Shown here: positions 1 through 63,360 of the stretch, in pieces
How the letters are laid out: each line of letters starts with the position of its first letter
Position numbering within the stretch: the first letter of the stretch is position 1
From: Sphingomonadales bacterium
GTDB taxonomy: Bacteria; Pseudomonadota; Alphaproteobacteria; Sphingomonadales; Sphingomonadaceae
DNA: 63,360 nt
NCBI GenBank assembly: GCA_013297725.1
Contig: JAAFIB010000008.1
Location: 1 to 63,360 of the forward strand
Direction: 5' to 3'
Notes under the pieces: generated by a model
The model's input: the letters and a program-made list of their open reading frames with translations, nothing else
Database searches by the model: none
Told to the model about the DNA's origin: nothing
Position numbers and translations under genes: made by a program

Positions 1-265
1 TCATGATCACCTGATACTGGTAATAATGCTGCAGCCGGTTGGGGTTTTCGCCATAGCGGCCATCGGTCGGACGGCGGCTGGGCTGCACATAGGCGGCGTT
101 CCAGTGATCGGGGCCAAGCGCGCGCAGAGTGGTGGCGGGATGGAATGTCCCTGCGCCCACGCGCATATCATAAGGTTGCAATATGACGCAGCCCTGCTTG
201 CCCCAATAATCATGGAGGGTCAGGATTAGGTCTTGAAAGGTCAGAGGTTCGCCTGTTGATTTCAT
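1..265 (-). CDS. glyQ: Glycyl-tRNA synthetase alpha subunit, 5' part
   Basis: The first 88 residues of the alpha chain of heterotetrameric glycyl-tRNA synthetase, which charges tRNA-Gly in the cytoplasm. The frame opens with ATG at 265 ([17 protein letters not shown]) and runs off the left edge. Diagnostic stretches are [34 protein letters not shown] and [20 protein letters not shown], all near-invariant in GlyQ. The gene diverges from rpsM across about 300 bp. The identification is secure. The rest of the gene and its usual partner glyS lie outside the window. Confidence 0.95.
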
Positions 266-394
266 AAGTCTCTCGGCCCAGCCCCTTGGCGGGAAAGCGC
301 GTTCAAATCAACCCGCTTGACGAAAGCGTATCTTTCGTTTGAACAGCAGATTACGCTAAAGTTGTTCAGGTCGCGTGCTTGACAGTCCCCATGC

Positions 395-423
395 TTGACA
401 GCCAGCCGTGCAAACAGTAATAA
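395..423 (+). promoter_or_regulatory. Sigma-70 type promoter of the rpsM operon
   Basis: TTGACA at 395-400 is followed after exactly 17 bases by TAATAA at 418-423, close to the consensus housekeeping promoter. A second TTGACA lies just upstream at 379-384. It points toward rpsM, leaving a leader of roughly 130 nt. The rest of the 266-561 gap holds no recognisable gene; a glyQ promoter must also lie here but was not resolved. Confidence 0.6.
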
Positions 424-561
424 ACATCATCCGAATACTGGTAAAGCCAGCAGCACATACGTGTGCCAGCTGGTTTTTCTGCGTTTTCGGCCCATTCACC
501 ACGCTATGAGATAGGCGTTCCCCGATTCGCGGAACCCTGTGGAGCAGGAGTTAAATTAAGT

Positions 562-930
562 ATGGCACGTATTGCCGGGGTCAATCTCCCCACTAACAAA
601 CGAGTGATTATTGCGCTCACCTATATCCATGGCATCGGTCGCACCAAAGCGGTCGAAATTGCCAACAAGCTGGAAATCGATCACGCTCGCCGTGTTCAGG
701 ACCTTTCGGATGCCGAAGTTCTGAAACTGCGCGAAACGATTGATGCCGACCACACCGTTGAAGGTGATCTGCGCCGGACAGTGTCGATGAACATCAAGCG
801 TTTGATGGACCTCGCCTGCTATCGCGGTCTTCGCCATCGTAAAGGTCTGCCTGTCCGCGGCCAGCGCACGCATACAAATGCGCGCACACGCAAGGGCAAG
901 TCCAAAGCGATCGCCGGTAAGAAAAAATAA
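562..930 (+). CDS. rpsM: 30S ribosomal protein S13
   Basis: S13, 122 residues, sits in the head of the 30S subunit and contacts the P-site tRNA and the 50S bridge. The start [15 protein letters not shown] at 562 matches the family; a longer in-frame extension upstream to 463 is not conserved-looking. A purine-rich site (GGAGCAGGAG) lies about 10-20 bases upstream. The C-terminal segment [15 protein letters not shown] is the typical basic tail. First gene of the alpha operon, followed by rpsK after 72 bp. There is no secY/adk directly upstream. Confidence 0.97.
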
Positions 931-1002
931 CGGTCCGGGGGACCGAGTATTTTTTCTCCGCCGAAGGCACACAACGGTTTTCAGTAGATTTAGGAATTCA
1001 CA

Positions 1003-1392
1003 ATGGCACGCGAACCTCAGCGCATTAAACGGCGCGAACGCAAAAACATTTCGGCTGGTGTGGCGCACGTCAACGCCAGCTTTAACAACACGATGATCAC
1101 AATCACCGATGCCCAGGGTAACACCATCAGCTGGTCCAGCGCCGGCACGATGGGTTTCAAAGGCAGCCGTAAATCGACGCCCTATGCCGCACAGGTTGCA
1201 GCAGAAGACGCCGGTAAGAAAGCTGCTGAACATGGCGTTCGGACGATTGAAGTCGAAGTCAAAGGCCCGGGTTCGGGTCGCGAGAGTGCATTGCGCGCTT
1301 TGCAGGCTGTAGGCTTTACGATCACTTCGATCCGCGATGTAACGTCGATACCGCATAATGGCGTTCGCCCGCCAAAGCGTCGCCGCGTTTAA
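1003..1392 (+). CDS. rpsK: 30S ribosomal protein S11
   Basis: S11, 129 residues, a platform protein of the 30S subunit near the mRNA exit. Family signatures are [20 protein letters not shown] and the C-terminal [10 protein letters not shown]. Length is normal. It lies between rpsM and rpoA in the usual alpha-operon order and is presumably co-transcribed from the promoter upstream of rpsM. A 110-bp spacer separates it from rpoA. Confidence 0.97.
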
Positions 1393-1502
1393 TCGATTGA
1401 GTTCTCGGGCGTTGGTCATTCGGCCTTCGCCAAATCAGTTTTATCAGGCGATCCGGTACGGTGCACCAAAATGCCGGTTCCGCCCAACCCAAGGGGAAAT
1501 CC

Positions 1503-2564
1503 ATGTCCGTCAATCTTAAGAACTGGCAGGAATTGAAAAAGCCCGTGGGCCTTGAAGTAAAATCCGGTGGCGACAGCCGCCGCAAGGCCACTTTTGTTGC
1601 CGAGCCGCTTGAGCGTGGTTTTGGCCTGACGCTGGGTAACGCGCTGCGCCGTGTTCTCCTGTCGTCGCTGCAGGGCGCAGCCATTACCTCGATCAAGATC
1701 GAAAACGTGTTGCACGAATTCTCGTCGCTTGCTGGCGTGCGCGAAGACGTGACTGACATTGTGCTGAACATCAAACAGGTTGCCCTGAAGATGGAAGGCG
1801 AAGGTCCAAAGCGTATGCAGCTGTCGGCGACTGGTCCTGCTACGGTAAAGGCCGGTGACATTGCGGTTTCTGGCGACATCACTGTGATGAACCCTGACCT
1901 TGTCATCTGCCACCTTGATGACGGCGCAAGCTTCAACATGGAAATTACAGCGGACACTGGCAAAGGCTATGTCCCTGCTGTTGCTAACCGTCCAGCTGAT
2001 GCTCCCATCGGTCTGATCCCGGTTGACTCGCTGTATTCGCCTGTTCGCCAAGTTGCGTACAAGGTTGATAACGCGCGTATCGGCCAAGAGCTTGACTATG
2101 ACAAGTTGAACCTGACCGTTGAAACCGATGGCACAGTGACACCAGAAGACGCGGTCGCATATGCAGCGCGCATCCTTCAGGATCAGTTGCAAGTGTTCGT
2201 CCACTTTGAAGAAACTATGGCAGCATCCTCGCCGATGATCGGCATGGCAGCACCTTCGGCTTCTTCCGAAGAATCGGATGCGAACCAGCTGAACCGCTAT
2301 CTGTTGAAGAAAGTCGACGAGTTGGAATTGTCGGTTCGCAGCGCAAATTGCCTGAAGAACGACAACATCATCTACATCGGCGATCTGGTGCAAAAGAGCG
2401 AAGCAGAAATGCTGCGCACACCAAACTTTGGCCGCAAGTCCTTGAACGAAATTAAGGAAGTGCTGTCGTCAATGGGCCTGCGCCTTGGCATGGACATTCC
2501 AGGCTGGCCGCCAGAGAACATCGAAGAAATGGCCAAGAAGCTTGAGCAAGAGCTTTTGGGCTGA
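1503..2564 (+). CDS. rpoA: RNA polymerase alpha subunit
   Basis: Alpha subunit of RNA polymerase, 353 residues: an N-terminal dimerisation and assembly domain (about 1-235) and a C-terminal domain (about 260-330) that contacts UP elements and activators. The start chosen is ATG 1503 ([14 protein letters not shown]), preceded by AAGGGGAAAT; a frame extension to 1461 lacks similarity. The motif [18 protein letters not shown] is the classic alpha signature, and [15 protein letters not shown] is the CTD helix region. Third gene of the alpha operon. Confidence 0.98.
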
Positions 2565-2674
2565 TCGTGATTATCCTCCCCGTTCGCGGGGAGGAAAACG
2601 GGAAAAGGGCCACCCGTTAAACGGCCTGGATTTGGGTACCTGACACGGCCCTTTTACGAACGAAGGAAGTAACT

Positions 2675-3091
2675 ATGCGCCATAAAGTTGGCTATCGTAA
2701 ATTGAACCGCACCAGCAGCCATCGTATTGCGATGCTGCGCAACATGGCGGCCTCGCTGATCAAGCATGAACAGATCACGACTGGCGTTGCCAAGGCAAAA
2801 GAACTGCGCCCCTATATCGAAAAGCTGATCACGCTGGCGAAAAAGGGTGGCTTGTCCAACCGTCGTCTTGCGCACAGCCGTTTGATGGACGACGCGCAAT
2901 TGGTGAAATTGTTTGAAGTGTTGGCTGAGCGGTACAAAGATCGCAATGGTGGCTATACCCGTATCATCAAAGCCGGTTTCCGTGCATCGGATGCCTCGGC
3001 AATGGCGATCATCGAACTCGTTGACCGCGACACCAGCGCAAAGGGCCAAGACAGCGGCCCTGTTGAAGCGGACCTAGACGAAGCGGCATAA
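2675..3091 (+). CDS. rplQ: 50S ribosomal protein L17
   Basis: L17, 138 residues, a 50S protein near the exit tunnel. It starts [20 protein letters not shown], the invariant L17 N terminus, and is preceded by a GAAGGAAG ribosome-binding site. The C terminus has a short acidic extension (after about residue 120), common in alphaproteobacteria. Last gene of the alpha operon, followed directly by a clear terminator. Confidence 0.97.
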
Positions 3092-3118
3092 GTAGTTACG
3101 TCTTGCATGAAATTTTAA

Positions 3119-3150
3119 GGGGCGGCATCCGAAGGGGTAGCCGCCCTTTT
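3119..3150 (+). terminator. Intrinsic terminator of the alpha operon
   Basis: GGGCGGC (3120-3126) pairs with GCCGCCC (3140-3146) across a 13-base loop and is followed by TTTT. It starts 28 bp after the rplQ stop codon. Confidence 0.85.
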
Positions 3151-3200
3151 CATAACTGGTCGCTATTTTTGGGGCTCACTATTCTAACCAGACCCACTTC

Positions 3201-3275
3201 GTCGCCCCGCACTTGATGCGGGGCTCGGCTTTTCGACGGCGCAGAAGCCAAACCCCGCATCAAGTGCGGGGCGAC
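3201..3275. repeat. Intergenic inverted repeat with 23-bp perfect arms
   Basis: The arms 3201-3223 (GTCGCCCCGCACTTGATGCG...) and 3253-3275 are perfect reverse complements. The 29-base centre also pairs partly (GGCTT with AAGCC), so the whole unit can fold as one long hairpin. It lies between the converging alpha operon and the DUF6929-like gene. It resembles the dispersed intergenic repeats common in sphingomonad genomes and has no coding potential. Confidence 0.8.
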
Positions 3276-3298
3276 GGTTGAGTGAGTGAAGTAGTGTT

Positions 3299-4162
3299 TT
3301 AGAAATCCAGCGTCGCCAAATACAGCGACGAGGGCGTGTCAGGATCATCGGCATCGGACACGCACAACAACTCGATACCTGTTGCTGTGTTATTTGCGCT
3401 GATACCCTCAATTTTCAGCGTCGGCTCTAGCGGTTCAATCCGGACTACATCCAGATTGGCATCCAACATGATGATCGCAGCGCCTAAGATATCGCCATCG
3501 GCATAGCTATCGTCAGTGACCTCGGCGACTGCGGAGAGCAGAAACCGGCCGTCATCCAATGAACAGGCGTCAGTGACGGTCAATGGCACGCCGTCGATCA
3601 TCGGCAATGCGAGTGTTTTGACCAAAGTAACTTGGGCGGCTTCATCGCCTGTCACCGCCGCCAGTGCTGTTTCAAATATGCAGGTTTCCAGATTTTGCAT
3701 ATTACCGCGATTGAACAGCAACAGCCGGTCCCCGCGCAGGACCGCGCCTTCAAGATTGATCTCGGCCACCAAAGGGGCAAGGGCGGCGTATAGCGGTTGC
3801 AGGTCGATGACATTCACGCCTTTGCTATCAAGGTCGATTATCGCTCCGCGCATCCGCTGCGGGGTGGAGCCGGAGCCCATGGCGCAAACCTGTCTGCTTT
3901 CCGGCAGCCTGAACAGTATTTCAAAATCCGGTTTCAGCTTTTTGCGCAGCTTCTTTTTGCGCGGCAGATCACCCGGCAACAACCGCAATAGGCGACCCGG
4001 CCCGTCGTCATTTTCATCGAATAGCGCCAGATGCTGCTCATCATCGCCGACCACGCACAACGTCTCGCCGACTTGCACCAGCCCGCTTGCAGCGGAGAGG
4101 AAAGAATGCCCTGACGCCATCGGATCAGTGACGTTCAAATATCGGATATGAGTTAATTGCAT
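3299..4162 (-). CDS. DUF6929-like hypothetical protein
   Basis: A 287-residue soluble protein with no signal peptide. It has repeated beta-strand-like segments such as GETLCVVGDDEQHLALF, MRGAIIDLDSKGVNVIDL and GAVLRGDRLLLFNRGN, suggesting a beta-propeller. From memory it resembles the family labelled DUF6929; that label is uncertain and no function is known. It begins at ATG 4162 and is transcribed away from the prolyl oligopeptidase gene. No catalytic motif is evident. Confidence 0.6.
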   Translation of the reverse strand: MQLTHIRYLNVTDPMASGHSFLSAASGLVQVGETLCVVGDDEQHLALFDENDDGPGRLLRLLPGDLPRKKKLRKKLKPDFEILFRLPESRQVCAMGSGSTPQRMRGAIIDLDSKGVNVIDLQPLYAALAPLVAEINLEGAVLRGDRLLLFNRGNMQNLETCIFETALAAVTGDEAAQVTLVKTLALPMIDGVPLTVTDACSLDDGRFLLSAVAEVTDDSYADGDILGAAIIMLDANLDVVRIEPLEPTLKIEGISANNTATGIELLCVSDADDPDTPSSLYLATLDF

Positions 4163-4258
4163 GATCAGCGCATAGCATATTTACCCCCTTGGCCTGCAAG
4201 TTTTGCCGCACTAGGTTGCGAGCAATATTGTTACGGGTCGAGAGAGGATTACGTCCCC

Positions 4259-6583
4259 ATGCGTGTTGCGTTTTTGCTTAGTGTTGCTGCCGTGAGTGTC
4301 ACCGTTCCAGCTTTCGCTGCCGCCGATGTTGAGCAGATGGCTAATCCTATGACAATAAAAATCTCGAAAGAATGTGCAGAGAAGCTGATACGGAAAGTTG
4401 AAGAAAACCCTCAAATCTTCGCTGCGCCAGTAAAAGCAATGCCGGATACAGGTCATGAATGTGTAGGCTATCCGGTTACACGCAAGACCGATGTCGTAGA
4501 AGAGCAGTTTGGTGTAAAGGTTGCCGACCCCTATCGCTGGCTAGAGGATGATGTTCGCACCAGCAAAGATGTAGCTGATTGGGTTGAGGCGCAAAAATAT
4601 GTCGCTGACGGTTATCTCGACACTCTTCCTGGTACCAAGCCACTCGCCGCGAAAATGAAGACGCTGTTCAATTATGAACGCTATAGCCTGCCCGATAAAG
4701 CGGGCGGGCAGTATTTCTTTACCAAGAATGACGGGCTGCAAAACCAGTCGGTGCTGTATGTGCGTAAAGGGCTGAAAGGCAAAGACCGCGTGCTGATTGA
4801 TCCCAACACATGGGCAAAGGACGGCGCGACTGCGCTGGATAGCTGGGTCGCGTCAAAGAACGGCAGACTGATGGCCTATTCGATTCAGGATGGCGGGTCG
4901 GATTGGCGGACGATCAAAGTGCTGGATGTCGCAACGGGCAAGCCGCTTTCTGATGAAATCAAATGGGCCAAATTCACCAATATCGCTTGGGTGGGGAATG
5001 AAGGCTTTCTCTATTCGCGCTTTGCCGAGCCGAAAGAGGGCGCAGCGTTCCAGCAGCTGAATTTCAACCAGACGGTGTATTTCCACAAAATCGGCACGCC
5101 GCAAAGCGCCGATCAGGTGGTCTATGCGACGCCAGATCGCAAAGAGTTGGGGCATACAGCGGAGGTGACGCAAGACGGCAAGTGGGTGTTGTTGACTAGC
5201 TCGTCGGGGACCGATGATAAGTATGAGTTGAATTTGATTCCGCTCGGCAAAAAGCGGGAATGGAAGGCGCAGCCACTCGTCAGCGGCCTGAATTACGATT
5301 GGCAGCTCGTAGAAGGAATTGGCAATTCGCTTTACTTCGTCACAAACAAAGACGCCCCTAAGCTGCGGGTCATGAAGTTCGACCTATCTAAAAAAATTCC
5401 GGTTGATTGTATAAAAGTTGGGGATGAAATTGATTGCGGCGAAGGTCCACGGGAAGTTTTTGGGCAATATGACGTAATCCCCGAACGGGCCGAAACGCTC
5501 TCCCGCGCGCAGATAGTCGGCGACCGGCTGGTGTTGTCCTATCTGAAAGACGCTGCCTCTATGGCGATGATGACGGATCTTGCCGGTAAGCCGGTGCAAC
5601 AGATTGCCCTGAACAACATCGGCACTGCCAGCGGTTTTGGCGGCAAGCCGGGCGATCCTGAAACCTTCTACAGCTTTTCCAGCTTTAATCAGCCGGGGGC
5701 GATTTATCGGTTTGATTCGCGCACCGGCAAATCGGCGCCCTTTGCGCTGCCGAAATTGAGTTTCAAGCCAGAGGATATTGCGCTTTCCCAAATATTCTAT
5801 CCCAGCAAAGACGGCACAAAAATCCCGATGTTCATTGTCCACAAAAAGGGACTGGATGTATCAAAAGGTGCACCGACGATCCTCTATGGCTATGGCGGCT
5901 TCAACGTCTCGTCGCTGCCGGGGTATAGCGCGACGCGGATGGCGTGGATTCAATCAGGCGGCGTTTTTGCGCTCGCCAATTTGCGCGGCGGCGGCGAATA
6001 TGGAAAGCCTTGGCACGATGCCGGCCGCTTGTTGAACAAACAAAACGTCTTTGATGATTTCATCGCCGCGGGCGAATATCTGGTGGCAAAGGGGATTACT
6101 ACCAAAGGCAAACTCGCTGTTGAAGGCCGCTCCAACGGCGGCTTGCTGGTCGGTGCGGTTGTGAACCAGCGGCCAGACCTGTTTGCAGCAGGGCATGCGG
6201 CGGTGGGTGTGATGGACATGCTGCGCTTTGATCGCTTCACCGCTGGGCGTTACTGGGTCGATGACTATGGCTATCCGAACAAAGAAGCCGATTTCAAAAA
6301 CCTGCTGTCCTACTCGCCCTATCACAACATCAAAACCGGGGTGCAATATCCAGCGGTAATTGTCTCCACCGCCGATACCGATGACCGCGTAGTTCCGGGC
6401 CATAGCTTTAAATATGTCAGCGCGTTGCAAGCAGCGGACACCGGCGACAAGCCAAAGATCATTCGCATTGAAACACGGGCAGGGCATGGGTCGGGCAAGC
6501 CGACGGACAAGTTGATCGAGGAGTATTCCGAAATCTATGCGTTTCTGGCGAAGTGGACGGGGATGGAGTTTCCGGCCAACTAG
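4259..6583 (+). CDS. Secreted prolyl oligopeptidase family serine peptidase (S9A)
   Basis: A 774-residue S9A peptidase that probably cleaves short proline-containing peptides in the periplasm. ATG 4259 is preferred because it opens a signal peptide (MRVAFLLSVAAVSVTVPAFA) after AGAGAGGA; the frame could extend to 4157. The N-terminal beta-propeller is followed by an alpha/beta hydrolase domain with Ser625 in GRSNGGLL, the DDR motif at 708-710 carrying the catalytic Asp, and His743 in RAGHGSG. Oddities are a cysteine-containing N-terminal segment (Cys39, Cys68) and a propeller insertion with Cys384 and Cys393, possible disulfides. Monocistronic. Confidence 0.92.
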   Translation: MRVAFLLSVAAVSVTVPAFAAADVEQMANPMTIKISKECAEKLIRKVEENPQIFAAPVKAMPDTGHECVGYPVTRKTDVVEEQFGVKVADPYRWLEDDVRTSKDVADWVEAQKYVADGYLDTLPGTKPLAAKMKTLFNYERYSLPDKAGGQYFFTKNDGLQNQSVLYVRKGLKGKDRVLIDPNTWAKDGATALDSWVASKNGRLMAYSIQDGGSDWRTIKVLDVATGKPLSDEIKWAKFTNIAWVGNEGFLYSRFAEPKEGAAFQQLNFNQTVYFHKIGTPQSADQVVYATPDRKELGHTAEVTQDGKWVLLTSSSGTDDKYELNLIPLGKKREWKAQPLVSGLNYDWQLVEGIGNSLYFVTNKDAPKLRVMKFDLSKKIPVDCIKVGDEIDCGEGPREVFGQYDVIPERAETLSRAQIVGDRLVLSYLKDAASMAMMTDLAGKPVQQIALNNIGTASGFGGKPGDPETFYSFSSFNQPGAIYRFDSRTGKSAPFALPKLSFKPEDIALSQIFYPSKDGTKIPMFIVHKKGLDVSKGAPTILYGYGGFNVSSLPGYSATRMAWIQSGGVFALANLRGGGEYGKPWHDAGRLLNKQNVFDDFIAAGEYLVAKGITTKGKLAVEGRSNGGLLVGAVVNQRPDLFAAGHAAVGVMDMLRFDRFTAGRYWVDDYGYPNKEADFKNLLSYSPYHNIKTGVQYPAVIVSTADTDDRVVPGHSFKYVSALQAADTGDKPKIIRIETRAGHGSGKPTDKLIEEYSEIYAFLAKWTGMEFPAN

Positions 6584-6765
6584 CCGTTGGTTCATGCGAC
6601 GAGGCAGTGCGAAGTTTTGGTTTGAAAGAAAGAAGATGAAAAAGAAATAAGCGGTTGGTTTAGGTTTGGCACAATGTGTCCAGCTTTCGCCGTTCACTTT
6701 TTCTTATTTTTCTTATTTCTTCTGACCAAATAATTGCACAATCCTACAATCAGGGAGCGGCGTAA

Positions 6766-7413
6766 ATGGCGACAACAGCATGGCATCCACGTCCCGCCAG
6801 CTGGTGGGAGCGGCACATGGTCCCGCGGCTTATCGGCTGTGCCTGTGCGCAGCCGCAGATCATGAAAGCGCGCAGCAGGATTGTGCCGCAAGCATCGGGC
6901 GATGTGCTGGAGCTTGGCTGCGGCGGCGGCATCAACATGGCGTTCTTTGATCCCACAAAGATCACCAGCTTTTCAGGTGTAGATCCGTCGCCTGCTTTGC
7001 TGGAACGTAGCCGCGAGGCGGCACAAGCCATTGGGTTGGAGGCGGATATTCGCGGCGGCGTGGGCGAGGCGTTGCCATTTGCGGATGCCAGTTTCGACAC
7101 TGTGCTAATTACGTTTACGTTGTGTTCGGTGGACGACCAAGCACAGGTGCTATCCGAAATGCGACGCGTCCTTCGCCCCGGCGGCAAAGCCTTGTTCCTT
7201 GAACATGGCGGCGCGCCGGATGCATCGGTGCAGAAATGGCAGCGGCGGATTGAACCGATATGGAAACGCATCGGCGGCGGCTGCCACCTGACCCGCGAAA
7301 TCACCGGTGCTTATGAGAAGGCTGGCTTCAAAATTGCCCGCGCAGACAAAGGCTATATGCCAAAATCACCGCGCCCATTCAGCTGGATCGAATGGGGCGA
7401 AGCGCGGGTTTGA
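6766..7413 (+). CDS. Class I SAM-dependent methyltransferase
   Basis: A 215-residue methyltransferase. The SAM-binding motif I is VLELGCGGGINMAFF near residue 48, and the motif IV region reads FDTVLITFTLCSVDD. The post-I region and the MRRVLRPGGKALFLEHG segment resemble UbiE/METTL7-like methyltransferases. The substrate cannot be deduced. An AGGGAGCGG site lies upstream of ATG 6766. The 180-bp gap before it is AT-rich and shows nothing else. It is a single gene with no functional link to its neighbours. Confidence 0.85.
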   Translation: MATTAWHPRPASWWERHMVPRLIGCACAQPQIMKARSRIVPQASGDVLELGCGGGINMAFFDPTKITSFSGVDPSPALLERSREAAQAIGLEADIRGGVGEALPFADASFDTVLITFTLCSVDDQAQVLSEMRRVLRPGGKALFLEHGGAPDASVQKWQRRIEPIWKRIGGGCHLTREITGAYEKAGFKIARADKGYMPKSPRPFSWIEWGEARV

Positions 7414-7477
7414 GGCTTTATCTTTCCGTAACTTTATCATGTCGATATACGAATAAGGGTCAACAGGGAGAGATCGA

Positions 7478-8869
7478 GTGGGGCGCACAGTATTGAAGAT
7501 AGCGGTCATCGCAGGGATGGCTGTAACGGCGCCGTTTTTGGCCCATGCTGCGCCGGTTTTAGCGCCGAAAAACAACCCGCCAGAGCTTCCGCAAAAAGCA
7601 ATTGAAACGCCACCCGAGGACGAAGATCTTCTCCCGCTCCCGATGAAGGAGGCTCCTCCGCTCTTAGTGAAGCAAGATGAGCCGCGGATGATGGAAGCGT
7701 TGCCGCCTAAACTTGCGGATCCCGGCAGCTACCGGACAGACATTCATGTCTCAAAAGACGGGACGACGATACAGCTGGTCGGCATGATAACCGACGGCGT
7801 TTCGCGCCGATTGAACGAAGTGCTGCGTCAAAACCCGAATGTCCGCACGCTGGTTTTAACCTCAGAGGGCGGTATCCTAGTTGAAGGTTCGGCGTTGGCG
7901 CATATCGTCCGCAAACATAATCTGAACACGCATGTCGAATTTCTGTGCGCTTCGGCATGCACCTTTCCGCTATTGGCGGGTAAGGCTCGTTCGATAGCAC
8001 CCGGTGCTTTGATCGGGTTTCATCAGGCCTCGAATGGGTTTCCGCTCTATGCACCGGCAGGGACATCGACAGCGGATGAAGCTGGCAACCTGATGATGCA
8101 AGCGTTCTATACCAAAGCAAGTCTAAGCCAGCCGTTTATGGACAAAGCGTTATCAACGCCGCCAGGCGATTTGTGGTTTCCCGATACGTCCATGTTGCAG
8201 GCAAATTCTGTCGTTACTCGTATTGCGCGGCCTGCCGAATTTCCGATGGCAATCGGGGAATGGCCAACATCGGCTGCTTATATTAGCGATTTAGAGAACG
8301 ATCCGCTTTGGGCTATGGCGCGCAGCGGTAAATTCAAACATTATCAAATGGCGGCAGCTGCGGGCTGGATTTTGGCGGCATCGGGCAAGTCCAAATTTGC
8401 CGTCACCCAATCGGCACGCAGTTTTTTGGTTCGCCGGTTGTTGAGCGATGCCCCTGCATATTCCGATGATTTGCTGATGGAGTATATCGGTACAGAAATG
8501 CAGATATGGAAAGAGCTCGGCTATAACTACAATCTGGACTGCGATGCATTTGGGTTGCGTTTTCCGGTCTCTTATCCGCTCGATGCAGAACAAAAAAAGC
8601 GACAGCTGGCCATTTTTAGAAAGATGATTGTAATACCGGCTGATCTGCCAATGCCTGACAGTACGGCGCGCGCCGCAGCGCAAGCAGATATGATGGAATT
8701 TTGGGGGCAGATCATCGCAGAGGGATCCTTTTCTACGTATAATGTGGCACCAAATTTCTGCCGCGAGCCGCGCCAGTATTACGAAGAAATAGAGAGCCTC
8801 CCAACGGCTGAACGTGTCAAGTTGCTGCGTAGCCTGTTGCTGATACAATCCATCGGGCTGCGTGCGTAA
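7478..8869 (+). CDS. Periplasmic ClpP/crotonase-like protein (COG3904 type)
   Basis: A 463-residue exported protein starting at GTG 7478 after CAGGGAGAG, with a signal peptide ending about AHAA. A Pro/Glu-rich linker (about 30-75) follows, then a ClpP-like fold: VRTLVLTSEGGILVEGSALAH, CASACTFPLLAGKARSIA (the serine of ASAC in the nucleophile position) and GALIGFHQA. This pattern is seen in COG3904-type predicted periplasmic proteins, whose substrates are unknown. The C-terminal 230 residues look helical and have no recognised domain. Monocistronic. Confidence 0.75.
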   Translation: MGRTVLKIAVIAGMAVTAPFLAHAAPVLAPKNNPPELPQKAIETPPEDEDLLPLPMKEAPPLLVKQDEPRMMEALPPKLADPGSYRTDIHVSKDGTTIQLVGMITDGVSRRLNEVLRQNPNVRTLVLTSEGGILVEGSALAHIVRKHNLNTHVEFLCASACTFPLLAGKARSIAPGALIGFHQASNGFPLYAPAGTSTADEAGNLMMQAFYTKASLSQPFMDKALSTPPGDLWFPDTSMLQANSVVTRIARPAEFPMAIGEWPTSAAYISDLENDPLWAMARSGKFKHYQMAAAAGWILAASGKSKFAVTQSARSFLVRRLLSDAPAYSDDLLMEYIGTEMQIWKELGYNYNLDCDAFGLRFPVSYPLDAEQKKRQLAIFRKMIVIPADLPMPDSTARAAAQADMMEFWGQIIAEGSFSTYNVAPNFCREPRQYYEEIESLPTAERVKLLRSLLLIQSIGLRA

Positions 8870-8927
8870 AAACTTGACATATTCAGTTTGTTCTAGTAAT
8901 GTTCTTGTTTGATTGAGGAGTGATTCG

Positions 8928-9302
8928 ATGATTGGCTATGTAACCCTTGGAACCAATGACCTTGCCCGCGCCGCCAAATTTTATGACGCGATTGCCGCGG
9001 AAATGGGCACGGGCCGGATGATGGATTTTGAAACTTTTATAGCATGGGGAACACCGGGCGGCGGTGCAGGCATTGGCCTTACCAAACCCGCCGATGGCAA
9101 TGCAGCAACTGTCGGCAATGGCGTGATGGTTGCGCTGGAGGCAAAGGATAAGGCGCAGGTGCATAAGCTGCATGAGATCGCACTCGCCAACGGCGGTAGC
9201 TGCGAAGGCCCGCCAGGACCGCGCGGTGATGCTTTCTACGCGGGCTATTTCCGCGACCCCGATGGCAATAAGCTCAACGCATTTTTGATGACGCAAGGGT
9301 GA
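8928..9302 (+). CDS. VOC (glyoxalase/bleomycin resistance) family protein
   Basis: A 124-residue single-domain VOC protein: MIGYVTLGTNDLARAAKFYD at the N terminus and FRDPDGNKLNAF at the C terminus. ATG 8928 follows GAGGAG at 8915-8920. VOC proteins are metal-dependent enzymes or binding proteins that act as dimers; the substrate cannot be told from sequence. It lies between a ClpP-like gene and alkaline phosphatase with no evident operon link. Confidence 0.88.
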   Translation: MIGYVTLGTNDLARAAKFYDAIAAEMGTGRMMDFETFIAWGTPGGGAGIGLTKPADGNAATVGNGVMVALEAKDKAQVHKLHEIALANGGSCEGPPGPRGDAFYAGYFRDPDGNKLNAFLMTQG

Positions 9303-9375
9303 TTTCGCTAAATTGTCATTCGCCAATGCAACACGTACTGTGAAGACTTCGCAGCTTTGATTTGGGGACGATGAC

Positions 9376-10839
9376 ATGAAACGCTCAAACTATTTTTTAT
9401 GGTCGGCAACAGCGCTTTTGGCGTCGATGCCGTTGTCGCATGCCGTCGCACAAAAGGCAGATCAGGCAGGTGCATCAGCATCAATGCCGGCGCCGAAGAA
9501 AAAGGCAAAGAACGTCATTCTGTTTGTGGGCGATGGCATGGGCATTTCGACAATCACCGCCGCGCGTATCTATGATGGCCAGTCGCGCGGGGAAACGGGG
9601 GAAGAGAACAGCCTGTCGTTCGAAAGCTTCCCCAATGTTGCCCTGGTTAAAACCTACAACACCAACCAGCAGGTGCCCGATAGCGCAGGCACCGCGTCGG
9701 CGATGAATTCGGGCATCAAGACCCGCGCCGGGGTGATCGGCGTTGGCCCCGCTGCGCATCTGAACGATTGCAGCGAAGGGCTGGCCAATCGCATGCAGAC
9801 GCTGGGCGAAATTGCCAAGGCCAATGGCAAGGGGCTGGGGATCGTCACCACCACGCGGATAACCCATGCGACGCCGGCTGCGGTCTATGCCCATAGTCCG
9901 CAACGCGACTGGGAAGATGACAAGGCTATTCCGGAAGCCGAGCGTGCCAAGGGTTGCACCGATATCGCCGCACAGCTGGTCGCAACGCCGTTTGATATTG
10001 CGCTGGGCGGCGGAACAGGAAATTTCTTTGGTAAGGATAAGGGCGGTAAACGCCTTGATCCTGCGGCTGATCTACCCTCTGTCTGGGCAGCACGAACTGG
10101 CGGCACTTATGTAACTGACAGCGCGGGTCTTTCCGCTACGCGAGGCAGTAAAGGACCAGTGCTAGGCCTGTTCACCCCCAGCCATATGAACTTCATGCTG
10201 GACCGCAAAGATGACAGCAAGGAACCCACGCTGACCGAGATGACCAAAGCGGCCATCGAAAAGCTGAAATCGAATAAGGGCGGCTATTATCTGATGATCG
10301 AAGGCGGGCGGATCGACCATGGCCATCATGCCGGGATTGCGGGCTATGCGCTGAGCGAGACGCAAGAGCTATCGCGCGCGGTCGCAGCGGCGCTGTCGAT
10401 GGTAGATTTGAAAGACACGCTGGTCCTAGTCACCGCCGACCACAGCCATGTCTTTACGATTGCCGGCTATCCGACGCGCGGCAACCCGATATTGGGGCTG
10501 GTCAGTCAGAATGACGAGCGCGGTGAACCTTCGGGCCAGCCGACATTGGCCGCTGATAAGCAGCCCTATTCGACTCTAGGCTACCAAAATGGGCCGGGAG
10601 CGGTAAGGCAGCTGCCTCGTCCCGCCCCCTCTACCGACATCAAAGCGCAACAGCAGGCGCTGGTGCCAACAGGCGATGAAGGCGGGGGCTATGGCATCAT
10701 AGAAACCCATGCAGGCGAAGATGTCGCGTTGTTTGCAACTGGGCCTGGTTCTGAAAATGCGCGCGGTGTGATGGAACAGAACCGCATTTTTGATGTGATT
10801 ATGACGGCTACGGGCTGGAAGAAACTGAAGGCTAAATAG
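9376..10839 (+). CDS. Secreted alkaline phosphatase
   Basis: A 487-residue PhoA-family phosphomonoesterase. The signal peptide MKRSNYFLWSATALLASMP ends near AVAQ. Metal-binding and catalytic motifs are NVILFVGDGMG (first Asp), DSAGTASAMNSG (nucleophilic Ser in D-S-A), MIEGGRIDHGHHAG and VTADHSHVF, plus a C-terminal THAGEDVALFATGP carrying another metal His. It releases phosphate from organic phosphates in the periplasm. No Pho box was identified upstream. It converges on the metallopeptidase gene with a gap of 3 bp. Confidence 0.93.
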   Translation: MKRSNYFLWSATALLASMPLSHAVAQKADQAGASASMPAPKKKAKNVILFVGDGMGISTITAARIYDGQSRGETGEENSLSFESFPNVALVKTYNTNQQVPDSAGTASAMNSGIKTRAGVIGVGPAAHLNDCSEGLANRMQTLGEIAKANGKGLGIVTTTRITHATPAAVYAHSPQRDWEDDKAIPEAERAKGCTDIAAQLVATPFDIALGGGTGNFFGKDKGGKRLDPAADLPSVWAARTGGTYVTDSAGLSATRGSKGPVLGLFTPSHMNFMLDRKDDSKEPTLTEMTKAAIEKLKSNKGGYYLMIEGGRIDHGHHAGIAGYALSETQELSRAVAAALSMVDLKDTLVLVTADHSHVFTIAGYPTRGNPILGLVSQNDERGEPSGQPTLAADKQPYSTLGYQNGPGAVRQLPRPAPSTDIKAQQQALVPTGDEGGGYGIIETHAGEDVALFATGPGSENARGVMEQNRIFDVIMTATGWKKLKAK

Positions 10840-10842
10840 CCT

Positions 10843-11598
10843 TTACCGCCCAACCCGCTGCAAAGCTGTGCCGTGCATTTTTAGCCAGCGATCGGCGGTT
10901 TTGCGGTCGCCCTCAAATAGTTCGTCCAACCATGCGTAGAATGCCTGGCTGTGATCCATGTGCCGCATATGCGCGACTTCATGGGCGATGACGGATCGGC
11001 GGACGTGCGACGGGGCCATCACCAACCGCCAGCTTAGCGAGATCGTTCCGCGCGATGAACAGCTGCCCCACCGGCTGCGCGGGTCGCCAAGCGACAGCGT
11101 CGGGATCGGTTCACCGGCTTGGCGGCAATAATGTGCGATGTCATCGGCGAAAATTGTGCGTGCCTGTGTTTTCAGCCAGCGTAAAATGCGGGCCTCGACC
11201 ATCTCCTGTGGTCCGCCCAAATGCAATTCGCGGCCTTCCATTCCTTCAACCAGCTTTACAGTGCGTGTCGCAGTTTCGCTCCAGATAATCCGGTGCGGCT
11301 CGCCCTCAAAAGCCACCGTTTCTCCAGCATGCAGCGATGCAACCGCAGGGGCGCTGTGCAGTCGCAGCGCGATCCAGTTTCGTTTCTGCACGACAAAATC
11401 CATCGCTGCCTTGGTCGGTGCATAGGTCGGCATAGTGATGCGGATTTCGCGCTTGATCGCATCGGCGCGCATCGAAATCCGTTTGGCGCCCGGATTGCGG
11501 CGGATGCGCACCGGCACCGCCTCACCCTCGATATCGACCACCGGATCCCCGGCTTTAGAGTGGCTGTTCGAGAATATGCTGTTCAAGAGGTCCAGCAT
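10843..11598 (-). CDS. YgjP-type (DUF45) zinc metallopeptidase
   Basis: A 251-residue predicted zinc metallopeptidase. HEVAHMRHMDHSQAFY gives the HExxH zinc site plus the downstream histidine typical of DUF45/YgjP-like proteins, and SRWGSCSSRGTISLSWRLVM is the family's conserved SRWGSC segment. The substrate is unknown. The start at 11598 overlaps the 3' end of the upstream YcgN-type gene by about 40 bp, suggesting translational coupling; a slightly later start is possible. Confidence 0.85.
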   Translation of the reverse strand: MLDLLNSIFSNSHSKAGDPVVDIEGEAVPVRIRRNPGAKRISMRADAIKREIRITMPTYAPTKAAMDFVVQKRNWIALRLHSAPAVASLHAGETVAFEGEPHRIIWSETATRTVKLVEGMEGRELHLGGPQEMVEARILRWLKTQARTIFADDIAHYCRQAGEPIPTLSLGDPRSRWGSCSSRGTISLSWRLVMAPSHVRRSVIAHEVAHMRHMDHSQAFYAWLDELFEGDRKTADRWLKMHGTALQRVGR

Positions 11599-11989
11599 GG
11601 AGTTCCGATATCGCTTTGCCGGTAATGGAATTGCCGGTCTGGTGAATGGTGTCGCGGCTGCCGCTGATCAGGTAATGCCAGTCCGGCAGCGGCTCGCCCG
11701 CGTCTCGCAGCACATAGGCACAGGTTGATGGCAACCAGAAATAGTCGCTGATCTTGCCGCGTGCCAGCCGGATGCAATCGGGTACATACATGCGGCGTGC
11801 CTTGTAATCCGAACATTGGCAGCTTTTCAGGTCTAACAATTTGCAGGCGACATTGGTTGGATAGATGCGGCCGGTGTCTTCATCCTCAACCTTGTGCAAA
11901 CAGCATTTCCCGCAGCCATCGCACAATGCCTCCCATTGTTCGCGGTCCAGCTTTTCCAGCGGACGTTCCCAGAAAGGCGTTTCGTTCAA
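11555..11989 (-). CDS. YcgN-family cysteine cluster protein
   Basis: A UPF0153/YkgJ-type protein with conserved cysteines in LCDGCGKCCLHK, CQCSDYKARR, DCIRLARG and TCAYVL, probably binding an Fe-S cluster or zinc; function unknown. The frame is open back to 12094, but the family starts only a few residues before PFWE, and a TTG at 11989 directly follows the SCO1 stop codon (TGAATTG). I therefore place the start at 11989 (about 144 residues). It sits in an apparent three-gene run SCO1, YcgN, YgjP. Confidence 0.8.
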   Translation of the reverse strand: MNETPFWERPLEKLDREQWEALCDGCGKCCLHKVEDEDTGRIYPTNVACKLLDLKSCQCSDYKARRMYVPDCIRLARGKISDYFWLPSTCAYVLRDAGEPLPDWHYLISGSRDTIHQTGNSITGKAISELHAGPLEQHILEQPL

Positions 11990-11990
11990 T

Positions 11991-12608
11991 TCAGCGGACC
12001 CATTTTGCCAGTTCTGCCGTGACCAGCTGTGGGTCACCCTCATTGGGTTCTGTATTGGGGGTATCGGCGGGTAAGATCGCGAGCGGCTTGCCATCAGTTC
12101 CCATCAAATACGGGGTCTGGCTGTGGCTCATCAGATACGCATCCGGGCTGGTTCCATCGACCTTTTGATAATAGACTGCGAATGATTTTGCCGCCGCCGC
12201 AATCTCCGCCTCGGTTCCGGTTAATCCGACAAGTCGCGGATGGAATGCGCTGACGAATTGTTTCAAAACGTCGGGTGTATCGCGTTTCGGATCAACGGTG
12301 ATGAAATAGGGCTGCACTTTGTTGGCCAGTTCTGGATGCGCCTTTTCAAACGCAATCAGCCCCGCCATCAAATGTTGCATATCGGGCGCACAAATATCGG
12401 GGCAGCTGGTGTAGCCGAAATAGACGATGCGGAATTTTCCAGCGTCATCTGCATAACTCCGCTTCTTGCCGTTTTGATCGGTCAACGTAAACGGCCCCCC
12501 AATTCTTGCACCAGCGAGCGGAGCTTGGGTCAGCGGAGGTTGTTCAGCCGGTGGGTTGCAGCCCGAAACCAGCAAAGCTAAGAAAAGCGATGTTACAAAT
12601 TTATTCAT
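11991..12608 (-). CDS. SCO1/SenC family copper-binding lipoprotein
   Basis: A 205-residue SCO protein that delivers copper to, or reduces, the CuA site of cytochrome c oxidase. The N terminus MNKFVTSLFLALLVSGC is a lipoprotein signal with lipobox cysteine 17. The thioredoxin-like fold carries FGYTSCPDICAPDM (CxxxC) and the copper-ligand His in MSHSQTPYL. Length is normal. It is divergent from the ankyrin gene and first in a run with the YcgN- and YgjP-type genes. Confidence 0.92.
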   Translation of the reverse strand: MNKFVTSLFLALLVSGCNPPAEQPPLTQAPLAGARIGGPFTLTDQNGKKRSYADDAGKFRIVYFGYTSCPDICAPDMQHLMAGLIAFEKAHPELANKVQPYFITVDPKRDTPDVLKQFVSAFHPRLVGLTGTEAEIAAAAKSFAVYYQKVDGTSPDAYLMSHSQTPYLMGTDGKPLAILPADTPNTEPNEGDPQLVTAELAKWVR

Positions 12609-12676
12609 GACGCAGCCAGCAATGGTCTGATACAGGGATTAGATCAAGACTGGATCGACGAATCAGGACAGGGAAT

Positions 12677-13366
12677 ATGGCTAGACATCGTAAAATGACG
12701 TTTGCGGCAAAAATGCTGTTTGGCGCAGCTGCCTTTGGGCTTTTTGCATTGCCTGTGGCTGCGCAATTTTCCGATAGCTATAATTTCCTAAAGGCGGTGA
12801 AAGAGCGCAAAGGCGAGGAAGCCGAAAAGTTCATCAACGTGCCGGGTTCAGGCGCGGTCATTATCAATACAAAGTCGGATGATACCGGCGAAACCGCTTT
12901 GCATATTGTCACTGCGCGGCGCGATTACGATTGGCTGGGCTATCTGCTCGGCAAAGGCGCAAAGGCCGATATCGCGGATAAAAAAGGTGCAACGCCGTTG
13001 ATGCTGGCGACGCAATTAAACTGGGCTGATGGCGCGCAATTGCTTATCAAGATGAAAGCCAATGTCGATGCAACTAACCGCAGCGGCGAAACTGCGTTGA
13101 TCCGTGCGGTGCAGCTGCGCAATGCCGAAATGGTCCGTTTGTTGATGAAGGCTGGGGCCAATCCTGACAAGCAAGATACCGTCGCTGGATATTCTGCGCG
13201 CGACTATGCGGCGCAAGACGGCCGGGCGAATGCAATCCTCGCGATCATCGAAAGCGGCGGTAAAGGCGAAGAGCCGAAAAAAGAGACCGAAAGCAAAAAG
13301 GGTGATCTGGATTTTTCAGGGATCGAGGATAAGCCTGTAAAGCCCGATACCTCTAGCCCCCAATAA
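12677..13366 (+). CDS. Exported ankyrin-repeat protein
   Basis: A 229-residue protein with an N-terminal signal peptide (FGAAAFGLFALPVAAQ) and about four ankyrin repeats, for example GETALHIVTARRDYDWLGYL, GATPLMLATQLNWADGAQLL and GETALIRAVQLRNAEMVRLL. The C terminus is charged and low in complexity (GEEPKKETESKKGD). It is probably periplasmic and binds protein partners; no specific role can be deduced. It converges on msrB with a 1-bp gap. Confidence 0.85.
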   Translation: MARHRKMTFAAKMLFGAAAFGLFALPVAAQFSDSYNFLKAVKERKGEEAEKFINVPGSGAVIINTKSDDTGETALHIVTARRDYDWLGYLLGKGAKADIADKKGATPLMLATQLNWADGAQLLIKMKANVDATNRSGETALIRAVQLRNAEMVRLLMKAGANPDKQDTVAGYSARDYAAQDGRANAILAIIESGGKGEEPKKETESKKGDLDFSGIEDKPVKPDTSSPQ

Positions 13367-13367
13367 A

Positions 13368-13853
13368 TTATCCCGCCGTAAACTTCATCGCGACGCCATT
13401 CATGCAATAGCGTTTGCCTGTCGGCTTTGGTCCATCATCAAAGACGTGGCCCAGATGTCCGCCGCAGCGAGCGCAATACACCTCAGTTCGCGGGGTGCCG
13501 ATCTTGTAATCGGTCGCGGTGCCAATGGCCCCGGCCAGCGGTTTCCAAAAACTGGGCCAGCCAGTGCCGCTGTCAAATTTGGTGGTCGATGAAAACAATT
13601 GCTGGGCACAACCAGCACAGCTGAAAGTGCCTTTGCGTTTTTCCTTATCCAACGGGCTGGAATAGGCGCGTTCGGTGTCTTCTTTGCGAAGCACCTGATA
13701 CGCAGCCGGTGATAGCGCTTTGCGCCATTCTGCATCGGTTTTTGTAACCGCAAACTTGCCTTTGCGCGCATCGGCCGAACCACCGCAGCCAAAAGTAAGC
13801 GCGATCCCCGCAAATGCCGCTGTGCGCAGCAACCCCCGTTTTGAATAGTCCAT
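13368..13853 (-). CDS. msrB: Peptide-methionine (R)-S-oxide reductase, exported
   Basis: MsrB repairs R-methionine sulfoxide. The start is taken at ATG 13853 (MDYSKRGLLRTAAFAG) after GAGGTGACAG; this gives an N-terminal export signal with a possible lipobox (ALTFGC), so the enzyme is probably periplasmic or membrane-anchored. Zinc cysteines are in FSCAGCAQQLF and YCARCGGHLGHVF, and the catalytic Cys is in KRYCMNGVAMKF. The frame could extend to 13907. About 161 residues. Confidence 0.93.
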   Translation of the reverse strand: MDYSKRGLLRTAAFAGIALTFGCGGSADARKGKFAVTKTDAEWRKALSPAAYQVLRKEDTERAYSSPLDKEKRKGTFSCAGCAQQLFSSTTKFDSGTGWPSFWKPLAGAIGTATDYKIGTPRTEVYCARCGGHLGHVFDDGPKPTGKRYCMNGVAMKFTAG

Positions 13854-13929
13854 CACTGTCACCTCATTTTGCGAATTCATAACCCTAGATACGGTGGATA
13901 TGCGCAAAAGGTTTCACTCAAGATTGGGT

Positions 13930-15237
13930 TTAGTATTTCGACAGCTCGACATCCATCGAGCGATAGCCATGGACGAAACATCCGGCGACGCGAACGGGCT
14001 CTGCGACTACGTTGGGGCGTAGGCGGCGCACAGCCATTTCCTCAAGCAATATCCTGATCTGCAATTCGGCCAAACGCGCACCGACACAGCGGTGGATGCC
14101 ATAGCCGAATGACAAATGCCGCCGCGCATTTTCGCGATCAACGATCAGCTTGTCGGGATTTTCAAACACGGTTTCATCGCGATTGGCGGAAAGATACCAC
14201 AGGCCGATTTTGTCACCCGATTTGATGGGGGCTCCAAACAAGTCATGATCCTGCAGCGCAGTGCGGCGCATATGGGCCAGCGGCGTCTGCCAACGGATCA
14301 CTTCGCTGACTGCATTGGGAATGAACTCTGGATTCTTTTCCAGCTTTTCGCGCTCATCCTGAAAACTGTGCAGGCCATAAGCATAGCCTGACATAGAATT
14401 GCGCGTGGTATCATTGCCACCAACGATCAACAGGATCAGGTTTCCCATATATTCGAATGGGGTCATGTCCTTCATCGGTGAGTGGATCATCCGGCTGATT
14501 AGGTCAGGTGCTTCGCCCTTGTTTTTGCGTTCTTCCCATAGCCGCTGAAAATACGCGCCCATTTCATACATTTTGGCAAGCCGCAGCTTTCGGTTTTCCG
14601 ACGTGCGGAACAGCTCCACATCCCCGGCCCAATCGGACCATTCGGTCAACAACCGCCGGTCCTCCCACGGAAAGTCGAAAATCAACGCCAGCATCTGCGT
14701 CGTCATCTCAATCGAAACCTTGTCCACCCAATCAAATGTCTGCCCCACGGGCAAGCTATCGAGCAAATCGCCGGTCCGCGTGCGGATGTCATCCGTCATC
14801 CGCAGCATTTCTGCAGGCGTAAAAGCAGGCGCGATAACGCGGCGCTCCTCAGTATGCTTTGGCCGATCCATCGCAATGAACATCGGCATGACAACGCGTT
14901 CATCCTCTGGAATCGGCTCGGCCAGCGCATCATCATCCACCAACGTAATCCCGCCATGTTCAAACGACGATGAATAGATGTCGGGCAACGCCTCAACATG
15001 CTGGATCGCTTTTAGGGTTGTTACGTTCCAATAGGTGCCAAAAGAACTGCCCTCAATCTTGTTGATCGGCGCCTTTTCGCGCATCTCTTTAAAGATCGGA
15101 TGCCAGCGATCCTCGACATAGATATCCGCCTGAGTCACATCCCAATCATGCGGCGCGGTGTTCACCTCCCACGGCAAAGTGTCGGTATTCTGTGTCGCGC
15201 TAAAATCTGCGGGCGGCAAATCAGGGGCAGTGGCCAT
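13930..15237 (-). CDS. Cytochrome P450, CYP153-like
   Basis: A 435-residue soluble bacterial P450. The heme-ligand loop is HLSFGYGIHRCVGARLAE, the I-helix is LLIVGGNDTTRNSMSG (oxygen-activating D-T-T) and the K-helix ExxR is in AVSEVIRWQ. The I-helix GGNDTTRNS pattern and overall layout resemble CYP153 terminal alkane hydroxylases, which use a separate ferredoxin and reductase; none is adjacent here. Subfamily assignment is from memory and uncertain. Transcribed divergently from the GST gene. Confidence 0.88.
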   Translation of the reverse strand: MATAPDLPPADFSATQNTDTLPWEVNTAPHDWDVTQADIYVEDRWHPIFKEMREKAPINKIEGSSFGTYWNVTTLKAIQHVEALPDIYSSSFEHGGITLVDDDALAEPIPEDERVVMPMFIAMDRPKHTEERRVIAPAFTPAEMLRMTDDIRTRTGDLLDSLPVGQTFDWVDKVSIEMTTQMLALIFDFPWEDRRLLTEWSDWAGDVELFRTSENRKLRLAKMYEMGAYFQRLWEERKNKGEAPDLISRMIHSPMKDMTPFEYMGNLILLIVGGNDTTRNSMSGYAYGLHSFQDEREKLEKNPEFIPNAVSEVIRWQTPLAHMRRTALQDHDLFGAPIKSGDKIGLWYLSANRDETVFENPDKLIVDRENARRHLSFGYGIHRCVGARLAELQIRILLEEMAVRRLRPNVVAEPVRVAGCFVHGYRSMDVELSKY

Positions 15238-15403
15238 TTCGGAGTCCTCTCAAACTTTCCGCAAGACTGCCATTACTGACAATAATGTCAATCCCGTTTC
15301 GATATGCAACTGGAATTGCGCGGTCTATTCGCAGATAACAGTTGCAATGCACCACTGATCTGTCAGCCTATAATCATTACATAAAACCCCTAAGGAATCC
15401 TGC

Positions 15404-16048
15404 ATGATCGTTTACGGCACCCCCGTCTCCCCCTTTGCCCGCAAAGTCCTGTCCTATCTGATCGAGCGGGGCATGGAGCATGAAGTGGTCAGCGTCGGCA
15501 TGGGCGACCCCAACCCCGATTACGCCGCGGTCAGCCCGTTCCGCAAAATGCCCGCGATTAAAGACGGCGATTTCGGCATTTCCGATAGCAGCGCGATCCT
15601 AACCTATTTGGAGGCGAAATATCCCGGCTCTGCGCTAACGCCAGACAGCGCAGAGGATAAAGCCCGCGTCGCCTGGTTCGATGAATTTGCCGACACGATG
15701 CTGACTGCATCGGGCGGCAAGATCTTCTTCAATCGGGTCGTCGCACCAAAGTTTATGAAGCAAGACGGTGATGAAGCCGCCGCGAAAGCAGGCGAAGCGG
15801 AACTGCCAAAGCTATATGCCTATTTGGAAAGCGTGATGGACGGTTCCGGCTATCTGGCCGGCGGAAAGTTCACCATCGCCGACATCGCGGTCGCCGCCGC
15901 CTTGGGCAATCTGCGCCCCATGGGTTTCGGCCCGAATGCCGCCGAATATCCAAAGACCGCCGCCTATCTAGACACCATCAACGCCCGCCCCAGCATCGCC
16001 GGACCATATGGCCATTTCGAAAAAATCTATGCACGGGTGGTAGGATAA
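15404..16048 (+). CDS. Glutathione S-transferase family protein
   Basis: A 214-residue GST with an N-terminal thioredoxin-like domain (MIVYGTPVSPFARKVLSYL, ISDSSAILTYLEAKYPG giving the glutathione-binding Glu/Asp-Ser pair) and an all-helical C-terminal domain (YLAGGKFTIADIAVAAAL). The reaction and substrate cannot be specified. It is the last core gene before the accessory region; the first 79-bp repeat begins 3 bp after its stop codon. Confidence 0.9.
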   Translation: MIVYGTPVSPFARKVLSYLIERGMEHEVVSVGMGDPNPDYAAVSPFRKMPAIKDGDFGISDSSAILTYLEAKYPGSALTPDSAEDKARVAWFDEFADTMLTASGGKIFFNRVVAPKFMKQDGDEAAAKAGEAELPKLYAYLESVMDGSGYLAGGKFTIADIAVAAALGNLRPMGFGPNAAEYPKTAAYLDTINARPSIAGPYGHFEKIYARVVG

Positions 16049-16050
16049 TA

Positions 16051-16129
16051 TAACCATATAGGTAAAAATATCTTGACATCGTAACGCCGTTATGGCAAAT
16101 ATTGTCATAACGGAAAAATGCGATTCGGG
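16051..16129. repeat. 79-bp direct repeat, copy A, with promoter and operator-like palindrome
   Basis: Starting at TAACCATATAGG, this copy matches 18604-18682 with about six substitutions. It contains TTGACA (16073-16078) and a 27-bp near-perfect palindrome at 16087-16113, whose half-sites read CCGTTATGGCA and TGTCATAACGG. Just upstream of the HTH regulator at 16239, it may be that regulator's promoter and operator, or an element end. Confidence 0.75.
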
Positions 16130-16238
16130 ACTGACTGAGGCTTCGTCTCGCTTGCGGCCTATATTGACGCTCAGCTAGTTATCAGTTACAGATAACTTTT
16201 TATCGCAATCGCCTGTCGATCTTGGTTTTGACAAGACA

Positions 16239-16646
16239 TTGAATATCGGGATTGCCAGTGCAGCGGCCTACAAGGCGCGGAAGATGGCTATTGCGCGCGG
16301 TGGGGTAAAGCCGTCGGCGCAATCCCCCAAAGTATGGTTCACCTCGATAGACAGCTTTGCAAAGGTTTTGTCAGATCGCAATCGTGAACTGCTGGCACTG
16401 ATTGTTGCAGAGAAACCCAATTCATTGCAAGCGCTTGTTGATCGCACGGGAAGAGCAAAGTCCAACCTTTCTCGCACTCTTCGCACGATGGAGCGATATG
16501 GATTGGTGCGTTTCGAAAAACGCCAAGGCCGGGCCCTTGCGCCAAGGGTTGTCTATGACGACATCAGGCTTGATTTGCTGTTGCGAGTGAAGCCAGTTGC
16601 GATGTTGGGTGCGCGACAGGGGGCGAGGGCTGGCTTAGTTGTATAA
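16239..16646 (+). CDS. Winged-helix transcriptional regulator, HVO_A0114-like, possibly decayed
   Basis: About 135 residues: a MarR-like winged helix (SDRNRELLALIVAEKPNSLQ, RTGRAKSNLSRTLRTMERYG, GLVRFEKRQGR). It resembles the HVO_A0114 group of putative antitoxins or regulators, whose members begin roughly MKTLNIGIAS and ARxMAIARG. Here the codon in the expected ATG position is GAC (D-K-T-L-N-I-G), leaving TTG 16239 as the only obvious start, with no good ribosome-binding site. The upstream palindrome could be its operator. No partner toxin gene was recognised. Confidence 0.6.
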   Translation: MNIGIASAAAYKARKMAIARGGVKPSAQSPKVWFTSIDSFAKVLSDRNRELLALIVAEKPNSLQALVDRTGRAKSNLSRTLRTMERYGLVRFEKRQGRALAPRVVYDDIRLDLLLRVKPVAMLGARQGARAGLVV

Positions 16647-16930
16647 ATAGCAGATTTGAAGGGGTTTTTGGGGGTTCAAGCCGTAGCTGTGCCAGTTTGC
16701 GAGATGTTGCACCGAATTTGAATTTGCATGTCCATCAAATGTTTACGTCAATGAAGTGCACTTCAAGAGATGAGTCGAGTCAACTTTTAGTTGTATCTTA
16801 ACCGATAGGTTTATATACCAGTAACACATCCGAAGCGAGATTCGGGATGTGCCACCCGCAAGGGTTCCGCGAAATGTGGACGCAAGGGTCTTCTCGCACA
16901 ATGGCCTTCTTCCCCCGGGAGGAAGGTCAT
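16647..16930. other. Non-coding gap in the accessory islet
   Basis: AT-richer than its neighbours and without a credible gene. A short imperfect hairpin near 16902-16925 (CCTTCTTCCCCC pairing with GGGAGGAAGG) lies just beyond the 3' end of the minus-strand gene at 16931 and may act as its terminator. Confidence 0.5.
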
Positions 16931-17443
16931 TTACTTTTTCGGCGGCGGACAAATTTGGTGGACGAGCCTAGCAAACTTGATGGCTTCAAACTTATGGCGA
17001 GCCATGAGTCCAGAGCGTTGATATGCACTAATGATGTGCAAAATACCATCAACGCCATTGATTTTGTCTGCTTTCCCTAACCGAAAATAGACAGGGTATG
17101 GGACGCCATCAGCTTCACAGTAAAAGAAGTGGTTCCACACGCCATTTCCGTCTCTTCCACGGTATGCCTTACCTCCTACACCATACCTGATCAGATCGCA
17201 CAGCTCGATTGAGCAGCCGTAACGAGCGGGACAAAATGCACGCACATCGCCGTCATCTACAAATTTACGGCCAGCATCATGCTTGGTATTATCAAACTTC
17301 TCGCTGTAAACATGCGCGCTGAACGTAACTTGCAATGTTGCAGGTGCCGCTAGCGGATCTTTAGCAGGCACAACTACCCGAAACCCCCTTAGGTGCGCAA
17401 GCGGATAGTCCACACCTTCAAAGTTGAAAACCCGATTTAACAT
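16931..17443 (-). CDS. Hypothetical protein in accessory islet
   Basis: A 170-residue protein I do not recognise. It begins MLNRVFNFEGVDYPLAHLRG and includes LQVTFSAHVYSEKFDN, a cysteine-containing centre (CPARYGCSIELCDLI), GVWNHFFYCEADG and a C-terminal LVHQICPPPKK. There is no signal peptide or membrane segment. The conserved-looking His/Cys/Asp residues could suggest an enzyme or toxin, but this is only an impression. It is divergent from the gene at 17562 and flanked by a regulator, inside the segment bounded by the 79-bp repeats. Confidence 0.6.
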   Translation of the reverse strand: MLNRVFNFEGVDYPLAHLRGFRVVVPAKDPLAAPATLQVTFSAHVYSEKFDNTKHDAGRKFVDDGDVRAFCPARYGCSIELCDLIRYGVGGKAYRGRDGNGVWNHFFYCEADGVPYPVYFRLGKADKINGVDGILHIISAYQRSGLMARHKFEAIKFARLVHQICPPPKK

Positions 17444-17561
17444 CCTCGCAGCTTAAACACGAAAATCGGTTATGATGCAAGTTAAAAAAGGGCTACACGA
17501 GCGGCTTGTAACTTGACATTTTGGTCTAAGGTCGGCAATCGGGCTATGAAGGGAATGTTCT

Positions 17562-18512
17562 ATGAGCGAAGAAGCTTGCAAACCGAAGCGATTCCGGTCG
17601 CCGCCATATCCGATGTTCGACATCGGAAAGGCGATCGAGCGCGCCAATGAATTGCATTCGAAAGCGAATACGCACCCCGTTGGTGTTCAGGTGCTTGCAG
17701 AAGCATGGGGTATGAAGTCGGTGGATGGCAAGGTCTGGCGAACCGCCGCCTCCCTCATACAATATGGGCTTGTGCAAGACAGTGGCACCGGCAAGACTCG
17801 GAAATTCCAGATTACTGAAAGTGCGAAGCGCATCATACTTGACGCCAATCCCGACTCAGAGAAGCGGCGTCAGGTGATCCGAAGCGCAGCGGTTTGTCCG
17901 ATGATCCATAAGGAGTTGTGGGAGAAATATAGGGCCGCCAAAGATCTGTCCGACACCGTAGTAAAGACGTATCTGACAATTGATCGTGAGGAGTCTGGAG
18001 AAGCCGCATACAGCCCATCGGCAGCTGATGAGGTGATTTCGACCTATCGGTCGACTTTGGCCTTTGCAGGACTATCTGAATCTGACGGAGTGTTCCCTGA
18101 GCAAAAGGATACAGAAATTGTCGATGCGAGGAACTCGTCGGAGCAACATCACACGAAGGTAGCTGTTGGCGACTATGTTCGATGGACATCGGAAGGAGTG
18201 ATTCAATTTGAATCGCGAAAAGTTGAGTGGGTATCAGAAGATGGTTCCCACTTACGTGCTTTCGGCAGCCCAACCGGGATACCTGTGAAACAAATCGAAC
18301 TCGTGAAGCCGCCAATGACAGACGGGGCTACCGTCCAGACCCATCGAGCAGCACCTAAAGCGCAGTTCGATGCAAACAACGGGAAACTCAATGTCACTGG
18401 CTATGTTGAAAACGGCAGGTTGAAGTTAACCGCAGATGTTGGGCTGAACGAAATTGAAGCTCTACGAGAAATGCTGGAAGGCTACAAAACAATCCTAAAA
18501 TTCTTGAGCTGA
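17562..18512 (+). CDS. Hypothetical DNA-binding-like protein in accessory islet
   Basis: A 316-residue protein of unknown function. The N-terminal 100 residues look like a winged-helix domain (PMFDIGKAIERANELHSKA, VWRTAASLIQYGLVQDSGTG, FQITESAKRIILD). A variable middle follows, then a small beta-rich segment (VGDYVRWTSEGVIQFES) that may read internal state, and a helical end (LNEIEALREMLEGYKTIL). Lower GC than the core genes suggests acquisition. A regulator or an effector of a small defence-like islet are both possible; neither is shown. Confidence 0.6.
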   Translation: MSEEACKPKRFRSPPYPMFDIGKAIERANELHSKANTHPVGVQVLAEAWGMKSVDGKVWRTAASLIQYGLVQDSGTGKTRKFQITESAKRIILDANPDSEKRRQVIRSAAVCPMIHKELWEKYRAAKDLSDTVVKTYLTIDREESGEAAYSPSAADEVISTYRSTLAFAGLSESDGVFPEQKDTEIVDARNSSEQHHTKVAVGDYVRWTSEGVIQFESRKVEWVSEDGSHLRAFGSPTGIPVKQIELVKPPMTDGATVQTHRAAPKAQFDANNGKLNVTGYVENGRLKLTADVGLNEIEALREMLEGYKTILKFLS

Positions 18513-18603
18513 CGAAAGAAACGTTGAGTTCCATATTATAGTTGGGTGCATTGATGAGAATGTTTGTAGCGATTTTGTATCTCGTCTGAGAAATCAACCT
18601 AAA

Positions 18604-18682
18604 TAACCATATAGGTAAATATATCTTGACATCGTAACGCCGATGTGGCAAATATTGTCATAACGGGAAAATGTGATTCGGG
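18604..18682. repeat. 79-bp direct repeat, copy B
   Basis: Second copy of the repeat at 16051-16129. TTGACA is kept at 18626-18631, but the left half of the palindrome has changed (CCGATGTGG instead of CCGTTATGG) while the right half (TGTCATAACGG) is intact. The 18513-18828 gap holds only this repeat, the following hairpin and the g1 ribosome-binding site. Confidence 0.75.
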
Positions 18683-18714
18683 GCCGGGGAGAAATCCTTT
18701 GGGCGGCTAGGACT

Positions 18715-18786
18715 GGGGGACACGCAATAGCATGTCCCCTTTTCTATATCTCAACGGGGGACATGCTATTGCGTGTCCCCTTTTTT
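18715..18786. terminator. Long perfect hairpin with T-run
   Basis: The 24-bp arms 18716-18739 and 18757-18780 are perfect reverse complements (GGGGACATGCTATTGCGTGT...), separated by 17 bases and followed by TTTTTT. Each arm is itself nearly palindromic. It could terminate transcription from repeat B before the GTA-like cluster, or be a dispersed repeat element. Confidence 0.7.
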
Positions 18787-18828
18787 GTGCCTGCCTCTCC
18801 TTTTCTTTTGCACGAAAGGATTTTGGAT

Positions 18829-19386
18829 ATGGCGACTGAACAAGAGGCTGGTCGAGGCAAAGTTATCCGTAATACGGTTAACGGACAGCCGCAGATTGCC
18901 AAAAGGCGCAATCGCGCGATTACCATGAGTGAAAAGCAGGCTTTTCTGGACCACCTAGCGAAATGTTGCAATGTTACGGCATCAGCGATGGCCACGGGGC
19001 GTAGCTATGACGGTTTCAGCCGCATCCGCATACGCGACCCCGAATTTGCAGCGCAATGGCAGGATGCGATAGAGGCCGGACATGCCACGATCGAGGCTTT
19101 GATGCTGGAACGCGCACATATGGCGTTACAGGCAGAACAGCCGACCGTTTCCAGCGGCAAGGAAGAAGAGGGGTCAAGCGAGGCTAGCGCACAAGGAAGC
19201 CAGTTTGCGCTGTCGATGAATGCAGATCAAATCTTGCGCCTGCTTGTCCTTCATCGCAGCACTGTGAACGGTGCGAAAAGGGGTGGTCCGTCAAAGCGTG
19301 CAGCCGCAAGTGAAGACGTTGCATGCGCTGCGATCCTTAAAAAACTGGACGTCCTAAGAAAGCGGATCGATGGCAAAAAGGCGTAA
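18829..19386 (+). CDS. GTA g1-like protein, putative small terminase
   Basis: A 185-residue protein at the g1 position. ATG 18829 (MATEQEAGRGKVIRN) follows GAAAGGA with an 8-base spacing; a longer frame to 18673 runs through the hairpin and repeat and is rejected. The N-terminal half has a helix-turn-helix look (MSEKQAFLDHLAKCCNVTAS, GFSRIRIRDPEFAAQWQDAI), fitting DNA recognition by a small terminase. It overlaps the terminase gene by 17 bp. Confidence 0.72.
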   Translation: MATEQEAGRGKVIRNTVNGQPQIAKRRNRAITMSEKQAFLDHLAKCCNVTASAMATGRSYDGFSRIRIRDPEFAAQWQDAIEAGHATIEALMLERAHMALQAEQPTVSSGKEEEGSSEASAQGSQFALSMNADQILRLLVLHRSTVNGAKRGGPSKRAAASEDVACAAILKKLDVLRKRIDGKKA

Positions 19387-20725
19387 CGCCGACTTATTTT
19401 CGCTACTGCGCGAAGTGGCGCAGTTGCCTAAACGCGAACGGCAGATACTGGTCAATTCGCTGTCGGCACCGGTGCGCCGGGCGATAGACGAACATTGGAG
19501 ACGCTGGGCGCATAATGGGCAATATCCCGACGATAGCGACTGGCGCGTGTGGTTGATTTCGGCAGGACGCGGCTTTGGAAAGACACGCGCTGGCGCAGAA
19601 TGGGTCAACGCCTTAGCGCGCGGAAACGGGAATTTGCGCATCGCTCTGGTCGGTGCAACGCAGGACGAAGTCCGGCGGATCATGATCGAGGGCGAAAGCG
19701 GCATTCTTGCGACAGCGCGCAGCGGTGAAACGCTCGACTGGCAATCCAGCAAAGGGGAACTGCGTTTCCCGAGCGGTAGCATAGCGTTGGCCTATGGTGC
19801 CGCAGCACCAGAAAGTCTGCGCGGGCCACAGCATCATTATGCGTGGTGCGATGAACTCGCCAAATGGACGAATGGTAAGCTTTGCTGGGACAACTTGCTG
19901 TTGGGAATGCGGCTGCAAAAGGATGCGAAAGTCCTAGTCACAACGACTCCGCAAACATCGGCGTTGTTGCGGTCGATAAAGGCCATGCCGGGTTGCATCA
20001 CTGTTACTGGCCCCACCCACGATAATGGCAACCTGCCCGGTGATTACGTCGCCTATATGGAATCGCTATATGGTGGGACGCGATTGGGGCGTCAGGAATT
20101 GCTCGGCGAGTTACTTGAGGATGTCGAAGATGCGCTTTGGACACGCGAGCTGATTGAAGCGTGCCGTGTCGCCCTTCGCCCTTCGACAAGCTCAGGACCT
20201 CAGGGTGATCGGTTTTTCAAAAGGATCGTCATTGGCGTCGACCCACCCGCCAGCAAAAACGGCGATGCTTGCGGGATTGTGGCGATTGGCAAAGGCGCAG
20301 ATGGCAAAGCCTATGTACTAGCCGACCACAGCGTAAAGGGCCGATCGCCAGAGGGATGGGCGCGCGCGGTTGCAGCAGCGGCCGAGGCATGGGGCGCCGA
20401 CCGCGTGATCGCAGAGGTCAATCAGGGCGGCGATATGGTCGAAAGCACATTGCGCGCGGCGGACGTGGGGATGCCGGTGAAAAAGGTTCACGCATCACGC
20501 GGCAAAGTGGCGCGGGCTGAACCAGTCGCGGCATTATATCAGTCGGGCAAAGCGTTTCATGCAGGGGCGTTTCCCGCGCTTGAGGATGAACTCTGCGGCC
20601 TGATCTCTGGCGGCGGTTATGAAGGCCCGGGCCGCTCCCCCGATCGCGCCGATGCGCTGGTCTGGGCGATGACAGAATTGATGCTGGGCAAACGCGGTGT
20701 GGAGCCGCGGGTCCGCCAGCTTTAG
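19370..20725 (+). CDS. Phage-type terminase large subunit (GTA g2)
   Basis: A 451-residue packaging motor. The ATPase domain has Walker A SAGRGFGKTRAGAEW (about 64-78) and Walker B YAWCDELAKW with Asp161 and Glu162. The nuclease domain starts at VIGVDPPAS with the metal-binding Asp291, and ends GRSPDRADALVWAM. Residues 270-280 (RPSTSSGPQGD) are encoded by a copy of a dispersed repeat inserted between the two domains. Both domains otherwise look intact. Confidence 0.93.
   Translation: MAKRRNADLFSLLREVAQLPKRERQILVNSLSAPVRRAIDEHWRRWAHNGQYPDDSDWRVWLISAGRGFGKTRAGAEWVNALARGNGNLRIALVGATQDEVRRIMIEGESGILATARSGETLDWQSSKGELRFPSGSIALAYGAAAPESLRGPQHHYAWCDELAKWTNGKLCWDNLLLGMRLQKDAKVLVTTTPQTSALLRSIKAMPGCITVTGPTHDNGNLPGDYVAYMESLYGGTRLGRQELLGELLEDVEDALWTRELIEACRVALRPSTSSGPQGDRFFKRIVIGVDPPASKNGDACGIVAIGKGADGKAYVLADHSVKGRSPEGWARAVAAAAEAWGADRVIAEVNQGGDMVESTLRAADVGMPVKKVHASRGKVARAEPVAALYQSGKAFHAGAFPALEDELCGLISGGGYEGPGRSPDRADALVWAMTELMLGKRGVEPRVRQL
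20178..20208. repeat. Dispersed repeat half-element inside terminase gene
   Basis: CCTTCGACAAGCTCAGGACC and the following CAGGGTGAT match the intergenic repeat family seen at 27791-27860. In frame it adds residues RPSTSSGPQGD to the interdomain linker of the terminase without breaking the frame. Confidence 0.75.
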
Positions 20726-20743
20726 ACTTTACAGGAGTATGTG

Positions 20744-21862
20744 ATGAAAATCTTCGGCTGGAAATCGGCCGGGCGTGCGGACGTGCGCCCGGGCAAAACG
20801 CATGTGCCACTGACGCGCCCATTTGGTGTGCGCAGCTTTGGCAGTGGCGGAATTGGCGAGTGGCCCAAATCCTATGAAGCGCAGATGCGTGAAGGGTATT
20901 TGCACAATGCGATTGCGCAGCGTGCGGTGGCATTGGTCGCAGAGGGCGTTGCGTCTGCGCCGCTGGTTGCATCTGACGATGCAGCGCTGGCGTTGGTCAC
21001 TGCGACCAGCGGCGGGCAAAGCTTGCTGGAGACGCTGGCGACGCAAGTTTTGCTGCACGGCAATGGCTATGTGCAGCTGCTGACTGCGCCCGTTGGATCA
21101 TTGTGCGAGCTCTATGCGCTGCGCCCTGAACGGGTGTCGATTGAGGCCGATATGCGCGGCTGGCCCGCCGCGTTTCGCTATAAAGCGGGCGAGGCGGTCA
21201 CGCGGCTGGGTGCGAACGAGGTGATCCACATCCGCACACATCATCCGCTCGATGACCATTATGGGTTGGGCTGTTTAGGCGCAGCATCGGGCGCGATTGC
21301 GATCCATAATGCCTCGGCACAATGGAACAAGGCGCTGCTCGATAATGCGGCGCGGCCAAGTGGCGCGTTGGTGCATGATGCGGCGGAGGCGCTGTCGGGC
21401 GACCAGTTTGACCGGTTAAAGGAGGAGCTGGCGGCGCAATTTTCTGGCCAAGCCAATGCCGGACGGCCGATGTTATTGGAAGGCGGGCTGAAATGGCAGG
21501 CGCTATCTTTGTCGCCGGCGGACATGGATTTTGCCGGATTAAAAGCAGCGGCAGCGCGCGAGATTGCGCTCGCCTTTGGCATACCGCCGATGCTGCTCGG
21601 CCTGCCCGGCGATGCGACCTATGCGAATTACCGCGAAGCGAACAAGTCGCTGTGGCGGCAATCGATCTTGCCATTGGCGACAAAGATACTGGACGCGCTG
21701 GCGGAGGGGCTACACCCCTGGTTTGCGGATTTAACGTTGAAGGTCGATGCCAATCAGGTCAGCGCACTGAGCGAGGATCGCGAACGATTATGGGCGCAAG
21801 TAAGCGCCGCGGATTTCCTTTCCCCCGAAGAGAAACGGACGATGTTGGGACTATCACTATGA
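20744..21862 (+). CDS. Phage portal protein, HK97 family (GTA g3)
   Basis: A 372-residue portal protein forming the dodecameric channel at the capsid vertex. Typical segments are QRAVALVAEGVASAPLV, LETLATQVLLHGNGYVQLL, NEVIHIRTHHPLDDHYGLG and AFGIPPMLLGLPGDATYANY. ATG 20744 follows AGGAG with 6 bases spacing; a GTG sits one codon earlier. The stop overlaps the next start (ATGA). Length is normal for GTA portals. Confidence 0.92.
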   Translation: MKIFGWKSAGRADVRPGKTHVPLTRPFGVRSFGSGGIGEWPKSYEAQMREGYLHNAIAQRAVALVAEGVASAPLVASDDAALALVTATSGGQSLLETLATQVLLHGNGYVQLLTAPVGSLCELYALRPERVSIEADMRGWPAAFRYKAGEAVTRLGANEVIHIRTHHPLDDHYGLGCLGAASGAIAIHNASAQWNKALLDNAARPSGALVHDAAEALSGDQFDRLKEELAAQFSGQANAGRPMLLEGGLKWQALSLSPADMDFAGLKAAAAREIALAFGIPPMLLGLPGDATYANYREANKSLWRQSILPLATKILDALAEGLHPWFADLTLKVDANQVSALSEDRERLWAQVSAADFLSPEEKRTMLGLSL

Positions 21863-22119
21863 CACGCGATACAGAGCTGAAAATACTATTGGAGCAAGCG
21901 TCACAGTCTGGTGCCCAGCGTGCGCTTGCGCATCTTGGGCTTTCGGATGAAAGCGCGGCTAAGGATATGGCGGATCTGCGCGAGCTGCTCTCTGCGTGGC
22001 GCGATGCGAAGAAATCGGCGCGTAAGGCGGTGATCGAATGGCTGGTGCGCGGAGTGCTGGCGCTGCTGGTGATCGGCCTCGCCCTGAAATTAGGGCTGAC
22101 AGGTTTGGTGCTGAAATGA
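21859..22119 (+). CDS. GTA g3.5-like small membrane protein (DUF6127 type)
   Basis: An 86-residue protein between portal and protease, with ATGA overlaps on both sides. The first 60 residues are helical and charged (LKILLEQASQSGAQRALAHL), and the C terminus is one hydrophobic segment (LVRGVLALLVIGLALKLGL). It matches the position and layout of the small g3.5 gene in RcGTA-like clusters. Function unknown. Confidence 0.75.
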   Translation: MTRDTELKILLEQASQSGAQRALAHLGLSDESAAKDMADLRELLSAWRDAKKSARKAVIEWLVRGVLALLVIGLALKLGLTGLVLK

Positions 22120-22475
22120 GATTTGCAGGCTATGCCGCCATTTTTGATCAGCCGGACCGGGGCGGAGATATTGTCCGTAAAGGCGCGTTCGCGCGCGCTG
22201 CAAAGGCCGGGCTGCCGCTGTTGTGGCAACATGATCGCACGCAGCGGATCGGCTTTATCGAACAACTGCACGAAGACGAACGGGGCTTGCGCGTTATTGC
22301 GCATATGGATGCCGATGCGCCGCCGGTTATGGACGGGGCGGGGCTGTCGTTCGGTTATCGCGTGCGCGGAAGCAGGCAGGGAACATATCGCGAACTGACC
22401 GATGTTGATTTGATCGAAATCAGCGTCGTCAACCACCCCATGCAACCGCTTGCGCGGGTGTTGGCGGTGGATTGA
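22116..22475 (+). CDS. HK97-type prohead protease (GTA g4)
   Basis: A 119-residue protease that cleaves the capsid scaffold region. It shows the family pattern FAGYAAIFDQPDRGGDIV, then LLWQHDRTQRIG (catalytic His), GLSFGYRV (catalytic Ser) and VDLIEISVVNHPM (third catalytic residue). It is shorter than many HK97 proteases but covers the whole catalytic core. It starts within the g3.5 stop codon and is the last overlapping gene before the foreign-looking gene at 22522. Confidence 0.88.
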   Translation: MRFAGYAAIFDQPDRGGDIVRKGAFARAAKAGLPLLWQHDRTQRIGFIEQLHEDERGLRVIAHMDADAPPVMDGAGLSFGYRVRGSRQGTYRELTDVDLIEISVVNHPMQPLARVLAVD

Positions 22476-22521
22476 CGGCAGCAGTATTATCGCTAATCGT
22501 GCTGTTTGATCGGAGAGAAGC

Positions 22522-23046
22522 ATGCGAACTATCAAAGTGTTAAGTGGGATTTTAACGGTGGTGCTGGCAACAGCAACTGCAAATGCCAAGCCAATGACCT
22601 ATGGCTGTGACACAGCAGCAGACCGCTATTCTGCCCTTGAGCAGCAAGTTGACCTGAAATCATTCACATTATCAGCGCAAATTCAGCCTAACGAATTTCG
22701 TAAAGGGCAATACGCTCCCCTTGCGCAAATCTATCTTGAAAGCGCGGATGAGAAGAACCGTTGGTCGGTGAAACTGATAGCGCCCGATCATAAAGCAAAG
22801 GCTGCGTTGGTTCTGTTATCGCGAATTGAAAATGGAAAGGAGGATGAGCCCTTTCCGATTGGCGCAGTCAAACTCGGAGAGAAAATTGCTATTTCGTTGA
22901 AGATTACGGACGGCAAAAAAATCAATTTCAAGATTGGCGACCTGGATGGAAGTCCTGAAATGGATCTGGGTGAAACGGCAAAACTGGCCGTGATCTGTTC
23001 GACGGGAGATTTCGTATTTTCCGATCTGGAGTGGTCTGAAAAATAG
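22522..23046 (+). CDS. Exported hypothetical protein inserted in the head operon
   Basis: A 174-residue protein with signal peptide (MRTIKVLSGILTVVLATATA, cleavage near ANA). The mature part is beta-rich (FTLSAQIQPNEFRKGQYAPL, KIAISLKITDGKKINFKIGD) with cysteines in YGCDTAA and AVICSTGDF. It resembles no GTA structural protein and is not expected between protease and capsid. It has its own GGAGAGAAG ribosome-binding site and an intrinsic terminator. It looks like a host-type cargo gene; function unknown. Confidence 0.7.
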   Translation: MRTIKVLSGILTVVLATATANAKPMTYGCDTAADRYSALEQQVDLKSFTLSAQIQPNEFRKGQYAPLAQIYLESADEKNRWSVKLIAPDHKAKAALVLLSRIENGKEDEPFPIGAVKLGEKIAISLKITDGKKINFKIGDLDGSPEMDLGETAKLAVICSTGDFVFSDLEWSEK

Positions 23047-23071
23047 ACCGTAACAACAATTTTCAAGTGCG

Positions 23072-23100
23072 TAAGGCCGTCCTTTTGGGCGGCCTTTTTT
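23072..23100 (+). terminator. Intrinsic terminator directly before the capsid gene
   Basis: AGGCCG (23074-23079) pairs with CGGCCT (23090-23095), followed by a run of T. The T-run ends only a few bases before the capsid ribosome-binding site GGAG (23104-23107), so upstream transcripts must read through it to express the capsid. Confidence 0.85.
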
Positions 23101-23113
23101 TATGGAGAATAAC

Positions 23114-24187
23114 ATGGATTATGAAGTGAAAGCCGACCCGTTGCAGATGGCATTTGATGCTGTTGGGAATACAGATGATACAGTCGTGCGTCCGCGTTTG
23201 TCGGGGGCAGCGGCGATTGCTGATCCGGCGCGCAATGCCTTTGTTGATGGATTTTTGCGTAAAGGCCGCGATGTTGAGCTGAAAAGTTTTGCCGGCAATG
23301 TGGCGGCGGATGGCGGCTATGCGATCCCGCGCGAAATTGACGAGGTTATTGATGCGACCTTGCGCAATATCTCCCCCATTCGCGCAGTGGCCAATGTGGT
23401 GCGCGTTGGTTCAGCTGGCTATCGCAAGCTTGTGACCACCAATGGCGTAGCGTCCGGTTGGGCATCCGAAGTTGCGGCCCGGCCAACCACCAACACGCCG
23501 GTGTTCAACGAAATCGTCCCCAGCTTTGGCGAGCTTTATGCCAATCCTGCAGCGACACAGGCGATGCTGGATGATGCACAGTTCGATGTAGAGGCTTGGT
23601 TGGCCGACGAGATTGCGACGCAGTTTGCGAAATCTGAAGGAACCGCATTTGTTAATGGTGATGGTTTTGATAAACCAAAAGGGTTCCTCACTTATGCTAC
23701 TGCATCGACCAGTGATACCACGCGTGCTTTTGGCCAGTTGCAATATGTCGCATCGGGTGCGGCAGCGGCGTTGCCTGCGACTAATCCGGAAAACAAGCTG
23801 CTCGATCTGGTGCATTCGCTGCGTGCGCCCTATCGCCAGGGTGCGGTGTGGGTGATGAATTCGGCAACGCTTGCTACTATCCGCAAGTTCAAGACAGCGG
23901 ACGGCGCGTTCATCTGGATGCCGGGCCTTGTGACCGGACAGCCCGATACGTTGCTGGGTTATCCAGTGATCGAAAGCGAGGATATGCCCGATATCGCAGC
24001 GAGCAGCCTGCCCGTTGCCTTTGGCAATTTTAAGGCGGGGTATCTGATCGCTGAACGCAGCGAGACGAACATCCTGCGCGATCCGTATTCGAACAAGCCC
24101 TATGTGAATTTCTACGCTACAAAGCGGCTTGGCGGGGCGGTGTCGAATTCTGAAGCGATCAAGTTGCTGAAGATCGCTGTAAGCTAA
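23114..24187 (+). CDS. Major capsid protein, HK97 family (GTA g5)
   Basis: A 357-residue major capsid protein. ATG 23114 follows GGAG; an in-frame ATG at 23102 is too close to the terminator. HK97-fold segments include GGYAIPREIDEVIDATLRNI, SPIRAVANVVRVGSAGYRKL, ANPAATQAMLDDAQFDVEAW, AFVNGDGFDKPKGFLTY and SEDMPDIAASSLPVAFGNF. The first 50 residues would be the scaffold (delta) domain removed by the g4 protease. It appears intact. Confidence 0.93.
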   Translation: MDYEVKADPLQMAFDAVGNTDDTVVRPRLSGAAAIADPARNAFVDGFLRKGRDVELKSFAGNVAADGGYAIPREIDEVIDATLRNISPIRAVANVVRVGSAGYRKLVTTNGVASGWASEVAARPTTNTPVFNEIVPSFGELYANPAATQAMLDDAQFDVEAWLADEIATQFAKSEGTAFVNGDGFDKPKGFLTYATASTSDTTRAFGQLQYVASGAAAALPATNPENKLLDLVHSLRAPYRQGAVWVMNSATLATIRKFKTADGAFIWMPGLVTGQPDTLLGYPVIESEDMPDIAASSLPVAFGNFKAGYLIAERSETNILRDPYSNKPYVNFYATKRLGGAVSNSEAIKLLKIAVS

Positions 24188-24210
24188 ACCTAAGCCTGAC
24201 TTTACCAACC

Positions 24211-24311
24211 ACCGTCATGCTGAACTCGTTTCAGCATCCATCTCTCCACAAAGACCGCCGGTTGCGGTTGATAGATGGACCCTGAAACAAGTTCAGGGTG
24301 ACGGGGTTTTT
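24211..24311. repeat. Intergenic inverted repeat (GTCATGCTGAAC family)
   Basis: Left arm CCGTCATGCTGAACTCGTTT (24211 on) and right arm ending CAAGTTCAGGGTGACGG near 24303 are imperfect reverse complements around a 30-40-base centre, with a following TTTTT. The same family recurs at 56261-56351 between host genes. Confidence 0.8.
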
Positions 24312-24335
24312 GATTTCCCATTCGGGAGAAAACAA

Positions 24336-24677
24336 ATGACCCCATATACCTACCAACGCGGTGAGACGATCAGCCTCGCCCTTGACGCCATCACCGGCGA
24401 TCCAGCCCAAGTCATTGCGATCAGTGCCGCGATGAAAGCTGTGCCGCCGGGGCGCAGTGAAGCGTCTGCCAGTGCATCCTTTGCCGCCAGCTTTCTGGTC
24501 ACGCCAAGGGCGGCATCGGGAGATGACCCTGCTGGATGGACTTTAACAATCCCGGCGATCGTCTCTGCCAGCCTGTCGCCCGGCGCCTATGTCGCTGACG
24601 CGCGGCTGGAGGTTGCGGGCGGGGTGATTGTCACAGACAGCGTCGCGATCCGCTTGCGCCAATCGGTGTCGGCATGA
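24336..24677 (+). CDS. Hypothetical protein between capsid and connector, possible decoration or fibre part
   Basis: A 113-residue protein starting MTPYTYQRGETISLALD after GGGAG. The pattern of beta strands (ISLALDAITGDPAQVIAIS, DPAGWTLTIPAIVSASL, GAYVADARLEVAGGVIVTDS) looks like a small Ig-like or tail-fibre accessory domain. It overlaps the next gene by ATGA, so the two are probably co-translated. It is not part of the canonical RcGTA order. Function unknown. Confidence 0.65.
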   Translation: MTPYTYQRGETISLALDAITGDPAQVIAISAAMKAVPPGRSEASASASFAASFLVTPRAASGDDPAGWTLTIPAIVSASLSPGAYVADARLEVAGGVIVTDSVAIRLRQSVSA

Positions 24678-24862
24678 TTGCGCTGCGCTGGCGTCAGCCA
24701 AGGCCCGTTGTGGTGCTGCGTTGGCGCGGCCCCGATGGAAAGATTGCAGCGGCTGCGGTGGTTTCGCCGCCTTTGCCCGTTGCGGCACTCATTGGCCCGC
24801 CGGGGGTGGTTGGGCCGCAGGGGCCAGTCGCGGAAATTATCGACGGCGGGACGTTTAATTAA
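24674..24862 (+). CDS. Small protein with collagen-like end
   Basis: A 62-residue protein: a basic start (MIALRWRQPRPVVVLRWRG) and a C-terminal IGPPGVVGPQGPVAEIIDGG with Gly-X-Y triplets like those of phage fibre trimerisation segments. Translationally coupled to the gene before. Probably part of a fibre or spike, by analogy only. Confidence 0.6.
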   Translation: MIALRWRQPRPVVVLRWRGPDGKIAAAAVVSPPLPVAALIGPPGVVGPQGPVAEIIDGGTFN

Positions 24863-24870
24863 GGAAGTTT

Positions 24871-25058
24871 GTTTCGCGCAGAGGCGCAGAGGATAGCAGA
24901 GGCCGCAGAGAGGTCTCGCCGAGCCGAAGGCTCATCCAATTCGAAAATGTGGATTTTCACATAGCGAACAATTTGAAAGCGGTTTCGCCGCAATCATCGC
25001 ATCTCTGCGGCCTCTGCTATCCTCTGCGTCTCTGCGTCTCTGCGTCTCTGCGCGAAAC
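24871..25058. repeat. Large inverted repeat with tandem TCTCTGCG units
   Basis: Left arm 24871-24912 (GTTTCGCGCAGAGGCGCAGA...) and right arm 25002-25058 (ending GCGCGAAAC) pair over about 40 bases around a 90-base centre. The right arm carries four tandem 8-mers, CCTCTGCG then three TCTCTGCG (25021-25052), while the left arm has only two equivalent units. The 24863-25083 gap contains nothing else apart from the next ribosome-binding site. Confidence 0.8.
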
Positions 25059-25083
25059 CCTTTTTACATTCAAAGGAACACAC

Positions 25084-25536
25084 ATGCCCAGATTACAAAT
25101 CAAACGCGGCCTAAAGGCTAATCTGCCCGCCGCCGCCATGCTTGCCGGTGAAGCGCACTTCACTACCGATCGCGGCACGCTGCATATCGCCACAGGGGCA
25201 ACGACAAAGCTGCCGATAGTGCCAGCAATCGACGACCTGACCACAGTTGCCGCCGTTGATGGCGCAGCCGATTTCCTGATCCTGCACGATGCCTCCGCGA
25301 CCGGACAGAAAGAGGGAAAGATCACAGTCAACGCATTTCGAACCGCGCTGAATATCCCGGCATCGGATCTGGATGAAAAGACCGCAGTCGTTGCGGGCGG
25401 AACCTCTGGCTATCTTTGGGGAACCAGCGGCACTGACGGTATCATCCGCATGAACACATCGATGGCGTGGAGCAAAGATGCAGGCAACGGCTTTGTCACA
25501 CTCGCGGTTGGCGATGTGGACTGCGGGACGTTCTGA
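25084..25536 (+). CDS. Fibre-like protein with Mtd-N/hyaluronidase-type start
   Basis: A 150-residue protein starting MPRLQIKRGLKANLPAAAM, then EAHFTTDRGTLHIATG. The pattern x-KRG-x-ANLP ... GE-x-x-FTTD-x-G-x-L-x-I is that of N-terminal domains found in phage tail fibres and tropism determinants. The rest is beta-rich (FLILHDASATGQKEGKITV). A frame extension to 24949 crosses the inverted repeat and is rejected. The stop overlaps the next start (TGATG). Confidence 0.7.
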   Translation: MPRLQIKRGLKANLPAAAMLAGEAHFTTDRGTLHIATGATTKLPIVPAIDDLTTVAAVDGAADFLILHDASATGQKEGKITVNAFRTALNIPASDLDEKTAVVAGGTSGYLWGTSGTDGIIRMNTSMAWSKDAGNGFVTLAVGDVDCGTF

Positions 25537-26153
25537 TGCCGTCGCTGTCTCATAAACGCGGGACGCGCGCGCAGATTGATGCGGCGGCAACGGCTAGCGG
25601 GCTTAAATCGGGTGAGGTTTACCTGATTACCGATGAGGCCCGGCTGACCGTTGGCACTGCGCCTAACGCGCATACTCCGCTTGCCAAACAAAGCGAGGCG
25701 GGCGGCGGCGGGGCCGATCCATGGGCTTGGCAGAAACTGCCTGCTGATGTCGCAAACAGCACTGTTACGCTGGCTCCTGTAACCGGGCTGTCGTTTGCTG
25801 CGCTGGCCAATACGACCTATTTGGTCGAGGTTATCGGCACGTTTCAGGCGGTGGCAAACACAACCGGTATCGCGCTGGCGCTGGATATTCCGTCAGGCGC
25901 AGTCACAGGGCAAATGATGCACCCGACCTCTGCAACGACGCTGGGTAGCACGGAACAAATCGCAGATAGCGCCACAACAGGTGTGACCGCAGGTGTGCGT
26001 GCAGCCAATACCAATACCCCGATCCTCGCCAGCTTTATCGTAGCGATTGGAGCGACCGGCGGCGCGGTGCAGCTGCAGTTTCGAAGCGAAATTGCCGCGT
26101 CCGCCATCACAATGAAAGCTGCGCTGACCGCGATGGGGCGGCGGGTTATTTAA
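25536..26153 (+). CDS. Fibre-like protein, second copy of the KRG domain
   Basis: A 205-residue protein translationally coupled to the one before. It starts MPSLSHKRGTRAQIDAAATA with SGEVYLITDEARLTVGTA, a diverged version of the same N-terminal domain. A Gly-rich linker (EAGGGGADPWAWQKLP) and a 140-residue beta-rich C-terminal domain (FAALANTTYLVEVIGTFQAV) follow, resembling phage fibre or head-decoration jelly-roll domains. It may bind cell surfaces. The position after the capsid gene suggests a head fibre. Confidence 0.68.
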   Translation: MPSLSHKRGTRAQIDAAATASGLKSGEVYLITDEARLTVGTAPNAHTPLAKQSEAGGGGADPWAWQKLPADVANSTVTLAPVTGLSFAALANTTYLVEVIGTFQAVANTTGIALALDIPSGAVTGQMMHPTSATTLGSTEQIADSATTGVTAGVRAANTNTPILASFIVAIGATGGAVQLQFRSEIAASAITMKAALTAMGRRVI

Positions 26154-26168
26154 TCAAGGAAATCCAAA

Positions 26169-26708
26169 ATGCTGACGATCCAACCGGTCGCGCTCACCGT
26201 TGATGCGGTGGACGCGGCAAAGACCTATTTGCGCCTTGAATCCGATGACGAAGACTCCAGCATTGCTGCGTTGATCGCCGCCGCATTGGTGCATGCAGAG
26301 GGCTATCTAGGGCAACTGCTGATCGAGCGTGACGTCGTTGAACGGATGCCGGTTTCTAGCAGCTGGCAAAGGTTGGGCGCGACGCCGGTGCGCAGTGTGA
26401 CCAGCGTGACGGGTATTCCAGCGGAAGGCGCAAGCTTTGCCTTAGCGCCCAATACTTACAAGCTAGACATTAACCGCCATCAGGATGGCTGGGTGCGTTT
26501 TACCGCCCCGGGCAGTGCGGGAAGGGCGGATGTTACCTACCGTGCCGGAATGGTGCCGGGTTGGCCGGATTTGCCAGAGGCGATCAGCATGGCCGTGTTG
26601 CGTATTGCCGCACATCTGCACGCGCACCGCGATGCGGCGGAGGATGCCGGACCGCCGACCGCGGTGGCGTCGTTGCTACGCCCGTGGCGGCGGATGCGGC
26701 TTACTTGA
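26169..26708 (+). CDS. Head-tail connector protein (GTA g6)
   Basis: A 179-residue protein of the gp6-like phage connector family. It begins with VDAAKTYLRLESDDEDSSIA and AALIAAALVHAEGYLGQLL, the usual N-terminal helical signature, and ends with PEAISMAVLRIAAHLHAHRD. It forms the ring below the portal. ATG 26169 follows AAGGAAA. Intact in length. Confidence 0.85.
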   Translation: MLTIQPVALTVDAVDAAKTYLRLESDDEDSSIAALIAAALVHAEGYLGQLLIERDVVERMPVSSSWQRLGATPVRSVTSVTGIPAEGASFALAPNTYKLDINRHQDGWVRFTAPGSAGRADVTYRAGMVPGWPDLPEAISMAVLRIAAHLHAHRDAAEDAGPPTAVASLLRPWRRMRLT

Positions 26709-26840
26709 GCCCCTCCTCTTTAGGGGAGGGACAGCGAGACTTAGCATCTTAGATGCTTAGTCGCAGCGGGGTGGGGACTTACAGTCTTGCACTACGCAGA
26801 CAAGCCCCACCCCAACCCCTCCCCTGAAGGGGAGGGGCTT
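26708..26840. repeat. Intergenic inverted repeat with CCCCTCC/GGAGGGG arms
   Basis: AGCCCCTCCTCTTTAGGGGA at the left and CCCTGAAGGGGAGGGGCTTA at the right are each hairpins and also pair with each other across about 80 bases. A central GCATCTTAGATGC is also palindromic. It fills the gap between g6 and g7. Confidence 0.75.
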
Positions 26841-26857
26841 AGTTAGGATTTCAAACC

Positions 26858-27181
26858 ATGACTGAATTATCCGGCACGCTGCGAGAGCGGGTCACTATCG
26901 AACGACGCCTGGGCAACCGCGATGCGCTGGGCGGATCCATTGGCGCTTATGCCTATGACGGCGCGGCTTGGGCGGCGGTATCACCGCTGATCCCTGCTGA
27001 TCTGACCGCCGCTGATAGCCTGTCTGCAATGCCGCGATGGCAAGTAACGATGCGTAAGCGCGAAGGGGTCGACCTTAAAACCCGGCTCGTTTGGCGCGGA
27101 CGCTTTCTGGGTGTGCGCAGCGTTGTCAGCGACCCTCGCGACCCGGCGCGGATGGTGCTGACGTGTCAGGAGAAACGCTGA
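26858..27181 (+). CDS. Head-tail adaptor / head closure protein (GTA g7)
   Basis: A 107-residue head completion protein. It starts TELSGTLRERVTIERRLGNR with DALGG, then WAAVSPLIPADLTAADSL, and ends with RSVVSDPRDPARMVLTCQEK, a match to the head-tail joining family (SPP1 gp16-like). It shares one base with the following small gene (TGATG). Confidence 0.85.
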   Translation: MTELSGTLRERVTIERRLGNRDALGGSIGAYAYDGAAWAAVSPLIPADLTAADSLSAMPRWQVTMRKREGVDLKTRLVWRGRFLGVRSVVSDPRDPARMVLTCQEKR

Positions 27182-27375
27182 TGTTCGAACGGCTACAGGA
27201 AGCGGCAAACAAGCGCGCCGACCGATTGTTGCTACGCCTGATCCGGCATCTGGCGGCGCGGCCTGTACCGCCGGGCGTGGAGGTAAAGGCTTTGCCCGAT
27301 GGCGTTGAACTATCGGGAAAACGGCTGAAACGCCGGATGATTGACGATCCCAATTTAAGGAATTTTGGCCAATGA
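27181..27375 (+). CDS. Small GTA gene between g7 and g8
   Basis: A 64-residue protein, coupled upstream (TGATG) and downstream (ATGA). It is basic and helical at the start (RLQEAANKRADRLLLRLIRH), then GVEVKALPDGVELSGKRLKR, and ends LRNFGQ. Its place is where many siphophages encode an HK97 gp10-type tail component; it is much shorter, so it may be a remnant or a specialised adaptor. Function not known. Confidence 0.65.
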   Translation: MFERLQEAANKRADRLLLRLIRHLAARPVPPGVEVKALPDGVELSGKRLKRRMIDDPNLRNFGQ

Positions 27376-27773
27376 CTGATGCTGTCCGGGTGGTTCAGTC
27401 CGCTCTTGTTTCCGCCATAGAGGCGCATCCCGCCATCGCCGCTGCGTATTGCGGGGTGTATGATGGGCCAGAGCCGCGCGCGGTCTTTCCCTATATCTCG
27501 GTCACGGATGGAATGGTCAGCGACTGGAGCACCAAAACCGCAATTGGCCGCGAATTCCGCATGGCATTGACGGTGTGGGATGAAGGCGAAGAAGCCGCGC
27601 GTTTGCATGACCTGATGGGGCATATCGAGGATGCGGTGGCAGCATTGCCTCGAGATCTGCCCGGCTGGCGCGTTGCCAGCATCGCCTTTGTGCGCTCGTT
27701 TGTGTCGCGAGATGCAGCAGGACCATGGGCGGGATTAGTTGAATACCGGTTGCGGGTTCTTGAAGTCACATAG
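27372..27773 (+). CDS. Tail terminator / completion protein, DUF3168 (GTA g8)
   Basis: A 133-residue DUF3168 protein. The family start VRVVQSALVSAIEAHPAIAA is followed by the PYISVTDGMVSDWSTKT segment and AALPRDLPGWRVASIAFVRS. In GTAs it caps the tail tube at the head side. It is preceded by ATGA coupling and followed by a bidirectional terminator-like repeat. Confidence 0.85.
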   Translation: MTDAVRVVQSALVSAIEAHPAIAAAYCGVYDGPEPRAVFPYISVTDGMVSDWSTKTAIGREFRMALTVWDEGEEAARLHDLMGHIEDAVAALPRDLPGWRVASIAFVRSFVSRDAAGPWAGLVEYRLRVLEVT

Positions 27774-27777
27774 AACA

Positions 27778-27872
27778 AAAAAACCGTTAGCCCTGAGCCT
27801 GTCGAAGGGCGTCTATCAGGATAGTGCCATGCGGTGAGACGTGCTTCGACAGGCTCAGCACTAACGGTTTTT
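27778..27872. repeat. Inverted repeat of the CCCTGAGCCTGTCGAAGG family, terminator-like
   Basis: AAAACCGTTAGCCCTGAGCC...GTCGAAG at the left pairs with CTTCGACAGGCTCAGCACTA...CGGTTTTT at the right around a 30-base centre, with A-run and T-run at the two ends. It can terminate transcription in both directions: g8 on plus, the small gene on minus. The same sequence family lies inside the terminase gene. Confidence 0.8.
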
Positions 27873-27886
27873 GCCGTGTGCCGGCA

Positions 27887-28147
27887 TCAAGCCATCGGAT
27901 AATCCGACAGCCGCCGCTTTCGCTTTTTCCGGGGTGGCTCTTTGCACTCTGGCAACAGCACCGCTGGATCACGGCTTTTCGGAGCGGCATCGGGCAAACG
28001 GCCCTCAGTCTTTGGCGCGTCTTGCGGCACCGGCGTTGTCGACACCGGCGCAACCATGACTTGCGTAGCGCAAACATTTTGCGCCGCAGGTGTCGCAACA
28101 AAACTCATAATCGCGCTCGCCCCAGCGAGCATTTGAACCATCAACAT
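27887..28147 (-). CDS. Small exported or membrane protein antisense to the GTA operon
   Basis: An 86-residue minus-strand gene. ATG 28147 is preceded by a strong GGGAGAGGAGG ribosome-binding site. The start is hydrophobic (MLMVQMLAGASAIMSFVAT), then Pro-rich (VAPVSTTPVPQDAPKTEG) and very basic near the end (KEPPRKKRKRRLSDYPMA). It is the only gene of the cluster on the opposite strand. I do not recognise it. The frame could extend to 28189. Confidence 0.5.
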   Translation of the reverse strand: MLMVQMLAGASAIMSFVATPAAQNVCATQVMVAPVSTTPVPQDAPKTEGRLPDAAPKSRDPAVLLPECKEPPRKKRKRRLSDYPMA

Positions 28148-28194
28148 GGCGACCTCCTCTCCCAATGAGTCGTCCAATGCAGGAGACAATAATC

Positions 28195-28602
28195 ATGCCA
28201 GCAGAAAAAGGAAGCGCCTTCCTGTTAAAGGTCGGCGACGGTGCAACAACGCCGGTTTACACCACGGTAGCCGGGCTTCGCACTACGCAGCTTAGCATCA
28301 ACGGCGATGCCGTTGTCATCACCAATAAAGGTTCTGGCGGCTGGCGCGATTTGCTGTCGGGTGCAGGTATCCGCTCGGTATCGGTATCGGGCGCGGGCGT
28401 ATTTACAGGCTCGGTCGCCGAGACGCGGATCAAATCAAACGCGCTGTCGGGTGTGCTGGATGACTATGAATTGAGCTTTGAAAGCGGAGAGCGCATGCGC
28501 GGAAAATTCCTTGTCGCGCGGCTGGACTATGCTGGAGATTTCAACGGCGAACGCAGCTATACTCTTGCGCTGGAAAGCTCTGGCCAAGTGGTGACATTAT
28601 GA
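28195..28602 (+). CDS. Major tail protein, TP901-1 family (GTA g9)
   Basis: A 135-residue tail tube protein. ATG 28195 after AGGAGACAATAATC gives the family start MPAEKGSAFLLKVGDGATT. Characteristic segments are GLRTTQLSINGDAVVITNKG, GGWRDLLSGAGIRSVSVSG and DYELSFESGERMRGKFLVAR. It stacks as hexamers to form the tail tube. Length is normal; it couples to g10 by ATGA. Confidence 0.9.
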   Translation: MPAEKGSAFLLKVGDGATTPVYTTVAGLRTTQLSINGDAVVITNKGSGGWRDLLSGAGIRSVSVSGAGVFTGSVAETRIKSNALSGVLDDYELSFESGERMRGKFLVARLDYAGDFNGERSYTLALESSGQVVTL

Positions 28603-28901
28603 GCCGCACAGCCAATCCAGCACGCGGCGAAGCCATGGTTGCAGGCATTATGCTGCGCCCCAGTTTTGCAGCATTGGTCGCAGCGGAGGAAGAGCTGGGG
28701 CCGTTGTTCGCATTGGTCGAGCGTGCGGCAGCAGGGCAGCTGAAGCTATCGGAGATGGTGGCGCTGTTTTGGCATTGCCGGTTTGACGTTGGTCCCGATG
28801 TGTCGCGCGATGCGTTCTCACAGGCTGTTGCCGATGAGGGACTTGCCGCCGCTACACCCGCGCTGAAAATGCTGCTGGGGCAAATACTGGGCGGACGATG
28901 A
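28599..28901 (+). CDS. GTA gp10-family protein (tail assembly)
   Basis: A 100-residue protein: NPARGEAMVAGIMLRPSFAA, then EELGPLFALVERAAAGQLKL. It matches the GTA-gp10 family, thought to act as the first tail assembly chaperone. It overlaps g9 and g10.1 by ATGA at both ends. Confidence 0.83.
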   Translation: MSRTANPARGEAMVAGIMLRPSFAALVAAEEELGPLFALVERAAAGQLKLSEMVALFWHCRFDVGPDVSRDAFSQAVADEGLAAATPALKMLLGQILGGR

Positions 28902-29086
28902 CCTTTGCAGACAGCGCCGTCCAACTGGCCGGGCAAACCGCTGTGTTGCTGGGATGGCGGCCCGATGATTTTTGGGATGCGACCCCGGCGGAACTGGCCG
29001 CGATCCTTGCAGCGATGACGCCCGCTGGCGACGCGGCTGACGCAACCACCTTAACCGAACTAATGGAGCTATTCCCCGATGGATGA
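28898..29086 (+). CDS. Phage tail assembly chaperone (GTA g10.1)
   Basis: A 62-residue protein starting MTFADSAVQLAGQTAVLLGW and RPDDFWDATPAELAAIL. The GW-x-PD-x-FW-x-AT-x-EL pattern is diagnostic of the GTA tail assembly chaperone. It overlaps g10 by 4 and g11 by 8 bases. Confidence 0.87.
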   Translation: MTFADSAVQLAGQTAVLLGWRPDDFWDATPAELAAILAAMTPAGDAADATTLTELMELFPDG

Positions 29087-29678
29087 GGAAATCGAACGGC
29101 TGGTCGTCTCTGTCCGCGCCGACACACAAGGCTTTGCGCGTGACGTGGCAACGATGCGTGCCGAAATGGATGGGCCATTTGCAGCCGGAATGGACCGTGC
29201 CGGGCGAGCGTTAGAAAACAGCCTTGTCCGCGCAATCCAGACCGGCAAATTCGGCTTTGAAGATTTGCGGCGTGTGGCGTTATCGGTGTTATCCGAAATC
29301 GCCGGTGCTGCGATCCGTGGTGGTTTAGACTCCATCCTTGGCAGTGCTGGTGGCGGCGGTGGCAGCGGACAGGGCGGGTTGCTGAACGCGATTGGCTCTG
29401 CGCTTGGCAGCCTGTTTGGTGCGCCAGGGCGGGCAACTGGCGGCCCGGTATCGCCGGGACGCGCATACCGCGTTGGTGAAAACGGCCCCGAGCTGTTTGT
29501 GCCGACCAGTGCAGGGCGGGTCGAGGCGAACTCTGCGGGACGCAGCGGCGCAGCGCAACTTAGCGTAACGATTAATGTGTCCGACAATGGCCGGGGCAGC
29601 GCGCCCGATGCGCTGCAACGATCCAGCCGCCAAGTGGCGCGCGCGGTGCGGCAAGCACTGATGCGGGCGGAGGATTAG
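29079..29678 (+). CDS. Short tail tape measure protein (GTA g11)
   Basis: A 199-residue tape measure protein: helical N terminus (IERLVVSVRADTQGFARDVA), GRALENSLVRAIQTGKFGFE, a Gly-rich hinge (GSAGGGGGSGQGGL) and FGAPGRATGGPVSPGRAYRV with ENGPELFVP. The short length fits a short GTA tail, as tape length sets tail length (RcGTA has about 220 residues). Stop is TAG, showing amber acts as a normal stop here. Confidence 0.87.
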   Translation: MDEEIERLVVSVRADTQGFARDVATMRAEMDGPFAAGMDRAGRALENSLVRAIQTGKFGFEDLRRVALSVLSEIAGAAIRGGLDSILGSAGGGGGSGQGGLLNAIGSALGSLFGAPGRATGGPVSPGRAYRVGENGPELFVPTSAGRVEANSAGRSGAAQLSVTINVSDNGRGSAPDALQRSSRQVARAVRQALMRAED

Positions 29679-29681
29679 CTC

Positions 29682-32027
29682 ATGCCCTATTGGCTTTGTG
29701 ATGAGCGACGCGATCAGGAATCCGCGCCGCTGATGCGGTTCGATCCGCGTTTTTGGACGCTCAACTTTCCGCGCCCGATGATGGCGTCAGTGGTGTCCAC
29801 TGGCCCTGAATCGCTGCGCGTCGATGCGGTGTTTTATGGCAGCAACGATCTGGCCGGATTGATTTGGGAAAGCGAGGATGTCTGGGATCATCCGCTGCTC
29901 GCCTATGAAACCAACCGCGATTACCGGCGGCTGACAATGCGGTTTCGCTGGCGCTCGTCGGGGATCATGCCGCTGGATGCGGTTAATGGACCGACGCTGA
30001 CAATCGAAGGGCGCGACGCCGCGGGGCAACCAAAGAACTGGTATGTGCGGCTGTGGAACTATGCGGTCGGCAGCTCAGAGGACGCCATCATCACGCTGCC
30101 TTTCAGTGCGCTTGATGGTGGCTTTTTATTACCCGGTGAGGCTGATCCGGTTTTCGCTGGCGATATCGACCGGCTGTTTATTTCTTTGGTCCCACCGGGC
30201 TACACAGGCGCAGCTGGCAGCTTTGCATCGGGCGTTGAGGGCTGGACCGAACTATCCGAAATCCGCTGTGACGGCGAAGGCGTAATGCTGAATACCGGCA
30301 ACGTCATGGTGCCCGAACATAGCCTGAAAATGGCAACCGGCTATGACGATGCGTATAACCAGACGCCCGCGCGTATCTTGCGGCAACTTCGCGCGCTGGG
30401 CTATCGCGACACGATCAACCATTATGTCGGGATGAGCCATTATTTCCGGCTACAGCCATCGGGCGGCGGGCTTTATGCCAGCCTGGCAGGAGGCGCGCTA
30501 AATACGCCGTGCCGCGCATGGCATCTGGATTTTGCCAATCGTGCAAAGGACGCAGGCTATGACCTGATCCTGTCTTTAAGCTATGAGCTGTTCGACGCGC
30601 ATTGCTGGAACGATTGGAAACAGCGGGCGGAAAATGGCGATGCGGCGCTGACCGGCTGGGTGCCGCCGTCGACCTTGCTGTCGCCCGCGCATGCTGGCGC
30701 GATGGCCTATTTGCAAGCCGTTGGCCGCGCCTTTGCGTTCATTCAAAAAACAGCGGCGCTGCCTGTGAAATTTCAGGTGGGCGAGCCTTGGTGGTGGATA
30801 ACCTCTGACCACCGGATCTGTCTGTATGATGCATCGGCAACCGCTGCGTTTGGGGCATTGTCGGTGTCTGTTCCCGATATTCGCGGAACCAAAACTGCCA
30901 CGCAAAATGCGATGCTGGATCGGGCGGGTCAGCTGCTCGCTGCATCGACCGCCGCTTTAGTCGCAGCGGTTAAGGATGAAGCGGGTTCGGCGCCGTTTGA
31001 AAGCCATTTGCTGGTGTACCTGCCAACGGTCCTCGACCCGCTGGTCCCAGAGGCAAAGCGCGCCAATGTGCCGCTTGATTGGGCTTCGCCTGCATTCGAT
31101 GTGCTGCAGCTTGAGGATTACGACTGGGTCACAAGCGGCAATCATGGCGCAACCAATCGCGCGATGCCGTTGATGCTGTCGCGGCTTGGCTATCCCATAA
31201 CAGAGCAACATTATTTTGCCGGGTTCGTGCTGCGCCCAGAAGACAAAGCGCAATGGCGCGAGATCGCCTTTGCCGCACAGGCCGCCTGTGAACGCGGGAC
31301 GGCGCAAACCTATGTCTGGGCGCTGCCTCAAGTCGCGCGTGACGGTTTTACCTGGTTCCAAATTGGCCCAAAAACTGAATACGAAAGTGAGGACGATGTG
31401 CAACCTTTTGATGATGTGACTTTCCCGATTGCGATTGGGCAAGAGGCAGAAGTAACCGCTGAGTTTTCGACCAATGTTGTGACCATGCTGTCGGGGCAGG
31501 AGAGGCGCAACACCGATTGGGCCGATGCCCGATTGTCCTATGATGTCGCGCCGGGAGTGCGTTCAGAGGCAGAGCTTGCAACCTTGATTGCGTTTTTTCG
31601 GGCGCGGCGCGGGGCAGCGATTGCGTTTCGTTTTGCGGATCCTTTTGATGATAGTTCAAACAGCGCAACGGGCGTGCCAACGGCTTTGGATCAGGTGATC
31701 GGCAGCGGTGACGGTGTGACCACCAACTTTGCGTTGATTAAGTCCTATGGCGCAGCGGCCTCTGCACAGGTTCGCCGGATTACACGTCCGCGCGCCGGAT
31801 CGGTTGTGGTGGCAGTGAATGGGGTCGTTGCAACCGGCTGGACACTTGGCGCGATGGGACGGATCAATTTTCAGACTGCGCCTGTTATCGGCGCACAGAT
31901 TACAGCTGGCTTCCGCTTCGATGTGCCAGTGCGCTTTGCCGAGGACCGGTTGAACGCAAGCCGCGCGACCTTTGCCGCGGGTAGTTTCGCCAGCGTGCCT
32001 TTGATTGAAGTGAAGGACGCGGCATGA
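29682..32027 (+). CDS. DUF2460 distal tail protein with large N-terminal TIM-barrel-like extension (GTA g12 variant)
   Basis: A 781-residue protein. Residues about 580-781 are the DUF2460/TIGR02217 domain typical of g12 (about 210 residues in RcGTA): TAEFSTNVVTMLSGQERRNT, FFRARRGAAIAFRFADP, RFDVPVRFAEDRLN. The N-terminal 575 residues are extra; they contain a glycosidase-like alpha/beta region (WHLDFANRAKDAGYDLILSL, LPVKFQVGEPWWWITSDHRI, FDVLQLEDYDWVTSG) resembling the TIM-barrel domains of phage tail sheath or tip proteins. The joint is in one intact frame. It probably forms the tail tip. Confidence 0.8.
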   Translation: MPYWLCDERRDQESAPLMRFDPRFWTLNFPRPMMASVVSTGPESLRVDAVFYGSNDLAGLIWESEDVWDHPLLAYETNRDYRRLTMRFRWRSSGIMPLDAVNGPTLTIEGRDAAGQPKNWYVRLWNYAVGSSEDAIITLPFSALDGGFLLPGEADPVFAGDIDRLFISLVPPGYTGAAGSFASGVEGWTELSEIRCDGEGVMLNTGNVMVPEHSLKMATGYDDAYNQTPARILRQLRALGYRDTINHYVGMSHYFRLQPSGGGLYASLAGGALNTPCRAWHLDFANRAKDAGYDLILSLSYELFDAHCWNDWKQRAENGDAALTGWVPPSTLLSPAHAGAMAYLQAVGRAFAFIQKTAALPVKFQVGEPWWWITSDHRICLYDASATAAFGALSVSVPDIRGTKTATQNAMLDRAGQLLAASTAALVAAVKDEAGSAPFESHLLVYLPTVLDPLVPEAKRANVPLDWASPAFDVLQLEDYDWVTSGNHGATNRAMPLMLSRLGYPITEQHYFAGFVLRPEDKAQWREIAFAAQAACERGTAQTYVWALPQVARDGFTWFQIGPKTEYESEDDVQPFDDVTFPIAIGQEAEVTAEFSTNVVTMLSGQERRNTDWADARLSYDVAPGVRSEAELATLIAFFRARRGAAIAFRFADPFDDSSNSATGVPTALDQVIGSGDGVTTNFALIKSYGAAASAQVRRITRPRAGSVVVAVNGVVATGWTLGAMGRINFQTAPVIGAQITAGFRFDVPVRFAEDRLNASRATFAAGSFASVPLIEVKDAA

Positions 32028-32851
32028 GCGAGGCTTGGCTGCAAGGGCCGCTGACCAGTGCCGCTTATGGCTGGCGATTGGAGCGGCGTGACGGTGTGAC
32101 GCTTGGCTTTACCTCGCATGACAGCGATGTCGAAATGGATGGATTGGTCCTGCGGGCCAGCCCCGGGATGATGCCCAGTTCGATTACGCAAAGCATTGGC
32201 ATGGAGGTCGACGGGCTGGATGTGCGCGGCGCCTTGACCGCCGACGCCATCCGCGCCGATGATTTGGGTGCAGGGCGATGGGATGCGGCGCGGCTTTCGA
32301 TTTTCCTGTTTGATTGGACTGATCCATCGGCGGATGTGCGCATGCTTGCGGTTGGAGAGCTGGGCGCGATTTCGCATAGCAGCAGCGAATTTGAGGCAGA
32401 GTTTAAGGGGCCAGCAGCAAAGCTGGACATAGCAGTTGCGCCCTATACATCGCCCGGTTGTCGCGCCGATTTCTGTGATGCTGATTGCGGATTGAATGCT
32501 GCACAGTTCACGCATCAGGCAAAGATTGCGTCAGTCATTGGCAGCGTAATAGGTTTAGCCGCGCCGCTGCCGGGGGGGCACGCGAATTTTGCTTTCGGAA
32601 AAATGCGGTGGCTTGATGGCGCAAATTGCAGCCTTTGGTCCGATATTCTGTCGGCTAACGCGTCCAGTATTGAACTGATGGTGCCGCCACCCTTTCTAGC
32701 GCCGCCCGGTGGCAGAGTGGAGCTGATCGAGGGGTGCGACAAAACCATCGCGACCTGTGGAACGCGGTTCTTTAATGCGATCAATTTTCGCGGTGAACCC
32801 TATTTGCCCGGCAATGACATTTTGACCCGATATCCCGGCGCCGGGTCGTGA
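32024..32851 (+). CDS. DUF2163 baseplate hub protein (GTA g13)
   Basis: A 275-residue protein of the DUF2163/TIGR02218 family: YGWRLERRDGVTLGFTSHDS and DVEMDGLVLRASPGM at the start, and the cysteine-rich SPGCRADFCDADCGLNAAQF near residue 145, which in RcGTA gp13 binds a metal cluster. C-terminal segment VELIEGCDKTIATCGTRFFN is also conserved. It overlaps g12 and g14 by ATGA/GTGA. Confidence 0.88.
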   Translation: MSEAWLQGPLTSAAYGWRLERRDGVTLGFTSHDSDVEMDGLVLRASPGMMPSSITQSIGMEVDGLDVRGALTADAIRADDLGAGRWDAARLSIFLFDWTDPSADVRMLAVGELGAISHSSSEFEAEFKGPAAKLDIAVAPYTSPGCRADFCDADCGLNAAQFTHQAKIASVIGSVIGLAAPLPGGHANFAFGKMRWLDGANCSLWSDILSANASSIELMVPPPFLAPPGGRVELIEGCDKTIATCGTRFFNAINFRGEPYLPGNDILTRYPGAGS

Positions 32852-33252
32852 AGCCTAATACAGGTGACGCAATCGCAGCACGGGCTTTGGCTCAAATCGG
32901 CACTCCATTCCGGTTGCATGGCAGGACGCCGGGCGTGGCTTTGGACTGTGTGGGGTTAGTTGCTCATGCGGTTGGTGCGCGGGATGTGCTTTCAAGTTAC
33001 AGCCTTAAAGGTGTGAAATTGGAGTTCATATTATCCTATATGGATATTGTTGGATTGCCTCCTACCATCCTTTCCACTCGTTTTCTCGACGGTGACATTG
33101 CGATCGTGGCTTGTTCGCCCCGGCAGTTCCACCTGATGATTCGTGCTGATGACGGCTGGGTCCACAGCCATGCGGGCCTTCGCAAAGTCGTTCATACGCC
33201 GGGCGCATCGCCTTGGCCGATAGTCGCCATCCGGCGCATGATTGGAGATTGA
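32848..33252 (+). CDS. NlpC/P60 family cell-wall peptidase (GTA g14)
   Basis: A 134-residue NlpC/P60 peptidase starting at GTG 32848. The catalytic Cys34 lies in GVALDCVGLVAHAVG and a histidine in DDGWVHSHAGLRKVV. In RcGTA this enzyme opens a hole in the peptidoglycan during DNA entry. The usual length is about 140-150, so it appears complete. It stops two bases before the g15 start. Confidence 0.87.
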   Translation: MKPNTGDAIAARALAQIGTPFRLHGRTPGVALDCVGLVAHAVGARDVLSSYSLKGVKLEFILSYMDIVGLPPTILSTRFLDGDIAIVACSPRQFHLMIRADDGWVHSHAGLRKVVHTPGASPWPIVAIRRMIGD

Positions 33253-33253
33253 A

Positions 33254-35434
33254 ATGGCGACCGTAATTTTGTCCGCAGTCGGCACGTATCTGGGCGGACC
33301 CATCGGCAGCGCTATTGGCGCAGCAATCGGCCAACAGATTGATCGCGCAATTATCGGCGGCGGCAAGGCGCGTGAAGGCCCGCGGATCAAAGAGTTGGAT
33401 ATCCAAACATCCAGCTATGGCACGCAAGTTCCCGCAATTTTTGGTGCAATGCGGGTCGCGGGGACTGTGATCTGGTCCACCGACTTGATCGAAACGCGCA
33501 AGAAAAGCGGCGGCGGCAAAGGCCGTCCATCCGCGATCAATTACAGCTATTCGGCCAGCTTTGCTGTCGCCTTGTCCAGTCGCCCGGTTGCTCGGATAGG
33601 GCGGATTTAGGCAGACGGAAATCTGCTACGCGGCGCAGCGGGTGATTTCAAAAGCGAAGTCACATTTCGGTTTCACAATGGCTATGGCGATCAGCAGCTG
33701 GATCCGATTTTATCGTCAGCTGAGGCTTCGGGCCAATGCCCCGCGCATCGCGGAATCGCTTATGCGATGTTTGAAGATTTCCAGCTTGCCGATTTTGGCA
33801 ATCGCATACCGTCGTTGACGTTTGAGCTTTTTGAACGCGAGACGCCTGTGCCGCTTATGGACATCGCCTCGGCAACATCGGCCGGCGCGATAACGGGGCA
33901 AAGCGCCGCGACTTTGACCGGATTTGCAGCGCAGGGCAGTGATTGCCGCGCTGCATTGGAGCCATTGGTTGCGGTTCTGCCTGTTTTGATCCGCCCGCTG
34001 GGTGATAAAATGACGGTGTCTGATTGGAATGCGGCAACACCAACCAACATTTTGACTGACCCAGCGATATCAGACGGCAAAAGCCGTATCAGCCGCCCAA
34101 GCCGATCGCGAGAAGCCAATAGCCGTGCGCCATCGTCACTCTCCATCCGGCATTACGAGGCAGAGCGTGATTTTCAAACAGGGGTGCAGACGAGCAGGAC
34201 GATGGGCAACGCCCGAACCAAGACGCAGATTGACTTGCCAGCTGTGCTTGAAGCCTCAGCTGCGCGTCATTTGGCGGAATTGCAAATATTGCAGCAATGG
34301 CGCGGGCTGAATGTCTTTACGGCATCGTTGCCAGTGAGTGCCACGGTTATTGAGGCAGGAAACCGCCTTTCGGAAACGAGCGGCGCACAGGCATTGCGGA
34401 TCGTCGAGGTGGAACATCAGCGCGGCACAACCCGCGTTATCGCACGCGAATGGGGCGAGGGCGCTAGTGTCAATCCGGCCGCTGACCCTGGCCGCAGCCT
34501 GCCGGCCACTGACCTGACTATAGGTGAAACACGGCTTTTACTCGCCGATTTACCTGCATTTGGAACTGACGATCCGGGCCGCGCGGTGCTGGTTGCCGCA
34601 GCAGCGGGAACAGGTGCGGGATGGCGGCGGGCGGCGCTGTCTTTGATGGATGGGGATCGCGACGTTGCACTTGGCGGAACAAAAGGCGTTGCTACTATGG
34701 GACATCTGCAGGCGGAATTGCCACCGCATACCGCCATGTTGGAAGATCGAATGAACCAACCGGTTATCCGCCTGCTCAATGCTGGAATGACCTTACCAAC
34801 AGGGTCAGGCGACCCGAAAAGCTTTGATGCGCCGCTGTTATGGCTTGGCAGTGAAATCATCCGCTATGGCAATGCAGAGCAGATTGGCGCGCAGGATTAT
34901 AGGTTGAGCGGATTGCTGCGGGGTTGTTTTGGCACACAGAGCAACGGCGTTCATGCCGCGCAATCCGATGTGTTCCTGATCGAACCGGACAGCCTGTTGC
35001 AGCTCGATTCGATGCCAACACCGGTTGATTCATCGTTCTTGGTTGAAGCGCAAGGAATTGCTGATGCCATTCCGGTCCAACGGCACATTACAGTGACAGG
35101 AAACGCCATTCGGCCGCCAAGGCCCGTTCATGGAATGGCAGAGCGTTTTGAAAACGGTGGCATCTTGCTCCAATGGAAAAGGCGCGACCGATTGCCGCAT
35201 ATCTGGGCAGACGGTGCAGATGTTCCCGATAGCGAGGGTACCACTGAATACGCAGTGGAGCTTTATGTCGGCGGGGCGCGGATTGCGACATGGCGTTGCA
35301 CCGCTTCATCCCTGCTTTTGACGGCTGCTGAAACCGCGTCGTTATCCATCGGATCAGGTGCAGTTCTTCAGTTTAACATTATCCAGCTGGGCCGATTTGC
35401 ACGATCGTTGCCGCTGGTTCTGACGCTCATCTGA
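33254..35434 (+). pseudogene. GTA g15 megatron (tail tip / host specificity) with in-frame amber stop
   Basis: The frame opens at ATG 33254 (MATVILSAVGTYLGGPIGSA) and continues to the stop at 35432-35434, 726 codons, except for TAG at 33608-33610 (codon 119). Around it the frame reads VARIGRI-stop-ADGNLLRGAAGDF; related g15 proteins have tryptophan here (RIWADG), so TGG to TAG explains it. Downstream the coding pattern is intact (AHRGIAYAMFEDFQLADFGN, LSGLLRGCFGTQSNG). The usual protein is about 1300 residues in RcGTA; this one lacks the internal TIM-barrel domain. Confidence 0.88.
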
Positions 35435-35480
35435 CTACAATAACATAATATAATCAATAAGATAACCAAAGGAAACTGTC

Positions 35481-35933
35481 ATGCCAGAAGATTCAACAAG
35501 GCGGCATTCTTTGCCTAATCTGTATGTCGGCCAATCGCAAAAAGAGCTGACACATAACGAGGCGCTGGCGCGCATCGACGCGTTGTTGCACCCGGTGGTT
35601 GAGGCCAAAGCGACAACGCCGATCACAGGTTTGACCGATACAAGCGACGGCCTGTGTTGGCTGATTACAGGTGCGGCGACCGGGCTATGGACAGGGCGAT
35701 CCGGGCAGATCGCGCGTTGGTCAGGGGGCAGCTGGCGTTATATCGCGCCGGTTGCGGGTATGACGTTGTGGCTAAATACATCTGGAAAAAGACTTTTTTA
35801 CATTGCCGGCGAATGGGCTGAGCCGTCAGCAATTGGCAACCCGACTAATGGCGCAGCGATAGATATCGAAGCGCGCACTGCTATTAATGCGATTCTCGAT
35901 CATCTGCGGCTGATTTCCAGCATTCCATCATAA
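35481..35933 (+). CDS. DUF2793 family protein at the end of the GTA cluster
   Basis: A 150-residue protein: LPNLYVGQSQKELTHNEALA and RIDALLHPVVEAKA are the DUF2793 signature, followed by LCWLITGAATGLWTGRSGQI and GSWRYIAPVAGMTLWL. DUF2793 proteins are often found next to GTA tail genes and are thought to be fibre-related. ATG 35481 follows AAGGAAAC. The last cluster gene. Confidence 0.85.
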   Translation: MPEDSTRRHSLPNLYVGQSQKELTHNEALARIDALLHPVVEAKATTPITGLTDTSDGLCWLITGAATGLWTGRSGQIARWSGGSWRYIAPVAGMTLWLNTSGKRLFYIAGEWAEPSAIGNPTNGAAIDIEARTAINAILDHLRLISSIPS

Positions 35934-36135
35934 TGGCTGTCGCGACAGCATCACGACGGTGATTGGCAACGCAAACACCTCTAAAACAGACCAATTTGAG
36001 GTTTAAAACTTACAGATTCTTTCAAAAGGCGACATTTCGGCAACAGTTTAGGTGCAATGTGCGCTTGCAACACTTCGGCAGAATCGGTAACAACAAGCTC
36101 CGGTTTTATCCTTAAGAAAGAAAAGGGGAACGTAG

Positions 36136-37260
36136 ATGCGTAAGTTAGCTTTAGGCCTAGCACTCGCTTCGACTGCTCTGGCTTCACCTTCTATGGCCCG
36201 CGATGGTTCATGGTATGTTGGTGTTGACGGCGGTGCGATGCTTGTAGAGGACCTTGATATCGATATTGGCACCATAAATGGTGCGGGTACAATTAATACC
36301 GATACAGGTTATGATTTTGGCGCCGTTGTTGGGTATGACTTCGGTGGGTTCCGCTTGGAAGCTGAAACTAGCTATCGTGAAACAGACCTTAAGAGCGTCG
36401 CCACTTCGCTTGGAGGAATTCCTAATGGTGCTGGATCATCGGTAACGAACGGCTTGAAACTAACTGGTGGTGATGCCAACGCACTCAGCTTCATGGTCAA
36501 CGGCATGCTTGATTTCGGCGAAGATGATGGCCTTCAGGGCTTCGTCGGCGGCGGTGTAGGTGTTGCTCGGGTCGATGTGCAGCAAATTTTTGCTGCTCCA
36601 TCATGGCTTGATGATTCGGACACTGGTCTTGCATGGCAAGCGCTTGCAGGCATCCGCGCTCCACTCAGCGATAGCTGGGATGTTGGCTTGAAGTATCGCT
36701 TCTTTAACGCGCCAAAGGTCAATCTGGTTGATCGTCTTGGCCGTGATGTTGAAACACGCTTCCGTTCGCACAGCTTGATGGGTAGCTTGGTATACAACTT
36801 TGGCGGTGCAGAGCCTGTTCAAGTCGTAGAGCCTCCAGTGGCGCCACCACCACCTGTGATTGCACCTCCACCACCACGTCCTGTGCCACCACCGCCACCG
36901 CGCGTAACGTGCAACACTGGTCCGTACATTGTCTTCTTTGATTGGGACAAATCGAATCTGCTGCCAGCAGCAACTTCGGTGCTTGATAACGCTGTATCGC
37001 AATATGCAAACTGCGGTAACGCGCGCGTAATGCTTGCCGGTCACGCCGATAAATCGGGTTCGAACACCTACAACGTAGGCCTGTCGCAACGTCGCAACAC
37101 GGCTGTTCGTGGATATCTTGAAAGCAAGGGTATTAACGGCAGCGCGATTTCGACCGAAGCGTTCGGTGAAACGGCTCCTCTGGTTCAGACCGCCGATGGC
37201 GTTCGTGAGCCTCAGAACCGCCGCGTTGAAGTATCTTATGGCCCAGGTTCGGGTAACTAA
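36136..37260 (+). CDS. OmpA-family outer membrane protein
   Basis: A 374-residue outer membrane protein. The signal peptide (MRKLALGLALASTALASPSM) is followed by an eight-stranded beta-barrel domain (GSWYVGVDGGAMLV to GSLVYNFGG), a proline-rich linker (PPVAPPPPVIAPPPPRPVPP) and a C-terminal OmpA domain binding peptidoglycan (YIVFFDWDKSNLLPAA, LAGHADKSGSNTYNVGLSQR, QNRRVEVSYGPG). A structural porin-like anchor. AAAAGGGGAACG lies before ATG 36136, and an intrinsic terminator follows. Confidence 0.94.
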   Translation: MRKLALGLALASTALASPSMARDGSWYVGVDGGAMLVEDLDIDIGTINGAGTINTDTGYDFGAVVGYDFGGFRLEAETSYRETDLKSVATSLGGIPNGAGSSVTNGLKLTGGDANALSFMVNGMLDFGEDDGLQGFVGGGVGVARVDVQQIFAAPSWLDDSDTGLAWQALAGIRAPLSDSWDVGLKYRFFNAPKVNLVDRLGRDVETRFRSHSLMGSLVYNFGGAEPVQVVEPPVAPPPPVIAPPPPRPVPPPPPRVTCNTGPYIVFFDWDKSNLLPAATSVLDNAVSQYANCGNARVMLAGHADKSGSNTYNVGLSQRRNTAVRGYLESKGINGSAISTEAFGETAPLVQTADGVREPQNRRVEVSYGPGSGN

Positions 37261-37277
37261 GATTCTCTGATTTTTTG

Positions 37278-37310
37278 AAAAAGGCCGGTCTTAGGATCGG
37301 CCTTTTTTTT
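37278..37310 (+). terminator. Intrinsic terminator after the OmpA gene
   Basis: AAGGCCG (37281-37287) pairs with CGGCCTT (37298-37304), followed by eight T. It starts about 20 bp after the stop codon. Confidence 0.9.
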
Positions 37311-37373
37311 GCCTGTTGCTTGGTCAGTGCAGTGGTCAGTAAATTTGGGCCAGCAAACGGCGAGCTGGTTTAA

Positions 37374-40133
37374 TCAGGCCGCGTTGGCGATGATGCCGTC
37401 GCTATTCCCCTTTGCTGCAACTAGCAGCCGTGCTTCCAACGCTTTGATGCGTGGTTTAGCTTCGATCTTCCCGCCTAACAGGTCGGTTACATAAAATGTA
37501 TCGACCGCTCGCTCACCATAAGTCGCTATGTGTGCGCTGTGCAAAGTCACCTTTGATTCAAACAGCGCCTGCGCCAGATTGTTGAGCAATGCAGGGCGGT
37601 CCGCCGCATTCACCTCGACGACGGTAAAGCGGTTAGACGCGACGTTATCGACAAAGACTGACGGCGCGATAGAAAATGCCTCGGCTCGTCTGCGCGGAGC
37701 GGCCTTGGCATCCAGGCGAGACACCAGCGTGCTACGATTTACGAGTGCCTCTTTGATCGCTTGCTTCAACCGTTCAATCTGTCCAGCCTCTTGAAACGGA
37801 CGACCAAAGGGATCCTGAACCAGAAAGTTATCGAGCGCCATTCCGTCTGTGCTTGTATGCACCCGCGCATCGATGATATTCCCTCCCGCAACATGGATGG
37901 CGCCCGCAATACGATAGAACAGACCCGGATGATCTGCCGCTAAGACAGTGATCAAAGTCGCCCCGCGATCGGGATAAAAACATGCATCGATAGCAAGGCC
38001 CGAACCATCATATGCCAGCAACAACCGTGCATTCCGCTCAATAATGTCGCTTGGTTCGGCAATCCAATAGGGCCCGGAAAGTCGCTTGGCGAGTTTTGCA
38101 AAGCCGCTTTCGGATAATCCCAATTGCTGGGCCAGCATCTCTCTCTTTGCGCTAATGCGCTCGTCACGCCCGCGTTGTTTGTGGCCAAGGCGCAGAACTT
38201 CTTCGGTCCCTTCAAACAGGTCGGACAGCAACTGACGCTTCCAACTATTCCATACGCCCGGGCCAACCGCGCGGATATCTACGACGGTCAGGATCAGTAG
38301 CAAGCGCAACCGCTCTGCCGATGTCACGACCTGGGAAAAGTCCAGAATGGTCTTAAAATCCGAAAGATCGCGTTTAAATGCCGTCGCCGACATCAACAGA
38401 TGCTTGCTGACCAGCCATGCCACGGTTTCGGTTTCTGCCTCGCTCAGCCCAAGCCGCGGGCAAAGGTTACGGGCAACTTCGGCACCCAGAACACTGTGGT
38501 CGCCACCGCGCCCTTTGGCGATATCGTGCAATAGAACAGCGGCATATAATACGCGGCGGCTGACAATCTGGCGTACGATCGCGGTCGACAATGGATGATC
38601 GGCTTTGTGATCACCGCGCTCAATTTCGGCAAGCAATCCAATCGCACGGATACTGTGTTCGTCTACTGTATAATGGTGATACATATCGAACTGCATCTGC
38701 GCAACGACACGGCCAAAATCTGGCACAAACCGGCCAAATACCGTTGCCTCATTCATCCAGCGAAGCACCGTTTCCGGATCTCTGGGCGAGGTTAAGACAT
38801 CGAGGAACAGCGCATTGATTTCCGGGTCATTGCGGACTTTGTGGTCAATCAGCCGCGCATCGCGGCGGGCAGTACGCATGGCCAGGGGGTGTATCTCCAA
38901 GCCAAAGCGATCCGCCAGATGAAATATCTCGATCATCCTACCGGGGCGCTCGGCAAAAAAAGCATCATCCGGCAATGCTAGCCGTCCGCGATCTAGGGTA
39001 AACCCGTTCAGCTTGCGCGGGCGCCGGGACAGGCTTGGCAAAAACCGCCGCCCCTTTTTACCCATTCTTTCATCCAGATGCGCAAGGAACAAACCCGTTA
39101 AATCCCCAACGGTTTTTGCGTTGAGGAAATAATATTGCATGAAGCGTTCTACTGCCGAACGGCCGGGCCTGTCGGCAAAACGCATCCGTTCCGCAACATC
39201 ACGCTGCAAGTCAAAGGTCAGCCGTTCTTCGCCGCGACCGGCAAGGTCGTGCATATGACACCGCACCGACCATAGGAAATTTTCGGCACGTTCAAATTTC
39301 TGGTATTCCTCCGCAGTCAGCAACCCGACGTCAACCAAGGCGGCGGGCGTGTGCACACGGTGCACATATTTGCCAATCCAATATAATGTATGCAGATCGC
39401 GCAATCCGCCTTTGCCGTCTTTGATGTTGGGCTCGACAACGTAACGGCTATCCCCCATTTTTCGGTGGCGCTCATCGCGCTCTGTCATTTTTAGCGCGAC
39501 AAATTGGGGAGCGGTTTTCCCCACCACTTCGTTCCAGAACCGGTTGGCCGCTTCCTCATAGACATCGCGGTCGCCCCAGACAAAGCGGCTTTCCAGCAAC
39601 GCTGTTCTTATGGTCAGATCTTCAGATGCCATTTTGACGGTTTCGTCCAGCGAACGGCTCGATTGGCCCACTTTCAGGCCGAGATCCCACAACAGATAGA
39701 GTGCCGCCTCGACTACCTGTTCGGTCCATGCTGTGCGCTTATACGGCGTGACAAAGGCGATATCGACATCGCTGAACGGTGCCATTTCCCCGCGCCCATA
39801 GCCGCCAACGGCAAGGATTGCGATCTTCTCTGACGCTGTCGGGTTGCTGATCGGGAACAGGTGTTGGACGACATAATCGTAAATCAGCCTGACAAGCTGA
39901 TCGACCAGAAACGCTTGTTCTTGCGCCGCCCTATACCCTTTTGACGGATGGATCCGCAGCCGATTGGCGATTTCCGCACGGCCAAGCGTAAGCGCCTGCT
40001 GCAATTCCGCAACAATTGCCACGCGGGCCTTTGGCAAGCCGTCACGCTCTACAATATCGTCCAGCCGCTCGGCCAAGGCCTTGCGATCAATGATGGCACG
40101 TTGCTGTGCTGGGCGGAGTGCTTCGCGCTGCAT
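37374..40133 (-). CDS. glnD: [Protein-PII] uridylyltransferase / uridylyl-removing enzyme
   Basis: GlnD, 919 residues, senses glutamine and controls PII by adding or removing UMP. Order of domains: nucleotidyltransferase with GGYGRGEMAPFSDVDIAFV (about 105-125), a GlnE-like helical part, an HD phosphohydrolase (AVLLHDIAKGRGGDHSVLG), and two C-terminal ACT domains (LITVLAADHPGLFYRIAGAI; RFTVVEVNAADRPALLNNLA). Full length and intact. Monocistronic on the minus strand, preceded by the acyl-CoA ligase gene. Confidence 0.96.
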   Translation of the reverse strand: MQREALRPAQQRAIIDRKALAERLDDIVERDGLPKARVAIVAELQQALTLGRAEIANRLRIHPSKGYRAAQEQAFLVDQLVRLIYDYVVQHLFPISNPTASEKIAILAVGGYGRGEMAPFSDVDIAFVTPYKRTAWTEQVVEAALYLLWDLGLKVGQSSRSLDETVKMASEDLTIRTALLESRFVWGDRDVYEEAANRFWNEVVGKTAPQFVALKMTERDERHRKMGDSRYVVEPNIKDGKGGLRDLHTLYWIGKYVHRVHTPAALVDVGLLTAEEYQKFERAENFLWSVRCHMHDLAGRGEERLTFDLQRDVAERMRFADRPGRSAVERFMQYYFLNAKTVGDLTGLFLAHLDERMGKKGRRFLPSLSRRPRKLNGFTLDRGRLALPDDAFFAERPGRMIEIFHLADRFGLEIHPLAMRTARRDARLIDHKVRNDPEINALFLDVLTSPRDPETVLRWMNEATVFGRFVPDFGRVVAQMQFDMYHHYTVDEHSIRAIGLLAEIERGDHKADHPLSTAIVRQIVSRRVLYAAVLLHDIAKGRGGDHSVLGAEVARNLCPRLGLSEAETETVAWLVSKHLLMSATAFKRDLSDFKTILDFSQVVTSAERLRLLLILTVVDIRAVGPGVWNSWKRQLLSDLFEGTEEVLRLGHKQRGRDERISAKREMLAQQLGLSESGFAKLAKRLSGPYWIAEPSDIIERNARLLLAYDGSGLAIDACFYPDRGATLITVLAADHPGLFYRIAGAIHVAGGNIIDARVHTSTDGMALDNFLVQDPFGRPFQEAGQIERLKQAIKEALVNRSTLVSRLDAKAAPRRRAEAFSIAPSVFVDNVASNRFTVVEVNAADRPALLNNLAQALFESKVTLHSAHIATYGERAVDTFYVTDLLGGKIEAKPRIKALEARLLVAAKGNSDGIIANAA

Positions 40134-40171
40134 GCATATCCCTTAGGAAGCATCACAGCGTTTGCAAAGCG

Positions 40172-41872
40172 TCAGCTTGCTTTGGCGATCTCATTATATT
40201 CACGGCGTAGCGTCACCCGATCAATTTTTTGGGTGCCAAGACGAGGCAATGGTTCATGCACTTGCCAGAAATACACTGGGATTTTGAACGGCGCTAGTTT
40301 GCTGGCAAGATAGTCACGGAGCTTGTCTGGCCCCATATCAGAACCTTCCTTTGCCAAATATACCATGCCCGGTACTTCGCCGTAACGCTCGTCTTCAATG
40401 CCGAAAACTGACAACTCGATGATATCGTCATGTTCGTAGGCAGCCGCTTCAACCTCAGGGCAGCTGATATTTTCACCACCGCGGATGATGATATCCTTTT
40501 TGCGGTCGACGATGAATAGATAGCCGTCTTCGTCCAGATAGCCGATATCGCCTGTGCGGAAAAAACCATCGCTGGTAAACGCATCGCGGGTTGCGTCTGG
40601 ATTGTTCCAATAGCCAGTGAAATTGGCGATGGTGCGAATGCAGACTTCGCCGCGTTCGCCTTGTGGCATTTGATTGCCATCATCATCCAAGATGCCAACT
40701 TCGACCAATGGCTTAGTCGCGGGACCAGTGCTGTCGGGCTTGGCAAGATAGTTTTCGGTGAAATTGCCGCAACCAACACCGTTTGTCTCGGTTAAGCCAT
40801 ATCCCAACAGCGGGTAGCTCCAGTCCATTTCCTTTTTGATCTTGCGCACATGCTCGACGGGGCGAGGGGCTCCACCGGCAGCAAAGGCAGTACAGCTGGT
40901 CAGATCGTAATTATGTTTGTTTGGATGTGTCGCAATCTCGATGCTCATTAACGGCACGCCGACGAAATAGCTGACTTTTTCTTTTTCGATCAGGCGCATA
41001 GCCTCCTCTGCATCCCATTTCGGCATCATCACAAGCTTACGGCCAATGGCAAAGCTTTGCAGAACAAGTGGCACTGATGCTGTAACATGAAACAATGGCA
41101 CGTTGACGAGCGCCGATGGCTGCGCGGGCATTGCTGTTCCTACAGCGGTCAATATTTCAAAGAACACCATCGTCTGGCCAGCATAGCTCATCGCGCCTTG
41201 CACAACGGCGCGGTGATCGGAATAGGCACCTTTTGATTGGCCGGTCGAACCCGAAGTATACAAAATCGTCGCATTGTCGGTCGGCTGGATCGCGGGAAGC
41301 GGCGTTTCTGCGCTACCCCCTTTAGCAAGCAAGACGCTTAGGCCATCAAGCGGGGCAGTATCATGATCGAACAACAGGACTTCGCATCCGGCAATATCCT
41401 GACCGTCTAGACGCGCGGCGCGCTGTTGATCGGCGAGCAAGAAGCGGCAGTCGACCATGCGGATACCTTCCGCCAGCTCGCCGCCCTGCCACCAACCATT
41501 CAGCAAAGTTGCAACACCGCCCGCCATTACGATCGCCATCGACGCGATGATCCAGTTTGCAGAATTACGGGCAGCGATGCCGACACGGTCGCCGACTTGC
41601 AGGCCATAACCATCGACTAATCCGCCTGCCAGCGCACGCGCCGCTGCATGGCATTCGGCAAAGGTTAATCGCTGCTCCCCATCAACAAGAAACTCTTTGT
41701 TTGCGTGCATTGCACAAAAACCATCAAGGTAATCGCGAAGATTGGCTGGTGCCTTGGTCATGTACGGCATTTGATGGCCATATTTTTCAATATATCCAAT
41801 CGACAGCGGCCCATCAGACGTTGTCAGCTTGGCCACAGTCGCCTCAATTGCCCGATCCAGATCGGTTGGCAT
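40172..41872 (-). CDS. AMP-dependent acyl-CoA synthetase/ligase
   Basis: A 566-residue adenylate-forming enzyme that activates a carboxylic acid to its CoA thioester via acyl-AMP. Motifs: ATILYTSGSTGQSKGAYSDH (P-loop), YPLLGYGLTETNGVGCGN, GFFRTGDIGYLDEDGYLFIV and DRKKDIIIRGGENISCPEVE, and a C-terminal lysine in RLGTQKIDRVTLR. The chain length of the substrate cannot be told. ATG 41872 has a strong AAGGAGAGA site. Divergent from lgt across 69 bp. Confidence 0.93.
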   Translation of the reverse strand: MPTDLDRAIEATVAKLTTSDGPLSIGYIEKYGHQMPYMTKAPANLRDYLDGFCAMHANKEFLVDGEQRLTFAECHAAARALAGGLVDGYGLQVGDRVGIAARNSANWIIASMAIVMAGGVATLLNGWWQGGELAEGIRMVDCRFLLADQQRAARLDGQDIAGCEVLLFDHDTAPLDGLSVLLAKGGSAETPLPAIQPTDNATILYTSGSTGQSKGAYSDHRAVVQGAMSYAGQTMVFFEILTAVGTAMPAQPSALVNVPLFHVTASVPLVLQSFAIGRKLVMMPKWDAEEAMRLIEKEKVSYFVGVPLMSIEIATHPNKHNYDLTSCTAFAAGGAPRPVEHVRKIKKEMDWSYPLLGYGLTETNGVGCGNFTENYLAKPDSTGPATKPLVEVGILDDDGNQMPQGERGEVCIRTIANFTGYWNNPDATRDAFTSDGFFRTGDIGYLDEDGYLFIVDRKKDIIIRGGENISCPEVEAAAYEHDDIIELSVFGIEDERYGEVPGMVYLAKEGSDMGPDKLRDYLASKLAPFKIPVYFWQVHEPLPRLGTQKIDRVTLRREYNEIAKAS

Positions 41873-41941
41873 CGCGAATCTCTCCTTTTTGTTTTTTCTC
41901 TTGTGTCTTAGACGCTATAGGGACGCAATAGTCGGAGGGAA

Positions 41942-42826
41942 ATGAGTTTGAGTTTGGAAATTCTAGCAGCTGCACCTGATTTTGTGCGCATGTCTGAGCT
42001 TGGGGTCAGCCCGGTTCTGTTTGAAATCGGCTTTTTCAAACTGCGCTGGTATTCGCTTGGCTATTTGTTCGGGATTATGCTCGGCTATTGGCTGCTTATT
42101 AAGCTGATCGCAAAGCCCGGCGCGCCGATGTCGCGGGTGCATGCTGATGATATGATTTTATACGCGACGCTTGGGATCATCCTTGGCGGCCGTATCGGTT
42201 ATATCCTGTTTTATCAGCCTTCTATTCTCGCCAATCCGGTGGATATCTTCAAGCTTTGGGAAGGCGGAATGTCGCTGCATGGCGGCACTTTGGGCACGAT
42301 ATTCGCAATCTGGTTGCATAGCCGGCGGTTCAAACTCTCGTTCCTGCGTGTTTGCGATTATGTCGCCTGCTGCATCCCCTTTGGCTTGTTCCTTGTGCGC
42401 TGCGCCAACTTTATCAATGCAGAACTTTGGGGTCATGAGACCGATGTTGCCTGGGGCGTTATCTTTGACACCAGTCTTGCTCCGGCAGGGCCAGAGCCGC
42501 GCCACCCAAGCCAGCATTATGAAGCTGCAACCGAAGGTTTGCTAATGGCAGCGATCCTGTGGCCTTTATTCTTCAAAACCCATGCGCGGTACAAACCCGG
42601 CTTTCTGTTCGGTATGGCGGGATTGATCTATGGAATATCCCGTTTCCTGATTGAATTTGTCCGCGAACCCGACGCGCATCTTGTATATGTTGTGGAGCAA
42701 ACTGGCCTCAGCATGGGGCAGTGGTTGACGGTACCGATGATTGTTATCGGACTGTATTTGGTGCTGACTGCATCAGGCCGGCGTCAGCGTGTCGAGCCCT
42801 TTGTTGGAACCAATAGTGTCGCATGA
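41942..42826 (+). CDS. lgt: Prolipoprotein diacylglyceryl transferase
   Basis: Lgt, 294 residues, an inner-membrane enzyme that transfers diacylglycerol to the lipobox cysteine of prolipoproteins. Signature segments are LRWYSLGYLFGIMLGYWLL, GGRIGYILFY, WEGGMSLHGGTLG and LVRCANFINAELWGHETDV (Lgt signature with conserved Asn-Phe-Ile-Asn-x-Glu). About seven membrane spans. It overlaps the methyltransferase gene downstream. Confidence 0.94.
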   Translation: MSLSLEILAAAPDFVRMSELGVSPVLFEIGFFKLRWYSLGYLFGIMLGYWLLIKLIAKPGAPMSRVHADDMILYATLGIILGGRIGYILFYQPSILANPVDIFKLWEGGMSLHGGTLGTIFAIWLHSRRFKLSFLRVCDYVACCIPFGLFLVRCANFINAELWGHETDVAWGVIFDTSLAPAGPEPRHPSQHYEAATEGLLMAAILWPLFFKTHARYKPGFLFGMAGLIYGISRFLIEFVREPDAHLVYVVEQTGLSMGQWLTVPMIVIGLYLVLTASGRRQRVEPFVGTNSVA

Positions 42827-43886
42827 GATATCTCAACTTGCGGCGCGGCTCGCCAAACAGATAGAGGCATCCGGCCCGATAAGCGTTGCTGAATATATGC
42901 GCGAGGCCAATGCCGAATATTACGGCAAAGGCGATCCGTTTGGTGCCGATGGTGATTTCACCACCGCGCCTGAAATCAGCCAGATGTTCGGGGAACTGGT
43001 GGGGCTGTGGTTGACCGATCTTTGGCAGCGTAGTGGTGGTAGGGCAGAGACAGTAAACCTTGTCGAGCTTGGCCCTGGGCGCGGTAGCTTAATGGCCGAT
43101 CTGTTGCGCGCGACCGAGAAATTCGGTTTTGCTCCAGCAGTGCACTTTGTTGAAACCAGCGAGGTTTTACGCGCGGCCCAGTTGCGGAATGTTCCGAACG
43201 CTGTCCATCATTATAGCCTCGAAACGCTTCCCAAAGCTGGACCTTTGTTGGTGATCGCCAATGAGTTTTTCGATGCTTTGCCCATCCGGCAATATGTCTC
43301 CACACATGCAGGCTGGCGTGAACGCGTGGTGGCGCGTGACCGGGGGAACAAGTTTATGGCCATGCCGGGAACGCGCGCCGTCGACCACATGATCCCTGTC
43401 GATATCCGCAGTGCGCCCAGCGACAGTGTTTACGAAACCTCGCCTGATTCCAGTGAGGTTTTGTTCGAGCTAACACGGCTGTTGAAAGATCAAGGTGGCG
43501 CGTTGCTCGTCATCGATTATGGCTATGCATCGCCTGGTCTGGGCAGCACTTTGCAAGCCGTAAAGGCGCATGAATATGCAGACCCGTTTGCAAATCCCGG
43601 CGACCATGATCTGACCGCGCATGTGAACTTCCCCGAAATCGTTAATCTGGCGCGGATGCAAAATTTGCGGGTCAGTGGCCCGGTTGAACAAGGGCGCTGG
43701 TTACAGGCTTTGGGTATCGACATGCGCGCAGAGCAGCTTGCGGCCCATTCGCCCGACCGTGCAGATGATGTGAAAGCTATGCGGGACCGTTTGGTTGAGC
43801 CAAGCCAAATGGGCGAATTGTTCAAAGTGCTGGCGCTATCATCCGAAAATTGGCCAGAGCCGGAAGGGTTTGCTGACGCCCTTTAA
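42816..43886 (+). CDS. MidA/NDUFAF7-type SAM-dependent methyltransferase (COG1565)
   Basis: About 356 residues. Signature PFGADGDFTTAPEISQMFGE and LVGLW, SAM-binding VNLVELGPGRGSLMADLL, then LVIANEFFDALPIRQYV and LLVIDYGYASPGLGSTLQAV. The mitochondrial relative NDUFAF7 dimethylates an arginine of a complex I subunit; bacterial targets are uncertain. GTG 42816 is preferred (VSHEISQLAARL) as it fits the family start, though the frame opens to GTG 42789. It overlaps the lgt end, which suggests coupling. Confidence 0.87.
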   Translation: MSHEISQLAARLAKQIEASGPISVAEYMREANAEYYGKGDPFGADGDFTTAPEISQMFGELVGLWLTDLWQRSGGRAETVNLVELGPGRGSLMADLLRATEKFGFAPAVHFVETSEVLRAAQLRNVPNAVHHYSLETLPKAGPLLVIANEFFDALPIRQYVSTHAGWRERVVARDRGNKFMAMPGTRAVDHMIPVDIRSAPSDSVYETSPDSSEVLFELTRLLKDQGGALLVIDYGYASPGLGSTLQAVKAHEYADPFANPGDHDLTAHVNFPEIVNLARMQNLRVSGPVEQGRWLQALGIDMRAEQLAAHSPDRADDVKAMRDRLVEPSQMGELFKVLALSSENWPEPEGFADAL

Positions 43887-44476
43887 GCGGGCGCAGCTAA
43901 CCATGCGGCTATGTCGTTGGCCACCACGTTGGCCGCATTGTTCAATGCCGAACCAGCGGCTCCGGGCTTTATCTCCAACACAGTCGAGCGCGCCTCGAAC
44001 CGCTTTTTCTCGACTTCTTTGCCATTTTGCAAACGCACTGCGTCGTAAATAACAACCGCTTCGTTGCGTGTCGCATCAACGCCGAATTCCAGCAATGCTC
44101 CGGCCAGATAATGCTCGGCTTTGCCGCCGGCATCGACCTGGTTAAGGACCATCCGGTTATTCTTTGCGGAGATGGTTTCCATCAACAGCATCTGAATTAG
44201 CCGCGCTGGCTTGTCGGCCCAGACAGCATCTTGCAGATAGGCGATGTTGCTGCCGTCGATCTGCACTGGCACACGGTTAGTTTCAAGCTTTCGAGGCACT
44301 TCAGGGATCAGGATGACCAACGCATCCTTTGCAGCGCCGCGTTGCAGCGTGCCGCCAGCAACCACGGTTGCAGGCGTCAGTACTAGCATCGATGGCGGCA
44401 CTTTACCGCCCAAATTCACACAGGCGCTTAGTCCCAGCGCAAGCAAAGGTGGCAGCAATAGCTTTCCGAAACTCAT
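43883..44476 (-). CDS. ABC-type lipid transport auxiliary lipoprotein
   Basis: About 197 residues of the ABC_trans_aux (PqiC/YmbA-like) family. Start at ATG 44476 (MSFGKLLLPPLLALGLSAC, lipobox Cys) after AAAGGGACGCAGG; an ATG at 44497 that overlaps the MCE stop is the alternative. Segments RLIQMLLMETISAKNNRMVL and NNAANVVANDIAAWLAAPA fit the family. It is the last gene of the Mla-type operon and probably an outer-membrane-linked partner of the MCE protein. Confidence 0.85.
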   Translation of the reverse strand: MSFGKLLLPPLLALGLSACVNLGGKVPPSMLVLTPATVVAGGTLQRGAAKDALVILIPEVPRKLETNRVPVQIDGSNIAYLQDAVWADKPARLIQMLLMETISAKNNRMVLNQVDAGGKAEHYLAGALLEFGVDATRNEAVVIYDAVRLQNGKEVEKKRFEARSTVLEIKPGAAGSALNNAANVVANDIAAWLAAPA

Positions 44477-44493
44477 CCTGCGTCCCTTTCCGT

Positions 44494-45465
44494 TCATTTC
44501 TTGCCGGGCTTGTAATCTGGCAGTTCCGGCGATGATACCAAACCTCCGACACCTTGTTGATCAAGCCGCTCGGTCACATTTTTAAGCGACGATGATAGCT
44601 GCCGTAAATCGCGGGCTAGCATGTTGATTTCGGGCAATGTCTGCGTATTCAAAGTTTCGACCGTTGGTCCGGTACTCTTGATTGCACCCTCTAGCGCGGT
44701 AAGACTGCCGTTTGCAGCAGCAAGTGTTTTGCGCAGCTCCGCCATCATCGGCTTACCCTCATCATTCAGCAGCGCGTTGGCATTTGTCGACATTGCCGCA
44801 AGTTGATCTGCGGCCAATCCTGCTTTCGACAGTGTATTGCGCGATTCCTGAATAGCGGCCTGCAGATCGGGCGCTTGTGCGGCTAGCGAGCCGGACAAGG
44901 TTTCGACATTCACCAGAATTTTCTCGATGGATGATTGGTTCTTGTCTGACAGGATGTTCGTCAACCGCTCGGTAAGTGTGGACAGCCGTTGTAGCAGCAG
45001 TGGCGCATCGTTAAGCAATTCGCCCAAAGCACCTGGCTTTGTGGCGATTACAGGCGCCCCGGCTGGGCAGACTGATTTGGGATTCACTTTCGGACAAGTG
45101 ATCCGGGGTGCACCTTTGATGCCGCCATCAAGCTGGATTTCCGAAACGCCGGTGAAGCCTACGCCGCTGATGGTCGCTGTTGTGCCCAAGCGGATTGGAA
45201 TTTTCGCGTCAATCGAGATGCGCACGCGAACAAAATCCGGATCCGGCCCCCACAGCTTAATGTCTTTGATTTGTCCAACCGGCACACCGGAAAAGGTAAC
45301 ACCCGATCCTTTGGCAAGGCCATTGACTGATTGTTGGAAGAAGATGTCATATTCCTTCTTCACGCCGTCGCTGCTGCGCGACAACCAGATAGTAAAACCT
45401 GCCAACACGGCGAGCAGCAGCAGAGTTACTGCACCTACAAGGATATGATTGGCTTTGGTTTCCAT
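44494..45465 (-). CDS. mlaD: MCE-domain (MlaD-like) substrate-binding protein
   Basis: A 323-residue protein: an N-terminal membrane anchor (LVGAVTLLLLAVLAGFTIWL), one MCE domain (about 40-120: GLAKGSGVTFSGVPVGQIKD, LGTTATISGVGFTGVSEIQL) and a long helical C terminus (LLLQRLSTLTERLTNILSDK onward) that would form a coiled coil. It binds phospholipids for the MlaE-MlaF transporter. Third gene of the operon, 42 bp after mlaF. Confidence 0.9.
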   Translation of the reverse strand: METKANHILVGAVTLLLLAVLAGFTIWLSRSSDGVKKEYDIFFQQSVNGLAKGSGVTFSGVPVGQIKDIKLWGPDPDFVRVRISIDAKIPIRLGTTATISGVGFTGVSEIQLDGGIKGAPRITCPKVNPKSVCPAGAPVIATKPGALGELLNDAPLLLQRLSTLTERLTNILSDKNQSSIEKILVNVETLSGSLAAQAPDLQAAIQESRNTLSKAGLAADQLAAMSTNANALLNDEGKPMMAELRKTLAAANGSLTALEGAIKSTGPTVETLNTQTLPEINMLARDLRQLSSSLKNVTERLDQQGVGGLVSSPELPDYKPGKK

Positions 45466-45507
45466 GTCTTTACCTTATGGCCTGTAGTCAGTCAGCTTGT
45501 CCACGGC

Positions 45508-46284
45508 CTATTTCTCGCGCCTGTCAAACGGGCGCGCAGCACGGCCGCGAGGTCCAGAGAAATATTCGTGTATCCAAGGATGTTTGGTCGCCAGCAGCGC
45601 ATCGATTTTGTCTATGGCGATGACTTTCTCGTCCGCGAGAACCGCGACCCGATCGCAAATGGCATAAAGCGAATCAAGATCGTGAGTGATCAGGAAGACA
45701 GTAAGCCCAAGTGTCTCTTTTAGGCTGAGTGTAAGCTCGTCGAATTTCGCAGCACCGATTGGATCAAGGCCAGCGGTTGGCTCGTCAAGAAACAACAGCT
45801 CTGGGTCCATCGCTAATGCTCTGGCAAGGCCTGCGCGCTTTTTCATACCGCCGGATAGTTCAGACGGATATTTGTGCGCGGCGTCTTGGGGCAGGCCGCT
45901 TAAATGGATTTTATACCGCGCCAGTTCATCCAGCATCGAGCGTGAAAAATCGGGGTAAAATTCCTTCAGTGGAACCTGCACATTTTCCGCGACGGTCAGC
46001 GTAGAGAATAAAGCGCCGCCCTGAAACAACACCCCCCAACGCCGGCGGACATCAGTCGCCTCGTCCTCTTCTTTGCCGCGCATTGATTCCGCAAACACAG
46101 TGATTTCGCCAGCTTGTGGTTCTTGCAGACCGATAATCGACCGCATCAATACCGACTTGCCCGTGCCGGATCCGCCGACAACGCCCAGGATTTCACCCGG
46201 CATCACATCAAGATCGAGATCGTGGTGGATCACCTGATCGCCAAATGCGTTATGCAGCCCGCGCACAGAGATGATTGGCTGCAT
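45508..46284 (-). CDS. mlaF: Mla-type ABC transporter ATP-binding protein
   Basis: A 258-residue ATPase. Walker A GVVGGSGTGKSVLMRSIIGL, ABC signature LSGGMKKRAGLARALAMDPE, Walker B LLFLDEPTAGLDP and the H-loop VFLITHDLDSLYAI. The GGSGTGKS variant and the LSGGMKKR signature are typical of MlaF. It powers phospholipid transport between inner and outer membranes. 3 bp after mlaE on the minus strand. Confidence 0.93.
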   Translation of the reverse strand: MQPIISVRGLHNAFGDQVIHHDLDLDVMPGEILGVVGGSGTGKSVLMRSIIGLQEPQAGEITVFAESMRGKEEDEATDVRRRWGVLFQGGALFSTLTVAENVQVPLKEFYPDFSRSMLDELARYKIHLSGLPQDAAHKYPSELSGGMKKRAGLARALAMDPELLFLDEPTAGLDPIGAAKFDELTLSLKETLGLTVFLITHDLDSLYAICDRVAVLADEKVIAIDKIDALLATKHPWIHEYFSGPRGRAARPFDRREK

Positions 46285-46287
46285 CGT

Positions 46288-47400
46288 TCAGTCCCAACCG
46301 ACATAGCTAAAAAACACAGCGAAAAATGCGTCGAGGACAATCACAAGGAAGATTGCCTGCACCACAGCAGCGGTGGTTTTTAGCCCGACCTCTTCGGAAT
46401 TTCCCTGCACCCGCATCCCTTGGAAACAGCCAGCCATAGCGATGATCGCACCGAAAACAGGCGCTTTGATCATGCCGACATAGAAATCGGTGATTGGTGT
46501 CACTTCACGGATACGCTGAATAAATGTCGCAGGCGGAATATCGAGCGCGATCCAGCACAAAAGCCCGCCGCCGGTGATGGCAACGATTGACGAATAAATC
46601 CCCAGCAAAGGCATCATCACCACCGTTGCCAGCACACGCGGGATAACCAATGCCTCGGTCGGAACGACGCCGATGGTGCGCATGGCGTCAATCTCTTCGG
46701 TGATTTTCATCGTTCCGATTTGGGCGGCAAAGGCAGAACCAGAACGACCGGCAACCATGATTGCGGTCATTAATATGCCCAGTTCACGCAGCGTCAGCCG
46801 CCCGACCAGATTGACGGTAAACACCTCTGCACCAAATTGCCGCAACTGCACCGCCCCTTGTTGTGCAATCACAATCCCGATCAGGAAACTCATCAGGCCG
46901 ATAATGCCAAGCGCACGCACGCCTACCATGTCGAAATGCTGCACTACTGCATGAATGCGGAACCTGCGCGGATGCAGTATCAGTTCAAAGATCGCCTTCA
47001 CAATCTGTCCGATGAAGCCAATAAATTGCAGCAAGGTGGCAAACGCCTCGACCGCTGCTTCGCCCACCTCATTCACCAGCCATAGCAAACGCGGGGTCGA
47101 TGGCGCGGGCACTTCGGGTTGCGCGTCAACCCCGCTGACCGCCTCGATCAGTTTTTGCGCGTCTTTATCTGCACCAACAATCTGCGCGTCATGATCGCGC
47201 GCTGTGCGATAGATCAGCCAAGCGCCTACTGTATCGATATGCTCAATCTGGCTTAGGTCGATTTTACTGATAGTCGCGGGCAAGTCGCGCAAGCGCTCAT
47301 CCAGCGTGCCAATTGCGGCGATAGCCAAGGTGCCGCTGAAGCGCAGCGACTGGCCGCCATCGGGCAGTGCCTCTTGGGCAAAATCGGCTGGTTGGGCCAT
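46288..47400 (-). CDS. mlaE: Mla-type permease with N-terminal STAS domain
   Basis: A 370-residue permease. Residues 1-100 form a STAS/MlaB-like domain (IDLSQIEHIDTVGAWLIYRT), fused to the MlaE membrane domain (FDMVGVRALGIIGLMSFLIG, LILTAIMVAGRSGSAFAAQI-like segment LMTAIMVAGRSGSAFAAQIG, EEIDAMRTIGVVPTEALVIP). The fusion replaces a separate MlaB protein and is usual in alphaproteobacteria. First gene of the four-gene operon, divergent in time from trxB just upstream on the same strand. Confidence 0.93.
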   Translation of the reverse strand: MAQPADFAQEALPDGGQSLRFSGTLAIAAIGTLDERLRDLPATISKIDLSQIEHIDTVGAWLIYRTARDHDAQIVGADKDAQKLIEAVSGVDAQPEVPAPSTPRLLWLVNEVGEAAVEAFATLLQFIGFIGQIVKAIFELILHPRRFRIHAVVQHFDMVGVRALGIIGLMSFLIGIVIAQQGAVQLRQFGAEVFTVNLVGRLTLRELGILMTAIMVAGRSGSAFAAQIGTMKITEEIDAMRTIGVVPTEALVIPRVLATVVMMPLLGIYSSIVAITGGGLLCWIALDIPPATFIQRIREVTPITDFYVGMIKAPVFGAIIAMAGCFQGMRVQGNSEEVGLKTTAAVVQAIFLVIVLDAFFAVFFSYVGWD

Positions 47401-47472
47401 GAACGCTGATTGGCCTATTCTGCGGGCATCTTCAAGACGTGAGTGCGCTTGTGCCTATTATTCAATCTGTTC

Positions 47473-48558
<1,086 letters not shown>

Positions 48559-48582
48559 TCAGTCGTAACCAGGGAGCCTATC

Positions 48583-48900
48583 ATGCCAAACATCACCGTA
48601 ATCGACCGGAGCGGAAATGCCCGTGACGTTCAGGCAGATAATGGCCTGTCCCTGATGGAAGTGATTCGCGACAACGGTTTCGACGAGTTATTGGCGCTTT
48701 GCGGCGGTTGCTGCAGCTGTGCGACCTGCCACGTTTATGTTGCGCCCGAATTTTCGGCGAATCTGCCCGCAATGAGCGAAGACGAAAACGACCTGCTGGA
48801 TTCGACTGACAATCGCAACGACCAGTCCCGCCTTTCGTGCCAGATTCCGGTAACTGATGCGCTTGAAGGCGTTCAGGTCACGATCGCGCCGGAGGATTGA
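48583..48900 (+). CDS. 2Fe-2S ferredoxin, adrenodoxin/ISC type
   Basis: A 105-residue plant/vertebrate-type ferredoxin with cysteines in [16 protein letters not shown] and [12 protein letters not shown], matching the C-x5-C-x2-C...C pattern. Such ferredoxins donate electrons in Fe-S assembly or to P450s. Not next to an isc operon; the CYP153-like gene in this window is a possible, unproven partner. AGGGAGCC precedes ATG 48583. It meets the NUDIX gene tail to tail with no gap. Confidence 0.92.
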
Positions 48901-49701
48901 TTAACCGCGTAACGCAGTGGTCATCGCCTCTGCGGTTACGGGATAGCCAAAGCCATCGGGCACGCAAATGTGCTGCACGCCATCGCGATCTTCGACATAC
49001 GTAAATAGCAGTTTCACCGGGAACTGTGCGGCGTGGGCGGCGGTGGTTTCAAACCTGTCGAACTGTGCCAACCGTTCCAGATTGCGCGTGGTTGGAAAGA
49101 TCGCTTTCACTTCGCCGCGCTTTAGCCTGTCGAGAACACCGATCGCGCTATCCCAGAATAAAGCCCTGTTTTCGGTGTTATCGACAACTGCGGGCAGATG
49201 CGCATCACCAGCATTGACCAGATAAAAGCGCGTATCGAACACGCGCGTTTCAAGATTGGGCGGACGCCAGCGAGCCCATGGCACAAGCTGGTGCAACTGT
49301 GGTGTCCAACCATGTGTGGCACAGATCGACTGAAGGCTTTCCCCTGCATGCAGAGCGGCGCGGGCTTCCGCGCAATCGGCGGGTTCGTTAAGGCCATCCA
49401 GCGCCAGCGCCAGCCCGGCTTCCTCAATCGTTTCGCGGATCGCCGCCAATCGCGCCGCAGCTTCATCAACCGCCAGCCCGTGGTCAAAGCTTTGGGCAAA
49501 TTCGTAATCCGCCGGATCAACTTTGCCGCCGGGAAAAACGACAGCCCCGCCCGCAAAGGCCATGCTTTTCACCCGCTCGACCATAAGGATCAGCGGTAGG
49601 CCGCCATCTGGATTATTGCGAAATATCACCATCGTTGCGGCGGGTGTTGCAGGCGGCATCGCTTCGCCGGTTACAGGATGAGGCATCACTTCGTTGAACA
49701 T
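48901..49701 (-). CDS. NUDIX hydrolase family protein
   Basis: About 266 residues. NUDIX box: FPGGKVDPADYE then, after an insertion, AARLAAIRETIEEAGLAL (RETxEEAG core). The N terminus MVIFRNNPDGGLPLILMVER fits the family. This long-loop type includes acyl-CoA or nucleotide diphosphatases; the substrate is unknown. Start at ATG 49701 (MFNEVMPHPVTGEAM) after AAGGCAGC; the open frame to 50058 lies opposite the sigma gene and is rejected. Confidence 0.85.
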   Translation of the reverse strand: MFNEVMPHPVTGEAMPPATPAATMVIFRNNPDGGLPLILMVERVKSMAFAGGAVVFPGGKVDPADYEFAQSFDHGLAVDEAAARLAAIRETIEEAGLALALDGLNEPADCAEARAALHAGESLQSICATHGWTPQLHQLVPWARWRPPNLETRVFDTRFYLVNAGDAHLPAVVDNTENRALFWDSAIGVLDRLKRGEVKAIFPTTRNLERLAQFDRFETTAAHAAQFPVKLLFTYVEDRDGVQHICVPDGFGYPVTAEAMTTALRG

Positions 49702-49808
49702 CGCTGCCTTGCAGCATGATATTGGTGCAATGCCAACGTGTATTTTATCGAAGGGTTTTGAAAACTGCCGCGTTATAGGATCAGATCTATGCGATATGTG
49801 GTTCAAAC

Positions 49809-50378
49809 ATGACAGCCCAAGCGGCAACGGCAGCGGCAGAAAGTGACGATGCACTGATGACGCGCGTGGCATTGCGCGACGGCGATGCATTGCGTCTGTT
49901 GGCTGATCGTCATGCCGAAATTCCGTGGCGTATTGCCTATCGCATGCTGGCGGACGCTGCAGAGGCAGAGGATATTGCGCAAGAGGCGATGCTTCGGCTT
50001 TGGCAATATGCGGATCGATGGCAGGCTGGAGGATCAGGCGTTGCCGCATGGCTGACACGGGTGGCGACTAATGCATGTCTTGATCGTATCCGTCGCCGCC
50101 GGTTTGTAAGTGAGGATGCTGTGCCAGAGCGTGCCGATGATGCGATGCTTGCCGATGAAATGATCGAGGAAGATGAAGTCCGCGCCGCTGTTGCTGCGTG
50201 TATCGAGGCGTTGCCAGACCGGCAACGTGCCGCAGTCATTTTGACCTATTATGAGGAGCAGCAGAACAAAACTGCTGCAGATATTCTGGCGATGCAATTG
50301 AAAGCGTTTGAATCCCTTCTGTTTAGGGCACGCGCATCATTGCGCGATTGTGTTGAGGGTAAAGGAGTGCGCGCATGA
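49809..50378 (+). CDS. ECF-type RNA polymerase sigma factor
   Basis: A 189-residue sigma factor. Region 2: DALRLLADRHAEIPWRIAYR, EDIAQEAMLRLWQYADRWQA and WLTRVATNACLDRIRRRR; region 4: IEALPDRQRAAVILTYYEEQ, NKTAADILAMQLKAFESLLF. It would redirect RNA polymerase to stress genes. The next gene overlaps by ATGA and encodes a single-pass membrane protein, probably its regulator. Confidence 0.92.
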   Translation: MTAQAATAAAESDDALMTRVALRDGDALRLLADRHAEIPWRIAYRMLADAAEAEDIAQEAMLRLWQYADRWQAGGSGVAAWLTRVATNACLDRIRRRRFVSEDAVPERADDAMLADEMIEEDEVRAAVAACIEALPDRQRAAVILTYYEEQQNKTAADILAMQLKAFESLLFRARASLRDCVEGKGVRA

Positions 50379-51271
50379 ACGAGGCTGTCTTTCCGCATCA
50401 TATCTCTGCAGCACTAGACCGGCTGACTGTACCGCGTTTGCCCAATGGCTTTGGCGACCGTTTGGTAGCGCGGATTGCTTCGGGTGATTTGCCCGATGAG
50501 GCCAATGTGGCAGGCGACAGTCTGCCCGTTCTACGCCGCCCCATCGGCGTTACCGGCTGGCGTCGATCCGGACGGGTCGTATTTGTTGCAACGGCATTCG
50601 GGTTGGCCACAGCGACGGCGGCTGCGTCCGGCGTTTTCGGCGATGCTGTTTATGTTCCGGTGGTCAGCGACGTTCTGGCGCGCGCTGAGCTTGTGGAAAT
50701 GCCGGAAAAAAAGGCTGTTCCAAAACCAAAGGCTCAACCAAAAATAGCCGCTGTTGACGCGGTGCAAAAGCCAGCTGTTCAGCCCCTATCGGGTAAGGAT
50801 TTGGTCTTGGCGCAGATTGCCGAATTGCGCACTGATCCAACGTTTCGTAGCCTGACTAAACAAGAGCGTCAGCAACGCACGAAGGTTGAAATCGGTAAGT
50901 TGCTCGCCGCTGGGACGGTGCAGAAAGCCGATGTCAAAGCTGCGTGGATGCAGTTGGCGGCAGAACGACAGGCCGCCCGCAAAGAACAGGTTGCGCAGGA
51001 TAAGCCTGATCGCGCAACAAAACTTGCAGAGGCAAAGCGCCGGGCAATAGCTGCTGGCGCCAAGCCGCTAACGCCTGAACAAAAAGAAAAAGTACGCGCG
51101 GCGGTTAAGCAATTGACGCCAGCGCAACGGGCAGAATTGCAAGCGCTCCGGCAACGGCGTCGTGACGCAGCTCCGCAAGACAAAAAGGCGATTCAGGCTG
51201 AAATTCGTGCATTCTGGCAAAGGGTTGGCATTAAGCCAGACACCGAAGCGGCCAAAAGCGAAACGCCCTGA
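50375..51271 (+). CDS. Single-pass membrane partner of the ECF sigma factor
   Basis: A 298-residue protein coupled to the sigma gene. Cytoplasmic N-terminal 65 residues (LDRLTVPRLPNGFGDRLVAR), a membrane span near 68-90 (VVFVATAFGLATATAAASG), then a long Lys/Ala/Gln-rich exported part (KKAVPKPKAQPKIAAVDAVQ, LAEAKRRAIAAGAKPLTPEQ) likely to be helical. The layout resembles an anti-sigma factor or Spy-like sensor, but it lacks a clear ASD or zinc motif. Function inferred only from context. Confidence 0.7.
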   Translation: MNEAVFPHHISAALDRLTVPRLPNGFGDRLVARIASGDLPDEANVAGDSLPVLRRPIGVTGWRRSGRVVFVATAFGLATATAAASGVFGDAVYVPVVSDVLARAELVEMPEKKAVPKPKAQPKIAAVDAVQKPAVQPLSGKDLVLAQIAELRTDPTFRSLTKQERQQRTKVEIGKLLAAGTVQKADVKAAWMQLAAERQAARKEQVAQDKPDRATKLAEAKRRAIAAGAKPLTPEQKEKVRAAVKQLTPAQRAELQALRQRRRDAAPQDKKAIQAEIRAFWQRVGIKPDTEAAKSETP

Positions 51272-51376
51272 CCGTCAGAATTCCAGCCAAAGTAAACAAT
51301 CCGCCGTGCCGCTTGCCAGCGGATAGCCAAAATGGCACGATACTCGTCTGTAATCATGCACTCGGGGAGAGGCATA

Positions 51377-51982
51377 ATGGGCATCGTAGAAATTTTGGGA
51401 TTGGCCACTAGCGTTAGCCTGTTGTCCGGCTGGCGCATGTACCTCACCGTTTTCGCGACAGGCCTTGCCATGTATTTCGGCTATCTTGATCTGCCCGAAA
51501 ACCTGAAAGTGTTGGAGGCGCTGGCCAACCCATGGGTCATTGGCATCGCAGGAACAGGCGCTGTTGCCGAGTTTTTCGCTGATAAAGTCGCGTGGCTCGA
51601 TTCCATATGGGATGGGCTCAACACGCTGATCCGTCCGCTGGGCGGGGCGATGCTCGCCTTGGCGGTAGTTGATGCAGGCGATCCTGTTTGGCAAGTTATC
51701 GTGTTTCTGTTGGGCGGAGGTGCTGCGCTTGCTAGTCATGCGACCAAAGCGACAACGCGGGCGGCGGTGAACACCAGTCCCGAACCCTTTAGCAACGTAG
51801 TTTTGTCGACTACAGAGGATGTTGTGACTGGCGGATTATTGGCGCTGGCTTTCACCAATCCGATAATCGCTGCGGCAATTGCAGTCGTTCTGCTGGGGCT
51901 GGTGATCTGGGGTCTGTTCGCTGCCAAGCGGGCGTTGAAGCGCTTCCTTAGCGCCGAGCCTGCCGAAAGCCCGCCGCTTTAG
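51377..51982 (+). CDS. DUF4126 membrane protein
   Basis: A 201-residue inner-membrane protein with about five spans (LGLATSVSLLSGWRMYLTVF, PLGGAMLALAVVDAGDPVWQ, IAAAIAVVLLGLVIWGLFAA) and conserved SHATKATTRAAVNTSPEPFS. Member of DUF4126, function unknown. ATG 51377 follows GGGGAGAGG; upstream starts (51332) lack a site. It overlaps the end of the marC gene by 4 bp, tail to tail. Confidence 0.85.
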   Translation: MGIVEILGLATSVSLLSGWRMYLTVFATGLAMYFGYLDLPENLKVLEALANPWVIGIAGTGAVAEFFADKVAWLDSIWDGLNTLIRPLGGAMLALAVVDAGDPVWQVIVFLLGGGAALASHATKATTRAAVNTSPEPFSNVVLSTTEDVVTGGLLALAFTNPIIAAAIAVVLLGLVIWGLFAAKRALKRFLSAEPAESPPL

Positions 51983-52599
51983 CCGAAACTGACACGTAGC
52001 CCATCGATGATGAACTGCGCCGCAAGCGCCGCAAGTAAAACGCCCAGCAAGCGGGTAATAACCGCTTCAGCCTTTGACCCCAGCACCCGCATGATCGGCC
52101 CTGCGGCAATCAGTGCAAGCAACGTCAGCACCAGCACTGCACCCAATGCGCTCAGCACGACGATCGAACGATCAAGCCCCTCATTCTGGCTCATCAACAG
52201 CATCACCGAGGCTATCGAGCCCGGCCCTGCTATCATCGGCATCGCCATCGGAAAGACCGACACATCCTCAATCTCTGGCGTTTCGATAATTTTTTGCGCG
52301 CGATCTTCGCGGCGCTCGGTGCGTTTTTCAAAGACCATGTCGATCGCGATCAGGAACAGCATAACGCCGCCAGCGATGCGGAAACTGTTCAGTTCGATGT
52401 GCAGCGCGCCGAGCAATTGTTCGCCGAACAACGCAAAGACCAGCAATATTCCCGCTGCAATCAATGCCGCACGGATCGCCATGCTGCGCCGCTGCGTCGC
52501 GCTGGCGTCTTTAGTCAGGCTGGCATAAATCGGCGCGCAACCCGGCGGGTCGATAACGACAAAGAATGTCACAAACGCAGACACAAACAGATCGAGCAT
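51979..52599 (-). CDS. MarC family integral membrane protein
   Basis: A 206-residue protein with six predicted membrane spans. VIDPPGCAPIYASLTKDAS, RIAGGVMLFLIAIDMVFEKR and FPMAMPMIAGPGSIASVMLL are typical of MarC/SNARE-like (NAAT) proteins, proposed exporters of small molecules but not well defined. It starts at the stop codon of the upstream lipoprotein gene, giving a minus-strand run folD, lipoprotein, marC. Confidence 0.88.
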   Translation of the reverse strand: MLDLFVSAFVTFFVVIDPPGCAPIYASLTKDASATQRRSMAIRAALIAAGILLVFALFGEQLLGALHIELNSFRIAGGVMLFLIAIDMVFEKRTERREDRAQKIIETPEIEDVSVFPMAMPMIAGPGSIASVMLLMSQNEGLDRSIVVLSALGAVLVLTLLALIAAGPIMRVLGSKAEAVITRLLGVLLAALAAQFIIDGLRVSFG

Positions 52600-53309
52600 T
52601 ACATCGCCGCCGGTTTTGCAACTCTGTCAGTCAACACATCGTCAAAATCGGTTCCATTCCAAAGGCGCACTATCAGGGTGCGACTTTTGTCCGGACGCAC
52701 CTGCCATTCCCAATTCAGCGATTGATCGCGCGAGAACATCGTCTTCATCTGCACACCTTCGTCAGGCGCATTGATCGGCGCGGTTGCACGACCCTTGCAG
52801 CTTGCAATTTTGGTCTCGATGATTTCAGGCGTCTGGCGGGGCGTGGATAGGGTGTCACCATGGTCCAGAACCCATTTCCATTCGCCTTCACCCATCGAAT
52901 TGGCCGGTAGCCTCGGGTCCGGCTTTCCTTTTTCGACCCAGAACCATACGGTCGTGAAATAGCCAACCGAACCATTGGGTCGTTGTGCGGCACCAGTGGT
53001 CACGCCGGTTTTGCCATCGCACGACATAAATGCTTTGTGCGGCTGCCATGTGACTGATTTCGCCGGATCGGCGCGACCCTTTAGCCACGTTTGCGCGTCA
53101 ACCGCTTCGGGAACAAACATCGTTGCTTGCTTCGCCGCTGTGTCACGAAAGGCAGTCCATTGCCCCTTTTCCTGCGCTATTCGGTTAAAGCTGATTTCGG
53201 CCGCAATAATCGCGCTGGGGTTCGCACTTTGCGGCACAGCAAAGGGGCGCGGCCTTGCAGGCGTGCACGCGGTGAGAGCAAGAACGGCGATCAGGGCAAT
53301 GTAGCGCAT
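52599..53309 (-). CDS. Hypothetical lipoprotein
   Basis: About 236 residues. [20 protein letters not shown] is a lipoprotein signal with Cys15. The mature part has a NTF2-like feel (IIAAEISFNRIAQEKGQWTA, AAKQATMFVPEAVDAQTWLK, SVGYFTTVWFWVEKG) and a conserved ANSMGEGEWKWVLDHGDTLS segment. Function unknown. Its start overlaps the folD stop codon (TGATG), and AAGGGA lies upstream; ATG 53309 is chosen over 53378. Confidence 0.75.
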   Translation of the reverse strand: MRYIALIAVLALTACTPARPRPFAVPQSANPSAIIAAEISFNRIAQEKGQWTAFRDTAAKQATMFVPEAVDAQTWLKGRADPAKSVTWQPHKAFMSCDGKTGVTTGAAQRPNGSVGYFTTVWFWVEKGKPDPRLPANSMGEGEWKWVLDHGDTLSTPRQTPEIIETKIASCKGRATAPINAPDEGVQMKTMFSRDQSLNWEWQVRPDKSRTLIVRLWNGTDFDDVLTDRVAKPAAM

Positions 53310-54205
53310 CAAAATCCCTTTGTTTCTGGCAGACCAGCTCTGCGGTTGGCGGCCAATAATGTGTTGTGCAGCAAGCAAGCGATCGTCATCGGGCCCACGC
53401 CGCCCGGAACAGGGGTGATCGAACCTGCGATGCCAGAGACATTGGCATAATCAACGTCGCCAACAAGGCGCGTTTTGCCTTCGACGGATGAAGGCACGCG
53501 GTTGATGCCAACGTCAATAACGCAGGCGCCCGGCTTGATCCATTCCGCCTTCACCATTTTGGGGCGTCCAACGGCTGCGACTACAATGTCGGCGCGGCGG
53601 ACTACGTCGGCCAAGTCTTGCGTCCGGCTGTGCGCAATCGTCACCGTGCAATTGGCCGCAAGCAACAATTGCGCAACCGGCTTTCCGACCAGAATAGACC
53701 GGCCAATAACCACAGCATTTTTGCCCGATAGGTCATCACCCAAAACATCACGGATCAGCATCATACATCCCAGCGGCGTGCAGCTGACCAATCCCGGCAG
53801 GCCCGATGCCAACCGACCAGCGCTGACCACATGCAGGCCGTCCACATCCTTGTCTGGATCAATTGCGCTGACGACCGCCATTTCGTCGAGATGTTTAGGC
53901 AAGGGCAGTTGGACGAGAATGCCGTCGACTGCATCGTCAGCATTTAGCCGCTGCACCAGCGCCACCAATTCGTCCTGCGGTGTGTCCGCTGGCAGGCGAT
54001 GTTCAAAACTTGCCATGCCAACTTCGACAGTCTGCTTCGCCTTATTGGCGACATAGACACGGCTGGCCGGATCATCGCCGACCAGGACTACAGCAAGGCC
54101 GGGCTTTCGACCCGCAGCTAACTCGAAAGCAGGAACTGCTTGGGCAATTTTGGCGCGAAGTCCGGCCGCAAATGCTTTGCCGTCAATGATCTGTGCATCG
54201 GACAT
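53309..54205 (-). CDS. folD: Methylenetetrahydrofolate dehydrogenase / cyclohydrolase
   Basis: FolD, 298 residues, converts 5,10-methylene-THF to 10-formyl-THF using NADP in one-carbon metabolism. Motifs: [17 protein letters not shown] (catalytic Lys), [48 protein letters not shown] and [22 protein letters not shown] 54205 is preferred to a TTG three codons upstream. Intact. Confidence 0.96.
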
Positions 54206-54214
54206 TATCGGCAA

Positions 54215-54517
54215 TTATAGCGTGCCGCTGGCGATGCTATTCGCTGCACCGGCCAACAAAATCTGGATCGCACGCATACCGAAAATCAGAACGATGGGAG
54301 AAAAATCGATCATTCCTGTGTCGGGCATGATTTTGCGGATCGGCCGCAGTACAGGATCAAGGATCGCGTTCAAGGCTTGCCAGATCGACGCGACAATATT
54401 GTTATTCAAGCTGATAACGTTGAACACCAGCAATAGGCTGAGCACAAACTGCACGATCACAACGGTCGTGACCAGATCAATCAGCAGGCCAAGAATTTGG
54501 ATAAGCGCTTGAAGCAT
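54215..54517 (-). CDS. YggT family membrane protein
   Basis: A 100-residue protein with two membrane spans (LIDLVTTVVIVQFVLSLLLV and FGMRAIQILLAGAANSIASG) and the conserved ILDPVLRPIRKIMPDTGMID segment between them. The YggT family is linked to osmotic stress and cell division site factors; its exact role is not settled. Just upstream of folD on the same strand. Confidence 0.87.
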   Translation of the reverse strand: MLQALIQILGLLIDLVTTVVIVQFVLSLLLVFNVISLNNNIVASIWQALNAILDPVLRPIRKIMPDTGMIDFSPIVLIFGMRAIQILLAGAANSIASGTL

Positions 54518-54597
54518 TTTCGTCTCCGGAAAGGTATTTCAATCCGATTAGCCGAGCTGCACCGCTGTATCAACAGCGTAGAACAGCTATTGCACAG

Positions 54598-55509
54598 CTA
54601 TTTGTGAACGAGTGTCCCCGCACCGCGCGCAGTGAAGATTTCCAGCAGCGACACATGCGGCACGCGGCCATCTAGAATAACCGCAGCTTCGGTTCCGCCA
54701 TTGACCGCCTCAATGCAGGTTTCAAGTTTCGGGATCATCCCGCCGGTTACTGTGCCATCCGCGCGCAACGCAGCGATTTGCGATGGATCAAGATCGGTTA
54801 GTAAATTGCCATCCTTATCAAGGACGCCTGCAACATCTGTCAGCAAAAATAGCCGCGCTGCTCCAAGTGCTGCGGCAATCGCTCCCGCCATTGTGTCGGC
54901 ATTGATATTAAACGTCTGCCCATCCTCATCGACGCCAATTGGCGCAATCACTGGGATCATATCCGCAGCAGAAATCGTATCGAGAATGCGCCTGTCGATC
55001 GTTTTGGGTGTGCCGACAAAGCCAAGATCAACCGCGCGTTCGATATTGCTATCAGGGTCGCGGGTGGTTCCTTCCACCTTTTCGGCGATAACAAAGCCTC
55101 CGTCTTTGCCAGAGATGCCAACGGCGCGGCCACCGGCTTGGGCGATCCAGCTGACCAATTCTTTGTTGATTGCCCCGGACAACACCATTTCAGCGATCTT
55201 GGCAGTTTCGGCATCAGTGACGCGCAGGCCGTCGACAAAGTTCGATTCGACCCCGAGTTTTTTCAGCATCGCTCCGATTTGCGGTCCGCCGCCGTGCACA
55301 ACAACGGGGTTAATGCCTACCGCTTTCAAAAGCACGATGTCCTCTGCAAAATTGCGCGCGGCCTCTGGATCACCCATTGCGTGGCCGCCATATTTGATGA
55401 CAAAGATTTTGCCGGCATAACGCTGCATATACGGCAGCGCCTCGGTCAGCGTTTCGGCCTTGGCGAGCAGTTCCCGCATTTGTGCAGTGTCGGGTGTGGG
55501 CGTGGTCAT
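54598..55509 (-). CDS. argB: Acetylglutamate kinase
   Basis: ArgB, 303 residues, phosphorylates N-acetylglutamate in arginine synthesis. [11 protein letters not shown] (ATP site), [40 protein letters not shown] and [17 protein letters not shown] [20 protein letters not shown]. Its length and N-terminal extension are typical of arginine-inhibited hexameric forms. ATG 55509 ([14 protein letters not shown]) is chosen; the longer frame overlaps the upstream gene. Confidence 0.96.
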
Positions 55510-55522
55510 GATGCGGCGCGGG

Positions 55523-56179
55523 TTATGCGCTGTGGGTTGGGCCGTCAAGCTTACGGCCCAGATTGACCACTATCGCAATCACAACAGGGATAAGCACAAA
55601 TGACAGCACAACCTTGGTCAGCATCTGTCCGGCCATCAACTCGCCAATCGGGCGTACGCCGTAAAACGAGATTGAGATAAACAGAAGCGTGTCAATAATC
55701 TGTGACAATGCCGCCGCGATAATACCGCGCACTGCGGCATAGCTGCCGGTTGCTGAGCGCAGCTTGTCGAACAGCCAGACGTTCAGCGTTTGTGATGTGC
55801 CATATGCGATAATCCCCGCCAGCATCATCCGCCAGCTTTGACCAAGAATAACCGGAAATGCCTCGATTGCCGGGGGATACATATCTTTGTCATGCGGTAA
55901 GCTGATCACGAATAGCGACAACAAAATTGCACCGATCAATGGCAAGAAGCCTAGCCGCACGAGCCGGTTTGCTGTCTCTGTGCCATGCAGTTCGGCGATC
56001 CCGCTGGAAATGCCGACTAGCAACAGAAACGGGAAAATTCCGGCTTCAACCGCCAACGGCCCAAGCGCCACTTGCTTTGCGCCTAACACGCCAGCGATCG
56101 TCACCATGCCGCCATAAAATATCGCAAACAGGAATAAGGACTGGGGGATGGATGACCCCGATTGTTGGTTGCTTGGCAT
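55523..56179 (-). CDS. YhhQ/VUT family queuosine precursor transporter
   Basis: A 218-residue membrane protein with about six spans ([60 protein letters not shown]) and [20 protein letters not shown], the conserved region of YhhQ proteins that take up queuosine precursors. ATG 56179 follows GGGGAGAATAACG. 13 bp upstream of argB. Confidence 0.85.
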
Positions 56180-56260
56180 CGTTATTCTCCCCTTGCTAGA
56201 CTTCATGGGTAACGTGAAAACCGATTGATGCAAGGCCTGCCCATCAATTCACAACAATTC

Positions 56261-56351
56261 GTCACCCTGAACTTGTTTCAGGGTCTATTTCTCCGCATAA
56301 GCCTTGGTGTGAGTGTCGCGACGGATGCTGAAACAAGTTCAGCATGACGGC
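56261..56351. repeat. Intergenic inverted repeat (GTCATGCTGAAC family)
   Basis: GTCACCCTGAACTTGTTTCA...GGGT at the left pairs with GCTGAAACAAGTTCAGCATG...ACGG at the right. Same family as the copy inside the GTA-like cluster at 24211, in inverted orientation, showing that the family belongs to the host genome. Confidence 0.8.
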
Positions 56352-56374
56352 GTTTGGAGTTGAGGGGGAAATTT

Positions 56375-57628
56375 ATGCAAATCTTAATGAGCCTGACAGG
56401 TATGGCGCTGATTGTGCTGTTTGCAATTTTGCTGTCGTCTAACCGTAAGGCAATTCGTCCTCGTGTGGTGCTTGCTGCGTTCGGGTTACAAGCCGCGATT
56501 TCCGCTTTTGTTTTCCTCACACCCGTAGGTAAATTTGTGCTTCAAGGCATGTCTAACGGCTTTATTAAGCTTCTGGGCTACGCATCGGCTGGCACAGCGG
56601 CGATCTTGGGCCCACTTGCTGAGCCTCCATTTGTCTATTCCTTTGCCATCGGAGCACTACCTGCCATTATCTTTTTCGCCGCTTTGGTATCGGTGCTTTA
56701 TTACATTGGCATCATGCAGCTGATCGTCAAATGGGTTGGCGGGGCTATTCGGTTTTTGACAGGGATTTCCCGCGTCGAATCACTGGGTGCTGCGGCAAAC
56801 ATCTTTGTCGGCCAGTCCGAATCGCCACTGGTTATCCGGCCTTATTTATCGGCGCTTACCCCGTCACAGCTTTTCACGATTATGACAGTTGGCTTTGCCG
56901 GTGTGGCTGGGACCATTTTGGCTGGATATGTTAGTGCGCTTGGCGGCGATGATCTTGCCAAATCGCTTCTTCCCTATTTGATAACCGCAAGCTTCATGGC
57001 CGCTCCCGGTGGTATCCTGATGGCGAAACTGATGATGCCGGATAATCCTGAGGATTATGGCAAAGAACCAGAAGTGGAAGGGCCGCTGCAATTTGGCGAA
57101 GAAAAGCCTGCCAATATCATCATGGCTGCTGCTGAAGGCGCGCAGACCGGCGTAAAACTTGCCGTCGCCGTTGCAGCTATGGTGCTAGCGTTTGTGGCGC
57201 TGATGGCGCTTGCCAATGGTGTATTGGGCGGCATCGGCGGCTGGTTTGGTCAACCCGACCTTAGCTTTCAGCAGATCGTCGGCTATGTCTTTGCCCCCGT
57301 TATGTATGTGATTGGCGTGCCATGGGCAGAGGCTACGCAAGCAGGCAGCCTGTTTGGAACAAAGTTTGTGCTGAATGAATTTATCGCCTTTCAGGATTTG
57401 AAAGATCTGAAAACGGCGCTTTCGCCGTCAACCCTAATCATAACGACCTTTGCTCTGTGCGGCTTCGCCAATTTCAGCTCGATTGCGATCCAGATGGCGG
57501 TGACGGGTGGATTGGCCCCCAATCAACGGCCGGTGATTGCGAAGCTTGGCCTAAAGGCACTGGCGGCGGGTTCGCTGTCCAACTTGATGAGCGCGGCATT
57601 GGCCGGGCTGTTTTTGTCTTTGGCATAG
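56375..57628 (+). CDS. Concentrative nucleoside transporter, NupC type
   Basis: A 417-residue CNT-family transporter that takes up nucleosides with H+ or Na+. Signature NIFVGQSESPLVIRPYLSAL (conserved GQSE) and KFVLNEFIAFQDL, and about ten membrane spans (PAIIFFAALVSVLYYIGIM, FTIMTVGFAGVAGTILAGYV). ATG 56375 follows GAGGGGGA. Divergent from the YhhQ gene, with an inverted repeat between. Confidence 0.92.
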   Translation: MQILMSLTGMALIVLFAILLSSNRKAIRPRVVLAAFGLQAAISAFVFLTPVGKFVLQGMSNGFIKLLGYASAGTAAILGPLAEPPFVYSFAIGALPAIIFFAALVSVLYYIGIMQLIVKWVGGAIRFLTGISRVESLGAAANIFVGQSESPLVIRPYLSALTPSQLFTIMTVGFAGVAGTILAGYVSALGGDDLAKSLLPYLITASFMAAPGGILMAKLMMPDNPEDYGKEPEVEGPLQFGEEKPANIIMAAAEGAQTGVKLAVAVAAMVLAFVALMALANGVLGGIGGWFGQPDLSFQQIVGYVFAPVMYVIGVPWAEATQAGSLFGTKFVLNEFIAFQDLKDLKTALSPSTLIITTFALCGFANFSSIAIQMAVTGGLAPNQRPVIAKLGLKALAAGSLSNLMSAALAGLFLSLA

Positions 57629-57704
57629 AATTAAGCTCTCACGAAGACACGAAGACATGAAGTTGGCAATGCCCTAACTTAGTGCCTTTGTGTCTACGTG
57701 CGAG

Positions 57705-60341
57705 CTATTCTCTTTCTTCTCCCGCCAGCCCTTTCAATTCATAAAGCAAATCCAGTGCCGCCCTTGGGCTTAGCGCATCAAGATCAGTTCCGGCCAATCG
57801 GTCGCGAACAGCATCGACCTTTGCTTCTGCTGCATCAAGGGCCGCACTGAACAACGGCATGTCGCCAAGACCTGCGGCAAGCCCCCCTGTTTCGGCGCGG
57901 CCTTTTTCGAGGCGTTCCAGCACTTGCGATGCGCGGGCTAGAACTGGCGGGGGCAATCCGGCCAGCTTAGCGACGGCGATGCCATAGCTGCGATCGGCTG
58001 GACCGCGATCAACTTCGTGGAGCAGGACGAGGTCGCCCTTATACTCTTTGGCACGCACATGGTGCAGCGAGAGTGCGTCCAAAGTGTCGGATAGCCGCGT
58101 CAGTTCGTGATAGTGCGTGGCGAACAGGCAACGGCAACGGTTGGTTTCGTGGATGCCCTCAACCACGGCCCATGCGATGGCGAGGCCGTCATAGGTCGAT
58201 GTGCCGCGACCGACCTCATCCAATATCACAAAGCTACGCTCGGAAGCCTGCGCCATGATGGCGGCGGTTTCGACCATTTCGACCATGAAGGTGGAGCGCC
58301 CCCGTGCCAGATTATCCGACGCACCGACGCGGCTGAACAGCCGGTCGACAAGGCCAAGTCTTGCGGTGGTGGCCGGAACATAGCTACCCGCCTGCGCCAA
58401 GATCACGATCAGCGCGTTCTGCCGCAGGAACGTCGACTTGCCGCCCATGTTAGGGCCGCTGACCAGCCATAGGCGTTTGTCGGATGCAAGCTCACAATCA
58501 TTGGCGATGAAGCGCTCGCCGATCTGCGCCAGTGCGCTTTCGACGACTGGATGGCGGCCGCCCTCAATATGAAGTTCGTTGCCGATCACAAATTCAGGCA
58601 AGCACCAACGCCCCTCAGCGGCGCGTTCGGCAAGAGCGGCGGCCACATCAATCCTTGCCAAAGCATCGGCACTTGCAGCTATCGCAATGCGGCGCGTTAG
58701 GACATGCTCGACCAACTCCTCCAGATGCGCTGCCTCTGCTGCCAATGCATGGCCCGATGCCTGCGTGATCCGCAGTGCTTCTTCGTGAAGTTCGGGCGAA
58801 TTAAACCGCACTGCGCCTGCCATGGTTTGCCGATGGGTAAAGCCGCTGCCCGCCGCCATTAACGCATCACCATTTTTGGCGGGCACTTCGACGAAATAAC
58901 CAAGCACGCCGTTATGCCTTATTTTCAGCGAGGTGATGCCGGTCGACGCCCGATAGCGCGCCTCCATCGCCGCCACAGCGCTGCGGCCATCACGCCCGGC
59001 CAAACGCAAAGCATCCAAAGCGGCGTCATAGCCCTCGGCGATATAGCCGCCCTGACTGGCCTCTGTCGGCGGCGTTTGCACCAGCGCGCGGCTGAACAAA
59101 TCCACCATCGCGCCATGCCCGTCTAGGCTGGGCAACAGAGTGTCGAGCAACGCGGGGCGCTCGGCCACCGCCCCCAACCGCTCACGCAGTATCCGTGCGC
59201 CATCAAGCCCGTCGCGGATCTGGCCCAAATCACGAGGGCTGCCCCGGCCAGCGACAATGCGGCCCAATGCGCGGGCGATATCGGGCAGCTGCCGCAGCGC
59301 TGCACGCACACTGTCGCGCAGTAATGGCGCATCATGGAACCATTGCACCAACGCAAGCCGCGCCTCAATCTGGCCTTTGTCCATCAGTGGCGCAGACAGG
59401 TCGGCCGCCAATTGCCGAGCACCAGCGCCCGTAATCGTCCGGTCAATTTCTGCGAGCAGCGACCCTGTCCGTCCGCCGTTATTAGCTGACCGGGTGATTT
59501 CCAAGCTGTCGCGGGTCGCCTGATCAATCAGCAGATATTGCTGCACCTCACGCTGGATCGGTGTTTTCAGGAACGGCATTTTGCCTTGGCCTGCATGATC
59601 CAGATATGTCAGCAGGCCGCCAGCAGCGGCGAGTTCAGCGCGTGATAAACCACCAAAATTGTCGCTGCCGAAATGGCTAGCCAAGGCGGCTTTCCCGCCT
59701 ACGCTGTCAAAACCTTCTCTTGGGCGTTCGATGCTGCCAAATGGAGCGCCGGAAAATCCTTCGGGGAACACAACCTCGCTGGCCCCAAGTCTTGCAAGTT
59801 CTGCCTCTAGCGACGCTGCGCTGACACAACTTACCTCGAAATATCCCGTCGAAATATCCGCCGCCGCAAGCCCGATTTCGCCGCCCGCCTCGGCCAAGGC
59901 CACCAGCATATTCGACGCCCAGCTATCGAGCAGGCTGTCCTCTGTCAGTGTCCCTGCGGTGACAAAGCGGATGATGTCACGAGCAACCAGCGCCTTATAC
60001 CCGCCGCGTGCCTTTGCCTGTTCCGGCGTTTCGATCTGTTCAGCGATAGCGACCCTGTGTCCGGCCTTGATAAGCCGCGCCAAATAACCCTCGGCTGCGT
60101 GCACTGGCACGCCGCACATAGGGATCGGCGATCCCCCATGTTCCCCGCGAGAGGTCAGTGCGATATCGAGCGTTTGCGACGCGATCTTGGCATCGTCAAA
60201 AAACAGCTCGAAAAAATCTCCCATCCGGTAGAATAGCAAACAGCCGTCAGCTTTTGCTTTCAGCTTTAAATACTGCGCCATCATTGGCGTTGGTGTTTCA
60301 AGACCGGGCAGAGCAGCATTCTTTTTGGGGCGGGATTCCAT
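57705..60341 (-). CDS. mutS: DNA mismatch repair protein MutS
   Basis: MutS, 878 residues, recognises mismatches and recruits MutL. Mismatch-binding TPMMAQYLKLKAKADGCLLF and FYRMGDFFELFFDDA (Phe-x-Glu), Walker A SGPNMGGKSTFLRQNALIVI, Walker B and signature FVILDEVGRGTSTYDGLAIA, and FATHYHELTRL. Intact. ATG 60341 (MESRPKKNAALPGL) fits the family length; the frame continues to 60443. The 76-bp gap before the NupC stop holds an imperfect CACGAAGACACGAAG repeat. Confidence 0.97.
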   Translation of the reverse strand: MESRPKKNAALPGLETPTPMMAQYLKLKAKADGCLLFYRMGDFFELFFDDAKIASQTLDIALTSRGEHGGSPIPMCGVPVHAAEGYLARLIKAGHRVAIAEQIETPEQAKARGGYKALVARDIIRFVTAGTLTEDSLLDSWASNMLVALAEAGGEIGLAAADISTGYFEVSCVSAASLEAELARLGASEVVFPEGFSGAPFGSIERPREGFDSVGGKAALASHFGSDNFGGLSRAELAAAGGLLTYLDHAGQGKMPFLKTPIQREVQQYLLIDQATRDSLEITRSANNGGRTGSLLAEIDRTITGAGARQLAADLSAPLMDKGQIEARLALVQWFHDAPLLRDSVRAALRQLPDIARALGRIVAGRGSPRDLGQIRDGLDGARILRERLGAVAERPALLDTLLPSLDGHGAMVDLFSRALVQTPPTEASQGGYIAEGYDAALDALRLAGRDGRSAVAAMEARYRASTGITSLKIRHNGVLGYFVEVPAKNGDALMAAGSGFTHRQTMAGAVRFNSPELHEEALRITQASGHALAAEAAHLEELVEHVLTRRIAIAASADALARIDVAAALAERAAEGRWCLPEFVIGNELHIEGGRHPVVESALAQIGERFIANDCELASDKRLWLVSGPNMGGKSTFLRQNALIVILAQAGSYVPATTARLGLVDRLFSRVGASDNLARGRSTFMVEMVETAAIMAQASERSFVILDEVGRGTSTYDGLAIAWAVVEGIHETNRCRCLFATHYHELTRLSDTLDALSLHHVRAKEYKGDLVLLHEVDRGPADRSYGIAVAKLAGLPPPVLARASQVLERLEKGRAETGGLAAGLGDMPLFSAALDAAEAKVDAVRDRLAGTDLDALSPRAALDLLYELKGLAGEERE

Positions 60342-60496
60342 AATGCTTGATACCCGCTTGCCCGGCCAAGGCAACACCAGCACATCGAACTTTTGTGGAA
60401 TAGTTTGCCTCAGCCCTAAGCATGTGGGCTTGCGCGCTTGCACCCCTTGCCGCTAGGGCGGGCTGGTAAGAAATGTAACCAAGGCAGCCGATTATT

Positions 60497-62761
60497 ATGA
60501 GCGATAGCGACGTCCAGTTTACTGCCCAAGAGGCTTTGCTTTTTCACTCGCAGGGACGTCCTGGCAAAATCGAGATTATTGCGACTAAGCCGATGGCGAC
60601 GCAGCGTGATTTAAGCCTTGCATACTCCCCGGGCGTTGCTGTTCCGGTTCAGGCGATCGCAGATGATCCAGCGACTGCTTATGATTATACGGCCAAGGGC
60701 AATCTGGTTGCGGTGATTTCAAACGGCACCGCGATTCTTGGCATGGGCAATCTGGGTGCGCTTGCATCAAAGCCAGTGATGGAGGGCAAGGCAGTCTTGT
60801 TCAAACGGTTCGCTGATGTTGATTCCATCGATATCGAGGTGAACACAGAAGATGCGCAGCGTTTCATTGATGCTGTGGAATTGCTGGAGCCCACATTCGG
60901 CGGAATCAATCTGGAAGACATTGCAGCCCCCGATTGTTTCGTGATCGAACAGACGCTGCGTGAACGCATGAATATACCTGTATTCCATGATGATCAGCAC
61001 GGTACGGCGATTATTACTGCCGCTGGCCTGATCAACGCCTGTATGTTGACCGGGCGCGAGTTAAAAGACATCAAAATCGTTTGCAACGGCGCGGGCGCTG
61101 CCGCGATTGCCTGCACCGAGCTGGTTAAGGCGATGGGTGTCAAACACAGCAACGTCATCATGTGTGACCGCAAAGGCGTGATCTATCAGGGCCGCACCGA
61201 GGGCATGGATCAGTGGAAATCGGCGCATGCTGTGCCAACTGAAAAGCGGACTTTGGCTGAGGCCATTGTCGGCGCGGATGTGTTTCTTGGGCTGTCTGCT
61301 GCGAATATGATGACTAAGGATATGGTCCGTTCGATGGCCGATCAGCCAATCATCTTTGCCATGGCAAACCCCGATCCTGAGATTACCCCGCCTGATGCGT
61401 TGGAGGCACGCCCCGATGCGATTGTCGCTACGGGACGTTCGGATTATCCTAATCAGGTCAACAATGTGCTTGGGTTCCCCTTCATCTTCCGCGGTGCGCT
61501 TGATGTGCGTGCGACGACGATCAACGAAGAAATGAAGATTGCGGCGGCTAACGCAATTGCCGAATTGGCACGCGAAACCGTGCATGAAGATGTGGCGGCT
61601 GCCTATGGCGGAAACGCGCAGAGCTTTGGCCGTGATTACATTATCCCTGCACCGTTCGATCCGCGCTTGATCGAGGTTGTCTCGTCGGCGGTCGCCAAGG
61701 CGGCAATGGATAGCGGCGTAGCGCAAAAGCCGATTGCCGATATGGACGCGTACCGTGCGTCGCTGCGCGCGCGCCAGAACCCGACGACCTCTGTGATGGC
61801 GCAAGTCTATGAAGTGGCGCGGGCGAAACCGAAACGCGTCATTTTTGCCGAGGCCGAAGAAGACGTCGTGCTGCGCGCTGCCGTTCAATTTCGGCAAGAT
61901 GGTTACGGCACGCCGGTGCTGGTTGGGCGCGATGCGGCGGTTCTGGAAAAGTTGCACGCGATGGGTGTGGCCAATCCTGAAAGCTATGAAATCCATAACA
62001 GCGTATCCAGCCCATTGGTGCCTGCGATGGTGGACCGGCTTTATACGCGGTTGCAACGGCGCGGTTATCTGCGCCGCGATGTGCAGCGCATGGTCAACCG
62101 CGATCGTAATATCTTTGGCGCGTTGATGCTTGCTATGGATCAGGGTGATGCGATGATCACCGGTATCACCCGCACATTTGCTCAGACGATGCGCGAATTG
62201 CGCCGCGTGCTCGATTCCAAAAAGGCTGAGATCCCTTTTGGCGTGCATGTCTTGGTGGGTAAAACGCATACTGTGTTTATGGCCGACACCACGGTGAACG
62301 AACGTCCAAGTTCCGAGGAACTCGCCTATATCGCTGAAAAAACCGCGCAAGTGGCGCGGCGCATGGGGCATACGCCGCGCGTTGCGTTTTTGTCGTATTC
62401 AACCTTTGGCAATCCGGCGGGCAATTGGCTGGGCAACATCCGCGAGGCCGTAACGATATTGGATCAGCGCAAAGTCGCGTTCGAATATGAAGGCGAAATG
62501 GCGCCCGATGTTGCGCTCAATCCCGCGTTGATGGCGAAATATCCGTTCTGCCGTTTGACTGGCCCTGCGAATGTTCTGATCATGCCCGGCCTGCAATCAG
62601 CCAATCTGTCGGCGAAACTGCTGCGCGAACTTGGCGGTGATCAGGTAATCGGCCCGATGCTGGTTGGCATGGAAAAACCGGTGCAGATTGCAACGATGTC
62701 GTCGAGTGCGTCCGATATTGTGGCGCTGGCTGTGCTGGCGTCGACCGGGGTTGCGACCTAA
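60497..62761 (+). CDS. maeB: NADP-dependent malic enzyme with phosphotransacetylase-like domain
   Basis: A 754-residue oxaloacetate-decarboxylating malate dehydrogenase. Malic N-terminal domain ([20 protein letters not shown]), [23 protein letters not shown]-binding [20 protein letters not shown] (about 60-420), and a C-terminal phosphotransacetylase-like domain (about 430-750; [40 protein letters not shown]) usually regulatory rather than catalytic. It makes pyruvate and NADPH from malate. Next to pyruvate kinase. Confidence 0.95.
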
Positions 62762-62763
62762 AT

Positions 62764-62784
62764 AAAGGGGCTTAATGCCCCTTT
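62764..62784. terminator. Bidirectional terminator between maeB and pyruvate kinase
   Basis: AAAGGGGC (62764-62771) pairs with GCCCCTTT (62777-62784) around TTAAT, just after the maeB stop and overlapping the final codons of the converging pyruvate kinase gene. Confidence 0.8.
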
Positions 62785-63360
62785 AATTCATCCCCTGTCA
62801 GCCTCACAACGTGCAGCACATTAGTTGATCCTGGCGTGCCAAATGGAACGCCAGCCATCATAATCAAGCGCGCACCGGCACTGCCGAGTGAATAACGCAA
62901 AGCCATGCGTTTGCCCTTGGCGACCATTTCTTCAAAGCTGCCGATATCTTTGGTCGTCACCGCAAATGCGCCCCATAACAGGCCAAGTCGCCGCGCGGTA
63001 TCCTTTGATGCCGTCAGCACCAGCAAAGGCACCGATGGTCGTTCACGCGAAATCCGGCGCGCTGTGGAACCAGACGATGTGAAACAGATAATCGCGCTGG
63101 TCTCCACCGTGTCAGCAATCCGCCCACTGGCCTCGGCCAAGGCATCGGCGGTAGTGTTGTCGGCGGGGGTTTCGGTAAAATGGATGCGTTTGTAGAAATC
63201 GGGATCGTTTTCGACCTGCTGCGCGATCCGGTCCATGATCGACACTGCCTCAATCGGCCAAGCGCCTGCTGCGGTTTCCGCAGATAGCATGACGGCATCG
63301 GCTCCATCATAAATCGCAGTTGCAACGTCGGATACTTCGGCGCGGGTGGGCGATGGAGAG
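62772..63360 (-). CDS. pyk: Pyruvate kinase, 3' part
   Basis: The last roughly 195 residues of pyruvate kinase; the 5' part lies beyond the right edge. The frame stays open to the edge ([40 protein letters not shown]) and includes the C-terminal regulatory domain ([57 protein letters not shown]). It makes pyruvate and ATP in glycolysis. Confidence 0.95.

What the first reader, a model, noticed from the sequence alone, without database searches (positions are those of the whole stretch)
33608..33610. In-frame amber codon in the tail-tip gene g15 where tryptophan is expected
The g15 frame runs from 33254 to 35434 without frameshift and is broken only by TAG at codon 119, in the context GRI-stop-ADGNLLRG. 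From family knowledge this position is tryptophan (RIWADG), so a single TGG to TAG change accounts for it. Both sides remain under normal coding pattern, which suggests a recent loss or a sequencing error. g11 and the terminase gene also end in TAG, so recoding is unlikely. If real, the strain should make no complete GTA tails, or only rare readthrough product.
Basis: partly seen in the sequence, partly recalled or inferred. Interest (0 to 1): 0.72.

Follow-up and report, generated by a model that had tools for sequence, protein, structure and literature searches.

The report
Stop codon breaks GTA tail-tip gene
A Sphingorhabdus-like bacterium carries a gene-transfer-agent cluster that looks intact except that one large tail-tip gene is cut short by a single stop codon, most likely a recent ordinary loss (or a base error in the assembly) and not a new decoding trick.

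Summary
Frame 33254-35434 (727 codons) is the RcGTA megatron homologue g15; its only internal stop is TAG at 33608-33610, codon 119. The column is tryptophan in 20 of 20 comparable genus loci, 112 of 112 long proteins and 80 of 80 named loci. Recoding is unlikely: no CUA tRNA among 40, RF1 present, TAG ends 20 of 106 long frames, no unusual fold after it, stop not shared. The protein has evolved no faster than intact relatives and keeps 41 of 41 invariant columns besides the lesion, so the stop is very young or an assembly error; reads would decide. Loss of this element is ordinary here: two genus genomes have other single lesions in the same cluster (G009 terminase TAG and g12 frameshift; G008 capsid and late g15 TAG), and three keep only deletion remnants. 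Verdict: most likely a recent nonsense loss of a known kind; low interest.

The parts
33254..33607 (+). g15 (megatron) piece before the stop, codons 1-118: counterpart of the iris/penetration region and the first part of the adhesin-like domain of RcGTA Rcc01698
33608..33610 (+). in-frame TAG, codon 119; column is tryptophan in every comparable relative examined
33611..35434 (+). g15 piece after the stop, 607 codons and TGA: Phage-tail_3 (PF13550) and Rcc01698_C (PF23666); first in-frame ATG/GTG/TTG after the stop is ATG 33767, with only a weak ribosome site by eye
32848..33252 (+). g14 cell-wall peptidase homologue, full length; keeps the Cys and His shared by all nine aligned sequences (their catalytic role is recalled)
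   Evidence: (weak NlpC match)
32024..32851 (+). g13 baseplate hub (TIGR02218), full length
29682..32027 (+). g12 distal tail protein fused behind a non-contractile-tail-sheath N domain and TIM barrel, full length
29079..29678 (+). tape-measure (g11) candidate by place and a below-cut-off Pfam match, full length, ends in TAG
23102..24187 (+). major capsid (g5), full length
22038..22475 (+). prohead protease (g4), full length
20741..21862 (+). portal (g3), full length
19370..20725 (+). large terminase (g2), full length, ends in TAG
35481..35933 (+). DUF2793 gene after g15, matched in 11 of 11 genus loci

Best explanation
The window holds the head-tail cluster of an RcGTA-like gene transfer agent in a Sphingorhabdus-like bacterium. 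A single nonsense change, young on the scale of species divergence, has put a TAG at codon 119 of the megatron gene g15. Translation should end inside the adhesin-like domain and give a 118-residue stub without the central (tail-attaching) and fibre-binding domains. Shown: the stop, the conserved tryptophan column, the otherwise full-length cluster, the lack of relaxed evolution, ordinary use of TAG as stop. Inferred: that the stop is in the cell and not only in the assembly, that the stub is inactive, and that the strain makes tail-defective, non-delivering particles while perhaps remaining a recipient.
For: Only one internal stop in 727 codons. Tryptophan in 20/20, 112/112 and 80/80 comparable sequences (the sets overlap). 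Own/sister relative-rate ratio 0.75-1.02, mean 0.88, over 20 near relatives and 25 outgroups. 41 of 41 invariant columns kept besides the lesion; if neutral since the stop, at most about 1-2.5% substitution. One copy of g15 in the genome. The stop falls at RcGTA residue 134 (counted from the alignment), in the adhesin-like domain 47-229 (passages of PMC7296036). Lesions elsewhere in the same cluster in the genus: G009 (single-contig genome) has a TAG in the terminase at a column that is tryptophan in 19 of 24 aligned loci, and a frameshift in g12; G008 has a TAG in the capsid at a column that is tryptophan in this genome and in all nine cluster loci aligned, and one at codon 715 of 725 of g15. 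G011, G029 and G013 keep only remnants. G278 of another genus has TAG at codon 436 of g15. dprA and comEC matches present.
Against: No sign of decay elsewhere in this gene or cluster, which an assembly error would explain just as well. No reads and no second strain of this species: the nearest full-length relative is 73% identical over the searched part. The lesions in G008 and G009 could be assembly errors too.
Confidence: 0.66

Rival explanations
1. The stop is a consensus error, or a minority or mixed-strain base, in a 148-contig draft; the cell's g15 is intact.
For: The rest of the gene and cluster look fully constrained; one base is involved; the assembly is fragmented.
Against: Nonsense-type errors look rare in this assembly: in 303 kb no other clear interrupted gene among the eight candidate rows read (weak scan, lower rows not read).
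Confidence: 0.27
2. The TAG is read through at low rate, and the small amount of full-length megatron suffices because few copies are needed per particle.
For: g12-g15 proteins are present in 1 to 6 copies per RcGTA particle (passage of PMC9765227); coding constraint continues after the stop. The five internal stops that I placed in GTA genes of this family (this genome; G008 twice; G009; G278) are all TAG, three of them at tryptophan columns.
Against: No relative shares this stop (0 of 20, 0 of 112, 0 of 80), and the others lie in other genes or places and at other residues as well. TAG is the expected stop for 46-58% of single-step nonsense changes in these genes and tryptophan the source of 13-30% of TAGs in this cluster, so five of five TAG, noticed after the fact, is weak. 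No CUA tRNA among 40 tRNA genes (Ile-GAT and Ala-TGC are missing from the list, so it is not complete). RF1 present. TAG ends 20 of 106 long frames. No unusual fold after the stop (z -0.66).
Confidence: 0.04
3. The gene now works as two proteins, an N-terminal stub and a C-terminal product restarted at ATG 33767.
For: Both pieces are conserved; an ATG lies 52 codons after the stop.
Against: The restarted product would lack codons 120-171, which hold many conserved columns, and the ribosome site is weak by eye; none of the 20 comparable genus loci is split there.
Confidence: 0.03

Closest known systems
RcGTA megatron protein Rcc01698 (g15), PDB 6tba/6teh, and roseophage R4C megatron 8gtc
   Same: Same gene place after g14; an intact near relative matches it at residues 13-193 (E 8.8e-36), and the piece after the stop matches NF048004 positions 783-1287, below that model's cut-off; tryptophan kept in RcGTA (residue 134).
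   Different: 727 codons against 1304 residues: the RcGTA peripheral domain appears to be missing here, and the listed relatives are of similar length; this copy also carries a stop.
Pseudogenised RcGTA-like clusters in alphaproteobacteria (stated in PMC10883770, passages read)
   Same: A structural GTA gene is disabled in a recognisable cluster; those authors suggest that such lineages may be recently emerged cheaters.
   Different: Here one nonsense lesion with the rest full length; I did not see their list of cases.
Stop-codon readthrough or amber recoding
   Same: Coding pattern continues on both sides of a TAG.
   Different: Stop not conserved, no suppressor tRNA found, RF1 present, TAG used as a normal stop.

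Membership tests
RcGTA-like head-tail cluster | Gene order terminase, portal, protease, capsid, tail tube, tape measure, g12, g13, g14, g15 | tested here: met
   (tape measure by place and a below-cut-off match)
RcGTA-like head-tail cluster | Same chromosomal place in related species | tested here: met
   The gene 15404-16048 before and the OmpA-like gene 36136-37260 after the cluster are both matched in 5 of 11 fetched stretches (L071, L072, L073, L076, L079); the others match only the latter, and some stretches may end before the former
RcGTA-like head-tail cluster | Packages random host DNA in small particles | not testable with these tools
   needs particles
Pseudogene | Disabling change at a constrained site | tested here: met
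Pseudogene | Relaxed evolution or further lesions after the first | tested here: not met
   relative-rate ratio mean 0.88, g15 within the spread of other cluster genes, 41 of 41 invariant columns kept; fits a very young lesion or an error
Amber recoding or readthrough | Stop conserved among relatives | tested here: not met
   0 of 20, 0 of 112, 0 of 80
Amber recoding or readthrough | Suppressor tRNA with anticodon CUA, or loss of RF1 | tested here: not met
   none among 40 tRNA genes (two common tRNAs missing from the draft, so not absolute); RF1 over its cut-off, a second release-factor match below it
Amber recoding or readthrough | Stimulating structure after the stop | tested here: not met
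   90 nt after the stop, z -0.66, 60 of 200 shuffles as stable

The most novel reading that the evidence does not exclude
In this genus GTA loss runs in steps: single-base lesions in different structural genes (g15 here, terminase and g12 in G009, capsid in G008) come first, giving lysing but non-delivering producers, and deletion down to the 3' end of g15 follows; or, less likely, such TAGs are tolerated by low natural readthrough because only a few megatron copies are needed per particle.
Probability: 0.15. Interest if true: 0.45.

Novelty: new member of a known kind. Interest (0 to 1): 0.22.

Why it matters
If real, it is a young single-lesion loss of GTA tail function with the rest of the cluster full length, and with G009, G008 and the deletion remnants in G011, G029 and G013 it gives one genus in which early and late steps of GTA decay can be compared. 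It changes no view of how GTAs or stop codons work.

Tried and rejected
Recoding and suppression: judged unlikely from the tRNA list, RF1, TAG use, lack of conservation and fold. Frameshift in this gene: none. A second g15 copy: none found in the genome. dN/dS: not run. First genome-contig scan: no relative. PADLOC on the stub: nothing. A tRNA-like pattern in the window: nothing. Stops flagged inside g12 in ten listed rows proved to lie at the end of the match in all ten, so the tool's flag can include a terminal stop; the g15 stops of this genome and G278 were checked to be internal. The idea of a shared amber device, prompted by five of five placed internal stops being TAG, was weighed and set low. 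The TAG flagged in the G011 remnant was not placed. Against my reading: the own lineage is faster than its sisters in terminase, protease and capsid (ratios 1.44-1.79), and g14 and the first g15 piece are slightly above 1 against one of two sisters.

Papers: PMC7296036, PMC9836097, PMC9765227, PMC6821227 and PMC10883770 were read as found passages only; the rest only in search listings. No title or abstract start in the listings is about a megatron nonsense mutation, which is not proof that none is in print. Between the first and this filing I added; the odds of the main readings are unchanged, the novel reading went from 0.12 to 0.15.

Full report
What is there. The frame from ATG 33254 to TGA 35434 has 727 codons and one internal stop, TAG at 33608-33610, codon 119. 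The piece after the stop matches Phage-tail_3 and Rcc01698_C and the NCBIfam model GTA_megatron at positions 783-1287, with 166 bits against a cut-off of 800. A near relative with an uninterrupted frame (P0002) matches the RcGTA megatron chain 6tba_8A (E 8.8e-36) and the roseophage megatron 8gtc_M. The whole-genome search found one copy. The window is contig 127 of a 3,017,613-base, 148-contig genome; the best-matching named hosts of this gene type are Sphingorhabdus species.

The column. In the genus search, 26 non-own loci were fetched; 20 span the place and all 20 have tryptophan there. Of the 119 listed homologous proteins other than the window's own (best 120 of 755), 112 were at least 650 aa and all 112 have tryptophan. 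All 80 named loci kept by the scan (80 of 212 relatives) have it too; one of them, L090, has a stop elsewhere. These sets overlap and were picked by similarity, so they are not independent. In RcGTA the aligned residue is 134 (counted), within the adhesin-like domain 47-229; the domains after it attach the baseplate to the tail and bind the fibres (passages of PMC7296036). The stub of 118 residues keeps the iris/penetration region and part of the adhesin-like domain.

Recoding. RF1 is present above its cut-off and a second release-factor match below it. Of 40 tRNA genes, none has anticodon CUA; Ile-GAT and Ala-TGC are not in the list, so the absence is not absolute. TAG ends 20 of 106 open frames of 350 codons or more in 303 kb of this genome, and ends the terminase, a tail-completion gene and the tape-measure gene of this cluster. 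The 90 bases after the stop fold no better than shuffles (z -0.66).

Age of the stop. Own/sister ratios of unique protein changes are 0.75 to 1.02, mean 0.88, for 20 relatives averaged over 25 outgroups. Against two genus genomes the ratios for g15 are 0.96 and 0.71 (after the stop) and 1.16 and 0.72 (before it), within the spread of the other cluster genes tested, 0.47 to 1.79; terminase, protease and capsid are somewhat fast here. At the 41 other columns invariant in the 112 proteins, the own sequence keeps all 41; at columns conserved to 97% it keeps 94 of 95. If the gene had drifted freely since the stop arose, this bounds the neutral change to about 1 to 2.5%. The stop is very young, or not in the cell at all.

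Is it an error? No reads are held. The scan of 303,360 bases is described under the observation check; it suggests that nonsense-type errors are not frequent in this assembly, but it is weak, and one base can be wrong in any draft. I put 0.66 on a real loss and 0.27 on an error or mixed strain.

Surroundings. The window frames for terminase, portal, the DUF6127 gene, protease, capsid, head-tail joining genes, tail genes, the g12 fusion, g13, g14 and the DUF2793 gene align to genus loci without a break in the window's own frame. Nine of 11 fetched stretches reach the terminase-to-g12 part at least in some genes. g14 keeps the shared Cys and His. Five of 28 frames compared had no match at E 1e-3: three before the cluster, one likely spurious (27824-28168) and 22522-23046, an extra gene.

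Lesions in relatives. In the family survey, 227 of 298 genomes match the g15 model; of the 150 rows listed, 2 have an internal stop: this genome and G278, where TAG is at codon 436 of a frame otherwise open to codon 728. The listed rows are the best matches, so decayed copies are under-counted. In the g12 survey ten listed rows are flagged with a stop, all ten at the end of the match. Within the genus, the capsid is found in 21 of 45 genomes, the g12 fusion in 21 of 45, some part of g15 in 25 of 45 and a terminase in 28 of 45, not all of these need be the GTA one. G009, a single-contig genome, has a TAG in the terminase at a column that is tryptophan in 19 of 24 aligned loci (its near relative G008 has tryptophan) and a frameshift near residue 77 of g12. 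G008, 78% complete, has a TAG in a capsid piece at the end of a contig, at a column that is tryptophan in this genome and in the nine loci aligned, and a TAG at codon 715 of 725 of g15, at a column that is serine in 111 of 112. G013 keeps terminase and portal next to about the last 60% of g15; G029 a terminase scrap next to the last part of g15; G011 the last part of g15 between the flanking genes. Loss of the element is thus an ordinary process here, unless the single-base lesions are all assembly errors.

Meaning. Pseudogenised GTA clusters are already reported in several alphaproteobacterial lineages and read as possible recent cheater lineages (passages of PMC10883770). This case fits that kind. 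The host has dprA and comEC matches, so it might still take up GTA DNA; this was not tested. The case is ordinary, tidy and unconfirmed at read level.

Noticed in passing
window 22522-23046 (+): A 174-aa protein with a signal-peptide-like start (by eye) lies between the prohead protease and capsid genes; no match in the 11 genus stretches, but 36 other public proteins resemble it, some from Sphingorhabdus and Sphingopyxis. Possibly a cargo gene.
   Followed up: partly
window 29682-32027 (+): The distal tail protein (DUF2460) is fused behind a non-contractile-tail-sheath N domain and TIM barrel, found in 21 of 45 genus genomes, while the megatron here is too short for the RcGTA peripheral domain; a domain may have moved between tail genes.
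   Followed up: partly
L079, L187 (G009): A single-contig genus genome has a TAG in the GTA terminase and a frameshift near residue 77 of the g12 fusion.
   Followed up: partly
L017, L208 (G008): TAG at codon 715 of 725 of g15 and TAG in a capsid piece at a contig end, in a 78%-complete draft.
   Followed up: partly
L162 (G278:C1:1312134-1314305): An in-frame TAG at codon 436 of the megatron gene in another genus of the family, at a column that is not invariant.
   Followed up: partly
L178, L180, L181: Three genus genomes (G011, G029, G013) hold deletion remnants of the GTA cluster that all keep the 3' part of g15 and the genes after it.
   Followed up: partly
G018:C24: A second, diverged set of tail genes (g12 pieces, one flagged with a TGA, and a 691-codon g15 relative) in a genus genome.
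   Followed up: no
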